From assembly GCF_902764455.1 (NCBI RefSeq), contig NZ_CACWVY010000009.1, positions 1 through 58,610 on the forward strand: a stretch of DNA of 58,610 bases. The letters run 5' to 3'. The stretch comes from an uncultured Methanobrevibacter sp. (GTDB taxonomy: Archaea > Methanobacteriota > Methanobacteria > Methanobacteriales > Methanobacteriaceae). Each line of letters starts with the position of its first letter. Positions within the stretch are counted from its first letter, which is position 1. Under the pieces are notes generated by a model, which was given only the letters and a program-made list of their open reading frames with translations, made no database searches and was not told the DNA's origin. Below, piece after piece: positions 1 through 58,610 of the stretch. A program made the position numbers and the translations under genes.

Positions 1-56
1 GATATTAATGCACACCATGATAGAGAGATAATGTCTCACTTCACCTCCCATTAAAA

Positions 57-154
57 GTAATTAGTTAAATTCAATTTCTGTGAAGGAATGTTAGAAAACA
101 CTACCCGAAGTTTTCGAGAGGCCTTTTCGCCTGAAAAGAACACTAACTAATTAC
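57..154. other. Folded intergenic element closed by an 11-bp stem
   Basis: Bases 57-67 pair perfectly with 144-154. Inside, 111-115/133-137 and 119-122/129-132 form a 9-bp hairpin with a three-base bulge (116-118) and a six-base loop. CTTCAC (39-44) can also pair with GTGAAG near 80. No open reading frame explains this order. It may be the end of a structured RNA that begins left of the window, but I could not match it to SRP RNA, RNase P RNA, tRNA or 5S rRNA. Confidence 0.4.
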
Positions 155-208
155 ATTCACATGAAATAATTAGATTTATATATAACATTCCATAATAAAT
201 AACACACA

Positions 209-309
209 AGAGAGTTAACACAAAAGTTAACCTCCAATTAATGGGTATTTAAAGATAATGTCTAAAGGGTAGTATTGTAGGATTAAACTCCTGCAATATA
301 GACATTGTC
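209..309. other. Two consecutive RNA-like hairpins
   Basis: The first hairpin pairs 214-219 with 226-231 and extends through GAG/CTC across a bulged A. The second is long. Bases 254-264 pair with 299-309 (11 pairs, one G-U) and 273-282 pair with 289-298 (10 pairs, one G-U) around a six-base loop, with an eight-base bulge (265-272) on one side only. G-U pairs in both helices suit an RNA better than a DNA site. Together with the fold at 57-154, this suggests an unannotated RNA or a processed trailer. Confidence 0.42.
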
Positions 310-761
310 ACAAAAAAACTATTTTTCAAAACTTTTTCTAAAAGAGTAAATTTTTTCATCAACTATTATTTTTTCAACTGTTTGATAGTTTGGAAAATAT
401 GTTTTTGCAAGACAAGATGACAAACCAAAATTTTAATGCAAGTTCAATTTGAATATATACTAATATTTCTGTACGTTACTTGCAATTTTCAGTGAAAACC
501 TGCTAATTTTTAATGATTAAATTTCAATCTGCTTTTCTCTTTTTTAAAGAAACAAATTTCACTGTATATTCTTTTATTAAAATAGATTATATGAAATAAA
601 AGTTACTAAAATCAGAACCATATTTCATCAAAAATGAAATTAATGATATTACCCTATTTAAATATCGATGAAAAAAATATTTTATATAATCAAATATATT
701 ACAAATTGATTGATTATAATAAATTTTTTACAAATTTAAATTAAATAACATTAAAAAAACA
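310..761. other. AT-rich intergenic DNA, nothing recognised
   Basis: This stretch is very AT-rich with scattered T- and A-runs. I see no coding frame of useful length on either strand, no tRNA-like or repeat structure, and no clear promoter other than the TATA-like run that follows it. Confidence 0.5.
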
Positions 762-762
762 T

Positions 763-780
763 AAAAATATATATTAAATA
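763..780 (+). promoter_or_regulatory. TATA-like element for the candidate RNA at 796
   Basis: An A-rich run followed by ATATATATTAAATA lies about 25 bp upstream of position 796, where the first hairpin of the candidate small RNA starts. This is the usual TATA-to-start spacing in archaea. The start site itself is inferred. Confidence 0.4.
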
Positions 781-795
781 ACTTTAAAATAATAA

Positions 796-940
796 TTATA
801 GGATTGATTTTCAATAATTTATTCCTATAAATCGAGTTTGGAGGAGAACATCTCTTGTTAATTATGTTCAGTCAGTACATTATTAAACCCCAGATATAGA
901 GATACCCTCCTTCAAATGAGATTAAAAAAATCTCATTTTT
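796..940 (+). ncRNA. Candidate small RNA or leader upstream of cbiP
   Basis: In order there is a hairpin 796-803/823-830 with an inner TTGA/TCAA stem, a GGAGG (840-844) that can pair with CCTCC (906-910), a small hairpin 844-847/851-854, and a perfect 9-bp terminator-like hairpin 914-922/930-938 followed by T residues. A 14-residue reading frame could start at TTG 855, eight bases after the last GGAGGAG base group, so a leader peptide is also possible. cbiP seems to have its own promoter after the terminator, which favours an independent RNA over a read-through leader. The lack of the conserved cobalamin riboswitch core argues against that class. Confidence 0.4.
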
Positions 941-946
941 AAATTA

Positions 947-953
947 TTTATAA
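947..953 (+). promoter_or_regulatory. TATA box of cbiP
   Basis: TTTATAA is centred about 26 bp upstream of ATG 976, and no ribosome site precedes that ATG. This fits a leaderless archaeal transcript starting at or next to the start codon. Confidence 0.5.
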
Positions 954-975
954 CATTAACTAAATATATTCCTAT

Positions 976-2511
976 ATGACAAAATGTATCATGGTTCAGG
1001 GAACCTCATCAAACGCCGGAAAAAGTATGCTTGTAGCAGCATTATGCAGAATATATAAAAATCGAGGATATAACATAGCTCCTTTTAAATCTCAAAATAT
1101 GTCCTTGAATTCATATACCACCAAAGAAGATGGGGAAATTGGAATAGCTCAGATGCTGCAGGCAGAAGCGGCAATGATTGAGCCCAGCATACACATGAAC
1201 CCTGTTTTACTAAAGCCAAAGGGGGATTTTACATCCAATGTAATCATTCAGGGAAAATCAATTGGAGATATGAACTTCTATGATTACCAGCACAAATACC
1301 ATGATACAGCATTTAATGCAATAAAAGAAAGTTTTAAAATTCTATCAGAACAGTATGACATTATTGTCATTGAGGGAGCAGGTTCTCCTGCTGAAATAAA
1401 TATGAGGGACCAGGATATTGCAAATATGGAAATTGCCCATCTTGCAGATGCCAATGTAATTTTAATTGCAGATATCGAAATGGGAGGAGTTTTTGCAGCA
1501 ATAGCAGGAACATATGTTCTGCTTGACGATTATGACCGGTCACGTCTAAAAGCAACCGTTATCAATAAGTTCAGAGGCAATCTTGATATTTTAAAACCTG
1601 GCCTTGACAGAATTGAAGAGATAACCGGAGAACCTGTTTTAGGAGTGCTTCCTTATGATGAAACATTGAAACTGCCTGAAGAGGACTCAGCATCACTTAC
1701 CACACACGTTTTTGCTGAAGACAAAGACATTACCATCGCAGTCATACGCCTGCCTAAAATAGCCAATTTTACAGATATCGACCCATTTGAATACGAAGAA
1801 GATGTGGCTCTTAAGATGATAGGCATTAATGATGATATAGGAGATGTGGATGCCATTATAATCCCAGGAACCCGTAATTCTACAGAGGACATGTTTGCCC
1901 TTCGTGAAAGCGGACTTGCAGATAAAATCATTGCAAAAGCGTCTGAAATTCCGATAGTGGGAATTTGCGGAGGTCTGCAGATTTTAGGCAATGTCATTTA
2001 TGATGAAGATAAACGTGAATCAAAGCACGGAACAATTGAAGGATTGGGTCTTTTAGATATTGAATCCAGCTTTTCAAGAGAAGGTAAAATTGTTACCCAG
2101 TCAACCGCAACAATTCCTGATAACATTGAAGGCCTTGCAGGAGAAATATTTAAAAACATCACAGGAGAGGTAGTCAATGGATATGAAATCCATGAGGGAA
2201 CCACCAATCTAATAAATTCCTGCGGACTGTTAAACATTAAAAAAGGTCAGGGAAACAACGATGATGGATATATTGACGGAGCTTCAAACGGGAATGTATT
2301 TTCAACATATTTCCATGGAATCTTTCACAATTACAACTTCAGACGAGAATTTTTAAATTATATCAGGGTTAAAAAAGGCCTTGAAGCCAGATATGGTGAA
2401 GATCCTTATGAAACCCAGAAAGACTATTCCCTCAACAGACTTGCTGAAATTGTTGAAGAGAATTTGGATATGGACATCATCGACGAGCTGATTTTCGGCA
2501 AAAAAGAATAA
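976..2511 (+). CDS. cbiP: Cobyric acid synthase (CbiP/CobQ)
   Basis: Amidates four side-chain carboxyls of adenosylcobyrinic acid a,c-diamide, using glutamine and ATP, late in cobamide synthesis. Methanogens need corrinoids for methyl transfer in methanogenesis. The protein has 511 residues, normal for the family. An N-terminal dethiobiotin-synthetase-like P-loop (GTSSNAGKS, residues 9-17) is followed by a class I glutamine amidotransferase domain with the nucleophile Cys331 in GICGGLQ and a His447 in a FHGIFHN context. The ATG at 976 has no ribosome site but sits about 26 bp after a TATA box. It converges with the methyltransferase on the other strand, with two bases between their ends. No other cobalamin genes are nearby. 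Confidence 0.97.
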   Translation: MTKCIMVQGTSSNAGKSMLVAALCRIYKNRGYNIAPFKSQNMSLNSYTTKEDGEIGIAQMLQAEAAMIEPSIHMNPVLLKPKGDFTSNVIIQGKSIGDMNFYDYQHKYHDTAFNAIKESFKILSEQYDIIVIEGAGSPAEINMRDQDIANMEIAHLADANVILIADIEMGGVFAAIAGTYVLLDDYDRSRLKATVINKFRGNLDILKPGLDRIEEITGEPVLGVLPYDETLKLPEEDSASLTTHVFAEDKDITIAVIRLPKIANFTDIDPFEYEEDVALKMIGINDDIGDVDAIIIPGTRNSTEDMFALRESGLADKIIAKASEIPIVGICGGLQILGNVIYDEDKRESKHGTIEGLGLLDIESSFSREGKIVTQSTATIPDNIEGLAGEIFKNITGEVVNGYEIHEGTTNLINSCGLLNIKKGQGNNDDGYIDGASNGNVFSTYFHGIFHNYNFRREFLNYIRVKKGLEARYGEDPYETQKDYSLNRLAEIVEENLDMDIIDELIFGKKE

Positions 2512-2513
2512 CA

Positions 2514-3248
2514 TTAACATTTTTTCATAATGTAAAATACATAGCTGTACTCATCGCTATTTTGTCTAAAAAAGGTGATCTGCTTTTTCAGCACATTAAC
2601 AAATTCCTTTGCCGATTTATCAATACTTAACGAGTCCAGATTTTTTTCTAATTTTTTATGGAATTCTTTCCAGTCTTCCTTTGGAACAATTACATAATCA
2701 ATGAATTCATAACCTTCATTTCTTATTTGTGCTATCTTATTTTCAATGGAATCAACTTCAGAGTATATATTTTTCCAAAATTTTACACTTTTAGCTGACG
2801 GTTTTTTAATCCAGGAAATATCCGAAACAATTATATATCCACCAGGCTTCAACAGTCGTTTCCACTCTTTTAAACCTTTTCTAAATCCGATGACCTCAAT
2901 TGATGATTCTGCAAATACGATGTCAAATTCTTCATTGGCAAAATCAGGGTCTTTCATATCCATACAATAGCTAAATACCCGATCTTCAAAATTATTTTCA
3001 GCAATTTTCTCATTTAAAACATCCAAGTAATGTTTAAACAAATCTATAGCTTCAATTTCAGAATTTTCAAAATAATTGGCAAGAAGAATTGTAGATGAAC
3101 CCACGCCACAGCCAATATCCAAAATGTTTAAGTTTGCCTTGCTGTTAATGTTAACTTTATCAATTGCCTTTAATGTTGTATCTGCACTTCCAGGAGACAA
3201 TCGCTCCAAACCCTCATAAGCCAGATAAAAATATAACGGTATTTCCAT
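2514..3248 (-). CDS. Class I SAM-dependent methyltransferase, substrate unknown
   Basis: A Rossmann-fold methyltransferase of about 244 residues. Motif I reads LDIGCGVGSST near residue 45, an acidic IEAIDLF strand follows, and FAESSIEVIGF then LKPGGYIIVSDISW match motifs II-III of ubiquinone/menaquinone-type or arsenite-type enzymes. I placed the start at ATG 3248, not at the TTG four codons upstream, because GAGGT sits five bases before this ATG. The gene lies 18 bp after the TatD gene and is probably co-transcribed with it, which does not reveal the substrate. A small-molecule methyltransferase is as precise as the sequence allows. Confidence 0.85.
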   Translation of the reverse strand: MEIPLYFYLAYEGLERLSPGSADTTLKAIDKVNINSKANLNILDIGCGVGSSTILLANYFENSEIEAIDLFKHYLDVLNEKIAENNFEDRVFSYCMDMKDPDFANEEFDIVFAESSIEVIGFRKGLKEWKRLLKPGGYIIVSDISWIKKPSAKSVKFWKNIYSEVDSIENKIAQIRNEGYEFIDYVIVPKEDWKEFHKKLEKNLDSLSIDKSAKEFVNVLKKQITFFRQNSDEYSYVFYIMKKC

Positions 3249-3266
3249 ATTGAACCTCAAATTGCC

Positions 3267-4025
3267 TTAATCAATGGTCAAATTAAATAATCTTTTTGCA
3301 TTTTGTGCAGTTATTCTTATGACTTCATCTTCCTGCATACCTAATTCTTCTGCAATCTTTCCAATTATATATTTTAAGTTCAGTGAGGTATTTTCTTCTC
3401 CCTTTTTTTCTTCAGGAGTTAAATAGGGAGAATCTGTCTCAACAAGAATATGATTAATATCTATTTTTTTAACCATTCTTTTTGTTTTCTTGTTGTTAGT
3501 GTGAGTAATTGGACCCCCAATTCCAATATAAAAACCTAATTTAATTAATTGCTGAGCCATTTCAGCAGAACCTTGATAACAATGCATAGAACCAACCACA
3601 TCATGTTTTTTTAATATATCAAATGTATCCTGTATTGACTTTCTTGAATGGACTATTACCGGCAAATCATGCTTTTGGGCAAGATTTAACATCTCTTCAA
3701 ATAATTCCTTCTGTTTGTCTTTATTTTCTTTAGTATAATAATAATCCAAACCAATTTCTCCAACTGCAATTACTTTATCATTTTCAAGCTGGCTATCCAA
3801 TAATGAAATATCCTCATCAGTTATTTTATCTGCAAACGTATGGAAATATCCTAAAGCCGCATAGACATTATTATATTTGTCTGACAGTTCCAGTATTTCC
3901 AAATTGCTTTGAGGATCAGTACCATTCAATATTATTGAGATATCATTTTTTGCGGCCTCTTTTATAATCTCCTGTGCATTTTCCATCTCACTTTTATAAA
4001 TATGGCAATGTGTATCTATTAACAT
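3267..4025 (-). CDS. TatD family metal-dependent hydrolase/DNase
   Basis: A 252-residue TIM-barrel hydrolase of the amidohydrolase superfamily. The TatD metal ligands are visible: DTHCH (His6, His8), Glu90 in VGEIGLDYYY, His126 in VIVHSRK, His148 and Asp198 in ETDSPYL. Family members act as 3'-5' DNA exonucleases or D-aminoacyl-tRNA deacylases, and the actual role here is open. The length is typical. It is the first gene of a likely two-gene unit with the downstream methyltransferase. Its start faces the TcdA-like gene across a 100-bp divergent promoter region. Confidence 0.92.
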   Translation of the reverse strand: MLIDTHCHIYKSEMENAQEIIKEAAKNDISIILNGTDPQSNLEILELSDKYNNVYAALGYFHTFADKITDEDISLLDSQLENDKVIAVGEIGLDYYYTKENKDKQKELFEEMLNLAQKHDLPVIVHSRKSIQDTFDILKKHDVVGSMHCYQGSAEMAQQLIKLGFYIGIGGPITHTNNKKTKRMVKKIDINHILVETDSPYLTPEEKKGEENTSLNLKYIIGKIAEELGMQEDEVIRITAQNAKRLFNLTID

Positions 4026-4126
4026 AAAAATATCACTTAAAAAGATTTTTTGGATTAAGTTTTTATTGTTTCGTTTTCAATTATTATATAATTAGTCAGA
4101 TTAAATTAAATTTTTGGTGAGAGGAA

Positions 4127-4837
4127 ATGGAAGACAAGTTTTCAAGAACAGAAATGTTAGTTGGAAATGAAGGAATGAAAAAATTGGAAAATGCCAAGGT
4201 TGCAGTTTTCGGCCTTGGAGGAGTAGGTTCTTTTGTCTGTGAAGGACTTGCCAGAAGCGGAGTGGGCAATTTTGTTTTGATAGACTTTGACAAGATAGAT
4301 AAAAGCAATATCAACAGGCAGCTGATTGCAACAGAAAATACAATCGGAAAATATAAAACTGACTTGATGAAGGAGCGAATTTTAGAAATCAATCCGGATG
4401 CAAATGTTGAAATCCACAGGGAATTTTATATGGCCGATTCAAAAACAGACATCATTACAAAGGACCTTTCATATGCCGTCGACTGTGTGGATACAATAAT
4501 GGCCAAAATAGCTATTATCTGCAGCTGTGATGCCCTTGATGTGCCTGTAATTTCTTCAATGGGAACCGGAAACAAGTTAGACCCTACAATGTTTGAAGTG
4601 GCCGACATTTATGAAACTTCAGTATGTCCGCTTGCCAGAATAATGAAAAAGGACCTAAAAAAGAGAAATATAGAAAAATTAAAAGTGGTTTATTCAAAGG
4701 AACATCCGATAAACACTAACGACTGTGCTATAAATCAAAATAGAAAGTATAAAGTAAAAGGCAGTGTTTCATTTGTGCCTTCTGTTGCTGGACTGATTAT
4801 TGCGGGAGAAGTAATAAAAGACATCGCCATCAACTGA
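4127..4837 (+). CDS. tcdA: TcdA-like tRNA threonylcarbamoyladenosine dehydratase (E1/ThiF fold)
   Basis: An E1-like adenylating enzyme of 236 residues. The nucleotide-binding GLGGVGS motif (residues 29-35) is followed by the DFDKIDKSNINRQ block that binds ATP in ThiF/MoeB/TcdA proteins. The second half (DCVDTIMAKIAI, SSMGTGNKLDPT, VCPLAR, KVVYSKE) matches TcdA rather than MoeB or ThiF, and the zinc-binding CxxC pairs of MoeB are absent. TcdA cyclises t6A37 in ANN-decoding tRNAs to ct6A. A TATA-like ATTATATAATT lies at 4083-4093, and GGTGAGAGGA precedes the ATG. Cyclisation in this archaeon is inferred from family membership. Confidence 0.85.
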   Translation: MEDKFSRTEMLVGNEGMKKLENAKVAVFGLGGVGSFVCEGLARSGVGNFVLIDFDKIDKSNINRQLIATENTIGKYKTDLMKERILEINPDANVEIHREFYMADSKTDIITKDLSYAVDCVDTIMAKIAIICSCDALDVPVISSMGTGNKLDPTMFEVADIYETSVCPLARIMKKDLKKRNIEKLKVVYSKEHPINTNDCAINQNRKYKVKGSVSFVPSVAGLIIAGEVIKDIAIN

Positions 4838-4928
4838 TTTTCAAAATTAATATTTTTTCCAAACCTCCCCTAATTTTTCAAATACATTTTAATAATTTCA
4901 AGCGATAAAACAAGTGTTCTTTAAAAAA

Positions 4929-4944
4929 TTTAGGCATACATAAA
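4929..4944 (+). promoter_or_regulatory. Metal-box operator (TTTAGGCATACATAAA)
   Basis: This differs at one base from the two identical boxes at 6310 and 12704. It sits immediately upstream of a TATA-like AAATTTATATAG and about 60 bp before the LCM methyltransferase start. The arms TTTAGG/CCTAAA with a four-base spacer resemble the TTAGG-N4-CCTAA half of DtxR/IdeR-type iron boxes. Bound protein here could block promoter access. Confidence 0.65.
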
Positions 4945-5006
4945 AATTTATATAGTATCCTAACCTACCATTATATAAATATAAATTAAATAATGGAGAA
5001 ATACAT

Positions 5007-5786
5007 ATGAATTTAGAAGGTGTAGAAAAAACAATGCTTTTAACATTATTTGCTAAAGCAAAACATTCCCAGCAAAAAAATCATAAATTCTATGATTCAA
5101 AGGCAATAGAAGTGATTTCAAAAGTCGATTATGATTTCAGCATAGCTGAAAAGGACAGATTCATGCAGCTTGGAACAATTGCAAGAACAATAGTGCTGGA
5201 TAAAATGGTAAAAGAATATATAAATGCTCATCCAGAATGTACAATAGTCAATATTGCATCAGGAATGGACACACGATTCAACAGACTGGACAATGGTAAA
5301 ATCAATTGGTATAATGTCGATTTGGAAAATTCTGCCAATTACAGATTAAAATACATTGAAGATACCGACAGAGTAACAACTCTCGCATATTCCGCAATGG
5401 ATCCTAACTGGGCTCAGGAAATTCAAATAAGAAATGATGTTTTATTTATAGTTGAAGGATTAACAATGTATTTAACTCAAAAAGATGTTGAAAATATCAT
5501 AAATATAATAGATGACAACTTTGACAAATGCACAATTTTCATGGAGATAATGCCTCCTGTTTCAGTGGAAAATACAAAAGAAGCATCAATAGAAGATACT
5601 GACACCAAATTCATATGGGGTGTTGAAAAAGGCCATGAACTGACAAAATTCAACCCTAACTTTAAATGGATAAAAGACGTTAACCTATTTGATGGCGTGA
5701 ATGTCTATAAACCTCATTATAAGATTATTACCTGGCTTCCATTATTAAGAAAAAGAATGGATTATATTGCAGTACTGGCAAAATAA
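5007..5786 (+). CDS. LCM-family (Ppm1-like) SAM-dependent O-methyltransferase
   Basis: A 259-residue methyltransferase of the leucine carboxyl methyltransferase family. Motif I is VNIASGMDTRFNR (residues 81-93), WYNVDLE follows at 101-107, and VEGLTMYL is the family's typical post-motif. Bacterial and archaeal members methylate carboxyl or hydroxyl groups of small molecules such as polyketides, and none has a defined protein target in methanogens. GGAG precedes the ATG by seven bases. The promoter carries the same box as the ECF/ABC operon, so its product may modify or process whatever that system imports. That functional link is inference. Confidence 0.8.
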   Translation: MNLEGVEKTMLLTLFAKAKHSQQKNHKFYDSKAIEVISKVDYDFSIAEKDRFMQLGTIARTIVLDKMVKEYINAHPECTIVNIASGMDTRFNRLDNGKINWYNVDLENSANYRLKYIEDTDRVTTLAYSAMDPNWAQEIQIRNDVLFIVEGLTMYLTQKDVENIINIIDDNFDKCTIFMEIMPPVSVENTKEASIEDTDTKFIWGVEKGHELTKFNPNFKWIKDVNLFDGVNVYKPHYKIITWLPLLRKRMDYIAVLAK

Positions 5787-5798
5787 ACACTACATTTG

Positions 5799-5826
5799 AG
5801 CTGGTGCTGCTATAAGCACTAGCTTA
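5799..5826. terminator. Hairpin between convergent genes
   Basis: Bases 5799-5809 pair with 5816-5826 (11 pairs, two of them G-U) around the loop GCTATA. The stem is GC-rich for this DNA. It lies between the end of the LCM methyltransferase and the end of the broken ICMT gene, as expected for a shared terminator, although only a weak T-run follows on either strand. Confidence 0.55.
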
Positions 5827-5846
5827 GATTACATTTAAAAAAAAAA

Positions 5847-6278
5847 TCATTTTATATCAACAATGGCCATCCATTCTAAAAACTTATCTGAAAAGGACAC
5901 AATATTTTCTTCTGTTTTTATCATATAACCGTTAAAAATAGCCAAAAGATTACAGACAATACAAATAGAAAGATATTCTGAGAAATCAATATTAACCCAA
6001 CTGCTATATAATAATGCAGTATATATCGGATGTCTTACATAATCATATACTCCATTTATAATCAAATTATTGTTTTCAATTTATCCATTTCTGAGAAAAA
6101 AAGCGCAGGAATCCAGAAAAAATATCCCTAAAATTAAAAAGACCATATTTAATTCATTTATTTTATAGATTGGGATTAAATGATAATAAGAGCATATGGA
6201 GGAAGTAATTGTTATTATTCCAATTACTGAAATTAAATATGGCCCTATACCAAAAATTGGCAAATGATTTTCATCCAT
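5847..6278 (-). pseudogene. ICMT-type membrane methyltransferase split by an in-frame TAA
   Basis: Reading from ATG 6278, 65 codons encode an N-terminal membrane part (HLPIFGIGPYLI..., hydrophobic helices). They end at TAA 6081-6083. The same frame continues without any shift into an isoprenylcysteine carboxyl methyltransferase core (NGVYDYVRHPIYTALL, then KTEENIVSFSDKFLEW). A single nonsense mutation therefore interrupts one gene of about 143 codons. The C-terminal tail after the EE motif also looks short or worn. It has its own upstream metal box (6310) and follows the ECF operon on the same strand, so it probably belonged to the same pathway. A sequencing error remains possible. Confidence 0.75.
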
Positions 6279-6309
6279 ATTATAATTATTGTTTTTATAA
6301 TATAAATAA

Positions 6310-6325
6310 TTTAGGTATGCCTAAA
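6310..6325 (-). promoter_or_regulatory. Metal-box operator (TTTAGGCATACCTAAA on the minus strand)
   Basis: Identical over all 16 bases to the box at 12704. It lies 32 bp upstream of the ICMT pseudogene start and directly before a TATA-like ATTTATATTATAA on the minus strand. The 6-4-6 inverted repeat suits a dimeric regulator of DtxR type. Confidence 0.7.
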
Positions 6326-6346
6326 TTTATTCTGATTAATTCAATT

Positions 6347-7801
6347 TCAATTCCCACCACCACCTAAAAAGAAATCTTTAAGTTTACTTTCATCAATTTT
6401 ATAATTACCCGCAATTTTGCCCTGATCAAAATGAATTATATGAGAGCATACCTCACAAATCAATTCAAAATCATGAGTTATGATAAAAGAAGTAATTCCT
6501 AAACTCTGCAAATACCTTAAGTTATCAGAAACTTTTATCATATTTTTTAAGTCAAGCCCACTTGTCGGTTCATCAAAAATCAATATCTCTTTTTTAGATG
6601 CAATAGCTGATGCAATTGCCACCCTCTGCTTTTCACCACCAGATAATGCCATCGGATGGGCATCTTTTAGATGAATCAGATTTAGATTTCTAAGAATTTC
6701 TTCAGCCAAATCCACATCCTCCTCATCCATGCTTAGCAGCACTTCATCTAGAACACTTTCTGTGAATAATTGATGATTGACATCCTGCATTACCATATAA
6801 GATTTTTTAAGCCTATCCTTTCTCTTTAGAGATTTTCCATTACAAATTAGCTCACCTTTACATGATTTTTTAAGACCGCATAAACAGTTGGCGAATGTTG
6901 ATTTTCCAGCGCCATTCTTACCAATAATAGCTATTATTTCATTTTTTGGAACTTTAACATCATCAATGTCTAAAACTTGAGTTTTGCCATAATTAAATTT
7001 GAAATTTTTAAGTTCTAAAAATTCATGATTATCGGAATAATATTCTTTATGTTTAAACTGCAAATTATCCAAGTTTAATTGTCTTAATCCTAAATTTCTA
7101 TGATTTAAATTTTTAAATTCCTCAATTGACCACTCATTATTGACTTTTCCATTTTTTATAAAAATAACTCTATCAACCACATCATTTAAAAAGAATAGTT
7201 TATGCTCAGCAATAATTACCGTCTTTCCTTGTTCTTTCCATTTTTTAATAATATTTTCAAAATCCCAGCTTGACCTGAAATCCAAGTTAGAAGAAGGCTC
7301 ATCCAAAACAAAAATATCCGGACAAACTGCAGATACTGATGCACATGCAATTTTTTGCTTTTCACCTCCAGATAATTTAAAAATATTTTTATCAATCAAA
7401 TTTTTAATGTTAAATTCATCCACTACACTATTGAATCTCTTTTTAATCTCATCAACATCCATTGCTAGATTTTCACATCCAAAAACAATTTCTGAAGTTG
7501 TATCAACATTAAAAAATTGGGTTTTGGGGTTTTGAAAAACAGACCCTACATGTTTTGAAATTTCATATATCGGCATTTCACTAATTAGACCATTTTTTAA
7601 ATAGACATTTCCTTCACGCTCCCCATTAAAGAAATTAGGAATTAATCCATTTAAAAAGCGTGTAATCGTTGTTTTTCCGCATCCGGACTCACCACAGAGC
7701 AGAATAACTTCTCCTTTTTTAATGTTTAAATTAATATCAGTTAAATTTTGGGCAGTACCATTGTTTTCATAGGTAAATGAAACATCTTCCATTTTAAGCA
7801 A
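6347..7801 (-). CDS. ECF transporter ATPase, two fused ABC domains
   Basis: Energises the ECF importer. In 484 residues it holds two complete nucleotide-binding domains. Domain 1 has Walker A GESGCGKTT (37-45), signature LSGGEKQK and Walker B IFVLDEPSSNLD. Domain 2 has Walker A GKNGAGKST (about 295), signature LSGGEKQR and Walker B ILIFDEPTSGLD. Each domain has an H-loop histidine (IIAEHK, FIITHDFE). Most ECF systems use two separate EcfA proteins, and the fused form is common in Trep_Strep/MptD-type clusters. The start overlaps the end of the T-component gene by eight bases, which indicates translational coupling. It is the last gene of the five-gene operon. Confidence 0.93.
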   Translation of the reverse strand: MLKMEDVSFTYENNGTAQNLTDINLNIKKGEVILLCGESGCGKTTITRFLNGLIPNFFNGEREGNVYLKNGLISEMPIYEISKHVGSVFQNPKTQFFNVDTTSEIVFGCENLAMDVDEIKKRFNSVVDEFNIKNLIDKNIFKLSGGEKQKIACASVSAVCPDIFVLDEPSSNLDFRSSWDFENIIKKWKEQGKTVIIAEHKLFFLNDVVDRVIFIKNGKVNNEWSIEEFKNLNHRNLGLRQLNLDNLQFKHKEYYSDNHEFLELKNFKFNYGKTQVLDIDDVKVPKNEIIAIIGKNGAGKSTFANCLCGLKKSCKGELICNGKSLKRKDRLKKSYMVMQDVNHQLFTESVLDEVLLSMDEEDVDLAEEILRNLNLIHLKDAHPMALSGGEKQRVAIASAIASKKEILIFDEPTSGLDLKNMIKVSDNLRYLQSLGITSFIITHDFELICEVCSHIIHFDQGKIAGNYKIDESKLKDFFLGGGGN

Positions 7802-8522
7802 TTAGAACACCTCTTAAAAAGTTATATACATAAATTCCAAAGCCAATAAATGTGATTGCTAAAAGGGCGTAATCAAATTTAGTCCAATTCGCTTCAATCA
7901 AATGAGTCCTAGGTTCAGGATTACTTAGACCCCTCGTAAGGGAAGCTGCTGACAGTTCATCTGCAGTTTTAACTGCACTGATTAAAATTGGAATCATGTA
8001 AAATTCAATCAGCTTTAATGGGTTTTTAAAGGATTTAAGATTAAATCCAAATCCTCTCATTTTCATTGCATTGGTTATAGATTTGATTTCTTCTAAAACT
8101 GATGGGATATATCTAAAAACAACTGAAATTGGAATAATTATATGACGTGGAATATTACTTTTTTCCATTGATGCAATAAATTCGCTTACTTTTGTAGTTG
8201 AAATAGTATAATATCCCATCATAAGAATTGGCAACATTCTGGTGGCAGTATAACTAAAAGTAATTAATACAATTGCTATAAATCCAGTTGAAGTAGGGAG
8301 AACAGAAATCTGAATATATTTTGCCAATGCATAAACTACAACATATATTAATGCAGATTTTCTATGATTTGAAAAGAACAAACAAACAGAGGGAATTAAA
8401 ACTAAAACGCCACTGGCATATAATGATATATCATTAAAAACCATAAAACTTAAAATAGCTAGTATAATAATTTTACTTCGAGGATCTAAATTAAAATTTA
8501 GTTCTAATCCCATCAACATCAC
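7794..8522 (-). CDS. ECF transporter T component (CbiQ/EcfT family)
   Basis: A 242-residue membrane scaffold that couples the ATPases to the substrate-binding S subunit. It shows about five hydrophobic segments and the EcfT coupling helices, including a short Ala-Arg-Gly-type motif (MRGFGF, and LTRGL in the second coupling helix). It sits between the S-component gene (one base apart) and the ATPase gene (eight-base overlap), the classic dedicated ECF arrangement. Three Met codons lie close to the start (MMLMGLELNF), so the exact N-terminus is uncertain by a few residues. Confidence 0.88.
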   Translation of the reverse strand: MMLMGLELNFNLDPRSKIIILAILSFMVFNDISLYASGVLVLIPSVCLFFSNHRKSALIYVVVYALAKYIQISVLPTSTGFIAIVLITFSYTATRMLPILMMGYYTISTTKVSEFIASMEKSNIPRHIIIPISVVFRYIPSVLEEIKSITNAMKMRGFGFNLKSFKNPLKLIEFYMIPILISAVKTADELSAASLTRGLSNPEPRTHLIEANWTKFDYALLAITFIGFGIYVYNFLRGVLIA

Positions 8523-8523
8523 C

Positions 8524-9105
8524 TTAAGCTATACCCGCCTTAATAAAATGTTTTTTCAAAACTATTTTACCAATATATGCACTAATTAAACCAACAATGA
8601 AAGTTAAGATAACTAAAACTATTAAAAAATTGGTTTGCAAATATGGTGCAATAACATTAACATAGTCATTTCCCATTGATGTACGCATAGCAGACATAAA
8701 TACATCCCTTAAAATGAAGAATGGTAACATATTACCCATTATACCCAATATGAAAACTGCATAACTGATAATTGAATTTTTGATTGAAGAATAATTTCCC
8801 ATTTTTAATATAACATCTGCAATTAATGCACATACAGTAAATGTTACAATAGGCACCCATGTATGTCCGCTTAAAAACATCACAATACCCATAATCAAAC
8901 CTAACAGAGTAACCATTCCAAATTTAGAAACTCTTGTTAAAAACAGCATATATGGAATTCCACAAATTAATGCGGATAAAACCGGAAGTGCCAACATCAC
9001 CATAGGAATATAACCTAACATTCCGAAAACAAATATTAAAACAATAAGTATCACCGAGAATATACCTACAGTGATTAAATCTTTAACGTTTAATCTTTCA
9101 CTCAT
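8524..9105 (-). CDS. MptD/Trep_Strep-type ECF substrate-binding (S) component
   Basis: A 193-residue integral membrane protein with about six hydrophobic segments, of the Trep_Strep/MptD family of S components. It determines the substrate of the transporter. Members often sit beside paired half-size ABC proteins in iron or siderophore loci of Gram-positive bacteria. As I recall, the equibactin locus of Streptococcus equi is one example. TTAGGAGGAAATTT precedes the ATG at near-ideal spacing, so the start is secure. The substrate cannot be read from the sequence. The iron-type operator, the AraC regulator and the neighbouring ABC pair together point to a metal chelate. Confidence 0.82.
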   Translation of the reverse strand: MSERLNVKDLITVGIFSVILIVLIFVFGMLGYIPMVMLALPVLSALICGIPYMLFLTRVSKFGMVTLLGLIMGIVMFLSGHTWVPIVTFTVCALIADVILKMGNYSSIKNSIISYAVFILGIMGNMLPFFILRDVFMSAMRTSMGNDYVNVIAPYLQTNFLIVLVILTFIVGLISAYIGKIVLKKHFIKAGIA

Positions 9106-9145
9106 ATAAATTTCCTCCTAATCTTTAAATTTAATGAAATGGCAA

Positions 9146-10891
9146 TTAAATTTGCCATTCCCCACTTAAATTTTGTAAATCAACCATTTTCTTAAACAGA
9201 TTGTTTTGAGCTAATAACTCATCCGGTGAACCTTGCTCAACGATTCTACCATCATCAAGAACAATAATATTATCTGCATTTGCAATTGTACGCATCCTAT
9301 GAGCTATGATAATTACAGTTTTGTTTTTAATTAGCTCAGATAATGCTTTTTGGATTTTGGATTCGTTTTCAACATCCAAAAATGAAGTTGCCTCATCTAA
9401 AAGAATAACATTTGCGTCTTTAAGCATTGCTCTTGCAATCGATATTCTTTGCCTTTGACCACCAGACAACAGCTCCCCATTTTCACCTATTATGGTATCA
9501 TATCCATCAGGGAGTTTTTGTACAAATTCATCACATTCGGCAAGTTTTGCAGCTTCAATAACTTCTTCATCTGTTGCATCTTTTCGACCGACACGGATAT
9601 TTTCCAAAATTGAATTATTGAACAATATGACATCCTGAAAAACGATTGAAAAGTTTTCCAAAAGTTTTTCCGAATCCAGTTTTGATAAATCCTGGCCACC
9701 CAAAGTTACTCTCCCAGAAACAGGATCCCAGAATCTTGCTGCCAGTTTTGAGACTGTGGATTTTCCTCCACCTGACGGGCCAACAAGTGCTGTAACTTCA
9801 CCCTGTTTAGCTGTGAAATTAATGTCATTTAAAACATTTTTTAACTCATCATAATTGAAATCGACATCATCAAATTCAATATCATACCCGTTTAAAGAAT
9901 AATCAGTCAGTCCATCATCAACCACCAATGATTCAATTTCTTTGGTTCTTTCGATTTTTATATCCATCATCAATATTTCAGATAAAAACATCAATCCGTT
10001 TTCAACAGGTGCATAAACTGTAGCAGAAGCAATCAGGAATATTAAAAGTGTGAATAAAGATACCTGTGAACCCATTATTAAATAGGAACCCAAAAGGATT
10101 ACAGAAACTATTCCTAAATTCAGAACAACTTTACCTGTAATGACCCCTGCAGCAGCCATCAATTCTGCTTTGATTCTTGATTTTTCAATTTTGGATGTTA
10201 ATCTGTTTATTTTTCCAAAATATTCCTCTTCATAGTTATATGATTTTAAATCCCTGACTGATTCAATGCATTCCTGCATAGTATCACCACAATCAAGCAA
10301 ATCTTCCATTACAATTTCCCCACCATTATAGATGAGAATTTTTGATACCCATAAAATCGCAAAGGCAACCGGAACAGGCCATAAAAGCGCAATAGCTAAT
10401 CTCCAGTCAAAGATAAACATACCAATTGCAACAAGACATAACGAAATTATAGAACCAAGCAATTGAGGAATTGCATGTGAAAAAACATGCTCCAAATCTG
10501 TACAATCATTCATGATTGTTGCAGTCAAATCAGCCAGATCCCTATTTTCAAAAAAGGACAATGGGAGTTTCCTTAAGTTTTCACCAAGATTAATACGTCT
10601 TTTTTCACTTTCTGTATAAGTTGTATTGAATACAAAATGATATTGTTTCCAGGCAAATGCAAAGATAATTCCCAAAACAATCAATATCAATAAAATAAAC
10701 ATGCCAAGGTTTGGCTCAATAATTTCTCCGCCGGTTAACGGTTCTACCCACATATAGATGAGTAATGCATATAGACCCACCGGCAACATGAATGATATAT
10801 TTAAAAGGGCAGTGTAGATTATGCCCTTAATCAAATTATCTGAACCCTGTTTTGTAAGTCCAAATCGTCGTGTGAAAAATTCAAATATCAT
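9146..10891 (-). CDS. Half-size ABC transporter (IrtB/YbtQ-like), membrane plus ATPase domain
   Basis: A 581-residue type IV (exporter-fold) half transporter. The membrane domain covers about residues 20-310. The ATPase domain follows, with Walker A GPSGGGKST, signature LSGGQRQR and Walker B NVILLDEATSFLD. It abuts the preceding ABC gene with no gap, so the two surely form a heterodimer. In bacteria such exporter-fold pairs (IrtAB, YbtPQ) import ferric siderophores, and pairing with an ECF S component and an AraC regulator repeats that pattern. Export of a peptide or drug cannot be excluded from sequence alone. Confidence 0.88.
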   Translation of the reverse strand: MIFEFFTRRFGLTKQGSDNLIKGIIYTALLNISFMLPVGLYALLIYMWVEPLTGGEIIEPNLGMFILLILIVLGIIFAFAWKQYHFVFNTTYTESEKRRINLGENLRKLPLSFFENRDLADLTATIMNDCTDLEHVFSHAIPQLLGSIISLCLVAIGMFIFDWRLAIALLWPVPVAFAILWVSKILIYNGGEIVMEDLLDCGDTMQECIESVRDLKSYNYEEEYFGKINRLTSKIEKSRIKAELMAAAGVITGKVVLNLGIVSVILLGSYLIMGSQVSLFTLLIFLIASATVYAPVENGLMFLSEILMMDIKIERTKEIESLVVDDGLTDYSLNGYDIEFDDVDFNYDELKNVLNDINFTAKQGEVTALVGPSGGGKSTVSKLAARFWDPVSGRVTLGGQDLSKLDSEKLLENFSIVFQDVILFNNSILENIRVGRKDATDEEVIEAAKLAECDEFVQKLPDGYDTIIGENGELLSGGQRQRISIARAMLKDANVILLDEATSFLDVENESKIQKALSELIKNKTVIIIAHRMRTIANADNIIVLDDGRIVEQGSPDELLAQNNLFKKMVDLQNLSGEWQI

Positions 10892-12682
10892 TTATGCCAC
10901 CTCACTTTTCACTTTCCATTGAATGGATTTGTTGAATTCATCCCACATCCTTGAATAAAGACCGCCATCTTCAACAAGGTTATTATGATTACCATTCTCT
11001 ACAATTCGTCCATTATCAACTACATATATTTTATCCACATTCTTTACTGTGGACAATCTATGAGCAATCATAATAACTGTTTTATCCCGAGTAATTTCAG
11101 AGATTGCCTTTTGAATCATATATTCGTTTTCAGGATCCGCCAATGCGGTAGCTTCATCAAGAATGATAATCGGAGCATCTTTAAGGATTGCACGTGCAAG
11201 AGCTATTCTCTGTTGCTGACCTCCTGAAAGATAAGTTCCTTCAGTCCCAATTACTGTATTGATACCATCCGGCAGTTCTTCAATGATATCATCACACTGA
11301 GCCAAACTAAGGGCTTTTTTAACATCATCTTTTGAGGCGCCTTTTCGACCAATAGCGACATTATTGTAAATTGAATCCTTAAACAATGTAGTATTCTGGA
11401 ATACAAATGAAATATTCTGCATTAATTCTTTTGTTGATATATCCCTTACATCAACTTCACCAACTTTAATTGAACCTTCATTAACATCCCAGAATCTAGG
11501 AATTAGAGAAGCTATCGTGGTTTTACCTCCACCAGAAGGTCCAACTAATGCGACAGTTTCATTTTCATTAATTTTAAAATTAATATCATTTAGTATATGT
11601 TCATCAGCATCAGTTTTTTCATAGTCAAAATAGACACCTTCAAATTCGATTGAATGATTTTTAGGTTTTTGAGGATTTGATGCTTCAACCAAAGGTTCTT
11701 CTGCTAAAATCTCTTCAATCCCTTCTAAAGCATGACTTGCTAACATCCAGTCTTGAGAAACTGTCATAATCCTGTTCATCATTACTGCACAGATTGGTGT
11801 GAATATTATATAGAACATGAAATCGGCAAAAAATTTTCTATCGACAACAGATCCTGCAAGCAATATACCTGCGGGAATCAACAGAGCAAAAAATCCATTG
11901 ATTGACACTGTAAAAGAGGTCATTGGAAGTTGTGTAGACAATGAATAATTTGCGGAGAATTTTCCATAATTTCTAATAGCATCAATAAAGTTTTTAAATG
12001 AATAAACACTTTGTTGAAATGCTTTTGTAACTGGAATTCCTCTAACATATTCCACTGCTTCCGCATTCATTTTTTCAAGGTATGTTTGATATTCAACCAT
12101 CAGATTTTGAGATTCACTTGAAAACATCGGATACATAAATATAAAACACAGGATAATCGGAATAATGCAGACAAATCCTAAACGCCAATCAAAACTGAAC
12201 AACAATATTAAAAATGCTATTGGAGTTACAACAGCACCAACCAAATCAAATAATTGATGAGCCAAGAATGTTTCAGTTTTTGAAGTACTAAAATCAATTA
12301 CTTTTCTAAGTCCACCGCTAGTATGGTTTGAAAAATATCCCAAAGGCAGTTTAAGCAAATGATTTACAGCCGCATCCTTCATGTTTTTTTCATTTCTGAA
12401 TGCGGATAAGTGTGTACCCATTAAACCAAAAAAGTTTAAAACAATTCCTCCAACTGCAAATGCAAATGCGTTAAATGCATAAACATCCAGGTTCTGAGCC
12501 TGACTGAAGTTGGGAGCGACAGTTAAAAGAGCATTAACTACATTCCAAATATATATGAATGGAACTAACAGGCATATTGCGCTTAAAGCAGATAATATCA
12601 TGCCCAAGATTGATAAATATTTATAATTACCCGAATAATTTAATAATCGTATAAATTTATTTTTACTTTGAGTATTTGACAT
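10892..12682 (-). CDS. Half-size ABC transporter (IrtA/YbtP-like), first gene of the ECF/ABC operon
   Basis: A 596-residue exporter-fold half transporter. Six predicted membrane helices lie in the first 310 residues. The ATPase domain has Walker A GPSGGGKTT, signature LSGGQQQR and Walker B PIIILDEATALAD. It is the partner of the next gene, whose ATG directly follows this stop. AAGGAG lies six bases before the ATG, and the 16-bp metal box lies 22 bp upstream between the TATA-like run and the start codon. It heads an operon of five same-strand genes reaching 6347. No siderophore-interacting FAD domain is attached, unlike mycobacterial IrtA. Confidence 0.88.
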   Translation of the reverse strand: MSNTQSKNKFIRLLNYSGNYKYLSILGMILSALSAICLLVPFIYIWNVVNALLTVAPNFSQAQNLDVYAFNAFAFAVGGIVLNFFGLMGTHLSAFRNEKNMKDAAVNHLLKLPLGYFSNHTSGGLRKVIDFSTSKTETFLAHQLFDLVGAVVTPIAFLILLFSFDWRLGFVCIIPIILCFIFMYPMFSSESQNLMVEYQTYLEKMNAEAVEYVRGIPVTKAFQQSVYSFKNFIDAIRNYGKFSANYSLSTQLPMTSFTVSINGFFALLIPAGILLAGSVVDRKFFADFMFYIIFTPICAVMMNRIMTVSQDWMLASHALEGIEEILAEEPLVEASNPQKPKNHSIEFEGVYFDYEKTDADEHILNDINFKINENETVALVGPSGGGKTTIASLIPRFWDVNEGSIKVGEVDVRDISTKELMQNISFVFQNTTLFKDSIYNNVAIGRKGASKDDVKKALSLAQCDDIIEELPDGINTVIGTEGTYLSGGQQQRIALARAILKDAPIIILDEATALADPENEYMIQKAISEITRDKTVIMIAHRLSTVKNVDKIYVVDNGRIVENGNHNNLVEDGGLYSRMWDEFNKSIQWKVKSEVA

Positions 12683-12703
12683 AATAAACTCCTTATAATT
12701 TAA

Positions 12704-12719
12704 TTTAGGTATGCCTAAA
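12704..12719 (-). promoter_or_regulatory. Metal-box operator of the ECF/ABC operon
   Basis: TTTAGGCATACCTAAA on the minus strand, identical to the box at 6310. A TATA-like TTTAAATTTT lies just upstream (12720-12731) and AAGGAG plus the start codon just downstream. The box covers the expected transcription start, so binding would repress the operon. A DtxR/IdeR/MntR-type regulator encoded elsewhere is the likely reader. The AraC protein may add activation. Confidence 0.72.
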
Positions 12720-12902
12720 AATTTAAATGAAGTCTAAAAGGACAATGCTTTAAAATATCTTAAAAATAATTAAAAGAACAATTTTAAAGAAATATTAAAA
12801 AAAATAATTAGACATTCCTTATTTTCATTATTAAGTATTTTTAAAATAAGTATATAAATTTATTTGAACTAAAAAGACAAAAATATACCAAAAAGACAAA
12901 TA

Positions 12903-13853
12903 TTAATTTTTGTATTCAGATGGTGTGCATCCAACATACTCCTTAAATGCCTGGCTAAACTTTGAAGGAGAAGCATAACCAACTTTTTTGGAGATTTCAG
13001 AGATAGACAACTCATCATCTTCAAGCAAACGACAAGCATAATCCAGTTTATACTCCTTTCTCCATTTAAAAATTGGTTTTCCATAAACTTCCTTAAAACA
13101 ATTTTTGAGAGCTGTTTTGCTTATACCATGCTTATCAGCCAAATCATCAATAGTAATCTTACTTTCTAAATCACCAATTAACTCATTTTTAACGTCTTCA
13201 ACTATATCAACTTGCTTTTTAGAAAGTGAAAGTGATTCTGTTTTAGATTCCGCAGATATAGAGAAAAATAAAAGTAATTCCAAACATTTCAATTTAAAAT
13301 AAGACTCTTTAATTCGTTCATCAACACAATATAACTCACCAATTACATGATCGATTTTTTGATTTGACCTAACTAACCTATAACCTTTGGATTTTTCTAA
13401 ATGCTCATATAACTCAATTAAATCCAAATCAGGAATAAGTTCCTTAATCCGTTCATTTGCAACATCAACATCAATGAAAATCTCCAATCCTTCATAATAT
13501 CCTAAAGGAAAATCAGAATGTGTTTTAGTTACATCATAAATACCAACACACAAATCCCCCTTCCCAAAATAAACAATTTTATCATCACCAATTGCATAGG
13601 AATATCTGCCTTTAGCGCAATGATTAATCTGAAGTAAACGAGAAGGAATTTCATCTTCAAAAAATACATTATTTATATTGTCAATTTGGATGTCAATAAA
13701 AGCTATGATAATTCCATCAAATAAAGAGTAAGTGACCATTTTTCCGTATTCAGCATTTTTTCCCAATACGATTGTCTTTTTTGAATCATCACCTATAATT
13801 GAAAATTCAGATTGTACAACTTTGTCAAACATTCCGTAAAGATTTTCATTCAT
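12903..13853 (-). CDS. AraC-family transcriptional regulator (PchR/YbtA type)
   Basis: A 316-residue regulator. The C-terminal hundred residues hold two helix-turn-helix units (KITIDDLADKHGISKTALK; ISEISKKVGYASPSKFSQAF) and the family end GCTPSEY. The N-terminal 200 residues form a sensor part like that of PchR, which in bacteria senses ferri-siderophores and activates their uptake genes. AraC regulators are uncommon in archaea, so transfer from bacteria is likely. The gene lies upstream of the ECF/ABC operon on the same strand, separated by 220 bp that include the metal box. No DNA-binding site for it is evident to me. Confidence 0.88.
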   Translation of the reverse strand: MNENLYGMFDKVVQSEFSIIGDDSKKTIVLGKNAEYGKMVTYSLFDGIIIAFIDIQIDNINNVFFEDEIPSRLLQINHCAKGRYSYAIGDDKIVYFGKGDLCVGIYDVTKTHSDFPLGYYEGLEIFIDVDVANERIKELIPDLDLIELYEHLEKSKGYRLVRSNQKIDHVIGELYCVDERIKESYFKLKCLELLLFFSISAESKTESLSLSKKQVDIVEDVKNELIGDLESKITIDDLADKHGISKTALKNCFKEVYGKPIFKWRKEYKLDYACRLLEDDELSISEISKKVGYASPSKFSQAFKEYVGCTPSEYKN

Positions 13854-14016
13854 ATGCTTAATTTGAAATCGATTTTATTTAAATTTTAATTGAATACTTT
13901 ACTTTAGAGAAATATCAAAGTATTGCTTTGCAGAGCGTATATAGTTACCAAAACCATTATTACAGTTTAAAAATCAGTTAATTTTCATTATTGTAAATGA
14001 TTGTCAAAAAAAAGTA

Positions 14017-14034
14017 GATATCTAAAGAGATATC
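14017..14034 (-). terminator. Second terminator of the coiled-coil gene
   Basis: GATATCT and AGATATC pair perfectly around an AAAG/CTTT loop. On the minus strand the stem is followed by a run of eight T residues (14006-14013 on the plus strand). Confidence 0.65.
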
Positions 14035-14050
14035 CAAAAATATGAAAAAA

Positions 14051-14075
14051 ATCATTGAAAAAATATTTCAACGAT
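14051..14075 (-). terminator. First terminator of the coiled-coil gene
   Basis: Bases 14051-14059 pair with 14067-14075 (nine pairs, one G-U), and a T-run follows on the minus strand (14045-14050). With the hairpin at 14017 this makes two terminators in a row. Confidence 0.6.
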
Positions 14076-14097
14076 ATTTTTCTTTAAAAATCAGAAA

Positions 14098-14604
14098 TTA
14101 TTCAGATTTTAAATTTAATGTTTCTTTTTCAATGTCAATTTTTTCATTTAAAAGAGTTGAAATTTCATCCATTTCATCTTTAACAACTGAAATATCTTCT
14201 TCAATGGATACTAATTCATTTACATCTTTCATGTCTTTTACAAGATTTTTAATTAAATCATTTTTAGTTTTTTGCAATTTCAAAAGAGCTTTTAATAAGA
14301 TTTCTTGTAATTTATTTTGTGTTTTAAATAAAATAAATTCTATTGGTTCTTCACCAGCTTCAATTTCAGCATCAGTAGCATCTAATAATTTAATTACATC
14401 TTTGTCCACATCATCTTCAACTTTATACATTATTTTAATAGCTTTTTCAATGTGAGCAGATATTTTCTTTTCAGTGTATGATTCTTTTAATTCTAATTTT
14501 TTTTCTTCACGTTTAATTTTTGCTTGTGCTTTTTTTTCTTCATATTGAACTTTTTTTTCATCAATTTTTACAGAAAGTTTTTCTTTTTGTTCATCAAAAC
14601 TCAT
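14098..14604 (-). CDS. Charged coiled-coil protein, function unknown
   Basis: A 168-residue soluble protein that I do not recognise. The first 50 residues are a dense Lys/Glu/Gln helix (EEKKAQAKIKREEKKLE), predicted to be a long coiled coil. The middle has a short acidic, less regular part (DATDAEIEAGEEP), and the rest is again helical with heptad-like spacing of Leu, Ile and Val. There is no signal peptide, membrane segment or cysteine. It stands alone, preceded by GATGTGATATA and followed by two consecutive terminators, which suggests a discrete and possibly well-expressed transcript. A structural or chromatin-associated role would be a guess. Confidence 0.7.
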   Translation of the reverse strand: MSFDEQKEKLSVKIDEKKVQYEEKKAQAKIKREEKKLELKESYTEKKISAHIEKAIKIMYKVEDDVDKDVIKLLDATDAEIEAGEEPIEFILFKTQNKLQEILLKALLKLQKTKNDLIKNLVKDMKDVNELVSIEEDISVVKDEMDEISTLLNEKIDIEKETLNLKSE

Positions 14605-14912
14605 TATATCACATCGTATTTATATAATTAATAATTTATTAATTCAATAAATAAACTTTTTGATTTTTATTAAAAAAAAATGAATTCATTAAAACAAAAA
14701 AAATATATCTAATATTAAACATGATTAAAATTTAAACTATGAGTTTACATCTATTTAAAATTAAAAATTATAAACAAAATAATTATCTTATCCATTAATC
14801 AATAGTATTATATCTAAAATATAACATCTTAAAATTGACACATAATATTTAATTATTCGCACAATCGTCAGATGTTAATTGATTTTAAATTGCGGGTCTA
14901 AGGAATATAAAA

Positions 14913-15566
14913 TTATTCCTCAGATAACCTCTGGCCCAATTCATATGCCCTTTGCAAATCCTTTGGAAATTGTGTTTTCTCGCTTTCAATCTTATGTTCA
15001 GGATCAAACATATTGTTAACATAGGCAGAATACTGTTTGAATTGTTTTGTATCATATGCATATAATGATTCACATTCTCCAAAAATAGTTGAAAGGTATC
15101 CTCTCATGATGGCCAACTGGTCTTCGCCATTGAAATAATCCATTTCCTTTGGCACATTCATAGTGTATATCATTGCTGTTTTTACTTCCTTTTTAATTTT
15201 AGATACTCTGTTGCCGTCTTCATCAATTAGATAAGTATCCGCAGCAAAAAGCAATCTTTCCAAAAATGCCTGAGCATATGAAGATATTGATCCGTAATAG
15301 ATTGGAGTTCCCAAAACAATTGCATCTGCCTTAAGGCATGTTTTAAGGATTTCCTTTAAATCATCTCTCCAGAAACATAACGGATTTTCAAGATTCTTTT
15401 TTAAATGACATGCAAAACAGCTCATACATCCTTTAAAATCATAACTATACAACTCAATGTATTCTACATCTGCACCATTATCCACTGCACCATCAACTAC
15501 CTTTTTGCATAGCTGTGCAGTGTTTCCCATTTTTCTCGGACTTGCATTAATAACAACTATATTCAT
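14913..15566 (-). CDS. NADPH-dependent FMN reductase-like / iron-sulfur flavoprotein
   Basis: A flavodoxin-fold protein of 217 residues. The FMN phosphate loop is INASPRKMGNTAQL at the N-terminus. A cysteine group CMSCFACHLKK (about residues 48-58) with a following cysteine (LCFW) is typical of iron-sulfur flavoproteins or of multimeric flavodoxin WrbA-type reductases. GTPIYYGSISS is the second flavin loop. Such proteins shuttle electrons or reduce quinones and small molecules in anaerobes. It lies just downstream of the DGC-domain gene on the same strand, 34 bp away, so the two are probably co-transcribed. Confidence 0.85.
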   Translation of the reverse strand: MNIVVINASPRKMGNTAQLCKKVVDGAVDNGADVEYIELYSYDFKGCMSCFACHLKKNLENPLCFWRDDLKEILKTCLKADAIVLGTPIYYGSISSYAQAFLERLLFAADTYLIDEDGNRVSKIKKEVKTAMIYTMNVPKEMDYFNGEDQLAIMRGYLSTIFGECESLYAYDTKQFKQYSAYVNNMFDPEHKIESEKTQFPKDLQRAYELGQRLSEE

Positions 15567-15600
15567 GATGTGAACTATATTACTCAGGGTATTAATATTC

Positions 15601-15981
15601 TTATATTTTTCGGATGGTTTTATTCAGTTCTTCTTTAATTATTTTTACGCAATCTTCAGCTTCACTGTCTAATCTGAAAGGATCTTTTGCAGATACTTCA
15701 AATTCATCTAAAATTTCATTTACTGCAATAGTCTCACTTACATCAATTCCCTTATTTTTCAGGATTATGTTAACACATCCATTTGGACATCCATTAACTG
15801 CCACTATAGGATATTTTTTAAGCATCTCATCATTTTTACCTTCAATATCAGCTGAAGTCGAACCCATGCAAATTGAAATAATATTTTTATGTTCGCTCCT
15901 GCAGTCTCCAACCGCCACCCGGGAAATCAAACCGTTTGCACTCATGCCATTGCATGGTGCCAATGCAATTTTATCTTTCAT
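15601..15981 (-). CDS. DGC-domain putative zinc-binding protein
   Basis: A 126-residue protein of the DGC family, named after its conserved Asp-Gly-Cys motif. Here the counterparts read APCNGMSANGLISR, VGDCRSEH, ICMGSTSA and NGCPNGCVN, giving five conserved cysteines likely to bind a metal or iron-sulfur cluster. The biochemical role of the family is not established. The ATG follows GGTGAGTTA, a good ribosome site. It precedes the FMN-reductase-like gene in the same direction and may be its partner in redox or metal handling. Confidence 0.8.
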   Translation of the reverse strand: MKDKIALAPCNGMSANGLISRVAVGDCRSEHKNIISICMGSTSADIEGKNDEMLKKYPIVAVNGCPNGCVNIILKNKGIDVSETIAVNEILDEFEVSAKDPFRLDSEAEDCVKIIKEELNKTIRKI

Positions 15982-16226
15982 TAACTCACCAATATCAATT
16001 TCTTAACTTTAAAGTTATTCCTCTTTTTGAAGCGCAATCATTCAATATTCTTTTTGCACAGTAAGAATTTTCATTTAAACTAAACCAACTTTTAGATGTT
16101 GAAAATTCCTAGGTTTTTATAATATATCATTGGTTATTAGATATTAATCCTAGGCTACACTAGTCCCCATGGTTCAGACAATTTTACACATATTAATATT
16201 TTACTTTTTTAACTGGGATATCGTAG

Positions 16227-16358
16227 AAAAAAAAAGTTTTAAATAGTCTAGTCATTGCCATTAATCAGTATGCAATGTGACTATTTAAAGTTCATTAGAT
16301 AAGCAATATCATTATGCACAATTCATCCCTAACGTATAAAGTTAGGGTATTATTGCAT
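16227..16358 (-). ncRNA. Folded RNA downstream of the STAS gene, ending in a U-run
   Basis: Read on the minus strand there are two modules. The first pairs 16352-16358 with 16314-16322 (one bulge) and then 16341-16347 with 16327-16333 (seven perfect pairs), across an internal loop. The second pairs 16279-16289 with 16238-16248 (11 perfect pairs) and 16272-16277 with 16253-16258 (six pairs). It is followed by nine T residues (plus-strand A at 16227-16235), an intrinsic terminator. This is either an elaborate 3' untranslated region or a small RNA. It fills most of the gap 15982-16378. The remainder contains only two CCTAGG palindromes (16108, 16149). Confidence 0.5.
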
Positions 16359-16378
16359 TATTTAGATAAATTAAATTT

Positions 16379-16678
16379 TTATTCAATTTTAAATATTTTA
16401 TCAAAACCTGAAATAACCAATATTTCCATAATAGCATCATTAACATTTCTAATAACCATTGGAATATTTTCAGCATTCAATTTCTTTTGAGTTGCAATTA
16501 AAACACGTAAACCTGCACTTGAAATATATTCCAAGTTAGAAAAATCAAAAATTAATGAATCAAACTTGCCCATTTCATCCATGACTTCATTTTCAAAATC
16601 AGGTGCAGTAACAGTATCAACACGGTCTCCAACTTCCATTGTTAACTCTTTTTCATTATATTTCTTTTCAATTTTCAT
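16379..16678 (-). CDS. STAS-domain protein (anti-anti-sigma factor type)
   Basis: A single STAS domain of 99 residues. The core FSNLEYISSAGLRVLI contains the serine that is phosphorylated in SpoIIAA/RsbV-type proteins. I start at ATG 16678 because GTGAT precedes it by four bases, and the upstream GTG lies inside that site. Archaea lack sigma factors, so the partner is more likely a histidine-kinase-like or phosphatase protein. Stand-alone STAS proteins recur in Methanobrevibacter alongside sensory kinases, and one such kinase lies at 53 kb. No kinase or phosphatase is adjacent. A folded RNA follows the stop codon. Confidence 0.88.
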   Translation of the reverse strand: MKIEKKYNEKELTMEVGDRVDTVTAPDFENEVMDEMGKFDSLIFDFSNLEYISSAGLRVLIATQKKLNAENIPMVIRNVNDAIMEILVISGFDKIFKIE

Positions 16679-16687
16679 ATAAATCAC

Positions 16688-17043
16688 TTAATGAATTTTT
16701 AAACTAAAATAATTTTAATTATTAAATAGATGTTTACTATTGATAAAATATTATATTCATAATTATAAATTTTTAAACATATAAAACTTGTTTTTTTATG
16801 TCTTCAGTTACTTTCAGGAATTTAAGTGATTTTTAAAAAATCAGATTATCCTTGTCTCAATATTTTAATACTAAATAAACTCTTTTTAAAATTTCTTCAA
16901 TTGTTTTAAATAATTTTTTTATGTTTATTGAGAAGTTTTAAAAAGCAATTTTCAATTTTATACTATTACAACGGAGAACGTACTTAATATTTATTCAAAA
17001 TTATACACTCATACAAAATAATTTATAATAAAAATAAAATAAT
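16688..17043. other. Divergent promoter region between STAS and cstA
   Basis: AT-rich spacer of about 350 bp. A TATA-like AATTTATAATAAAA at about 17020-17033 could drive the cstA-like gene without a long leader. I see no coding remnant, repeat or strong hairpin. Confidence 0.4.
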
Positions 17044-18438
17044 ATGATAATAATGTACAGTTTTATTACATGCGTATTGATTTTGATTGCATCATATTTT
17101 ATTTATGGAAAAGTTATTGAAAAAGTAGCCGGCGTAGATGAAACCCGCGAAACCCCAGTCCATAGATTACAGGACGGAGTGGACTATATGCCTATGTCCA
17201 GAGCAAAGAATTTTTTAGTTCATTTTTTAAATATTGCAGGTTTAGGACCTATTTTTGGAGCAATACAAGGTGCTTTATTTGGTCCTGCAGCATTCCTATG
17301 GATTACATTCGGTACAATTTTCATTGGAGGAGTTCATGATTTCTTCTCAGGATACATGTCCCTTAGAAATGACGGTTTAACCATGCCAAAGATTGTTTCA
17401 AAATATTTGGGAAACCGAATTGAAAAATATGTTGCAGTCCTCATAATTCTCACAGGAATTCTTGTTTCAGCTACTTTTGCAAAAGGAGCTGCAGATTTAA
17501 TCAGCAACTTGACCAGTATCCCCGTACTTATTTGCATAACAATAATATTTCTTTATTTCATTATTGCCACCATATTTCCAATTGATAAAATTATTGGAAA
17601 AATATATCCTATTTTTGGAGCGTTTTTATTGATTATGGCATTGATAATGATTGTAGGAGTATTCATAAATCCTGCATACACTATCCCCGAATTTACAACA
17701 AGCGGATTGTACTTAACTGACAAAAACATTTTCCCATATCTGTTTGTCACTATTGCCTGTGGTGCTATTTCAGGTTTTCATGCATCCCAATCTCCGATTG
17801 TTGCAAGATGTATGGAAAATGAGAATGACGCTAGACCTGTATTTTTTGGAGCTATGGTTTTAGAGGGAATTGTTGCTCTTATTTGGGCAGCTGTTGCAAT
17901 GGCATTTTTCCACAGTCAGCCTCAACTTGCCGCAATTTATAATGCATCACCTGCAGTGGCAGTTAATAGAATGGCAACAGTTTTGGTCGGACCTGTCGGT
18001 TTATTACTAACAATCATTGGAGTTGTTGTCTGCCCTATTACAACTGGAGACACAGCACTTAGAAGTTCAAGAATAACCATTGCAGATCAACTTCATCTTA
18101 ACCATGAAAAAATAATTTCAAGACTTGAAGTAGGAATTCCTCTGTTTTTAATATCCTTTGGATTGACTTTTATTGATTTCAGTTTAATCTGGAGATATTT
18201 CGCATGGTCCCAATTGATAGTAGCTACAATAGTGCTATATGCTGCGAGCGTATATCTAATTAAAAAAGAAAAGCAATACATTATTGCATTAGCACCGGCG
18301 ATAGTATGTACTTTAATTGCATTTGCATATATCCTTCAAGCACCAGAAGGATTAAGACTGCCTTCAATGATATCAAATATAATTTCAATTATTGCAACAG
18401 CCATTATAACAGCAATATTTCTTAAAAAATACAAATAG
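17044..18438 (+). CDS. cstA: CstA-family carbon starvation/peptide transporter
   Basis: A membrane protein of 464 residues with about 13 hydrophobic helices. It carries the CstA core signatures ETPVHRLQDGVDYMP, FLNIAGLGPIFGAIQGA, FFSGYMSLRNDG and GFHASQSPIVARC. In bacteria the family takes up peptides or pyruvate under starvation, and the substrate in a methanogen is unknown. This is the short CstA form common in anaerobes, against about 700 residues in E. coli. No ribosome site is visible, and the start could be ATG 17044 or ATG 17053. Confidence 0.9.
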   Translation: MIIMYSFITCVLILIASYFIYGKVIEKVAGVDETRETPVHRLQDGVDYMPMSRAKNFLVHFLNIAGLGPIFGAIQGALFGPAAFLWITFGTIFIGGVHDFFSGYMSLRNDGLTMPKIVSKYLGNRIEKYVAVLIILTGILVSATFAKGAADLISNLTSIPVLICITIIFLYFIIATIFPIDKIIGKIYPIFGAFLLIMALIMIVGVFINPAYTIPEFTTSGLYLTDKNIFPYLFVTIACGAISGFHASQSPIVARCMENENDARPVFFGAMVLEGIVALIWAAVAMAFFHSQPQLAAIYNASPAVAVNRMATVLVGPVGLLLTIIGVVVCPITTGDTALRSSRITIADQLHLNHEKIISRLEVGIPLFLISFGLTFIDFSLIWRYFAWSQLIVATIVLYAASVYLIKKEKQYIIALAPAIVCTLIAFAYILQAPEGLRLPSMISNIISIIATAIITAIFLKKYK

Positions 18439-18533
18439 CAAATTAATAGAAAATAGCTATTAAAATCTTAAAACTAAACTAATAATTATTTAATTATCTT
18501 AATTCATAGATAATTTTCTAAAAGGTGATATAA

Positions 18534-19166
18534 ATGACTAAAAAAATAATAGCAGTTAACGCAGGCCCTAGAAAAGGATGGAATACTGACACATTAATTG
18601 ATGAAGCAATAAGCGGTGCAGAATCTGCCGGAGCAGAAGTGGAAAAATTCAATCTCTACCGTTTAGAAAAATACACAGGTTGCATTTCTTGCTTTGGATG
18701 TAAAAAAGAAAAATTTAAAGGACATTGCATACGCCGTGACGGATTAAAAGAAGTATTAGATGCAATTCGTGAAGCAGATGGATTAATTATAGGCTCTCCA
18801 AATTATTTAAGCGAACTAACCGCATCTTTTAGGGCACTTTATGAAAGATTGGTCTTTCAGAATTTAACATACAATGAGGAAGTTCCTTGCTGTAATGAAA
18901 ATCCAATTCCAACCTTGCTCATCATGACCAGTAATGCCCCAGATGATTTTTATGAAACCTTGATTCAAAATTATAAAAATGTATTTGACTCTTTTGTAGG
19001 GCCAACAGAAGTTTTTGTTAGCGGTGAAACACTCCAGCTTAAAGATTACAGCAAAACTGACTGGCCATGGTTTTTCAATGCTGAAGAAAGATATGAAAGA
19101 CACGAAACTATTTTTCCAAAAGAAAGAAAGATTGCTTTTGATAAAGGAAAAAAATTAGTATTGTAA
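18534..19166 (+). CDS. Flavodoxin-fold NAD(P)H oxidoreductase
   Basis: A 210-residue FMN-reductase-like protein. The phosphate loop NAGPRKGWNTDTL is followed by CISCFGCKKEKFKGHC, a cysteine-rich insert of the iron-sulfur flavoprotein group, and then by IIGSPNYLSELTA. It resembles the protein at 14913 in layout, but the sequences differ clearly, so they are not recent copies. AAGGTGAT four bases before the ATG supports the start. It stands alone between cstA and the ACR3-like gene. The electron donor and acceptor cannot be told from the sequence. Confidence 0.85.
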   Translation: MTKKIIAVNAGPRKGWNTDTLIDEAISGAESAGAEVEKFNLYRLEKYTGCISCFGCKKEKFKGHCIRRDGLKEVLDAIREADGLIIGSPNYLSELTASFRALYERLVFQNLTYNEEVPCCNENPIPTLLIMTSNAPDDFYETLIQNYKNVFDSFVGPTEVFVSGETLQLKDYSKTDWPWFFNAEERYERHETIFPKERKIAFDKGKKLVL

Positions 19167-19441
19167 TACAAAAAACAGGTATTGGTTAATTTCACACTAA
19201 ATGAAATTGCTGTTCTGATCAACATTAACGACAAGCATTAGTTAGTAGAAACTTGTTTTTTTAAAAATGGTTGATATATATGCCGAGTTAAAAATTAAAT
19301 TGATTTTGAAAAGCATTACCGTTAATGAAAATTGCAAATCATTAAATTATAAGTAATTACAATAGATTCAATTTAATTAATGACTTCATTGATTATTCAT
19401 ATAGTGCATTATGTCTAAAAAATAGAAAGAAAAATAGGAAA

Positions 19442-20395
19442 CTAGTTGAAAAATAAATCGGAATCCTTAATCATTAAACAGAATCTGGAAACAATATACA
19501 ATACAGGCAATTCTATCAATGGACCAATTACCAGTGCTATCGAAATTAGTTCATGACCCGGAAATGAATTTATTGCAATAGCAAGTGCCAATGGAGAGTT
19601 ACGTGCTAATGTAGTCATTGTTAAGCTTGCATATTCTGAATATGTGAAATTAATCCTTTCAGACAATAACAAATCAATAGCTGTATTTACAATGAAAAAT
19701 ATAATCAGAGGAACAAACAGAACAACAATAGAGTTTAAATTTTCAAACAATAATTCACCCTGACTTGCAAAAATGCAAAATACCGCAAGAGATAAGAACC
19801 ATATCTGTAAACTACCCATTATTTCAGCTGCTTTTTCTTTTAGATTATTGTTCAATATGAATTTTGTAATTTGTGCCGCAACAAATGGGATTACAATAAC
19901 TATAATAAGAGAATAGGCCAATTGTGAATAATCTAGTGAATTTGCAGTTGAAAAAAATAAAATTAAATAAAATGGAAGTAATATTATTTGCAATACAAGA
20001 TTTATCGGAAGTATTGAAAGACTTAAAGTTAAATCTCCCTTTGCTATTTTTGTAAATACCAAATACCAGTCTGTGCATGGAGTTAGTATTAACATGAAAA
20101 ATCCTATTAAAATATCAACATTTCCCCTTAAAAATAGTGATCCTATGAAATATCCAAATAAAGGTGTCCATAAAAAATTGATTATCAAACTTGTTGATGT
20201 GAATTTAATATTTTTAAAACTGTCTTTTAGCTCATTTAAGTCAACTTCAAGGAATAAACCATAAAGCATTAAGCATAAAAATATATTTATCAAATAATCA
20301 GTATTATCGGCTATAATTTGAATATTACTGAATAATAATCCAATAATGACAGCTGAAAATATTATTACGGGTTCCAGTTTTTCTATTAAATCCAT
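19442..20395 (-). CDS. ACR3/BASS-superfamily transporter
   Basis: A 317-residue protein with about ten membrane helices in the BASS/ACR3 fold. The motif LILTPCTDWYLVFTKIAKGD contains the cysteine of helix 4 that arsenite carriers of the ACR3 type use, and a long hydrophobic repeat follows. Relatives are annotated as arsenic resistance proteins or bile acid:sodium symporters. No arsenate reductase or ArsR gene is nearby. GGTGATGTT precedes the ATG. A metal-box variant lies 12 bp upstream of the start, so control by the same regulator as the ECF/ABC operon is likely. That points to a metal-related role. Confidence 0.8.
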   Translation of the reverse strand: MDLIEKLEPVIIFSAVIIGLLFSNIQIIADNTDYLINIFLCLMLYGLFLEVDLNELKDSFKNIKFTSTSLIINFLWTPLFGYFIGSLFLRGNVDILIGFFMLILTPCTDWYLVFTKIAKGDLTLSLSILPINLVLQIILLPFYLILFFSTANSLDYSQLAYSLIIVIVIPFVAAQITKFILNNNLKEKAAEIMGSLQIWFLSLAVFCIFASQGELLFENLNSIVVLFVPLIIFFIVNTAIDLLLSERINFTYSEYASLTMTTLARNSPLALAIAINSFPGHELISIALVIGPLIELPVLYIVSRFCLMIKDSDLFFN

Positions 20396-20406
20396 AACAT
20401 CACCAA

Positions 20407-20422
20407 TTTAGGCATGACTAAA
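20407..20422 (-). promoter_or_regulatory. Metal-box variant before the ACR3-like gene
   Basis: TTTAGTCATGCCTAAA on the minus strand. One arm is perfect and the other has one change relative to TTTAGG-N4-CCTAAA. It sits between a TATA-like stretch (AAATATATATTATTAAA) and the GGTGAT ribosome site, the same placement as the box at 12704. Confidence 0.55.
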
Positions 20423-20507
20423 TTTTGTATTTAATAATATATATTTTTATTTAAACTTAAAAAAAATTGGAAATATTTAATATTAATTTATAAACAAACA
20501 TTAATTT

Positions 20508-21968
20508 ATGAGTGAACAGGCCCAATGGGATTCAACACTGACATTTATTTTTGCAATGATTGGAGTTGCAATAGGTCTTGGAAATATATGGAGATTCAGT
20601 TATATAGTATACTCCAATGGAGGAGGAGCATTTTTCGTTCCTTACGTTGTTGCAATATTTCTTATGGGAATTCCATTTCTGATATTGGAATACGGCATCG
20701 GATTTTCATTTAAAAAATCATTTAGTGAGATTTTTAAATCGATTAATCCTAAATTTGAATATATAGCCTGGATTCTTATTTTCTCAATATCCATTGTGTT
20801 AATATATTATATGGTCATAATTAGCTGGGATTTATTCTATCTTGTTAAAAGTTTTACTTTTAGCTGGGGAAGCGATACTGCAGCATATTTTGTTCAAAAT
20901 GTTGGGGGAAGCGAAAATCTCTCAAAAATTGGCGAATTCTTCATTCCAATAGCCGGTGGAGTGATAGCTTCATGGATTATTTTATGGTTTATCTCCCACA
21001 GGTCAATTGATAAAGGAATAGGACTTGCTTCAAAGATTTTAATACCTGCCGTATTTATCATAATGGCAATCATTGTTATTTTTGCATTAACACTGCCTGG
21101 AGCAAGTATTGGAATAAATGCTCTAATTAATCCCAATTGGAATCTTTTATGGGACATTAACATATGGATTGTTGCTTTTTCACAAATAGTTTTCTCTCTG
21201 GGAATAGGTGAAGCTTTAGCACTAACATATGCATCATACTTATCAGACAATAAAGGTTTAACCGATAATGTATTCCTTGTTGTTGCATCAAACTCCAGTT
21301 TTGAAATATTTACTGCATTTGGAGTATTTTCAATCCTAGGTTATATGTCTGCAACATCCGGAACACCAATGGTTCAATTAGTTAGTGAAGGAACAGGATT
21401 AATATTTGTAGTATTTCCAAAAATATTTAGTTTAATGGGATTTGCAGGACGCATTCTAGCACCTTTATTCTTTTTAGCAGTATTATTTGCAGGAATAAGC
21501 TCAGCATTTGCATTTTTTGAACCTATAATAGCTTCAATTTCATCAAAATCCAATATGAGCCGTAAAAAACTAGTAACCATTCTAAGTATTATCGGATGTT
21601 TATGTTCACTGATTTTCACATGCGGAATAAGCAGTTATCTTGTCGGAATTGTGGACGGATTTGTCAACAAATTCGGAATATTGCTTTTAATCGCAATCCA
21701 ATGTGTAATATTTGGATGGTATTATGGTGCTGAAAAAGTAATTCCGGCATTAAATGAAAAATCAAGAATAAAAGTCGGTTTTATCTGGACAACAACCATC
21801 AAATACATTCTCCCAATATTTCTGGTAATTATCTGGTTAATTGGAATAATTGACCTGTTCATGAATGCAAATCAATTTGAATTAATTGTCGATATGACAA
21901 TTATTATACTAGTTTTAGTATTATCCGCAATATTTTATAGGAAAAAATCATCGGAAAATACAATATAA
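20508..21968 (+). CDS. Neurotransmitter:sodium symporter (NSS/SNF) family transporter
   Basis: A 486-residue sodium-coupled transporter of the LeuT fold with about 11-12 helices. Helix 1 carries the hallmark GVAIGLGNIWRFSY and YSNGGGAFFVPY, with the unwound glycine-rich substrate and sodium site. Bacterial and archaeal members import amino acids. Its helix 6 region (AFSQIVFSLGIGEALALTYASY) is also typical. The ATG lies about 30 bp after a TATA-like ATTTATAAAC and has no ribosome site, so it is probably leaderless. It is transcribed away from the ACR3-like gene. Confidence 0.93.
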   Translation: MSEQAQWDSTLTFIFAMIGVAIGLGNIWRFSYIVYSNGGGAFFVPYVVAIFLMGIPFLILEYGIGFSFKKSFSEIFKSINPKFEYIAWILIFSISIVLIYYMVIISWDLFYLVKSFTFSWGSDTAAYFVQNVGGSENLSKIGEFFIPIAGGVIASWIILWFISHRSIDKGIGLASKILIPAVFIIMAIIVIFALTLPGASIGINALINPNWNLLWDINIWIVAFSQIVFSLGIGEALALTYASYLSDNKGLTDNVFLVVASNSSFEIFTAFGVFSILGYMSATSGTPMVQLVSEGTGLIFVVFPKIFSLMGFAGRILAPLFFLAVLFAGISSAFAFFEPIIASISSKSNMSRKKLVTILSIIGCLCSLIFTCGISSYLVGIVDGFVNKFGILLLIAIQCVIFGWYYGAEKVIPALNEKSRIKVGFIWTTTIKYILPIFLVIIWLIGIIDLFMNANQFELIVDMTIIILVLVLSAIFYRKKSSENTI

Positions 21969-22436
21969 TCAATTAATCTAATTTATACAACCCCGACAAA
22001 CTTATCAAAATTTTTAACATGCTGATAGCTAATGTAATAAATACTATACAAAAAACAAATTTTAAAAATAATTACTCTAAAAAAAGACAATACTTAAACG
22101 ACAACACTGGAAAATTTAATATTCATGCTACATTTAATTATAATCAGTTCATAATTTCAATAATATTATTAAATAGTATATTAATAAATATATTATAGGG
22201 CAATAAATTTTCCAAAATTATTCATATGAACTAAATATAATATAATCAAAGTTTACTTTATGAACATGATGAATTCATAAAAAAACATCATAGACACTAC
22301 AAAAAATCTCATGCCCGATTATTCGGGATTTGTGGAAAAGTCAATTGCATTTATTAATATTTCCAAAGGAATCAGATTAATAGATAAATTTTTTGAAAAT
22401 TTGGAGATTTATAAAAAAAATAGAATAGGTTAAAAT
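21969..22436. other. Intergenic spacer with one small hairpin
   Basis: About 470 bp of AT-rich DNA. The only distinct element is CCCGA/TCGGG at 22314-22318/22323-22327 with a TTAT loop. No coding remnant or tRNA was seen. The promoter of the gene at 22437 must lie here. Confidence 0.4.
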
Positions 22437-24422
22437 ATGAGAGATATTGACGAGCTTAAAAAAACACCAGGACTATCGCTTAAAAGGTATTTGATACTAT
22501 TCATTGCAAATTTAATAGGATTGTATTTGATTAACTTTGGATTGGATTTTAAATTAACCAACTTGAATAATGTTATCATATTCATATTCTTCATTTCTAT
22601 TATTAATGCGATATTATGGCCACTTCTAACAAAGTTATTAATGCCCTTTTTTGTTTGGACTTTCGGAATAGCAGCTCTCGCTTTAAATGGAGGGCTAATT
22701 GCATTTTTCGGACCATATTTCGGTTTACACATAGAGGGAATATGGATAATTTTAACACCATTAATAATATCATTAATTTCCATTATTCTATCAACCATAT
22801 TTGCAATTAAGGATGATGAATATTATCAATCTGTTTTAAGGGAAGCACAAAGGAAAAGAAAAGGAGATATTAAAGATTATCCCGGACTTATAATCGTGGA
22901 AATCGACGGGCTTGCATATGACGTTTTATGTGAAGCTATCAAAAAGGGTTATATGCCAACCGTCAAGTCAATGCTGGATAATAAAACCCATACCCTTAAA
23001 AAATGGGAAACAGATTTGTCTTCACAGACAGGAGCCAGTCAGGCAGGAATCCTGCATGGAAATAATGAAGATATCACAGCTTTTAGATGGGTTGAAAAAG
23101 AAAATGACAATCAAATAATGCAATGTTCAGGAGTTACAAAAGTCAAAATACTTGAAGAAAGAATATCTGATGGAAATGGATTGCTTGTTGAAAATGGAGC
23201 GAGCAGATCCAATCTATTTTCAGGGGATACAGACAATGTAATCTTCACTTTCAGTAAAATAACAGATATGAAAAAACTATATAACAACGCATGGTATTCC
23301 ATTTTTTCAAATCCCAACAATTTCGCACGTATAGTCGTGTTGCTCATTGAAGATATGATTCATGAAATATATTCCCAATTGAAACACAAAATATTAAACA
23401 TCAGACCAAGAATTTCACGAGGAATCGCATATATTCCAACAAGAGCCGGAACAAATGTATTCATGAGAGAAATCAACACCGAAACATTAATTGGGGACAT
23501 GATGATTGGAGATATAGATGTTGCATATTCCACATATCTGGGTTATGATGAAATTGCACACCATTCCGGAGTTAGAGATGAAGATGCATGGTTTGCCCTT
23601 AAAGGAATGGATAAACAGATAAAACGTTTGTTTAATGGAAACAAATATTCTCCAAGAGAATATCAATTCGTAATTCAATCAGATCATGGTCAGACTAATG
23701 GTGCAACATTCAAACAGAGATACGGACAATCATTTGAAGACTTTATCAAATCGCTGATTCCTCAAGACATTAACATGTATGCGGAAATGTCTTCAAACGA
23801 AGACCATTTTGCGGAGGTATACATTCCATTTTCAGATAAAATCAAATACTTTAAAAACAAAAGAAAAGCGTATAAAGAACAAAAGTTATTAGAATCTGAA
23901 ATCGTTGTTCTTGCCTCTGGAAATCTGGCTATGATTTATCTAACCCAATGGGGCCACAGACTAACATATGAAGAAATCAACGAAAAGTTTCCAGATATGA
24001 TTAATAAAATCATAGATAATGAATACATAGGATTTGTTTTAGTCCGTTCATCACAAAAAGGAGACATGGCAATAGGTAAAAACGGAACATACTACCTGGA
24101 TACTGATGAAATTGAAGGAGAAAATCCACTCAAAGGATTTGGAAACAATATTGTTCAACATTTAAAAAGAAACAGTTCATTTAAATACACACCTGACATT
24201 TTGGTCAACAGCTTTTATGATGCTGAAAATGATGAGGTTTGTGCCTTTGAAGAGCTGGTTGGAAGCCATGGAGGAGTTGGAGGAAGCCAATCCGAACCAT
24301 TTATTTTATATCCTTCAGAATGGAATCTTCCCGATGAAGAAATTGTAGGTGCTGAAAACATCTACAGAATACTGAAAACAAATTTAGGCAATATTAAAAA
24401 AAGTGGTGAAACTGATAAGTGA
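22437..24422 (+). CDS. Fusion: YvlD/holin-like membrane domain plus alkaline-phosphatase-fold phosphodiesterase
   Basis: A 661-residue two-part protein. Residues 1-125 contain about four membrane helices of the phage-holin-4/YvlD type (IINAILWPLLTKLLMP, then GLHIEGIWIILTPLIISL). From about 150 an alkaline phosphatase superfamily domain begins (LIIVEIDGLAYDVLCEAI). It has TGASQAGILHGN in the nucleophile region, DEIAHHSG and IQSDHGQTNG as metal ligands, and SHGGVGG near the end. It may cleave phosphodiesters of lipid- or sugar-linked substrates at the membrane face. Bacteria have similar holin-phosphatase fusions. It stands alone, and the substrate is unknown. Confidence 0.85.
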   Translation: MRDIDELKKTPGLSLKRYLILFIANLIGLYLINFGLDFKLTNLNNVIIFIFFISIINAILWPLLTKLLMPFFVWTFGIAALALNGGLIAFFGPYFGLHIEGIWIILTPLIISLISIILSTIFAIKDDEYYQSVLREAQRKRKGDIKDYPGLIIVEIDGLAYDVLCEAIKKGYMPTVKSMLDNKTHTLKKWETDLSSQTGASQAGILHGNNEDITAFRWVEKENDNQIMQCSGVTKVKILEERISDGNGLLVENGASRSNLFSGDTDNVIFTFSKITDMKKLYNNAWYSIFSNPNNFARIVVLLIEDMIHEIYSQLKHKILNIRPRISRGIAYIPTRAGTNVFMREINTETLIGDMMIGDIDVAYSTYLGYDEIAHHSGVRDEDAWFALKGMDKQIKRLFNGNKYSPREYQFVIQSDHGQTNGATFKQRYGQSFEDFIKSLIPQDINMYAEMSSNEDHFAEVYIPFSDKIKYFKNKRKAYKEQKLLESEIVVLASGNLAMIYLTQWGHRLTYEEINEKFPDMINKIIDNEYIGFVLVRSSQKGDMAIGKNGTYYLDTDEIEGENPLKGFGNNIVQHLKRNSSFKYTPDILVNSFYDAENDEVCAFEELVGSHGGVGGSQSEPFILYPSEWNLPDEEIVGAENIYRILKTNLGNIKKSGETDK

Positions 24423-24753
24423 TTTATCTTGTTCATGATTATGGACTTATTACATATCATGTTTTACACTTTATTATTATTTTTTTAATTCAATTATTGT
24501 AAATATTATTATAACCCACATAAAAGTTTTTTTTAAATCTAATTTTATGAATATCACTATAAAAGCATATACATTAACATATTATCCTAAGAATCCCCTA
24601 CTCAATTTATAAGAAGAAGTTCAAAAATGACAATAAAAATTTAAATACTGAATAAATATTGTTTTCACATTTACAGGTATAAATATTAATTTAATACTAT
24701 TTACTGAATTTTTTAAAAAAAATTTATATAATATCTTCTAGAAAAATAAAGAT
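24423..24753 (+). promoter_or_regulatory. Spacer with leaderless promoter of the DUF2142 pair
   Basis: Over 300 bp without a gene. An A-run and TTTATATA (24723-24730) lie 27 bp before ATG 24754, the standard archaeal BRE/TATA-to-start distance, and no ribosome site is present. Nothing else stands out. Confidence 0.55.
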
Positions 24754-26358
24754 ATGGAAATAACTTTGGAGAGTATTAGTCAGATTTTTATAAAATCCAA
24801 AAGGTATTGGTTAATCTATTTAATATTCATTGCTATTACCTGCTTGTCTACACTTTCAGCAAAGAACTTCGTGAAGCCAGAGTTTGTTATAACCACATTT
24901 TTAATCGTTGCAGTATTGGGTATAATCTGCATTGTTTATTATTTCATGCATGACTCTGAAAATGAACTGTATAAGGTTGCATTTGTAATCATACTTTGTT
25001 TTGGAATGATGTCTTCATTAATTGTGCCTATTGTAGATGTCAGCGATGAATTGGAGCATCTTACACGAGCAGAAATCACGTCTCAGGGAGTGATATTCCC
25101 CCATTGGGAGAGCGGTCCAAACAATCTCAACAGATTGTACAACCATACTTCTGAAGGAAAGTACAGCACCGCACTTAATAAGGATGTGGGTTTCAGGACA
25201 TCGGAAAGCCATATGTTTTTCCTAAACAACCGGGAAAATACTGTTTTTGACACGCCCGGAGATACAGACAAGATTTCCAATTCAACAATACTTGACGGAT
25301 CCGCCTTTGAGCAAAATCCGTTTTACGGATACCTTCCTCAAGCAATTGGTGTTTTTTTAGCCAAACTTTTTGATATGAATGTAATTTGGATGCTTTGGCT
25401 TGGCAGGATATTCAATTTAATTTCTTATGCATTTTTAATTTCTTTGGCTATTAAAAAGGCACCTGTGTTAAAAATTCCGCTTTTGGCCGTTGCCTGCATA
25501 CCTCTTTCGATTTATCAGGCCGCTTCAGTAAGTATAGATTCAATGGTAATCGGTTTGGGCATACTTACAATAGCATATTTCCTATATCTGTATAAGGCAA
25601 GTCCACAATCTCTTGATACCAAACATGTTGCGCTATTTTGCGGACTTTCATTGCTTTTAGGTCTTTGCAAGTTGCCTTATCTCGCATTCGTGTTTTTGAT
25701 ATTGCTGGTTCCTAAGGAGAACTTCAAAGATAAGAATATCTTAAGGTACATGCTTTTGGGCATTTTGATTGTTGCCTTTGCAGGAGTATTGTGGAGCACA
25801 TATTCCGAACCTGCTTTGATGCATTCATGGAGATCAAAACTTAATTATATGAACCCTGCATTGCAGGCAGAATATCTGATAAACAATCCACTTGCCATTT
25901 TAAACTTTTTAAGGTTGATTTTCACACAAACTTTAGGCATTACAGTAAATGGTCTGTTCAATTTCTTTGCAGCAGGCAGCGCATATCATTATTCAGACCA
26001 TTATACACTCATTACAGTATTCCTATGGATATTTCTGGCATTCACATTACTGTTCTATCCAAATAAATCCAAGTTCAATTCGAAGGCAAGATTAGGTTCG
26101 CTTCTGATACTGCTAATGGTATATGTTGGAACATGCTTTATTCAGCTTTTGACATGGGCAGATGTGGGAAATACAAATATAGGAGTCAGTACAAGGTACT
26201 TTTTACCGCTGTTTGCATTGCTTCCCATCATAGTGCCATTCAGCATAAGAAAACTGGATGAATTCAAGGAGAGTTATGATAAATATGCAATGATTTTCAT
26301 CATTGGTTTTATGGCCACTTTAATATTGGCTTTTGCAACAAAATATTATTTGATTTAG
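24754..26358 (+). CDS. DUF2142 polytopic membrane protein, copy 1
   Basis: A 534-residue membrane protein with about 12 hydrophobic segments. It belongs to the DUF2142 family, which resembles GT-C-type glycosyltransferases and sugar-polymer membrane proteins. The conserved loop VDVSDELEHLTRAE (about residue 95) has the acidic residues expected of GT-C catalytic loops, and SAFEQNPFYGYLPQAIG and MHSWRSKLNYM are further family blocks. It probably acts in surface polysaccharide or glycoprotein assembly. That is inference. The next gene starts nine bases after its stop and encodes a close paralogue. Confidence 0.78.
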   Translation: MEITLESISQIFIKSKRYWLIYLIFIAITCLSTLSAKNFVKPEFVITTFLIVAVLGIICIVYYFMHDSENELYKVAFVIILCFGMMSSLIVPIVDVSDELEHLTRAEITSQGVIFPHWESGPNNLNRLYNHTSEGKYSTALNKDVGFRTSESHMFFLNNRENTVFDTPGDTDKISNSTILDGSAFEQNPFYGYLPQAIGVFLAKLFDMNVIWMLWLGRIFNLISYAFLISLAIKKAPVLKIPLLAVACIPLSIYQAASVSIDSMVIGLGILTIAYFLYLYKASPQSLDTKHVALFCGLSLLLGLCKLPYLAFVFLILLVPKENFKDKNILRYMLLGILIVAFAGVLWSTYSEPALMHSWRSKLNYMNPALQAEYLINNPLAILNFLRLIFTQTLGITVNGLFNFFAAGSAYHYSDHYTLITVFLWIFLAFTLLFYPNKSKFNSKARLGSLLILLMVYVGTCFIQLLTWADVGNTNIGVSTRYFLPLFALLPIIVPFSIRKLDEFKESYDKYAMIFIIGFMATLILAFATKYYLI

Positions 26359-26367
26359 AGGGGAAAA

Positions 26368-27960
26368 ATGAGTTTAAATGAATTTAAGGATGTATTAATT
26401 TCATCAAAAAAGTATTGGCTGATTTATTTGATCTTAATAATTGTTTTGGGTCTTTCAACCATTACATATAAAAATGTATTGCACCCAAATTTTGAGATTA
26501 ACACATTAATACTTGTTGCGGTTTTGGGGATTCTCTGCATAGTGTATTATTTCATGCACAATTCAGATAAGGAATTGTACAAGGTTGCTTTTGTAATTAT
26601 ACTATGCTTTGGAATTATTACATCATTTATAGTGCCACTCTGCGATGTCAGTGACGAAACAGAACATCTTGCAAGAGCGGAGTTGACTTCAAGAGGAATA
26701 ATAATTCCTCACTGGACAGGAGAGGATTTAGGTGTTGACAGGGCTTACAATGTATCATCATCCCATAAGGCGGCAGTGTATAATAAAGGTGCTGGATTCG
26801 TATCTATTGAAGCAGTAAATTATTTAACGGATCCCTTGGGTGTAACTGTGTATAATACGCCTTATGATACGCAAAAAATTGATTATACTCCAACAATAAT
26901 CGTTTCCGCTTTCGAACAAAATCCGTTTTACGGATACCTTCCTCAAGCTATAGGTATGGACATTGCCAAATTATTGGATTTAAACGTAGTTTGGATGCTG
27001 TGGCTTGGACGGATTCTTAATCTTATGCTTTATGCAGGATTAATATCTTTGGCTATTAAAAAGACCCCCGTTTTAAAAATGCCTTTGCTTGCCGTTTCAT
27101 GTATACCAATTTCAATCTATCAGGCATCTTCGTTAAGTATAGATTCCATGATAATTGGTCTTGCAATACTTGCCATTGCATACTTCCTATACTTATATAA
27201 AGCCGAGAAAAACTCGCTTGGAGTCAAGGAAGTGGTAATATTCTCTGCATTATGCCTGATTCTAGGCCTCTGTAAGTTACCGTATCTGGCATTAATATTC
27301 CTATTGCTGCTGATTCCATTCGACAACTTTGAAAAAGGTAAAAAAATCATCCCATATATGATTTTATGTATAGCCCTTGTCGGAATAATCGGAGTTCTAT
27401 GGAGCAGATATTCACAACCTGCACTTATGCATTCCTGGAGATCCAGACTCAAGTACCTCGATCCGACAGGACAGATGAACTATGTCATGACACATCCGAT
27501 ATTTATTGGAAGGTTCTTTACCCAGATATTCACATATAACATAGCCAAGATTCTATACGGCACATTCAATTTCTTCGGAGCGGCCCAAAAGACACATTAT
27601 TCAGACAGCTACCACTTGATAGTAGCTACATTATTGCTGTTTTTGGCTGTGATGTTACTTGCCTATCCGAAAAAAATAAAATTCGACAAAAAGACCAAAA
27701 TTGGAGCATTATTCATTGTACTGATAATATATGTTGGAACCTGCTTCATCCAGCTTTTGACATGGGCAAGTGTTGGAAAGTTAAATCTAGGTCTTTCAAC
27801 ACGGTATTTCGTACCTTTATTTGCCATGTTCCCAATTATTGGAACATTTAGGATAGGGCGACTGGAAAGGAATAAGGATGAACTTGACAAGTATGCGATG
27901 GTTTTCATTATCGCATTCATGGCAGTCATGGTTTTATCTTTCGCTACGAAATACTATTAA
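26368..27960 (+). CDS. DUF2142 polytopic membrane protein, copy 2
   Basis: A 530-residue paralogue of the preceding protein, co-linear over its whole length (CDVSDETEHLARAE, SAFEQNPFYGYLPQAIG, MHSWRSRLKYL, FIQLLTWASVGKLNLG). The soluble loop between residues 110 and 170 is the most different part and may set substrate choice. GAGGGG precedes the ATG by four bases, and translation probably follows from the first gene. A tandem duplication explains the pair. The copies have diverged too far for it to be recent. Confidence 0.78.
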   Translation: MSLNEFKDVLISSKKYWLIYLILIIVLGLSTITYKNVLHPNFEINTLILVAVLGILCIVYYFMHNSDKELYKVAFVIILCFGIITSFIVPLCDVSDETEHLARAELTSRGIIIPHWTGEDLGVDRAYNVSSSHKAAVYNKGAGFVSIEAVNYLTDPLGVTVYNTPYDTQKIDYTPTIIVSAFEQNPFYGYLPQAIGMDIAKLLDLNVVWMLWLGRILNLMLYAGLISLAIKKTPVLKMPLLAVSCIPISIYQASSLSIDSMIIGLAILAIAYFLYLYKAEKNSLGVKEVVIFSALCLILGLCKLPYLALIFLLLLIPFDNFEKGKKIIPYMILCIALVGIIGVLWSRYSQPALMHSWRSRLKYLDPTGQMNYVMTHPIFIGRFFTQIFTYNIAKILYGTFNFFGAAQKTHYSDSYHLIVATLLLFLAVMLLAYPKKIKFDKKTKIGALFIVLIIYVGTCFIQLLTWASVGKLNLGLSTRYFVPLFAMFPIIGTFRIGRLERNKDELDKYAMVFIIAFMAVMVLSFATKYY

Positions 27961-27975
27961 TTTTTAAAACAAAGG

Positions 27976-28005
27976 AATTAGAGAGTCGGATGTTAATCTC
28001 TAATT
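27976..28005 (+). terminator. Terminator after the DUF2142 pair
   Basis: AATTAGAGA and TCTCTAATT form nine perfect pairs around a 12-base loop, 16 bp after the stop codon. A T-rich stretch follows. GGATGTT in the loop can also pair with AACATCC at 28054-28060. Confidence 0.6.
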
Positions 28006-28072
28006 TCAACCTTCATTATTATTTTTTTGATGAGAACTATTTAATCTCAAACGAACATCCAACATTATATAT

Positions 28073-28225
28073 ATGAACGAGTTACATATTTATATCAATC
28101 AAACAATCAAGGAACCTTCTTGGATTCCTTTAATTATTGTTTGTTTGGATTCATTTATTATAACATTGGATACTACATTCATGAATGTTAGTATTCCTTC
28201 ATTTGTTAAAACCAATGTGATTTAG
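28073..28225 (+). pseudogene. Orphan N-terminal fragment of a DHA2 exporter
   Basis: A 50-codon frame from ATG 28073 to TAG 28223. Its protein (PSWIPLIIVCLDSF, TLDTTFMNVSIPSF) is clearly related to the first 45 residues of the intact exporter that starts at the next base (HSWIPLIVVALASF, ALDATFMNVSISQL). It covers only the first membrane helix and then diverges. Both frames are in phase. I read it as the relic of a tandem paralogue whose remainder was deleted. It could also be translated as a one-helix peptide that couples to the exporter start. The DNA has diverged, so it is not a fresh duplication. Confidence 0.75.
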
Positions 28226-29743
28226 ATGACAAATATGAATAAAACAATTAATGAACATTCATGGATTCCACTTATAGTGGTAGCCCTTGCTTCCTTTATT
28301 ATAGCTTTAGATGCTACATTCATGAATGTAAGTATTTCTCAACTTGTTGCTGATTTAAATACTGAAGTGAGTACCGTTCAAACAATCATGTCGTTTTATA
28401 CTCTCATCACTGCTGCATTCATGTTGCTCAGTGCCAAGCTTCAGGACATAGTTGGTAAAAAGAAACTGTTTTTAATCGGTGCTGTACTTTACGGTATCGG
28501 TACAATGATTGCAGCAATAAGTTCCAGTGCTGAAATATTATTTATCGGATGGGCAGTGATAGAAGGTATTGCCGGGGCATTAATGCTACCTGCCACCGTT
28601 TCTATAGTAAGTGGAACATATTCCGGTGAGAAACGTACAATTTCTTTGGCAATCGTTGGTGTTATGGGTGCGTTTGCGTCTGCTATCGGCCCACTCTTCG
28701 GAGGAGTTATGACAACATTCTTAAGTTGGAGATACGGATTTGCATGCGAATTAATAATCGTTATCCTTATTTTAGTACTGCAAAACAGAATACCTCATTT
28801 CGAACCGACTGAATCTAAAAGTGAATTGGACATTTCAGGTGCTATTATTTCATTTATAGGCCTTATTTTGTTAGTTATTGGTATTTTATCCCTTACTCAT
28901 GATTTTAATACTAGCATAGCTGTAATAATTTTGGGCATGGCTGTCTTGGCAACCTTTGCATGGTTTGAACTCAGAAGAAAAAGGAATGGTAAAGTGCCAT
29001 TGCTTGATATTGAATTATTTAAGGACAGAAACTTACGTGTGGGTACCGCCATAATGATATTATGCTATCTTATAATGGAGGGAGGATTGTTTGCAGTTTC
29101 TCTCTATCTGCAAAGCGTATTGAAATTAAATGCATTCAATACTGGTTTGACTATACTTCCGTTGACTATTGGATTGCTTATTTTCGCAACGCTGGCTCCG
29201 GCATTATCAGAAAAACTGAGTCACAAGAAAATCATGGCAATAGGAAGTATAATGTCAATCATCGGATGTCTGATTTTAAGCTATCAGTTTAGACTGGATA
29301 CCTCACCTCTAGAGTTCATACCAGGAATGTTTATATTAGGAGCAGGATTTGGTTTTATAATGGGTTTAAGTGTGGATATTTCATTAACCAATGTTCCTGA
29401 TGAAAGTCAAAATAATGCATCAGGTGTTACTTCAACAGGAGAATCATTAGGAGAGTCAATGGGTACAGCAATTATCGGAATAATTCTAATTCTTGGAGTT
29501 TTTGGAGGCATTTCTAATGCAGTCGATATCTATGCCCCAGAATATTCAGATAATGAAACATTCCAGATTGAAGTTTTTGATAGCTTTGAAAAAATGGATA
29601 CTGTAAACGGTGTTGAAGTGGACATTCTAAACACCATTATTCAGGAGGCCATGGCATTCGTAATGATAGTAACAGCCATACTGATGGCAATTGTTTTTGT
29701 TCTGATACTGCGGCTGAAGGATATGAAGATTGAAAACAAATGA
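28226..29743 (+). CDS. MFS exporter, DHA2 (EmrB/QacA) family
   Basis: A 505-residue major facilitator with about 14 predicted helices. Helix 1 has ALDATFMNVSISQL, with the acidic residue typical of DHA2 pumps. The loop 2-3 motif is AKLQDIVGKKKLF, and motif C is ASAIGPLFGGVM. A hydrophilic loop near residue 455 (APEYSDNETFQIEVFD) lies before the last helix. Members use the proton gradient to expel hydrophobic cations or drugs. Its ATG follows the stop codon of the orphan N-terminal fragment directly. A perfect hairpin begins at its own stop codon. Confidence 0.88.
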   Translation: MTNMNKTINEHSWIPLIVVALASFIIALDATFMNVSISQLVADLNTEVSTVQTIMSFYTLITAAFMLLSAKLQDIVGKKKLFLIGAVLYGIGTMIAAISSSAEILFIGWAVIEGIAGALMLPATVSIVSGTYSGEKRTISLAIVGVMGAFASAIGPLFGGVMTTFLSWRYGFACELIIVILILVLQNRIPHFEPTESKSELDISGAIISFIGLILLVIGILSLTHDFNTSIAVIILGMAVLATFAWFELRRKRNGKVPLLDIELFKDRNLRVGTAIMILCYLIMEGGLFAVSLYLQSVLKLNAFNTGLTILPLTIGLLIFATLAPALSEKLSHKKIMAIGSIMSIIGCLILSYQFRLDTSPLEFIPGMFILGAGFGFIMGLSVDISLTNVPDESQNNASGVTSTGESLGESMGTAIIGIILILGVFGGISNAVDIYAPEYSDNETFQIEVFDSFEKMDTVNGVEVDILNTIIQEAMAFVMIVTAILMAIVFVLILRLKDMKIENK

Positions 29744-29760
29744 GAGTTTATCTCTCATTT
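29738..29760 (+). terminator. Hairpin overlapping the exporter stop codon
   Basis: AAATGAGAG and CTCTCATTT form nine perfect pairs around TTTAT. The left arm contains the TGA stop (29741-29743). There is no long T-run, so it may stabilise the 3' end as well as terminate. Confidence 0.55.
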
Positions 29761-30069
29761 ACATTGCCTTAATCATTAACTTATTACCAACATTCTTTTA
29801 TTTATCAGAAGTATTGCCTTAACAATAATGGGTGAATTAGACCCATACAATGAGTAGAGTTGTTTTGAATGTATCAACTAGTAAAAATCTATTTTGAATT
29901 ACAAATTAGAAAGTAAAATTTTTATAAAATTAGAATTAAACGAATTTAAATTTGATTTTAAAAAAAAATAATTAATAATAGTGAAAATTATTCCACTACT
30001 ATTTTTCCTTAAACTTATTGGATTTTCCTTTACTGTCTTGAATTATACAGATATTATCTTTCAAGATAC
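29761..30069. other. Spacer with minor hairpins and a 22-codon frame
   Basis: Contains a small hairpin ATGGGT/ACCCAT (29828-29833/29841-29846) and, on the minus strand just after the SAP gene stop, a frame starting at TTG about 30062 (LKDNICIIQDSKGKSNKF...). The frame looks protein-like but is too short to call. No other feature seen. Confidence 0.35.
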
Positions 30070-33000
30070 CTATTTATCATCAGAAGAATCTGCAATTTCA
30101 GGAGCGGCAGTTTTCATAAACATGCCTAAGAACTGATTCAAGAATTCTGATAAATCAAAACCATACATATCCAAGATGGATAAAATAACTTCAATATCAA
30201 ATCCAGCTACATCCAGACTAGTTAATAAAGCAGACATATCAAGTTCATCTACATCAAAACTAACTATTAGTCCGGACATATCAAGTTCATCCCAGTTAAT
30301 ATAACCTACTTTTAACAAAGCGTTAGCAGCAGTCATGACAAATTCAGAATTACGTAATATGTCAATAACATCTGACAATCTAATTTCAGAGAGGTCATAA
30401 CCTTTCAAATTAATATCCAAACTATCAAAATCAATATCCACTGAACCAACCACTTCAGATAAGTCAAGCACTACTGCATCTAAACAGGAATAATCACAGT
30501 TTTCAAGCATAGCAGCTAAATCAAAGTCTGGATTTTCAAACATCTCTGAAATAGCAGTAAGGTCATCAAGGGATATATTGAAACTGGCTAATAAAGCAGA
30601 CATGTCAATATTTTCAAAGTCGATACTTTTTATTAATCCTTCTAAATCAAGGTCATCTATTTCAAGACCTGCTAATTTTAACAAGACTGCAACAGTAGAC
30701 ATGTCAAACTCATAATTATTGAAGATATCAATAAGGTCAGATAAGCTAATTGCAGACACGTCATAATCGGACAGGTCAATACCTAAAGCAGCCAAATCAA
30801 TGCCTAATGAATCAATCAATCCAGATAAATCAAGCACAATTGCACCGAAACAGGAATAATCAAAGTTTCTAAATATTGCATCTAAATCAATGTCAGAATT
30901 AGTGAATATTTCTAAAATCTTTGAAAGGTCATCGCTGGATAAATTAAGACCAGCTAATATAGCAGATATGTCAAAGTTTTCAACATCAAAACTGGCTATT
31001 AAACCTTCCAAATCAAGATCATCTACATCAACGCCCACTAATTTTAACAAGGCCGCAAGGGTAGACATGTCAAACTCGCAATTATTAAGGATATCAATAA
31101 GATCTGACAATTTGATTGCAGATAAATCATAATCAGACAGGTCAATGCCTAAATCAGCTAAATCAATACCTAATGAATCAATTAAACCGCTTAAATTAAG
31201 TTCAATTGCACCGAAACAGGAATGATCACAGTTTTCAAATACAGCATCTAAATTAAGGTCCGGATTATTGAATATTTCTATAATAGCAGAAAGGTCCTCG
31301 CTTGATATATTAAGACTTGCTAATACAGGAGATATGTCAAAGTTTTCAGCATCAAAACTGGCAATTAAACTGGACACATCAAGTCCGCCAATGTCAATAC
31401 TGGATAAGTCAAACTCGGACATGTCATAATCAGGATTATTAAAGATACCGATAAGATCTGGCAGACTAATTGCAGAGAAGTCATAATCGGACTCATCAAT
31501 ACCAAATTCAGCTAAATCAATGCCTGCGGAATCAATCAATCCTGATAAATCAAGCACCATTCCATCCAAACTTGAATAATCACAGTTTTCAAACATGCTT
31601 TCCCAATCAATGTCTGAATTTTCAAACATGGAGGTAATGCCTTCAATATCCAATTTTTCTAAATTAAGACTGGCTAATAAACTGGACATGTCAAAGTTTT
31701 CAGCATCAAAACTGGTAATTAAACCTTCTAAATCAAGTTTTTCCACATCAAGACCTAATAATTTTAACACTGCGGAAATAGTAGCCATGTCAAACTCAGA
31801 ATTATTAAATATTTCCATAATTTCTGACAATTTTATTGCAGACACATCATAATCAGACAGGTCAATACCTAAAGCAGCCAAATCAATGCCTAATGAATCA
31901 ATCAATCCAGATAAATTAAGCTCAATTGCATCCAAACAGGAATAATCAAAGTTTTCAAATATTTTTTCAAAGTCAAGGTCTGAATTATTGAACATGTCAA
32001 TAATAGCAGAAATATCCTCAAGGGATATATTAAGACTTGCTAATAAAGCAGATATGTCAAAGTTTTCAGCATCAAAACTTTTTATTAAACCTTCCAAATC
32101 AAGTTCATCAACGTCAATACCTAATAATTTTAACACTGCGGAAATAGTGGACATATCAAACTCAAAAGTATCTAGGATAGCCATAATTTCTGACAATCTA
32201 ATTGCAGATAAATCAAGATTTTCTATGTCAATACCTAAAGCAGCCAAATCAATGCCTAATGAATCAATCAATCCTGATAAATCAAGCACAATTGTGTCTA
32301 AAATTGAATAATCAAAGTTTTCAAATATTTTTCCTAAGTCAAGGTCTGAATTTTCTAGCATGTCTAAAATAGCAGAAATATCCTCGCTGGATAAATTAAG
32401 ACTAGCTAATAAACCTGATATATCAAAGTTTTCAAAGTCTATTTTAATTACTATAGTGGACAGGTCAATATTTTCTAAGCCACTAGTTAATAAATTTAAA
32501 ACAGATGTAATGGCAGGAATGCTAAACACGGAATTATTCAATGCATCAACAATTTCCGGCACGCTGATTGCAGACACATCATAATCGGACAGGTCAATAC
32601 CAAACTCGGCTAAATCAATGCCTGCGGAATCAATCAATCCTGATAAATCAAGCACAATTGAGTCTAAACTTGAATAATCAAAGTTCTCAAATATGCCTGC
32701 TATACCAGAGGCTAAATCTGATATGCCTGCACTAGACATGTCATCAGCATCGACGAAGGAACCTTTATAAAAGCTAGACATATTCCTAGTGTAAGTATCA
32801 ATATCAAATCCTGAACTTAAAAGAGCAGCAAGGGCTAATAAATCCATTTGATAAACATCTAAAGGAGATATATGACCAACCATATTAACAGGGAATTCAC
32901 CATCATCAGTAGTATTTTTAAAGTTAACACAATCAATATTTAACATTGGGAACAATTCATCGAAAGTTACACCAACAAAATCAAAACTATCCATACCAAT

Positions 33001-33996
33001 AACTACATCAAAACTACTTGCATCTACAATAGGGTCAAGACACACATTTACATTATCCATATTAACATGAACATCATCAAAGTTTGTGTACTTGAAATCA
33101 GCCATGGATACAGATAACTCAAGATCGGATAAATTTAAATCGGCAAGTGCAATATTCAGATTTAAATCAGATACGCTTACCTTATAGTCTTTGCTTATGA
33201 GATTTAATGAAGGTAAGTTTATGGATATATTTAGTTTTTGTTCGTCCGCTCCTATTGCCATATTGAAGTCAAGATTCTCAAAGTTGAAAGTTCCATTATT
33301 AAAGTTAGGATATAAAAAGTTGCTTATTTTAACATCTAAAGTTATACCGTTTTCATCAGGGAAAGCTTTGAATATGAAATCAAGGTCTTTTAAATTTATG
33401 TAATCTCTTTCAGTTATTACCTCCAAACTATTCAAAAGTGCTGAAAGTTCAAGACTTTTTGAAACTGAACTTGGCAGAATAGATAAATCAAGACCTTTAA
33501 ATGTAAATACAGTACTTTCAAAGTCAGTATAGGAAACTTCAGGAATATTCATTTTTAAATCAACATTTGAAGAATCTGAAGCAGCTACAATTGACATAGT
33601 GGAATCAGACATGCTCAAACCGTTTTGGGTAAAACCTTCAATATTTAAGCTGGTATCCCCTCCCTCGGAGATTTTGTCCTTAATAGCTAACTCATCATAA
33701 TTAATCCCAAAGCCGCTAAGTGCAGAAGTTACAGGGTCTTCAGCAACTTGAGGAGATAAATCTACTTTTTCAACTTCACTTTCTTCATTGGATGCTTCAC
33801 CGAAATCATCATTCAATATAGGTAAAACTCTTTCAACGAGATCTTTCTTTTTACCTGAAGTACTTAGACCGTTTTCTTTTAAGATGACTCTTAATTCTGC
33901 AACGGTGTATTTATTAGATACTTCCTTGGCAGTTAATACTTCAAAATTTGAATCTTCCTCAGATTCAACATTTAAATTTTTTTTCTTTTTAGTCAT
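30070..33996 (-). CDS. Giant SAP-domain protein with seven 122-residue acidic repeats
   Basis: A 1308-residue protein that I do not recognise as a whole. After a basic start (KKKKN), residues 30-62 form a SAP domain (YTVAELRVILKENGL, STSGKKKDLVERV), a helix-turn-helix nucleic-acid-binding motif. Residues 80-430 are a Asp/Asn/Leu-rich region with strand-like repeats (DLNLNIALADLNLSDLELSV). Seven tandem repeats follow from residue 436 to near the end. No signal peptide or membrane helix is visible, so it should be cytoplasmic. The protein is strongly acidic with regular Leu/Ile spacing, as in solenoids. Binding nucleic acid through SAP while presenting a long acidic solenoid is inference. It is monocistronic with long flanking spacers. 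Confidence 0.9.
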   Translation of the reverse strand: MTKKKKNLNVESEEDSNFEVLTAKEVSNKYTVAELRVILKENGLSTSGKKKDLVERVLPILNDDFGEASNEESEVEKVDLSPQVAEDPVTSALSGFGINYDELAIKDKISEGGDTSLNIEGFTQNGLSMSDSTMSIVAASDSSNVDLKMNIPEVSYTDFESTVFTFKGLDLSILPSSVSKSLELSALLNSLEVITERDYINLKDLDFIFKAFPDENGITLDVKISNFLYPNFNNGTFNFENLDFNMAIGADEQKLNISINLPSLNLISKDYKVSVSDLNLNIALADLNLSDLELSVSMADFKYTNFDDVHVNMDNVNVCLDPIVDASSFDVVIGMDSFDFVGVTFDELFPMLNIDCVNFKNTTDDGEFPVNMVGHISPLDVYQMDLLALAALLSSGFDIDTYTRNMSSFYKGSFVDADDMSSAGISDLASGIAGIFENFDYSSLDSIVLDLSGLIDSAGIDLAEFGIDLSDYDVSAISVPEIVDALNNSVFSIPAITSVLNLLTSGLENIDLSTIVIKIDFENFDISGLLASLNLSSEDISAILDMLENSDLDLGKIFENFDYSILDTIVLDLSGLIDSLGIDLAALGIDIENLDLSAIRLSEIMAILDTFEFDMSTISAVLKLLGIDVDELDLEGLIKSFDAENFDISALLASLNISLEDISAIIDMFNNSDLDFEKIFENFDYSCLDAIELNLSGLIDSLGIDLAALGIDLSDYDVSAIKLSEIMEIFNNSEFDMATISAVLKLLGLDVEKLDLEGLITSFDAENFDMSSLLASLNLEKLDIEGITSMFENSDIDWESMFENCDYSSLDGMVLDLSGLIDSAGIDLAEFGIDESDYDFSAISLPDLIGIFNNPDYDMSEFDLSSIDIGGLDVSSLIASFDAENFDISPVLASLNISSEDLSAIIEIFNNPDLNLDAVFENCDHSCFGAIELNLSGLIDSLGIDLADLGIDLSDYDLSAIKLSDLIDILNNCEFDMSTLAALLKLVGVDVDDLDLEGLIASFDVENFDISAILAGLNLSSDDLSKILEIFTNSDIDLDAIFRNFDYSCFGAIVLDLSGLIDSLGIDLAALGIDLSDYDVSAISLSDLIDIFNNYEFDMSTVAVLLKLAGLEIDDLDLEGLIKSIDFENIDMSALLASFNISLDDLTAISEMFENPDFDLAAMLENCDYSCLDAVVLDLSEVVGSVDIDFDSLDINLKGYDLSEIRLSDVIDILRNSEFVMTAANALLKVGYINWDELDMSGLIVSFDVDELDMSALLTSLDVAGFDIEVILSILDMYGFDLSEFLNQFLGMFMKTAAPEIADSSDDK
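30142..32691 (-). repeat. Seven tandem 366-bp repeats inside the SAP gene
   Basis: Units start (minus strand) at 32691, 32325, 31959, 31593, 31239, 30873 and 30507. The spacing is exactly 366 bp except for unit 4, which is 354 bp (four residues fewer). Each unit encodes FEN(F/C)DYS...LDLSGLIDS, GIDLAALGIDLSDYD, SAIKLSDL, NNSEFDM, LDLEGLI(K/A)SFD and ENFDISALLASLN(I/L)S. Units 2, 3, 5 and 6 are closest to each other. The last unit is the most diverged. Confidence 0.92.
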
Positions 33997-34507
33997 AATA
34001 TCATTTCCATAAACGAGCCTATAATAAATAATTTTATTTGTATAATATTTAAATTTGTTGATATAATTTAAACATTATTTAATTTATAATTCTTAAAATA
34101 AACAAAATATTATAAAATTAATATATTTATTTAAATTATTGAAAATTTTTTTAAAAAAAAAAATTCAATTATAATTTAGTCGGAAAAAATTAAAAAAAAT
34201 ATCAAAATTGAACAGAATAATATACAAAATTTCCATAATTATAACATTGAAAAATATAATTAATAAAAAAAATAAAAAATTAAAAAAATATAAAAATTAT
34301 TGTACAATTTAATAAAATTTATATTATATACCTGCAATATTCACTCACAGTGGGAATTGAATTGCGAAGTCAAGAACACAATTATTTTTATCTTAAAACT
34401 ACAATCATCAAAAATCCAACATATGCTCATATTTATCCAGCAATACATATTTTGTTAAAATATTTCCCATTTATCTTTTAAAAATGCTTTTGTTTCAATC
34501 AGAAAAT
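33997..34507. other. Extremely AT-rich spacer upstream of the SAP gene
   Basis: About 510 bp, very low in G and C between 34020 and 34330. A TATA-like ATTTAAATATTATAC on the minus strand near 34040-34055 could drive the SAP gene. No coding frame, repeat or RNA-like fold was convincing. Confidence 0.45.
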
Positions 34508-35635
34508 TTATCTTAAATTTGGAAAATTCCTAATTCTGTATACTGCTGTCGGACATGCCAAAATGAAACATACCACTGAAGTGATAAGAAGCAAAAGCCC
34601 AGATCCTGCATCAACAAAGATTCCCCCGATGAAAATTCCGACTGCTCTGTTCATGTTGTTGATAAACAAGTATGCTCCATTTGCAAACTCAGGTGCTTCC
34701 CTTATTGATGAGCTCAGCCAGTATTGAGAAATCGTATGCATTGAACCATCCAAAAGTCCAAAAATAATCAATAATACGAATGTATATCCAGGCACCTCGA
34801 TTCCAAGACCTAAAAATATAACAACAACTGCAAAAACAATCGGATAAATTGCAATTGGAAGATTGTTCCATTTATTAATGAAATATCCAAAAAGACTTGT
34901 TCCACAAACGGCCGCTATACCGTTGGCGAATAAAAATGTTGATATTGAGTCAACGGGAACCTTGGTGAGAACTGCCAATACAGTGGAAAAATAATTGTAA
35001 ATCATACTTATTGCAACACCTATAAATATAGTGAAAAGCAGGGATACTAAAAAACGTTTTTCCTTTGCAAAACTGAAGTTTTCAATGGGATTGCTTGGGT
35101 GACCTTCCATTTCAGGAAGCAGCAGCCAAATTCCAACCAATGCCAAAACATTAACCATAAAAAGCCATACATTTACAAAAGGATATCCGAATGTCACACC
35201 GACCTGTGTGGATATTGACAATCCCAATATGGATCCTGCAGACACACCTAAAACAATCTTGTTAACACTATCAGGATTCAATTCGCCCATTACAGTTAAG
35301 GCAATACTGATTGCCGATGAATAGAAGAATGCGGGAATCAACCTGATTAACAAGGCAAGATAAAAATTATCAATAAAAATCTGGAGGAAACTGCTTAATA
35401 TGAAAACCAATAAAGAAATTATGAAAAATCTCTTTCTTTCATATTTGGAAAAATAGGACGGCAAGAATAAACCTGTAACACTTAATATCAGCGCAAACAA
35501 TGCAACGAACAGACTGGCCATAGTTATCGGAACGCTGAAATATTCTGCAATCAATGGAATTATACCTGCAATACTTAAAAATGTTGACAGTGAAAAAGCC
35601 ATCAAAAACAAACTGAGAGTAACTTTCTTAGACAT
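34508..35635 (-). CDS. MFS transporter, DHA1-like
   Basis: A 375-residue major facilitator with about 12 hydrophobic helices, shorter than the DHA2 pumps in this window. It has the loop 2-3 form SYFSKYERKRFF and a helix-5 glycine-rich segment VLGVSAGSILGLSISTQVG in the place of the antiporter motif. It probably exports a small molecule (AraJ/YdhP-type), and the substrate is unknown. It is alone, and its upstream region contains a perfect 17-bp palindrome at 35764. Confidence 0.82.
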   Translation of the reverse strand: MSKKVTLSLFLMAFSLSTFLSIAGIIPLIAEYFSVPITMASLFVALFALILSVTGLFLPSYFSKYERKRFFIISLLVFILSSFLQIFIDNFYLALLIRLIPAFFYSSAISIALTVMGELNPDSVNKIVLGVSAGSILGLSISTQVGVTFGYPFVNVWLFMVNVLALVGIWLLLPEMEGHPSNPIENFSFAKEKRFLVSLLFTIFIGVAISMIYNYFSTVLAVLTKVPVDSISTFLFANGIAAVCGTSLFGYFINKWNNLPIAIYPIVFAVVVIFLGLGIEVPGYTFVLLIIFGLLDGSMHTISQYWLSSSIREAPEFANGAYLFINNMNRAVGIFIGGIFVDAGSGLLLLITSVVCFILACPTAVYRIRNFPNLR

Positions 35636-35763
35636 GTCCCTAACATTCCCATTTTACGTTAAATATCTTTCAATGGATTATAATATTATATTACATAATA
35701 ATTATATAAAAAACTATTCAAAATCTTGACTGACTATAAAAGAACTGGAATAACACAATTCCA

Positions 35764-35780
35764 AAATGTCACTGACATTT
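35764..35780. promoter_or_regulatory. Perfect palindrome, operator candidate
   Basis: AAATGTCACTGACATTT has eight-base arms around a central C. It lies about 130 bp upstream of the MFS gene at 34508-35635, next to a weaker inverted repeat GGAAT-N6-ATTCC (35747-35762). It is symmetric like a dimeric regulator site. The rest of the 505-bp spacer (35636-36140) is AT-rich and holds only the promoters of the two divergent genes. Confidence 0.4.
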
Positions 35781-36140
35781 ACTTTTGAAAACCATTGATG
35801 TAAACAAATGGACTGAAAAAAGACACACCCCGAACAAAAATTACTCACAATATCAACAAGTTAAAATTATATACAATATGAACTCATACCCAAAAAAAAC
35901 AACAAAATACATGAAATTAATACAAATTAATGTTAAAAACAAGAAAAAACCGATTTTACTAAAAAAAACTTTTTTAGATTTTTATTTAAATTCCACAATC
36001 ATCAACATCATCTTTTCGTATAATATTATTCAATCATTCAAAGTTTTTCAGAATATGTAAAAAATATTTATCTTTTAAATTATTTTTGAAAACAAATATA
36101 TTAAATCACGACATAATATGAATTATTGTAAGGAGGTGAA

Positions 36141-38996
36141 ATGATTTTTAATCAAAAAGTGATGATTTTAGCAATAGGTGTTGTTTTTCTTTTAGCCATT
36201 TCCACGTCATGTGCGGCTGACAATACAACTGAAATTATGGAAAATCCAAATGATTTAGAGTGTGTTGAATATACCAATTCCATTTTAAAAGATTCTAAAA
36301 CATTTTCGGATTTATATACAAAGATAAATAATACCACAAGTTCTGAAATCTATCTAGATGACAATTATACATTCAACAATGATACAGATTCAGGTTTAAA
36401 AAATGGAATCTATATAAAGCGTGCAATGACCATTTACGGTAACGGTTCAACAATTGACGGCGGAGGCATTGCCCGTATCTTTCTTGTGTATGACAATATA
36501 GGTAGCGTTGTTTTTAAAGACATAGTTTTTGTCAATGGAAAGAATATATATGAAGGTGGGGCAATTAAAGGAAAAGCAACAGTAATAGATTGTATTTTTA
36601 GGAATAATCATGCAAATGACGGTGGAGCCATCTATGGTGAAACTACAGCAATAAAGTGTATATTCACAAACAATTCGGCTAATTGGGGAGCTGCAACTCA
36701 CGGGTGTACCTGTATAAACAGCAGTTTCAATGAGAATCATGCATCAGTTGGTGGCGCTTCCGCTTACGGAAAGTATATCAACTGTAGCTTTAAAGACAAT
36801 TGGGCTGAAGTTAATGGCGGTGCAGTATATGTATCAAGCAGTTCATTTGAGAACTGCAGTTTTAAAAATAATTCTGCATTTAACGGAGGTGCAATCTATG
36901 GAGCAAAAGCCATTGTTGTAAATTGTACCTTCACTTCCAACTGTGCTGAAGAATGGGGCGGTGCCATATATGGAAGTTCCACCAAAGACTGCATATTCAT
37001 CAATAATAATGCAAATGAAGGTGGAGCAATTTATGCTGATGGTAAAACATCTATTAACTGCATTTTCAAAAACAATTCTGCCACAAATGGTGGGGCAGGC
37101 TATAAAATCAATGCATCATGCTGTCAGTTTTATGCAAACTGTGCCTCTGAAAATGGTGGAGCAATCTTCGGAGGTATTGTTTTCAGTTCTAATTTTACAA
37201 ATAATCGTGCAAGAAAAGAGGGAGGAGCAGTTTATGATTCCTCTGTGGCAGATTGTTTGTTTGAATATAACTGTGCAGCCAATGGAGGTGCAATGTCTAA
37301 AATCATAGCAGTCAACTCAACATTCAACCATAATGTTGCAGATATTGGCGGGGCCGTCTCCAACGCCAAGGTTTCAACAGATTCCAAATTCACCAACAAT
37401 ACAGTCAATGATACCATCAATGTCACATTTTTTGACAGCCAAAGTTTAAGTTCATTTTCTGATTTATATGATTTAATCAGCACTAATGAATCAGTTATCT
37501 ATCTGAATAAAAGTTACAATTACTATTTCATAACAGATGCCCGTTTTAAAGATGGAATTGCCATAGACCATAATTTAACTATTTACGGCAACGGATTTAC
37601 TTTGGACGGCGAAAATTCTGTCCGTATTTTTAAGGTTCTATCAAGTAATGTTGTATTCAGAGACATTGTTTTTATAAATTCCAATGTATTTGGTGACGGC
37701 GGTGCAGTTTGGGGAAACACCACATCAATAAACTGCACATTCAAAAATAATCATGCAAGCTATGGTGGAGCTCTATATTCTGGCAGTGCTATAAACTGTA
37801 CTTTCACCTCAAACTATGCATCTTCAAGTGGAGGTGCTATATCCAACGGTTATGCTAAAAACTGCATCTTCACTGATAATGTGGCAGATGCCTGCGGCGG
37901 AGCTATGAATGGAATTTCTGCTTTAAACTGTACTTTTAAAAACAATACGGCAATGTACGGTGGTGCCATTAATATAGGTTCTGCCATAAAGTGTATTTTT
38001 GAGACAAACTATGCCTCCAGCTGGGGAGGTGCCGGCTGTGAATTGTCAGCTGTCAACTGCATTTTCAAAAATAATTGTGCACCAGAGGGCGGTGCCATTG
38101 TTGATGGATTGGCAGACAGTTGTATTTTCAAAACTGATTGTGATACTCTTGTTGACACCGATGTTCTCAAACCTGACTTAAATGTTTCTGATTTCACTTC
38201 CGTTTATATTTCAGATGATAAAGTGACATTTAACCTTACAGCTAAAAGCGGATTTAAGATAACTGACAGCGATATTCAAATCAAGGTATATGAAAATGAT
38301 GTTTTAATTCTATCAGAGCATATCTTGAGCGGTGATCACTGGATGTCTAGATTGGATGCAGGGTCATATTTTGCAGTCATTAATGCAACAGAATTTGATG
38401 TCACATCCAATATTACTTTAAAGATTAATAAACTCTCAACAAAAATCACCGCTTCAGGGCTGACAACAGTTTATAATGGAGGAAAATATCTTTATATGAC
38501 CTTAAAAGATGAATTTTCAACTCCGATTAAGGGTGCAAAAATATCAGTTAAAATCAAAAGTACAAAAACAGTAACAACAGATAAAAACGGGAATGCCAAA
38601 CTGACAACAAATGTTTTGGCTCCAAAAACATCATACACTGCAATAATCACATTTGCAGGAGATACAAATCATATCAAATCAACAAAATCTGTTAAAATCA
38701 CTGTTAAAAAGGCAACTCCAAAACTGACTGCAAAGACAAAGTCATTTAAAAGAACCATTAAAACCAAAAAATATCAGGTAATTTTAAAAACCAACAAAAA
38801 CAAAGCAATGAAAAAAACAAAAATCATATTAAAGGTTAATGGTAAAACATACCATGCAACAACCAATAGCTATGGTAAAGCAATCTTTAAAATTACCAAG
38901 TTGACAAAAAAAGGTAAATTTACTGCAGTTATAAAATATAATGGCAGCAAATATTACAAAGAAAAAAAAATAAAAGCAAAACTAACCGTCAAGTAG
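36141..38996 (+). CDS. Adhesin-like surface protein, beta-helix plus Ig-like domains
   Basis: A 951-residue secreted protein. A signal peptide (MILAIGVVFLLAISTSCAA) is followed by two homologous beta-helix blocks, about residues 50-430 and 435-690. Each starts with a SDLYxxI...IYGNG(S/F)T(I/L)DG lead and continues with GGAIYG/NCTFxxNxA turns, as in polymorphic outer-membrane and pectate-lyase-like folds. The last 230 residues hold two Ig-like domains ending in KAKLTVK. AAGGAGGTGAA immediately before the ATG is a near-perfect ribosome site. Such proteins are thought to coat pseudomurein-walled methanogens and to mediate contact with other microbes or the host. No transmembrane anchor is visible at the C-terminus. 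Confidence 0.88.
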   Translation: MIFNQKVMILAIGVVFLLAISTSCAADNTTEIMENPNDLECVEYTNSILKDSKTFSDLYTKINNTTSSEIYLDDNYTFNNDTDSGLKNGIYIKRAMTIYGNGSTIDGGGIARIFLVYDNIGSVVFKDIVFVNGKNIYEGGAIKGKATVIDCIFRNNHANDGGAIYGETTAIKCIFTNNSANWGAATHGCTCINSSFNENHASVGGASAYGKYINCSFKDNWAEVNGGAVYVSSSSFENCSFKNNSAFNGGAIYGAKAIVVNCTFTSNCAEEWGGAIYGSSTKDCIFINNNANEGGAIYADGKTSINCIFKNNSATNGGAGYKINASCCQFYANCASENGGAIFGGIVFSSNFTNNRARKEGGAVYDSSVADCLFEYNCAANGGAMSKIIAVNSTFNHNVADIGGAVSNAKVSTDSKFTNNTVNDTINVTFFDSQSLSSFSDLYDLISTNESVIYLNKSYNYYFITDARFKDGIAIDHNLTIYGNGFTLDGENSVRIFKVLSSNVVFRDIVFINSNVFGDGGAVWGNTTSINCTFKNNHASYGGALYSGSAINCTFTSNYASSSGGAISNGYAKNCIFTDNVADACGGAMNGISALNCTFKNNTAMYGGAINIGSAIKCIFETNYASSWGGAGCELSAVNCIFKNNCAPEGGAIVDGLADSCIFKTDCDTLVDTDVLKPDLNVSDFTSVYISDDKVTFNLTAKSGFKITDSDIQIKVYENDVLILSEHILSGDHWMSRLDAGSYFAVINATEFDVTSNITLKINKLSTKITASGLTTVYNGGKYLYMTLKDEFSTPIKGAKISVKIKSTKTVTTDKNGNAKLTTNVLAPKTSYTAIITFAGDTNHIKSTKSVKITVKKATPKLTAKTKSFKRTIKTKKYQVILKTNKNKAMKKTKIILKVNGKTYHATTNSYGKAIFKITKLTKKGKFTAVIKYNGSKYYKEKKIKAKLTVK

Positions 38997-39013
38997 ATGT
39001 ATTAACATCTACT
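38992..39013 (+). terminator. Terminator of the first adhesin gene
   Basis: AGTAGATGT and ACATCTACT form nine perfect pairs around ATTA, overlapping the TAG stop (38994-38996). GATTTTTTCTTTT follows. Confidence 0.8.
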
Positions 39014-39532
39014 GATTTTTTCTTTTAATAGCATGAGGCATTATGTAACATGCCTACCAGTGATTATCTCAGTTTAAAATTGTACTTTTATTAAATTGAT
39101 TTATTGATAAATTATTTTTATATAGAAATTAAAAACATGTTGAATCATTTATCAACATTTTTACTAAACTGTATCTTCAATCTATTGCCCAGGAATTAAT
39201 GTTGCCCCAAAAATAACAATTTCATATTAATTGCATAACCCTAATAAAAATTTAGGAACTTTAAAAGCCAATTTTCCCAATGACTTTCGTTATCAGTTAC
39301 TGTTTAAATTAATTTTCAAAGATAAATACTTGATTTAAGGTAAAGACTATTTTAATTAAGTTAGATTATAAAATCAACATAGTTTTTAAAATAATCCTAT
39401 TTTTTGAATATCTTTTAATTAATATCTTTTTTAATTATATGAAAATTAAGTAATTTATAATAAATAGGGCAAAATTTTAATAATACAATATTGATATAAT
39501 AATATAAAACTATTATAAAGGAGGTGAAAAAT
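39014..39532. other. Spacer with hairpins before the histone gene
   Basis: Holds AGGCAT/ATGCCT (39036-39041/39050-39055) and a terminator-like hairpin ATGTTGA/TCAACAT (39137-39143/39152-39158) flanked by A5 and T5. This could mark a short transcript between the adhesin and the histone. A long AT-rich stretch with the histone promoter follows. No coding frame seen. Confidence 0.4.
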
Positions 39533-39862
39533 ATGGCAATTCCTAAGGCTCCTGTAAAAAGAATCATCCAAGAAGCTGGCGCTGAAAGAGTAAGTGCTGA
39601 TGCAGTAGATGCATTAGTTGAATACTTAGAAGATTACGCAGAAGATGTCTCTAAAAAAGCAGTTACCTATTCAAAATATGCAAAAAGAAAAACTGTAAAA
39701 GCAGAAGATATTGCTTTGGCTATTGATAGTTCAAAAACTTCTGAATCTCCTAATGAGAATAAACACAATATCTTAGACGTAATCAAAAATGTATTTGATG
39801 CTGCAAAAGAAGGACAAGGTATTGAAGAAATCATCAAATCATTTAAGAAATTGGAAAAATGA
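39533..39862 (+). CDS. Archaeal histone with a C-terminal extension
   Basis: DNA-wrapping protein of 109 residues. The first 67 or so form a complete histone fold (APVKRIIQEAGAERVSADAV, then AKRKTVKAEDIALAID), close to HMf-type histones. A 40-residue tail follows: a polar linker (SSKTSESPNENKH) and an amphipathic helix (ILDVIKNVFDAAKEG, EEIIKSFKKLEK). I start at ATG 39533, since AAAGGAGGTGA ends a few bases before it. The GTG three codons upstream lies inside that ribosome site. The tail could dimerise or cap the polymer, which is inference. A strong terminator follows. Confidence 0.95.
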   Translation: MAIPKAPVKRIIQEAGAERVSADAVDALVEYLEDYAEDVSKKAVTYSKYAKRKTVKAEDIALAIDSSKTSESPNENKHNILDVIKNVFDAAKEGQGIEEIIKSFKKLEK

Positions 39863-39904
39863 GAATAAATGAAGATTAATACAAAGATTGATATAAATCC
39901 TATT

Positions 39905-39934
39905 ATTTGCAAGTTATTCTTGCAAATTTTTTTT
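39905..39934 (+). terminator. Intrinsic terminator of the histone gene
   Basis: ATTTGCAAG and CTTGCAAAT form nine perfect pairs around TTATT and are followed by eight T residues. It is the clearest terminator in the window. Confidence 0.9.
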
Positions 39935-40103
39935 ACTTTTTTTAATAACAGATAAGAATTAACATTTATGCAGAAAAAAACATATTGTCTGATGAATTGA
40001 AATATTAGATGAATATGCTATTTTCAACCATAACCTCAAAAACCCAAGATATTTTCAAAAGAATTCGGGATCACAATGAATTTAAAAAAAAAAGAATAGA
40101 AAA

Positions 40104-40122
40104 AATAGAATATGACTCTATT
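40104..40122 (-). terminator. Terminator of the second adhesin gene
   Basis: AATAGA and TCTATT pair around a seven-base loop and overlap the stop codon. T-runs lie on both strands, so it may act in both directions. Confidence 0.6.
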
Positions 40123-43100
40123 TTTTCACAGTTATTTTAACTTTTTTAGTGGTTGGCTTGTAAAAAGTGTTTCCTTTGAATTTGATTACTGCTGTATGTT
40201 TGCCATTTATTGTTAACTTTTTAAGGTTGAAAGTCGCTTTACCTTTGCTGTTTGTTTTAGCCTTGTAAAGTTTACCTTTAACCTTTAAAGTAACATAAAC
40301 TTTCTTAATCGCCTTATTCTTGCTGTTCTTTAAGATTACTGCATATTTTTTTACTTTTTTCGCTTGTTTGAAAATTTTGTTTTTAGCGAGAACTTTTGTT
40401 TTTTCCTTATTTATTGTTATCTTTACAGTTTTTGATACAGTATTATAATTTGAATCAGCAAATTGAATGACAAGATTTTTCTTGCCTGATTTTAATGTTT
40501 TCAGGAGTTTTGCAGACAAACTAACGGTTGCAACACCTTTGGCATTGGTAGCAACTGAACCCAGATTTTTGCCATTTAATTTGAATGAAACCTTTTTACC
40601 CACAATAACATTTCCATTTGCATCTTTAAGAACAATACTGTATTTTCCACCATAGTTAATGACATAAGCCTTATTTTTAGCAGAAATCATTGCATCTTGT
40701 TTTGATACAGTGAATGTGACTGGTGAAATTAAAACACGTTCATTTCCTAAATATTTCACATAAACATTATAATTTCCGACATCCAAATTAGGAATTTCTA
40801 CAGTTGCAGTGCCGTTAGTCACATTAGCAGAATATGTTTCTCCGTTGAGTATAACAGACAGTATTCCATCATTTAATGGTACATACTTTTCATCAACAAC
40901 ATTTGAAGAAATCTTTACAATTTCTCCATAGGTAATATTGGAAACATTGAGAATTAATTGTGCAGGATCAACATTAATTAATGTGAGAGTTGGATTATCT
41001 TTTACTGACACAATATCTGTTCCATTAATTGTAACATTAATTAAATTACCTTTAAATGTAATGTTATATGGAGTTTGCATATAGTTTACTCCTCCACCAT
41101 GTTCAGCAGTGTTGTTAATGAAATCGCAGATGAACACGGAATTGCTTGACACATCACTAAAGGTTATCGCACCACCATTACCATTCCATATATTACCCGG
41201 ATTTCCACCTAAAGCAGAGTTATTAATGAAACAGCCAGTGAAATTATTGTTATTTGTAGTGTTGTGGAAAACGATTGCTCCACCAGAAGAATTAGCTACA
41301 TTAGACCTGAAATCACAATCAAATCTGTTATTGTTTGCTTTATTGTAAAAGAAAATTCCTGCACCATAAACTGCAAAGTTATTTCTGAAAATACTTTCAA
41401 ACTGATTGTTTTCAGCAACATTACGGAAAAATATCGCTCCACCACTGGCAGCTTTTGCCCTATTATTATTAAACTCAGCAGAAATTACATTATCACAAGA
41501 TTTAGTTTGGAAACATATAGCTCCACCAATTCTTTCAGCCACATTACCTTCAAAATATCCTCCAATTATGTTATTATCAGTTTCACCATTAAAGAATATT
41601 GCTCCACCTTGATATGCACTATTATTAATGAAAGTGGAATTGATTCTGCAATTAGAAACGGAATTATTAATATAAATCGCACCACCTTGTTGGGCAGCGA
41701 AATTATTATTGAATTTACCATTAAAGACCACATTATCTAAACTTTTCATGAAATCGATTCCACCACCATATTTAGCATAATTGCTAATGAAATCACCATC
41801 AAATGTAATATTATGTGGAGTTTGCCTGTAATTTACTGCACCACCATGTTCAGAAGCAGCATTATCAATGAAATCACAAGTAAATAAACAATTGCTTGAC
41901 ACATCCCTAAAGGTTATAGCACCACCATTACCATTTAAATCACCTGATCTTTCTCCTAAAGCAACATTATTAACAAAAGAACCAGTGAAATTATTGTTAT
42001 CAGTAGTATTAACAAAAACAATAGCACCACCAGTAGAATTAGCTATATTGAAGCTAAAATTACTATTGAATCTGTTATTATTTGTTTTATTGTAGAAAAA
42101 GATTGCTCCACCATAAACCGCATAGTTATCTCTGAAAATACCATTAAATTCATTACCTTCAGCAGTATTACGGAAAAATATCGCTCCACCACTGGCAGCA
42201 TTTGCCCTATTATTATTAAACTCAGCAGAAATTACATTATCACAAGATTTGGCCTGGAAACATATAGCTCCACCAATTCTTTCAGCCACATTACCTTCAA
42301 AATACCCATCAATTATGTTGCTATCAGTTTCACCGTTGAAGAATATTGCTCCACCCTGATATGCACTATTATTAATGAAAGAGGAATTGATTCTACAATT
42401 AGAAACAGGACTTCCGACAAATATTGCTCCACCACGCTGGGAAGCATTGTTATTATAAAATTCAGAATTTATTACATTCAAATTACCGAAAGCAAAAATT
42501 GCTCCACCGGATTCTGCACGATTATTTTTAAATGAGACATTTTCAACAGTTCCATTTTTACAAGCTATTGCCCCACCATACATAGCGGAATTTTCATTGA
42601 ATTCACCATTAAAGACTACATTTTCAAAGTTTTCAAAGAAATTAACCCCACCACCATATTTAGCAGCATTATTAATGAAATTACTGTTAAAGGTTATATT
42701 ATATGGAGTTTTCCTGTAATTTACTCCTCCACCATATAGAAGGGCAGTATTATTAACAAAATCACAATTGAATATGCTATTGGATGAAGTATCTTTAAAG
42801 GTTATAGCTCCCCCATTACCATTTAAAACATCAATTTCTCCTAAAGCGGCGTTGTTAGCGAAATAACCTGTGAAATTGTTGTTATTTGAAGTATTGAAGA
42901 AAAACATTGCTCCACCACAGGACTCAGCTATATTAAATCTGAAATCACTGATGAATCTATTGTTGTTTGCTTTATTATAAAAAAAGATTCCTGCACCATA
43001 AGCACCCCTATTGTATCTAAAAGTACTTATAAATTGATTGTTTTCAGCAAGATTATAGAAAAATATTGCTCCACCACTTGCAGCTTTCGCATGATTGTGA

Positions 43101-43792
43101 TAAAATTCAGCATCAAATAAGTTGTTTGAAGATTTTCCCTTAAGAAATACTGCTCCAGCCGCCCTTTCAGCCACATTACCTTCAAAATATCCAGTTATTG
43201 TGACATCTGTGGTTTGACCGTTAAAGTATATTGCACCACCATTTTTTGCACTATTGTTTACGAATGTAGAGTTGATGTTACAATTAGAAACAGATTTATT
43301 AAAATAAATCGCACCACCAGAACCGGAAGCACTATTATTAACAAAACTACAATTATCAACCATTGCTAAAGAAGCAAAATAAGCTGCAGGACCGTTAGTT
43401 CCCTTAGCATTTATTATATTGATATTTTTAAGAGTAACGTTTGATCCTGTAAAAACAAATATCCTCACTTGACCAGAACCGTCTATGGTATGGCCTTGCC
43501 CGTCAACAACATAATTATCTTTAGAAATAGTAAATCCATCAAAATCCTTATCAAATGATGGATTAAATTTATAATCTTTATTCAGTATTAATTCATATTC
43601 AGACTGAGAAATTAACTCATTTAAATCCGTGAAATTACCCACATCGGTACTTTCAGCCGTTAAACTTTCTTCTTTGATTACGTCACAAACTTGTACTTCA
43701 AAATCAGTTTGATTGTCAGCAACTGCACTTACACAAGGCAAACTGATTAAAACAACAAGAATTAATGTGACAATTATTAGTTTTGATTTAAT
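40118..43792 (-). CDS. Adhesin-like surface protein, apparently starting at AUU
   Basis: A 1224-residue secreted protein. Residues 1-23 form a signal peptide (KSKLIIVTLILVVLI, then SLPCVSA). A long beta-helix follows, built from GGAI(Y/F)F turns every 20-25 residues. Near residue 900 come two Ig-like domains ending in KKVKITVKK. Only a TTG exists as a usual start (43741), but it cuts off the signal peptide. The frame is open to ATT 43790-43792, and AGGAGGG (43799-43805) lies exactly six bases upstream of that codon. The most likely start is therefore AUU, either used as such or a decayed AUG. Three beta-helix blocks are internal repeats. Confidence 0.85.
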   Translation of the reverse strand: MKSKLIIVTLILVVLISLPCVSAVADNQTDFEVQVCDVIKEESLTAESTDVGNFTDLNELISQSEYELILNKDYKFNPSFDKDFDGFTISKDNYVVDGQGHTIDGSGQVRIFVFTGSNVTLKNINIINAKGTNGPAAYFASLAMVDNCSFVNNSASGSGGAIYFNKSVSNCNINSTFVNNSAKNGGAIYFNGQTTDVTITGYFEGNVAERAAGAVFLKGKSSNNLFDAEFYHNHAKAASGGAIFFYNLAENNQFISTFRYNRGAYGAGIFFYNKANNNRFISDFRFNIAESCGGAMFFFNTSNNNNFTGYFANNAALGEIDVLNGNGGAITFKDTSSNSIFNCDFVNNTALLYGGGVNYRKTPYNITFNSNFINNAAKYGGGVNFFENFENVVFNGEFNENSAMYGGAIACKNGTVENVSFKNNRAESGGAIFAFGNLNVINSEFYNNNASQRGGAIFVGSPVSNCRINSSFINNSAYQGGAIFFNGETDSNIIDGYFEGNVAERIGGAICFQAKSCDNVISAEFNNNRANAASGGAIFFRNTAEGNEFNGIFRDNYAVYGGAIFFYNKTNNNRFNSNFSFNIANSTGGAIVFVNTTDNNNFTGSFVNNVALGERSGDLNGNGGAITFRDVSSNCLFTCDFIDNAASEHGGAVNYRQTPHNITFDGDFISNYAKYGGGIDFMKSLDNVVFNGKFNNNFAAQQGGAIYINNSVSNCRINSTFINNSAYQGGAIFFNGETDNNIIGGYFEGNVAERIGGAICFQTKSCDNVISAEFNNNRAKAASGGAIFFRNVAENNQFESIFRNNFAVYGAGIFFYNKANNNRFDCDFRSNVANSSGGAIVFHNTTNNNNFTGCFINNSALGGNPGNIWNGNGGAITFSDVSSNSVFICDFINNTAEHGGGVNYMQTPYNITFKGNLINVTINGTDIVSVKDNPTLTLINVDPAQLILNVSNITYGEIVKISSNVVDEKYVPLNDGILSVILNGETYSANVTNGTATVEIPNLDVGNYNVYVKYLGNERVLISPVTFTVSKQDAMISAKNKAYVINYGGKYSIVLKDANGNVIVGKKVSFKLNGKNLGSVATNAKGVATVSLSAKLLKTLKSGKKNLVIQFADSNYNTVSKTVKITINKEKTKVLAKNKIFKQAKKVKKYAVILKNSKNKAIKKVYVTLKVKGKLYKAKTNSKGKATFNLKKLTINGKHTAVIKFKGNTFYKPTTKKVKITVKK
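41380..42900 (-). repeat. Near-identical 744-bp intragenic repeats in the second adhesin
   Basis: The segment around 42140-42390 reappears 744 bp away around 41396-41646 with only scattered changes. For example, the encoded blocks GGAICFQ(A/T)KSCDNVISAEFN and GGAIFFNGETD recur. A third, more diverged copy lies around 43030-43290. Outer limits are approximate. The high identity suggests recent duplication or gene conversion. Confidence 0.75.
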
Positions 43793-44000
43793 AAATATCC
43801 CTCCTAAAATGATAATAATTTATTAATGTTTATACTTTTGTTCAAGAATATATAAAAAAATATTGATTACAATCCATCAACTACAAAATCTTTCAAGCAT
43901 AATTAATTAGAAAGTGAAGCTAGATTTTACAGAAAAATTTTCAATTTAACATAGAGTATTAAAGTTAAACTTATTTAATTAAATATTGAAATTAATTACT

Positions 44001-45032
44001 ATGAAATATATCAAACTTGGAAATTCAAAACTTAATGTCAGCAGGATATGTATGGGATGCATGGGTTTTGGCAATCCCACAACAGGAATGCATACCTGGA
44101 CACTGCCTGAAAAAGAATCAATTGAAGTAATTAAAAAAGGATTGGAGAATGGAATAACCTTTTATGATACTGCAATCGGTTATCAGAACGGCACTTCTGA
44201 ACAATACCTTGGAAAAGCAATCAACAAGTATGCTAATCGTGAGGACATTGTAATTGCAACAAAATTCCTGCCCAGAACAGAAGAGGATATTAAAAATAAT
44301 GTTTCCGGCCAGCAGCATATTCACAATCTTGTTGAAAAAAGTCTTGACAATCTTCAAATGGACTACATTGATTTATACATATATCACATGTGGGATTACA
44401 ATACCCCACTATATGACATTTTAGAAGGTTTAAATGAAGTAATTGAAGAGGGAAAAGTCAGATATATCGGCATTTCCAATTGTTTCGCTTGGCAACTTGC
44501 AAAAGCAAATGCAATGGCAGAATTAAATGATTTTAATAAATTCGTATCAATTCAGGGACATTATAATTTAATTTTCCGTGAAGAAGAACGTGAAATGGTT
44601 CCATTATGCAAAACAGACAATATTGCATTAACACCATACAGTGCACTTGCATCAGGAAGACTCTCAAGATTGCCTGGTGAGGATTCCAAAAGGATGAAAG
44701 AAGATTTTTACGCCAAATTAAAATATCATAACACAGAAACACAAGATTTGGAAATAATCAAAAGAGTAAATGAAATTTCAGCAAAATATGAAGTTTCAAT
44801 GACCGAAGTTTCACTAGCATGGCTTTTAGAAAAAGTAACTTCACCAGTTGTTGGTGCAACTAAAATGCATCATGTTGAAGGTGCAGTAAATGCAGTGGAT
44901 TTAAAATTATCCGCAGAGGACATGGATTATCTCGAAGAACCTTACACAGCCCATGATTTAGTTGGAGTAATGGCAGACAATAAGGTTTCAGCCAGCGATG
45001 ATGATAAGGTATGGCAGAAATATACAAAATAA
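44001..45032 (+). CDS. Aldo/keto reductase
   Basis: A 343-residue NADPH-dependent TIM-barrel oxidoreductase. The catalytic tetrad is visible: Asp and Tyr in FYDTAIGYQNG, Lys in IATKFLP and His in YIYHMWD. The C-terminal cofactor part shows SPVVGATKMHHVEGAVNA. I start at ATG 44001 (MKYIKLGNSKL) rather than at the TTG five codons earlier, because homologues begin with this strand. No ribosome site is visible. It belongs to a stretch with another aldo/keto reductase at 49241 that shares the GATKxHHVE motif. The physiological substrate is unknown. Confidence 0.92.
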   Translation: MKYIKLGNSKLNVSRICMGCMGFGNPTTGMHTWTLPEKESIEVIKKGLENGITFYDTAIGYQNGTSEQYLGKAINKYANREDIVIATKFLPRTEEDIKNNVSGQQHIHNLVEKSLDNLQMDYIDLYIYHMWDYNTPLYDILEGLNEVIEEGKVRYIGISNCFAWQLAKANAMAELNDFNKFVSIQGHYNLIFREEEREMVPLCKTDNIALTPYSALASGRLSRLPGEDSKRMKEDFYAKLKYHNTETQDLEIIKRVNEISAKYEVSMTEVSLAWLLEKVTSPVVGATKMHHVEGAVNAVDLKLSAEDMDYLEEPYTAHDLVGVMADNKVSASDDDKVWQKYTK

Positions 45033-45082
45033 TCGTTAATGACAGTTCAAAGGAATTATATCAGTAACAATCCTTAAAAACA

Positions 45083-46021
45083 TCATAAATATCTTCTAAA
45101 TACATATGAAAGAATTGATCCTGCAAAATTCTGCCACACAGAATATAATGCTCCAGGAACTGTTGCTTGAGACAGATTTGGAAAATGAGTCTTTGCAAGA
45201 CCCGTAGACAAACCTGAATTTTGAAATGCCAGCTCAATAGCCACAGTAACAATCTGCTTTTTATCCATTCCTGCCAAATAACCCGCAGCAAATCCAAGAA
45301 ACATCGCAACGAAATACTGCAGAATGATGACAATAATTATTATTTCTGATGAAGTTAAGATAGCCTGTTTATTGGCACCAATTACCCCTGCAACAATCAA
45401 AGAGATTACAATTGAAGATATTGCTGGCAAATAATCTTTCAATTTTTCACAGAAATCAGGAAACTTGTAATTTAATATTAATCCCAAAACAATAGGAATA
45501 ATCACAATTTGAATGATTGAAATGAACATGTCAAGGGGATTGAACTGAATTTGATTACCAATTAAAAATAATGTGATTAATGGAGTCAATATTGGTGAAA
45601 TTACAGTTGATACTGCTGTTAACGAAACTGATAAAGCCACATCTCCCTTAGCAAGAAATGTAATAACATCAGATGCAGTTCCTCCAGGAACAGTTCCAAC
45701 CAGAATGAGCCCAACAGTTAAAGCATCATTTAAAGAAAATATTTTTGCAAGAGCCAGTGCCAAAAAAGGCATTGCAAGATATTGTGCTAAAAGTCCAACT
45801 GAAATTTCTTTAGGATTTTTAAATACTCTAACAAAGTCATCTGCCTTTAAAGTAGTACCCATTGTAAAAAGAACAATACTTAAAAGAAGATTCAATATAT
45901 TTATGCCATTATAATTACTTAAAACCCATTGAAATGAGTTTGGATAAATTAAAGAAATGACAACAGCAAGTAAAATTATTATGAAAAAATATTTTTCTAT
46001 GAATTTAAAAATCCTTTTCAT
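45083..46021 (-). CDS. Bile acid:sodium symporter (BASS) family transporter
   Basis: A 312-residue membrane protein with about nine to ten helices. The family signatures are LVGTVPGGTASDVITFLAKG (around residue 110, sodium-site region) and TVAIELAFQNSGLS near the C-terminus. Despite the family name, prokaryotic members carry diverse organic acids such as pantoate or pyruvate. It is convergent with the aldo/keto reductase at 44001. It is distinct from the ACR3-like protein at 19442, which shares only the fold. Confidence 0.9.
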   Translation of the reverse strand: MKRIFKFIEKYFFIIILLAVVISLIYPNSFQWVLSNYNGINILNLLLSIVLFTMGTTLKADDFVRVFKNPKEISVGLLAQYLAMPFLALALAKIFSLNDALTVGLILVGTVPGGTASDVITFLAKGDVALSVSLTAVSTVISPILTPLITLFLIGNQIQFNPLDMFISIIQIVIIPIVLGLILNYKFPDFCEKLKDYLPAISSIVISLIVAGVIGANKQAILTSSEIIIIVIILQYFVAMFLGFAAGYLAGMDKKQIVTVAIELAFQNSGLSTGLAKTHFPNLSQATVPGALYSVWQNFAGSILSYVFRRYL

Positions 46022-46073
46022 GATTAAATATTTTATCCAAATGTATTAAAAAAATTATGGTTTAAGAGTCAGC

Positions 46074-46103
46074 CCAATAATAATCCAAAAAAATAATTAT
46101 TGG
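46074..46103 (-). terminator. Hairpin between hydrolase and BASS genes
   Basis: CCAATAAT and ATTATTGG pair perfectly over eight bases with a T-rich loop on the minus strand. It lies 33 bp after the hydrolase stop and probably ends the HxlR-cyclophilin-hydrolase transcript. Confidence 0.45.
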
Positions 46104-46135
46104 ACGAACTCTAATTGTTACTATTAAAAGTAACT

Positions 46136-47104
46136 TTACAAGTTTTTATTGAAAAATTCTGCAATCTTTTCAAAAGGGATTACATCAGTTTTATAGTACA
46201 AATCAGTGTGAACTGCATCCGGGATAATCATTAACTCCTTATTGTCCCCAGTCAATTTTGCAAATTCATCTTCTGAGAAATATCTGGAATGTGCATTTTC
46301 TCCATGAATCATTAAAATTGGTGTTCTGATTTCATCAGAATATGCTATAATCGGCTGAGATATGAATGACATGCATCCTATTACATTCCATCCATCATTT
46401 GAACCAGGAGATCTCGGATGATATCCTAAAGGTTCAATGTAAAAGTCATGATAATCCTTTACAAATTGTGGCAAGTCATCTGTCACCTCTTTAATGACCC
46501 CTCCGGCTTTTGCATATTCTCCATTTTTAAAGTCTTCGGTTCTTTGATTGTTTAAGGCAACTTTCATTTCATATCTTGCATCGGCATTATCATCCGCATC
46601 ATAATATCCCTTTGCAGTAATACGAGTCATATTATACATTGTTGAGGTGACTGTTGCTTTGATACGGGTATCAAGAGATGCAGCATTTAGCGCCATTCCT
46701 CCCCATCCACAGATTCCACAAATTCCTACCCTGTCACTGTCAACATCATCTGATGTGACAAGATAGTCAACTGCAGCCTGAAAATCTTCAGTATTGATGT
46801 CCGGGGATGCCATGTCACGAGGTTCTCCTGAACTTTCACCTGTAAATGAAGGGTCAAAAGCTATTGTCAAAAATCCCATTTCCGCCAGGGTCTGTGCATA
46901 AAGACCTGAAACCTGTTCTTTTACAGCACCAAATGGTCCTGCACATGCAATAGCAGGTAATTTATCCTTAGAATCCTCTGGTTTGTATAAATCTGCAACC
47001 AAAGTTATTCCATACCTATTTTTGAATGTTACCTTTTCATGATTTACCTTTTCGCTTTTTGGAAAAACCTTATCCCATTCTTCTGTTATCTCAATATTAT
47101 CCAT
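46136..47104 (-). CDS. Alpha/beta hydrolase (DLH/XynC-like)
   Basis: A 322-residue hydrolase. The nucleophile elbow reads GICGWGG, with Gly-Trp-Gly after a Cys, instead of the usual Gly-x-Ser-x-Gly. The nucleophile is then Cys as in dienelactone hydrolases, or the enzyme is inactive. Near the end LMIHGENAHSRYFSE and IPDAVHTDLYY supply the acid and the histidine. I start at ATG 47104 because AGTGGT precedes it. It is the last gene of a likely operon behind two cyclophilin-like genes and an HxlR regulator, and bacteria have similar clusters with aldo/keto reductases. The substrate is unknown. Confidence 0.88.
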   Translation of the reverse strand: MDNIEITEEWDKVFPKSEKVNHEKVTFKNRYGITLVADLYKPEDSKDKLPAIACAGPFGAVKEQVSGLYAQTLAEMGFLTIAFDPSFTGESSGEPRDMASPDINTEDFQAAVDYLVTSDDVDSDRVGICGICGWGGMALNAASLDTRIKATVTSTMYNMTRITAKGYYDADDNADARYEMKVALNNQRTEDFKNGEYAKAGGVIKEVTDDLPQFVKDYHDFYIEPLGYHPRSPGSNDGWNVIGCMSFISQPIIAYSDEIRTPILMIHGENAHSRYFSEDEFAKLTGDNKELMIIPDAVHTDLYYKTDVIPFEKIAEFFNKNL

Positions 47105-47140
47105 TATAACCACTTTTATAATTTTTAATAAAATTTATAA

Positions 47141-47581
47141 TCATTTTAAACTGAACTCTAATGTAACATCACCAGATCCCAGAACTTCCTTTAGTTTATT
47201 GGAGTCAACATTATCTATTTTACCCAGTTTTGTATAGCTCCATGAATGAGAACCGTAAAACAAGGATATTTTGTCTCCCTGATACAATACAATATCCCCA
47301 GGGTTGGTACCAATATTTTCATCACTTGTTGGAAGTGAAAAGCCCAAATCCCCTACTTTTTCAAAACCCCCATACTCAGATGCATTAACTGTGACATTTC
47401 CTTTTTTCAATTCTTTAATCAATTCCTGAGTTGCAGAATTGTTTTCCAATTTAACATCAAATACCTCATCATTGATTCTGACTTTAACTAAATCATCCAT
47501 ACTATCATCTCCGCTAACTGCAGTACAAGCAATTAAACTCAATACGACTATAAAACAAATTTTTTTAATGAAAGACATCAT
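47141..47581 (-). CDS. Secreted cyclophilin-like fold protein
   Basis: A 146-residue exported protein. A signal sequence (FIVVLSLIACTAVSG) contains LIAC, a possible lipobox, so it could be a lipoprotein. The rest is one cyclophilin-like domain with the family motifs YGGFEKVGDLGFSLP, PGDIVLYQGDKISLFYG and SWSYTKLGKI. Catalytic residues of true prolyl isomerases are not evident. GGTGAT stands directly before the first ATG and three bases before the second, so either could be used. It follows the larger Ig-cyclophilin gene by 16 bp and shares most of its domain sequence with it. Confidence 0.85.
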   Translation of the reverse strand: MMSFIKKICFIVVLSLIACTAVSGDDSMDDLVKVRINDEVFDVKLENNSATQELIKELKKGNVTVNASEYGGFEKVGDLGFSLPTSDENIGTNPGDIVLYQGDKISLFYGSHSWSYTKLGKIDNVDSNKLKEVLGSGDVTLEFSLK

Positions 47582-47597
47582 ATCACCTAGATACTTG

Positions 47598-48752
47598 TTA
47601 TTTTAAACTTAAAACTAATTTTACATCGCCAGTCCCCAAAATCTTCTTTAAATCTTCAATATTCTGTACTTTGCCCAGTTTTGTATAAGACCAGGAATTT
47701 GAATTATAGAATAGTGATATCTCATCACCATCATAAAGCACAATATCACCTGCTGACGTGGTAATATATTTGTCGCTTCTCGGAAGTGAAAATCCCAAAT
47801 CCCCAACTTTTTCAAAGCCTCCATAATCTTCAGCATGAATTGTAACATCGCCCCCTTTTAGCTTGTTCATCAGTGCTTTTGCTGCAGAATTATCTTCCAA
47901 TTTCACATTTAAAACATGATTATTGACTTTAAGTTTTATTATATTTGAACGAGCAACAGTTTTGATATATGTTTTTAAAACAGCCGATTTAACCTTAGAT
48001 GTTGATTTAATATTAATAAAAACATTGTGTTTGCCTTTAGGCAATGATTTCATGTTGAAACTCACAATTCCTTCTTTATCGGTTTTCAAAGAGTACTTCT
48101 TATATTTTTTACCTGTAAAAACCTTTATCATTACTTTAATATTCTTCATCGGTTTTTTGGATTCCCCATTTTTAATAGTAATATTGTACCTTTTAGATTC
48201 ATTATAATAAACTGTGATTTTTGGAGCTGAAATTTTTAGTTTAGCCATTGAAATTTTAATCGAACTATATTTCATCTTTGATGAAAACTTTTTAGAATCT
48301 TTGACATTAATTGTCACTTTATGACTGCCAATGTCTAAATTAGATGCATAATATTTTGCAATTCCATTAGAATCAGTTGTTACAGTAATTTTTTTATATT
48401 TTTTACCGGAATATACCTTTAAAATAAGTTTAACATTCATAACAGATTTTTTAGTTTTGCTGTCAATCGCTTTTACCTTGAAATATTTGCCTGATCCGTA
48501 TGTTGTTGATAATTTTGAAACAGACAGTGAAATCGATTTAGGTTCCACTGAATTGCTTTTAGTCGATACTGTTTGGGTACTTCCATTTGAAACAGTATTT
48601 GACTCATTGAATATCTGCATACTGTCAGCTATTGATTGATTATTAACAACAACATCAGTTGCATTATTCCTGTTTTCAGACGCATTGGCTGCAGAAATAC
48701 TCAGTATTGCTACAATGAAAATCAGCACAAAAACAATTTTTTTATCAAACAT
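47598..48752 (-). CDS. Secreted Ig-like repeats fused to a cyclophilin-like domain
   Basis: A 384-residue exported protein. The signal peptide (IVFVLIFIVAILSISAANA) is followed by a Ser/Asn/Thr-rich linker. Two Ig-like repeats of about 85 residues then share (K/R)Y(F/N)xxKxxxxxTKKSVMN-type strands and the motif KVYSGKKYKK / KVFTGKKYKK. The last 115 residues are a cyclophilin-like domain nearly matching the next gene (YGGFEKVGDLGFSLP). I start at ATG 48752 rather than five codons earlier, because TGTGAT precedes it and the earlier ATG overlaps the HxlR gene. The Ig part is the type used in Methanobrevibacter surface proteins, so this places a cyclophilin-like domain on the cell surface. Confidence 0.82.
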   Translation of the reverse strand: MFDKKIVFVLIFIVAILSISAANASENRNNATDVVVNNQSIADSMQIFNESNTVSNGSTQTVSTKSNSVEPKSISLSVSKLSTTYGSGKYFKVKAIDSKTKKSVMNVKLILKVYSGKKYKKITVTTDSNGIAKYYASNLDIGSHKVTINVKDSKKFSSKMKYSSIKISMAKLKISAPKITVYYNESKRYNITIKNGESKKPMKNIKVMIKVFTGKKYKKYSLKTDKEGIVSFNMKSLPKGKHNVFINIKSTSKVKSAVLKTYIKTVARSNIIKLKVNNHVLNVKLEDNSAAKALMNKLKGGDVTIHAEDYGGFEKVGDLGFSLPRSDKYITTSAGDIVLYDGDEISLFYNSNSWSYTKLGKVQNIEDLKKILGTGDVKLVLSLK

Positions 48753-48763
48753 ATTATCACAAC

Positions 48764-49153
48764 TCATACGTCAAGAATATCAATATAAGTTTCTTTTATA
48801 AATGTAATCTCATCATCCGTGTAAAAATCTCCCTCATGAGTATCCAAAGCAAAAATAATCAATTCATATAATACTTTATTCAGTTTCATTCCTTTTGAAG
48901 TTAAAAAATATTCAGTTTCATGATTATTAATCTTTTTTTCAATTAGATTGTTTTTTTCCATTGATTTAAGGCATCTTGCAAGAGATTTATTGTCCAGATT
49001 TGGACGGTTTTCCTGAAATTGTGTAAAACGCTTTTTTCCCAAAAACAAATCCTTCAAAATGTAAAATGTCCATTTATTGCTTATGGATTTAATTGCACCA
49101 CCTACAATATTTCTTTCAAATTGATTTGCATACAATTTCTCTTCAAGTGCCAT
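48764..49153 (-). CDS. HxlR-family transcriptional regulator, copy 1
   Basis: A 129-residue winged-helix regulator. The core SISNKWTFYILKDLFLGKKR, FTQFQ and SLARCLKSMEKNNLIEKK is diagnostic of HxlR/DUF24 proteins, which sense redox or electrophiles through a conserved N-terminal cysteine. That cysteine is missing here (the N-terminus has none), so the signal must differ. It heads the operon with the two cyclophilin-like proteins and the hydrolase. A perfect inverted repeat 38 bp upstream is a likely autoregulatory site. Confidence 0.88.
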   Translation of the reverse strand: MALEEKLYANQFERNIVGGAIKSISNKWTFYILKDLFLGKKRFTQFQENRPNLDNKSLARCLKSMEKNNLIEKKINNHETEYFLTSKGMKLNKVLYELIIFALDTHEGDFYTDDEITFIKETYIDILDV

Positions 49154-49190
49154 GAAAAATTATTTGTTCATTAATATTTTAATAGTTATA

Positions 49191-49206
49191 GTGGCAAAAA
49201 TGCCAC
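49191..49206 (-). promoter_or_regulatory. HxlR operator candidate, copy 1
   Basis: GTGGCA-AAAA-TGCCAC is a perfect 6-4-6 inverted repeat between the aldo/keto reductase stop and the HxlR start. It may also act as a terminator, but no T-run follows on the minus strand. It has the same layout as the site at 50220. Confidence 0.5.
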
Positions 49207-49240
49207 AAATCATAGGTAAAAAAAAAGTAAAGAAAAGAAA

Positions 49241-50182
49241 TTATTTCATTTCTTTTTCCCAAATTCTAATTGTATTAACATTAGCCTTATCTGCCAGTTC
49301 TTCCATTGTCTTAATTTCATCATCACTTAATTCAATGTTTACTGCATCAGCCGCATCTTCAACATGATGAACCTTTGTTGCTCCAACAATTGGAAGTGTT
49401 CCTTTAGCTATTGCCCATGCAATCGGCAATTGTGCAACTTTTGCATTGTGATTTTCTGCAATATCTGCAATAGCTTTATTCAACTCCTCAATTTCTGCCA
49501 AACTTCCACCATATGCATTTGCCCTGTCTGATCCTTCAGGGAAAGGATGTTCAGTGTCATATTTGCCGGATAATGCACCCTGTTCTAAAACCATGTATGA
49601 GAAAAAGATTATGTCATTCTCTTTACAGTACTCAAGGATTCCTGAATCTTCAGATGAACGGTTTAACAGGCTGTAATGGTTTTGAACGGCTCCAAGCTTT
49701 AATCCTGCTTCTTTTAAAATCTCATTTGCCTCTTTGATTTCTGCGAGATTATGGTTTGAAACACCAATCATTTTAATGTCATGCTCTTTTGCGGTTTCAA
49801 CCAGTTTTTTAGTCCATTCAGGCGCTCCGACAGGATTGTGAATCCAGAAAATATCAATGTCTTCAACGCCCAATATTTTTGCGCTGTTTTCATACATTGA
49901 TGTTACCTCATTTGCCTCAAACATCTCGGCAAGCTGTGGTGTGAATTTGGTTGAAATTACAAAATCTTCACGATTGGAAGTTTTTAAGAATTCTCCTAAA
50001 ACCTCTTCAGATTTTCCCATTCCATAGACATATGCAGTATCCCAAAGGTTTAATCCCAATTCCATTGATTTATCATAGATTGGTTTTAAGTCTTCAATTT
50101 TATGTTCATTTCCAAAAGTTCCATCATTACCCCAAGCCCAAGCGCCAAGGGCAATTTTTGGAAGATTATCTTTTAATGTCAT
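49241..50182 (-). CDS. Aldo/keto reductase
   Basis: A 313-residue oxidoreductase. The tetrad residues lie in LWDTAYVYGMGKSEE (Asp, Tyr), VISTKFTP (Lys) and FWIHNPVG (His). The NADPH-binding end contains IVGATKVHHVEDAADA. It is transcribed divergently from the HxlR gene at 50277, with a 94-bp shared promoter region. That is the classic arrangement for an HxlR-controlled aldo/keto reductase. The second HxlR gene lies 87 bp downstream. A function in detoxifying carbonyls is family-level inference. Confidence 0.92.
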   Translation of the reverse strand: MTLKDNLPKIALGAWAWGNDGTFGNEHKIEDLKPIYDKSMELGLNLWDTAYVYGMGKSEEVLGEFLKTSNREDFVISTKFTPQLAEMFEANEVTSMYENSAKILGVEDIDIFWIHNPVGAPEWTKKLVETAKEHDIKMIGVSNHNLAEIKEANEILKEAGLKLGAVQNHYSLLNRSSEDSGILEYCKENDIIFFSYMVLEQGALSGKYDTEHPFPEGSDRANAYGGSLAEIEELNKAIADIAENHNAKVAQLPIAWAIAKGTLPIVGATKVHHVEDAADAVNIELSDDEIKTMEELADKANVNTIRIWEKEMK

Positions 50183-50219
50183 ATTTAATTATCTCAATAG
50201 ATAACTATAAAAAGTTAAA

Positions 50220-50235
50220 GTGACGGCTATGACAC
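50220..50235. promoter_or_regulatory. HxlR operator candidate, copy 2
   Basis: GTGACG-GCTA-TGACAC has the same 6-4-6 layout and the same GTG...CAC ends as the site at 49191, though its arms match only in part. It sits about 38-41 bp from both divergent start codons, in the middle of the shared promoter. Confidence 0.42.
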
Positions 50236-50276
50236 CTAAACATTAAAATAAGACAAAATAGAAATTTTTAAACCAT

Positions 50277-50648
50277 ATGACATATTTTGATTTTGAACTT
50301 ACACACTGTCCAGTTGAATTGTCACTTGATATAATCAATAGAAAATGGGTTTTGCAAATTATTTGCGATATGTTCTTTGGAAAAACCCGATTTAGTGAAT
50401 TTCAAAAGGAAAGGCCTGAAATGTCAAACAAGGCATTGTCCAGAAGCTTGAAATTCATGGAAGAACAGGGATTGATTAAAAAAGATGCTGACGAATACTT
50501 TCTAACCCCTAAAGGTAAATCATTGAATAAAGTTATTTATGATTTGGTTGAATTTACTTTAGACAACAATAAAGAATTTTACGATGAAAAAACAATGATG
50601 AAAGCAAAGGAAGGATTTAGAAAACAGTTACTGGACCAATCTTGTTGA
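50277..50648 (+). CDS. HxlR-family transcriptional regulator, copy 2
   Basis: A 123-residue winged-helix protein. The N-terminus has HCPVELSLDIINRKWVLQII, with the conserved cysteine (Cys11 region) used for redox or aldehyde sensing in HxlR proteins. RFSEFQKERPEMSNKALSR is the recognition region. It is paralogous to the regulator at 48764 (shared RPxxxNK(S/A)L(A/S)R), which lacks that cysteine. Its divergent neighbour is the aldo/keto reductase at 49241, its probable target. Confidence 0.9.
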   Translation: MTYFDFELTHCPVELSLDIINRKWVLQIICDMFFGKTRFSEFQKERPEMSNKALSRSLKFMEEQGLIKKDADEYFLTPKGKSLNKVIYDLVEFTLDNNKEFYDEKTMMKAKEGFRKQLLDQSC

Positions 50649-50824
50649 TTATCCAAGATTATTAACATCATTTAATTCAAAAATCGCATCATATAAAACT
50701 CAATTATGTATTGAAACATATTTTAAATACATGATAACTCTCAGATTAGTCCTATTCGACTTAATTTGAATTATTCCATAAATTACAAACATTTATCACA
50801 ACCAACAATGTTTTAACCAAAATC

Positions 50825-52225
50825 TTAACCGTCCACAATGTCACTTTTATTTTTTATGAAGAATATTGTTATTATTAACAATATTACAGTAATTATTATC
50901 ATCATGAATGAAGTTAAGCTAAATGAATTGACGGAAAGCTGATTGTGAGTAATATTTCCATTTGCCAATATCTGCATTATCACAACCGTAACTGATGAAC
51001 CTATTGCACCTATAACCTGCCTTGCAGTGTTGTTAATCGCTGTTGCATCTTCAACATCCCCTGCTACAACACTCATTGCCCAAGTAATAGCCGGAGATAG
51101 ACCAAGTCCGCAGCCGATTCCCCTGATTAGCTGAGTAATTAACAGGTATTCGAACGAGGAATTCATATTATAACTCATCATGGCAGCGAAACAGATTATA
51201 TTTAAAATTGATGAAGCTATTAAAACAGGTTTTATTCCAATTTTATCAGCCAATACAGGACCTATGAAATTAAACACTATCATAATAATTGCTGCAGGGA
51301 ACAATATGAGTCCAGATTCTGTTGAAGAATAATATGCTACATTTTGAACAAACAAAGGCACAATTACATTAATTCCACACATTATAAAGTAGAGCAATGA
51401 TGCAAAAACAGTCCCATATACAAAATACTTATTTTTCAACACAGTCAAGTTGACCAAAGGCTTTTCAATCTTATTTTGACGACTGATAAATACTATTAAA
51501 GATATTGCTCCAACAATAATTGGTAAAATTACATGAGTTAAGCTGAATCCGAACTCTGCAATATTTGAAAATCCAATCATTAACCCTACACAAAACAGTA
51601 TTGACAATATCAATGAAGGAAAATCCAAAGGATACTTCTCTGTTTCAAGCTCGAAGTTTGCAAAGAGCATTGCCAAAATTAAGATTACCACAGCAATTAT
51701 TGCCAAAAATTCAAAAATAACTCTCCAGTTATATAAATCAACTATAATCCCACCTATTGTCGGCCCCATTGCAGGTACAATTCCAACAAGGAATCCCATC
51801 AAGCCCATGAAAAATCCCCATTTTTCCTCGGGCATTATCCTGAAAATTAATATCTGGCCTATCGGCATTAAAATACCAGTTCCCATTGCTTCCAAAATTC
51901 TACCAACAATCAACATTTCAATGCTTGTTGATAAAAAACAAAGCACCGAACCCATTATGAATAATATAAGAGATGTTGTCATGATTGTTTTAATTTTAAA
52001 TCTTTTTGTAATGTATGCTGTTGGGGGAATCATTACTCCAAGCACCAATAGAAAAACGGAGTATGTCCATTGTGCGGTTGCAGAAGATATTGCAAAATCA
52101 TTCATATAATAAGGCAAACTTGTTGTTACAATACTCTGTGAGATTAAAGTAATTGAAGAAGCCAGTATAATTATAATTAAAGTTATTAAACCATTTCTAT
52201 TTTCAAAATCCATAATAGGTTCCAT
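50825..52225 (-). CDS. MFS exporter, DHA2 family
   Basis: A 466-residue transporter with about 14 helices. It has VTTSLPYYMNDFAIS in helix 1, AYITKRFKIKTIM in loop 2-3, and motif C as AMGPTIGGIIVDLYNW. Like the exporter at 28226 it belongs to the EmrB/QacA group, but without the acidic residue in helix 1. It may start at ATG 52225 or at ATG 52210. No partner gene (EmrA-type) is adjacent, as expected for an archaeon without an outer membrane. Its substrate is unknown. Confidence 0.87.
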   Translation of the reverse strand: MEPIMDFENRNGLITLIIIILASSITLISQSIVTTSLPYYMNDFAISSATAQWTYSVFLLVLGVMIPPTAYITKRFKIKTIMTTSLILFIMGSVLCFLSTSIEMLIVGRILEAMGTGILMPIGQILIFRIMPEEKWGFFMGLMGFLVGIVPAMGPTIGGIIVDLYNWRVIFEFLAIIAVVILILAMLFANFELETEKYPLDFPSLILSILFCVGLMIGFSNIAEFGFSLTHVILPIIVGAISLIVFISRQNKIEKPLVNLTVLKNKYFVYGTVFASLLYFIMCGINVIVPLFVQNVAYYSSTESGLILFPAAIIMIVFNFIGPVLADKIGIKPVLIASSILNIICFAAMMSYNMNSSFEYLLITQLIRGIGCGLGLSPAITWAMSVVAGDVEDATAINNTARQVIGAIGSSVTVVIMQILANGNITHNQLSVNSFSLTSFMMIIITVILLIITIFFIKNKSDIVDG

Positions 52226-52384
52226 AAAAATTCAGTTGTCTGAGAAAGAATTATCTAACAGATAACATATTATTATTTTTTAATAATTTTTAAATATTTT
52301 GAAAAAATTACTTAAGAAGTATTAAATCACCCAGATACCTAATTTTTATCCATGTTTCAATATTCTCTGAATATAAAAAAATTA

Positions 52385-52640
52385 AAATATTTTAGTTTGT
52401 GAGTCAATATAACCCTCGATTCATTAATCTCTTTTACATCATCACACTCTTTTACCTCACCAATCAGCAGGGGAGAATCCAGATTATAGAACTTTTATTT
52501 CTTGACCCGCTTCATTTAACTTTTTGTAAAACAGTATAAAAATTATCTACTACAAATTAGAAATATTGTTTAATATAGTACGAACAATTAATGCTTAAAA
52601 GTACCATTATTACCATTACTTTTTAGTGAAATTCGTTTTA
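52385..52640 (-). repeat. Degenerate coding repeat, copy A
   Basis: Minus-strand translation gives, across stops and a shift, VVDNFYTVLQKVK, EAGQEIKVL, DSPLLIGEV and DDVKEINES. These align with copies B (55120) and C (56095). TTTAGTGAAATTCGTTT at 52622 corresponds to the outer edge of the other copies, moved outward by about 60 bp. The source protein is not recognised. Confidence 0.6.
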
Positions 52641-52748
52641 TTGTTAACTATAGGTGCCCCAATCAAAAATTGGATATACAAATCAAAAATTTTAAAGAAA
52701 ATCTGAAAAATTATTTTTGCAAAAGTCTACTAAAAAATAAAGAAATAA

Positions 52749-52916
52749 ATAGGTTATAGAAAACATGTTTTGGATGATTTTAAATTTGAAAACAGCCCGG
52801 TTCTTCGAGATGCTGAAGTGGAATATAGTCCAAACAGAAGTCCAAAATATGACGACATGTATTCCAAAAATATCAGTTACCTCATTATCTATAATTTTTC
52901 AATCAGTACAATTTGA
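52749..52916 (+). pseudogene. Possible coding remnant of unknown origin
   Basis: A stop-to-stop frame of 55 codons without a good start. It reads HVLDDFKFENSPVLRDAEVE and YSPNRSPKYDDMYSKN, a composition much more protein-like than the flanking AT-rich DNA. The last 15 codons look random. I do not recognise the family. Confidence 0.4.
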
Positions 52917-53065
52917 TTTATCATCAATATAAATACTACAATTTCCATATATAATAATAACATTCGATATAATAATTTTCAATTGTTCAAACAGGATGTT
53001 TCATCCAAAAATGGAGTTACTTTTAGTGCTCATATTAAGAATTAAGTGGAATTAGGGTAATTTAA

Positions 53066-54940
53066 ATGAAAATGTATAAAGATTATAGGAGATTAGAAAA
53101 TATTGATGAACTTCGTATTTATGATATTAATGAAAAAGAATTATATACTCCAACACCCCTTGAATTTCATGTCGATGAAGTTCCATATCCACAGCTCATA
53201 AGCAATATCCCCATGGATGTAAACATTTTAATACCTCATAACGATGGAAATGATTTTATAATCAAATCAGCGGGAAACTTTATACTTAATCAAGGAAATC
53301 TCCAATTGGATGATGTGCGAGGAAGATTATTAAGCAAGGTTTCACCGGTTTTATATGAAATCTTTCACGAGTCTCTCCATGAAGTCTATAAATCTCAAGA
53401 AACAAAGGTGATACATGTCTTCTATTACGGTACGGAAAAGTTATCCAAAATCACCATTGTCAAGATTCTTTATGAAATGAACAGGATATTTGTTTTTGCA
53501 GACCACATCAACACCGACAAGGGCACTTCCGACGAATTTGAAAAAATTCAGTATGCTGAGGATAAAGTCAACATGATGGAATACTTCACACAAACTGGAA
53601 GTTACCGCAGAATTGATGGAAAATATACATGGACACAAGGAATATATAACATCATAAATCGCCCTAGGGAAGACTATGACGATTATCACAACATTGTTTT
53701 TGATCTTGCCATTCCAGAAGACAAGGAACTGATTGAAAGAATCTTAAAAATTATGGATACTGACACCACCCATCATGAAGACCTAATCAGAATCAAAACC
53801 GATGATGGAACCTTGAAGTATCTTGAAATTAACCTATATTCTAACTTCGATGAAAACGGAAACCTAATCAGCCGTTACGGTTTATTTAACGATGTAACCC
53901 AATACTCTAAAAAATCCATGACAAAACCTGTTGATTTCCTATTGCAGGGCTTTAAAAACAGCAAGAAACTGGCATTATTAATCGAACCGCTAAATCCCAA
54001 ACATTTTGAATTTTCAGAAGGATTTTATTATTTTATAAATAAAAATCCAAAAGATTATGTTCATTCCCGTGATGTTATCAACAATATCGTTGAAGATGAA
54101 ACAAAAAAACAGATTATCAGATTAATTGAAGGAGAATTGGACAGAATTGATGAAACATTCACATATAATGTCAATGGGGATGAAAATAATCAAAAAATCT
54201 GTGAACTGTACATTGAACGCTTTGAATTTAGCAAAAAGAATCATAGCCTCGGATTTTTATCAGACATTACCGATGAAATGAATAAGCAGAGAGAATTGCG
54301 TGAATCTAATGAACATAAAATCATGTTAATAAAAGAGGTTCATCATAGAGTTAAAAACAATCTGCAAATTCTCAACAGTTTCCTAAATTTAGAAAAAAGA
54401 GTATATAGAAACGAACCTGATGTAATCATCGACCATATGCAGACACGCCTAACCTCACTTGCAATATTACATGAAAAGACCTATAATACCCAGGACTTAA
54501 AAAATATTAATCTAAACGAGTTCATAGAAGACCAAGACAGTCAAATTAGAAATATAGTTAGCATGGACGATAGCGTTGAATTTGAATCAATAGTTGATGA
54601 AGACCTCAATTTAACAATTGAAGTTATCACCCCATTATTATTAATCATTGATGAGTTAAATATGAACGCCCTAAAACATGCATTCCCAGATGAAACAATT
54701 AAAAATAAGAAAATTACCAAAATCATAACCAAAATCGATGAAGATACCGCCCAAATGACATTCAAAGATAATGGTGTGGGCATTGAAGATCCTAAGAGCA
54801 TTTCTAAAAATCTGGGTTGCACAATCATTAAAAGCCTCACCAAACAATTGGACGGTGAAATTGAATTAGTGGAATATAAAAATGGAACTGAATATAAATT
54901 AACTTTCCCAATAAAAATGGTGCATACAATACATGGTTAA
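53066..54940 (+). CDS. Sensor histidine kinase with PAS-like domains and HisKA_2 core
   Basis: A soluble 624-residue kinase. The first 400 residues hold about three PAS-like sensor units. Two end in PAC-like strands (DENGNLISRYGLFNDVTQY; SLGFLSDITDEMNKQ). The dimerisation and phosphorylation helix LIKEVHHRVKNNLQILNSF carries the phospho-acceptor His426. The ATPase part has the N-box DELNMNALKHAF, G1 DNGVGI and a short lid. No membrane helix is present, so it senses a cytoplasmic signal. No response regulator lies nearby. The STAS protein at 16379 may be part of the same signalling style. The start is ATG 53066 or the Met two codons on. Confidence 0.92.
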   Translation: MKMYKDYRRLENIDELRIYDINEKELYTPTPLEFHVDEVPYPQLISNIPMDVNILIPHNDGNDFIIKSAGNFILNQGNLQLDDVRGRLLSKVSPVLYEIFHESLHEVYKSQETKVIHVFYYGTEKLSKITIVKILYEMNRIFVFADHINTDKGTSDEFEKIQYAEDKVNMMEYFTQTGSYRRIDGKYTWTQGIYNIINRPREDYDDYHNIVFDLAIPEDKELIERILKIMDTDTTHHEDLIRIKTDDGTLKYLEINLYSNFDENGNLISRYGLFNDVTQYSKKSMTKPVDFLLQGFKNSKKLALLIEPLNPKHFEFSEGFYYFINKNPKDYVHSRDVINNIVEDETKKQIIRLIEGELDRIDETFTYNVNGDENNQKICELYIERFEFSKKNHSLGFLSDITDEMNKQRELRESNEHKIMLIKEVHHRVKNNLQILNSFLNLEKRVYRNEPDVIIDHMQTRLTSLAILHEKTYNTQDLKNINLNEFIEDQDSQIRNIVSMDDSVEFESIVDEDLNLTIEVITPLLLIIDELNMNALKHAFPDETIKNKKITKIITKIDEDTAQMTFKDNGVGIEDPKSISKNLGCTIIKSLTKQLDGEIELVEYKNGTEYKLTFPIKMVHTIHG

Positions 54941-55375
54941 TTGATTGTAGATTATTTAAATATTATTTTTTAAGAAAAAAGTCATTTAAAAATTATCGTA
55001 ACATTATCTTCTTATCTTTACAGTGAAAGATGCCCAATTGATAATAGATTATGTTCCAAATGATAATTTAACACATGAACATTATAGATTTTTTAAAAAA
55101 TTTTAACCATAACGAAATATTTTAAAATAATCTAGTTTGTATGTCAATGAAACTTGGCTCTGAAATTTCATTTACAACATCACCATTATTAACCTCACCG
55201 ATGAGTAATAGTGAATCAAATTATGCAACTTCAGGTTCTTTTTGACCAGGTCCATGTAGTGTTGGCATAATACACTTCAAATTATCTACTACTTTTAGTG
55301 AAATTTGTTTTTATACAATACACATAATTATTGTTAAAAAATTAAAATTAATGTTTGTTTATCTGTGAACAGTTA
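54941..55375. other. Remnant-bearing spacer after the histidine kinase
   Basis: Contains degenerate repeat copy B. On the plus strand near 55024-55107 it also has a short frame (VKDAQLIIDYVPNDNLTHEH...) that looks protein-like but has no proper start. No promoter or RNA could be assigned. Confidence 0.4.
55120..55315 (-). repeat. Degenerate coding repeat, copy B
   Basis: The best-preserved copy. The minus strand reads ISLKVVDNLKCIMPTLHGPG, then QKEPEVA, one TAA, FDSLLLIGEVNN and GDVVNEISEPSFIDIQTR without any frameshift. About 190 bp align with copy C at the DNA level, sharing ACTACTTTTAGTGAAATTTG and CATTTACAACATCAC. Confidence 0.65.
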
Positions 55376-55714
55376 TTACAAAGTTCCTTGTTCAATAATT
55401 TCTAACCCCAGTCCTTCCTGAATTTTTTTTAATGTTTCTTTAGCGGATTTTTTAGCAAATATTTGGCTGGAACCTTCTAAACTGGATTCACCTAGGAATC
55501 CAAAGTCTCTAACCCATGATTCTATTACAATTATATCATTTTTAAATGTGTATTTAATTAACTGTGGAGATGTGACTATTCCGGATCCATGTTGATAAAA
55601 TTCCTCTCCTTGGGATTCTCTTTTTTTGTATTTGTTATCTTTCAAAATTCTCAATATTGTTTGCTCTTCCTCTTCTCTGTTTGTACTTTTAAATTTAAGA
55701 TAAGTTCTTGACAT
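55376..55714 (-). CDS. Small conserved-looking soluble protein, unknown function
   Basis: A 112-residue protein that I cannot assign. It starts MSRTYLKFKSTNREEEEQT and alternates predicted helices with strands (QLIKYTFKNDIIVIESWV is a strand pair). It ends with a helix (AKKSAKETLKKIQEGLGLEI). There is no signal peptide, membrane helix or metal motif. Codon use and composition look like a real gene, and the ATG is the only credible start. It lies alone in a region rich in decayed sequences, next to repeat copy B. Confidence 0.7.
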   Translation of the reverse strand: MSRTYLKFKSTNREEEEQTILRILKDNKYKKRESQGEEFYQHGSGIVTSPQLIKYTFKNDIIVIESWVRDFGFLGESSLEGSSQIFAKKSAKETLKKIQEGLGLEIIEQGTL

Positions 55715-55808
55715 GATTGTAATTTTTATTGTTAGAAATATTTAAAGTTATAACTATTTGTTTAGTTTATCTATTGATTATGCAATATTTTTACCAATAT
55801 CTGAAAAG

Positions 55809-55985
55809 CTAATAATTAACTATTGTTTTATCCCTACTTAATAGGAATAATGCAAACATATTGATTACTAAACCTAAAATCATCAAAAATGACTGTATTT
55901 CCCCATAAAATATCGCACCAAAAACCATTACCAAAACCTGTCCGCATGAAGACAATAAAAAGTAAATAAAAAAATCAATATGTTT
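55809..55985 (-). pseudogene. C-terminal remnant of a drug/metabolite (EamA/SMR-type) transporter
   Basis: A stop-bounded frame of 58 codons encodes SSCGQVLVMVFGAIFYGE, QSFLMILGLVINMFALFLLS and a short polar tail. The Gly-rich helix followed by a GE and a last hydrophobic helix is the end of a DMT-superfamily transporter. Upstream (56000-56040) no matching helices remain, so only the last two helices survive. Confidence 0.6.
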
Positions 55986-56094
55986 TCAGTTAAATGAAAA
56001 GTAATGACGAATAGATTTCATGATAACGAAAGATAAAATATAAAATTTTTGATAAATCTAAAAATTGATTAAAATAGAAATGAGACAACTAATC

Positions 56095-56275
56095 AAATTA
56101 ATCTTTGCTGTGAATCAATTAGCTTGGTTCATTGACTTCATTTACAACATCACTTATCAGGAATGGTGAATCAGGATATTCAATTTTTGATTCTTTTTGG
56201 CCAGTTTCCTGTTGCTGTTGGAATGACACACTTTAAATTATCCACTACTTTTAGTGAAATTTGTTTCGTTTACGA
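56095..56275 (-). repeat. Degenerate coding repeat, copy C
   Basis: The minus strand reads ISLKVVDNLKCVIPTATG, then after a one-base shift TGQKESKIEYPDSPFLISD and VVNEVNEPS followed by a TAA. It aligns with copy B over its whole length. The shift plus the lack of any start mark it as decayed. Confidence 0.62.
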
Positions 56276-56485
56276 ACAAATATTACTTGTCAAATACTCT
56301 CACACTAACAACATATCCATGAAATACTAAAGTAAACATTAGGATAATGTACTATTGGGAAATTAATTATATTTATAAAAGTCTCTAATGAAAAACTCCA
56401 AAAGTCTCCAATAAAAAAATAATAAGTTGATTGAAATGGAAAGAAAATACTTAATTCATTACTCTCAAGTATGATTTCCAAGAAT

Positions 56486-56602
56486 TTAAATCAATTCATT
56501 ATCCCTTAAAAAATCGATTAAATTCATATGAATTCCATCATGAGGCATGTTCACATCATCAGAGTTATTACGTATTTTGGATAAGACATTTGCGTAAAGC
56601 AA
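56486..56602 (-). pseudogene. Short remnant frame beside the ABC gene
   Basis: A 38-codon stop-to-stop frame (LLYANVLSKIRNNSDDVNMP, HDGIHMNLIDFLRDNELI) that looks coding but has no start. An overlapping frame just upstream (MQYVLDSFDCFTQ...) may be its continuation after a shift. It is not the ATPase domain missing from the neighbouring gene. Confidence 0.35.
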
Positions 56603-56641
56603 TCAAAGCTGTCCAATACATATTGCATGATTGAAATTCAA

Positions 56642-58610
56642 TTATTCATCTTTTTGATAGTCAATAATCGCAAATATCCTCTTGATGCTTGAAAATGCAG
56701 TTTCAATAGAGGCCATTGAGTTGCTTAGTTTCTTAATAGGCTTTGTCATTAATTGTCCATACATAATAACTGCCAATAAGGTTCCCAGCTGTATTTCATT
56801 AACTGACAAAAAGTAAACACCTGCCATATAAACAGTTATATTACTTGCATTTGTTAAAAAGGTTGTAATAGGCTCCATAAAATTAGTAACATTTCGGGAT
56901 TTGGCATAATAGTCAATTACAGTTTGGTTGATTTTTTTAAATCCTTTTTCATGGAATGAATCACGATTTGACAGGCCTCTTTCAAAATAGCTCATCAATC
57001 GCCCCAAATGCTTTTGATGACCATCGTAATAGGATTTAGATTTATAATCACATAAATAAAAGCAAATCACATAAACAGGCAGTATCATCAGATATATTAA
57101 GCTCAATCTAAAGTCTGTCATCACCATCAATACCATTACAAGGACTATCGATAGGATTTGCGCAAAAATTTCAGAAATACGGGAAGAGACGAACTCTCTG
57201 ATGTTCATCACATCATTGTTTAATCTAGATAGTATCTGACCCTTTGAATTTTCCTGAATGAATCCTGAACCAACAGCATCAAGTTTATCAAATAATTTCA
57301 TTCTTAAATTATATGCGACCTTTTCACCGATAACTCCCATGATTCTCTTTGGAGGTACTTTAAACAGATACCCTACAGAATATAATGCCAACAACAAGGC
57401 AAGATTAGTGTAGATGGCAAAATCGTTAGATGAATTCACGTTAGAACTCAATAAATCAACCGTCTTTCCTGCAACTTTAGGAGCATAAACCATGCACAAT
57501 GTAGATGCCGTGAGTAAAATCATTGATATTATTGTTTTGGCCTTATCGTCTTTCAATATTCTGCGGAATTTTTGGAAGATGTCTTTTCTTTCAGCCCATA
57601 TGCCCTTATCCTCACAAGCAATATCATCCTCAACAATTTCTATTTCTTTTGGATTATCCGTTGTGTTTTCAGATTTTATGATTTTATCTTCAATATTAAG
57701 GACTTCTTCTAAACGCACGGAAGTGGCATATGCACGTGGCCACCTATCAATTAAAGCTGGAACAAATGTCAAGGTAGAAATGAAGTATGCAACATATATC
57801 AGAATAATAAATGAATCAATTACACTGTCAGTTTCAAAGCCAATAGTGTACCCGGAATTGATCATTGCAAATGTAATCAGAACAACAGCATATAAACCCC
57901 ATAATAATACTGGGCCCAGGTAATATTGACTTAAGATATACTTAACGTTTTTATCATATGAATTCTCACATGCCTTTTCAAATTCAACTTCATACTCCTG
58001 TTTATTAAATGGAATCTTGAGGGCAATATCGGTGATTTTGGAGAGAAACATCAGGTTTAACTTCCCATATGTCTTTTTAGCTCTGAAAAATATTTTTACA
58101 ATTTGTTTCATTCTAAAAATTACAAGAAGGGCAATAACACCAACAAATGACAAGAAGAATATCGCATAAGTCCCATCAATCAATGCTATTTCATATATAA
58201 TTGCTGTGAGTGTAACTGGAATCAGCATTAATTGTGTGAGTATTATCACTATAAATCCCTGTTCTGAGGACATTCCTCTGGTTGACCGTGTGGTTAGCCC
58301 TGAAATTTTAAAGTTGGCAATTTCCTCATCAGGCAAGTTCATTAGAATATGAAATATTTTCTCACGTATTGTATATGCTGCTTTTGAAGCCACTCTTGTT
58401 GAGAGAAAAGAGACAGCATAAATGGAAATCATCACAAAGGCAGTATACACTAACATGTATAATCCTGATTTGAAAAGCAAGCCTATTTTCTGTTCTTTAA
58501 CTCCAGTTAAAGCAGTGCTGAACAAATCAATTATCTCCATTTGAAAAAATGTCTGAATAATGAGTAATGCAAAAATGATTATTATTGTTTTCCATTGGAA
58601 TTTTAATGCA
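56642..58610 (-). CDS. Double ABC-exporter membrane domain without ATPase domains (partial)
   Basis: The frame is open to the window edge. Before the Met at 58540 it reads KTIIIIFALLIIQTFFQ, a first membrane helix, so the true start lies beyond 58610. Residues 1-290 (from 58540) are an exporter-type membrane domain (TREKIFHILMNLPDEEIANF, LTTRSTRGMSSEQ). Where an ATPase domain should follow RLEEVLNIEDKI there is only a 45-residue linker. A second membrane domain follows (NLRMKLFDKLDAVGSGFIQE, GQILSRLNNDVMNIRE) and the gene stops at SIKRIFAIIDYQKDE, where its ATPase domain would begin. No Walker motif occurs. The long uninterrupted frame suggests it is still made, perhaps using an ATPase encoded upstream. 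Confidence 0.82.
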   Translation of the reverse strand, partial: ALKFQWKTIIIIFALLIIQTFFQMEIIDLFSTALTGVKEQKIGLLFKSGLYMLVYTAFVMISIYAVSFLSTRVASKAAYTIREKIFHILMNLPDEEIANFKISGLTTRSTRGMSSEQGFIVIILTQLMLIPVTLTAIIYEIALIDGTYAIFFLSFVGVIALLVIFRMKQIVKIFFRAKKTYGKLNLMFLSKITDIALKIPFNKQEYEVEFEKACENSYDKNVKYILSQYYLGPVLLWGLYAVVLITFAMINSGYTIGFETDSVIDSFIILIYVAYFISTLTFVPALIDRWPRAYATSVRLEEVLNIEDKIIKSENTTDNPKEIEIVEDDIACEDKGIWAERKDIFQKFRRILKDDKAKTIISMILLTASTLCMVYAPKVAGKTVDLLSSNVNSSNDFAIYTNLALLLALYSVGYLFKVPPKRIMGVIGEKVAYNLRMKLFDKLDAVGSGFIQENSKGQILSRLNNDVMNIREFVSSRISEIFAQILSIVLVMVLMVMTDFRLSLIYLMILPVYVICFYLCDYKSKSYYDGHQKHLGRLMSYFERGLSNRDSFHEKGFKKINQTVIDYYAKSRNVTNFMEPITTFLTNASNITVYMAGVYFLSVNEIQLGTLLAVIMYGQLMTKPIKKLSNSMASIETAFSSIKRIFAIIDYQKDE

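What the first reader, a model, noticed from the sequence alone, without database searches (positions are those of the whole stretch)
30070..33996. 1308-residue cytoplasmic SAP protein with seven 122-residue acidic repeats
Seen: an N-terminal SAP domain, a strand-rich middle, then seven repeats at an exact 366-bp period (one unit 12 bp shorter). The protein has no signal peptide or membrane helix and very many Asp, Leu, Ile and Ser residues. I know of no described family with this layout. A nucleic-acid-binding head with a long acidic solenoid could be a chromosome-organising scaffold, a DNA mimic or a cytoskeletal element.
Basis: partly seen in the sequence, partly recalled or inferred. Interest (0 to 1): 0.75.

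Follow-up and report, generated by a model that had tools for sequence, protein, structure and literature searches.

The report
DNA-tethered cousin of a surface protein
A gut methanogen makes a 1308-residue, very acidic protein that stays inside the cell and carries a putative DNA-binding tip where its close relatives carry an export signal, and the species that have it mostly also have an unusual long-tailed histone, which hints at an undescribed chromosome-associated protein.

Summary
In detail: one intact ORF on the minus strand, a true SAP module at the N-terminus, a strand-rich middle and seven repeats (122,122,122,118,122,122 residues apart, the seventh diverged). It is a small, sporadic family in Methanobrevibacter: the middle domain is in only 11 of 151 Methanobacteriales species genomes. 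(1) The same middle domain plus one repeat occurs in exported relatives that start with a signal peptide instead of SAP. All SAP-fronted proteins form one side of a tree branch (100/100), have lost the sequon excess of the exported forms, are about twice as acidic, and have 5-7 repeats instead of one. So the gene looks like an intracellular, SAP-fronted, repeat-amplified offshoot of a surface-protein family. (2) It co-occurs with a rare 'tailed' histone (8 shared of 11 and 11, in 151 genomes), which lies 0.5-5.5 kb away in three genomes including this one. The repeat fold could not be predicted (pLDDT 39), so 'solenoid' is unproven. I favour a nucleoid-tethered acidic scaffold. Cytosolic SAP-form architecture is well supported; the chromatin role is inference.

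The parts
30070..33996 (-). Whole gene, 1308 aa SAP-fronted acidic repeat protein
   Evidence: ORF; orthologues in three genera; dN/dS about 0.23
33997..34116 (-). Upstream region with conserved AT-rich promoter-like blocks and a conserved GGAAATGATATYATG start context
   Evidence: Side-by-side upstream sequences of seven SAP-form genes; read by eye, no transcription data
33802..33942 (-). SAP module, residues 19-65 (extra helix plus helix-loop-helix)
   Evidence: PF02037; AF2 helices 23-29, 32-41, 50-61 at pLDDT about 76-83; 54% identical to the SAP module of the 311-aa protein of the same genome, up to 65% to its counterparts across the genus
33715..33801 (-). Fast-evolving acidic linker, residues 66-94
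   Evidence: dN/dS 0.3-0.9, pLDDT below 50
32797..33714 (-). Middle domain, residues 95-400, antiparallel beta-meander shared with exported relatives
   Evidence: Alignment A1; about 11 long strands at pLDDT mostly 70-84; no significant PDB fold match
32692..32796 (-). Hinge, residues 401-435, low confidence
   Evidence: Gapped in alignments, pLDDT 30-43
32326..32691 (-). Repeat 1 (residues 436-557)
31960..32325 (-). Repeat 2 (558-679)
31594..31959 (-). Repeat 3 (680-801)
31240..31593 (-). Repeat 4 (802-919), the short 118-residue unit; also the short one in most other seven-repeat relatives
30874..31239 (-). Repeat 5 (920-1041)
30508..30873 (-). Repeat 6 (1042-1163)
30148..30507 (-). Repeat 7 (1164-1283), diverged
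30070..30147 (-). C-terminal segment (1284-1308 and stop), hydrophobic FLNQFLGMFMK stretch kept in relatives
   Evidence: sequences
39524..39862 (+). Tailed archaeal histone, 112 aa: histone fold plus about 40-residue conserved C-terminal tail; co-occurs with the SAP-form gene
22437..24422 (+). Membrane type I phosphodiesterase-like gene; its close orthologues lie near SAP-form genes in five species
   Evidence: Pfam; neighbourhoods

Best explanation
The gene encodes a cytosolic, SAP-fronted and repeat-amplified offshoot of an exported Methanobrevibacter protein family. Shown by sequence: the signal peptide of the exported relatives is replaced by a SAP module, the sequon excess is gone, acidity is doubled and one repeat has become five to seven. 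Inferred: the SAP module tethers the protein to the nucleoid (DNA, or possibly RNA), and the beta domain and acidic repeat rod project from it as a scaffold that excludes or organises other chromatin proteins. The tailed histone with which it co-occurs, acting through its conserved C-terminal tail, is the most likely partner.
For: SAP match well over cut-off and SAP-like helices in the model. Exported homologues with signal peptides in four species, plus a fragment in a fifth, sharing 28-51% of the middle domain. SAP forms are one side of a branch, 100/100. Sequons: SAP forms about 1 per 100 aa, roughly the shuffled expectation; SP forms 3-6 per 100 aa, about twice expectation, like the exported adhesins of the window at 3.1-3.4. 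Net charge -15 to -17 against -7 to -9 per 100 aa, and Asp is the commonest SAP-form residue at SP-form sequon columns. Five to seven repeats against one. The tailed histone shares 8 of 11 and 11 genomes out of 151 (Fisher 4.6e-9; 3e-5 in the window's genus; 1e-3 in a second genus, where it is in exactly the three SAP-form genomes of 19). Both traits are scattered on a GatE tree, so this is not a single clade. The exported form does not track the histone: one of five genomes. Histone and SAP gene are 0.5 kb apart in G063, 2.2 kb in G014, 5.5 kb here. In G097 both genes are interrupted.
Against: No binding data. SAP domains can also bind RNA or protein, and in several relatives the module is close to neutral. 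The histone is not net basic (fold about 0, whole -1 to -4), so simple electrostatic capture is unlikely. The co-occurrence was found after the fact; tree-aware tests are weak (independent pairs 2.7 to 1.0, not significant; Pagel p 0.003, but with rates at their bounds and a sample enriched in positives). G040, G114 and G126 have the SAP form without the tailed histone; G013, G035 and G051 the reverse. In most genomes the two genes are not neighbours. The direction 'exported to cytosolic' rests on midpoint rooting with one long branch.
Confidence: 0.4

Rival explanations
1. Cytosolic offshoot of a surface protein with no chromosomal role: the SAP module serves as a generic protein-protein or RNA contact, and the acidic body is a soluble scaffold, sponge or decoy. 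The tailed histone travels with it only because both belong to a common pool of accessory genes in rumen strains.
For: The family is sporadic (11 of 151 species) and sits beside accessory genes such as adhesins, MFS exporters and a phosphodiesterase. Tree-aware association tests are weak. The phosphodiesterase orthologue also tracks the SAP form.
Against: The histone association repeats in a second genus where the two genes are far apart (G085 about 0.7 Mb), and the exported form does not show it.
Confidence: 0.35
2. The acidic repeat body is a DNA mimic that sequesters DNA-binding proteins, as an anti-restriction or histone-chaperone-like protein.
For: Net charge -16 per 100 aa over more than 1200 residues; histone co-occurrence.
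Against: The co-occurring histone is not net basic. A SAP tether to DNA is not needed by a soluble mimic. The body is shared with surface proteins. No fold match to known mimics, no virus or plasmid copies.
Confidence: 0.12
3. The protein acts at the cell surface after all, leaving the cell by a non-Sec route or by lysis, with SAP binding extracellular DNA.
For: Its body is homologous to exported proteins, and one SAP form (G008) even ends with the C-terminal module of exported proteins.
Against: No signal peptide in any intact SAP form, sequons at chance level, more Cys than exported relatives.
Confidence: 0.1

Closest known systems
SAP domain proteins (Pfam PF02037)
   Same: A canonical helix-loop-helix SAP module with the GLxxxGxKxxLxxR core, well over the Pfam cut-off
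   Different: Known SAP proteins I can name (SAF-A, Ku70, PIAS, FAN1; own knowledge) attach it to enzymes or other domains; none has this beta domain or these repeats
311-aa SAP protein conserved across the genus (L002 here)
   Same: SAP module including the preceding helix is 54% identical in the same genome, up to 65% across the genus
   Different: SAP is internal, the rest unrelated, no repeats; it is present in most genomes of the genus, whereas the long protein is rare
Exported Methanobrevibacter relatives (L034 8014-9978, L037 4751-6697, L038 6765-8714, L048 6181-8121)
   Same: Middle beta domain and one copy of the same repeat
   Different: Signal peptide instead of SAP, sequon-rich, half as acidic, extra C-terminal module that is common in large exported proteins
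Archaeal adhesin-like proteins of Methanobrevibacter and Methanosphaera (PMC11532034)
   Same: Large, repetitive, lineage-specific; the exported relatives probably belong here
   Different: Those have a membrane-anchoring segment, Big-like and beta-helix domains; this protein has no membrane segment and none of those Pfam domains
Archaeal DNA-bridging histones with C-terminal domains (Mc and coiled-coil histones, PMC11390915)
   Same: The neighbouring histone also has a conserved C-terminal extension
   Different: It keeps a nucleosomal-type fold (best PDB match HPhA); its tail sequence was not compared with those families

Membership tests
SAP domain (PF02037) | Profile match over curated cut-off and helix-loop-helix | tested here: met
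   42.3 bits against 23.9; helices 32-41 and 50-61
SAP domain (PF02037) | Binds nucleic acid | not testable with these tools
   Needs gel shift or ChIP
DUF4315 (PF14193) | Full-length match to the 79-position profile | tested here: not met
   39 bits against a cut-off of 27, but as the sum of short stretches in the repeats; best stretch covers positions 30-62 only
DUF945 (PF06097) | Score over curated cut-off and better than unrelated proteins of the same genomes | tested here: not met
   25.6 bits against 26.8 for the middle domain alone; other large ORFs of the order score as well or better, none over cut-off
Archaeal adhesin-like proteins | Signal peptide or membrane anchor | tested here: not met
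   None in the window protein; present in the exported relatives
Pentapeptide-repeat DNA mimics | Pentapeptide profile match | tested here: not met
   No match in this protein; only a just-below-cut-off match in one exported relative
Alpha-solenoid repeat proteins | Regular helical repeat in a confident model or a PDB profile match | tested here: inconclusive
   Short helices but pLDDT 39; no PDB match below E 0.8

The most novel reading that the evidence does not exclude
A surface-protein family was turned into a nucleoid protein by exchanging its signal peptide for a SAP module and multiplying its repeat, and it works together with a tailed histone variant as a two-part, accessory chromatin-organising system in rumen methanogens.
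Probability: 0.25. Interest if true: 0.8.

Novelty: new variant of a known kind. Interest (0 to 1): 0.5.

Why it matters
If right, it is a clear case of a protein changing compartment by an N-terminal module swap, recorded in the fading of its N-glycosylation sites, and it adds a large SAP-tethered protein to the short list of archaeal chromatin factors, with a specific histone variant as candidate partner. Rumen methanogens are the source of livestock methane, and how their chromatin is organised is little studied.

Tried and rejected
DUF945, a bacterial family of unknown function, for the middle domain: all 13 members match weakly, but unrelated large proteins do as well, so it was dropped. 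DUF4315: partial, repeat-summed match, dropped. PDB by sequence: only SAP. PDB by fold: no E below 1e-3; top rows are assorted beta-rich proteins with TM-scores at or below 0.23, not interpretable. The repeat model is too poor to search. Single-protein collection scan found nothing; the alignment scan found five relatives. No viral, phage or plasmid relatives. Papers: none links Methanobrevibacter with SAP domains in the held library. Recent repeat expansion was rejected: repeats are one-to-one orthologous with the nearest relative.

Full report
OBSERVATION. The ORF at 30070-33996 lies on the minus strand and encodes 1308 residues. Repeats of 366 bp with one 354-bp step are found by two programs and start at residues 436, 558, 680, 802, 920, 1042 and 1164. 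SAP is the only Pfam family matched convincingly. The body is extremely acidic (about -16 net charges per 100 residues, pI 4.05). The gene is under purifying selection (dN/dS about 0.23 in SAP, beta domain and repeats alike against the nearest relative G042), and its repeats pair one-to-one with those of that relative. The array is therefore old and maintained, not a recent tandem expansion.

RELATIVES. A protein search finds long relatives in the window's genus and in two further genera of the family; a profile of the middle domain matches only 11 of 151 Methanobacteriales genomes. Named records among them are uncultured Methanobrevibacter MAGs, one from goat ileum. Six of nine SAP-form proteins have seven repeats, including proteins from three genera, two have five, and one is broken by a frameshift; the fourth unit tends to be the short one in the seven-repeat proteins. 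So the layout, including the '12 bp shorter' unit, is ancestral.

EXPORTED COUSINS. Four further proteins (L034, L037, L038, L048), and a fragment in L040, share the middle domain and one repeat but begin with a hydrophobic signal peptide and lack SAP (the fragment lacks its start). They end in a module that recurs at the C-terminus of many large exported proteins. On a tree of the middle domain the SAP forms are one side of a branch with support 100/100. Two independent marks agree that the SAP forms live inside the cell. First, N-glycosylation sequons are about twice the shuffled expectation in the exported forms, as in the exported adhesins of this window, but close to expectation in the SAP forms. 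Second, the SAP forms carry Asp most often where exported forms have sequon Asn, and are twice as acidic. The direction of change (exported first) depends on midpoint rooting and is inferred. The SAP module itself resembles the SAP module of a 311-aa protein found in most genomes of the genus (54% identity within this genome, up to 65% elsewhere), a plausible donor.

STRUCTURE. AlphaFold2 on six sequences gives a SAP fold (pLDDT about 80) and a meander of about eleven long antiparallel strands in the middle domain (mostly 70-84), with low confidence beyond residue 342. No solved structure matches significantly. Three repeats with 13 aligned rows give pLDDT 39. The term 'solenoid' is thus unproven.

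SURROUNDINGS. Neighbours are a divergent adhesin, MFS transporters, two DUF2142 membrane proteins and a membrane phosphodiesterase-like protein. The phosphodiesterase orthologue lies near the SAP-form gene in five species, directly adjacent in two. A 112-aa histone with a conserved C-terminal tail lies at 39524-39862; it also lies 0.5 kb from the SAP-form gene in G063 and 2.2 kb in G014. Searched over 151 genomes, full-length copies of this tailed histone occur in 11, of which 8 also hold the SAP form (11 genomes, two of them known only from fragments at contig ends); Fisher p is 4.6e-9 overall, 3e-5 within the window's genus and 1e-3 within a second genus, where exactly the three SAP-form genomes of 19 have it. 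A GatE tree shows both traits scattered, needing about ten changes each, so one clade does not explain it, but strictly tree-aware tests are weak: independent pairs not significant, Pagel p 0.003 with rates at their bounds. The association was noticed after the fact. The exported form does not share it (1 of 5 genomes). In G097 both genes are interrupted, which may be shared decay or assembly error. The histone is not net basic, so attraction by charge alone is not a good mechanism.

MECHANISM. Shown: cytosolic SAP-fronted architecture shared in its body with exported family members. Likely: SAP tethers the protein to nucleic acid. Inferred: the acidic rod acts as a scaffold at the nucleoid, perhaps together with the tailed histone. 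My confidence is about 0.8 for the architecture and cytosolic location and about 0.4 for the nucleoid scaffold as a whole.

KNOWN OR NEW. SAP domains, adhesin-like proteins and archaeal histones with C-terminal extensions are known (PMC11532034, PMC11390915, PMC6136690). No described family that I could find combines SAP with this body, and no paper in the held library mentions SAP domains with Methanobrevibacter. I file it as a new variant of a known kind: a SAP-tethered protein with a body of new, lineage-specific type.

Noticed in passing
window 39524-39862 (+): Histone with about 40-residue conserved C-terminal tail (KHNILDVIKxVFxAxxEGKGIEEIIKSFKK), present in only 11 of 151 Methanobacteriales genomes; retains a nucleosomal-type fold.
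   Followed up: partly
L051 (G098) and L050 (G097), inside one repeat: An insert of about 70 residues (SGDEPITIGEGVTDAT...KHEGRLSKKEVEEHNKN) interrupts a repeat in two related species; no family assigned.
   Followed up: no
L049 (G085) near 7600: The SAP-form gene has a frame break in an A-rich stretch close to its start; real or sequencing error unknown.
   Followed up: partly
L048 8580-9554 (G114): An exported protein made largely of NMSGM/NFSGM pentads, very Met-rich, with the same C-terminal module as the exported relatives.
   Followed up: no
last ~90 residues of L034, L037, L038, L048 proteins: A C-terminal module that recurs in many large exported proteins, 14 matches in genome G114, with no Pfam name seen; may be a wall-anchoring or sorting domain.
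   Followed up: partly
window 22437-24422: Fusion of a four-helix holin-like membrane segment with a type I phosphodiesterase, with one to four strong matches (E <= 1e-100) in 62 of 67 genomes of the genus.
   Followed up: partly
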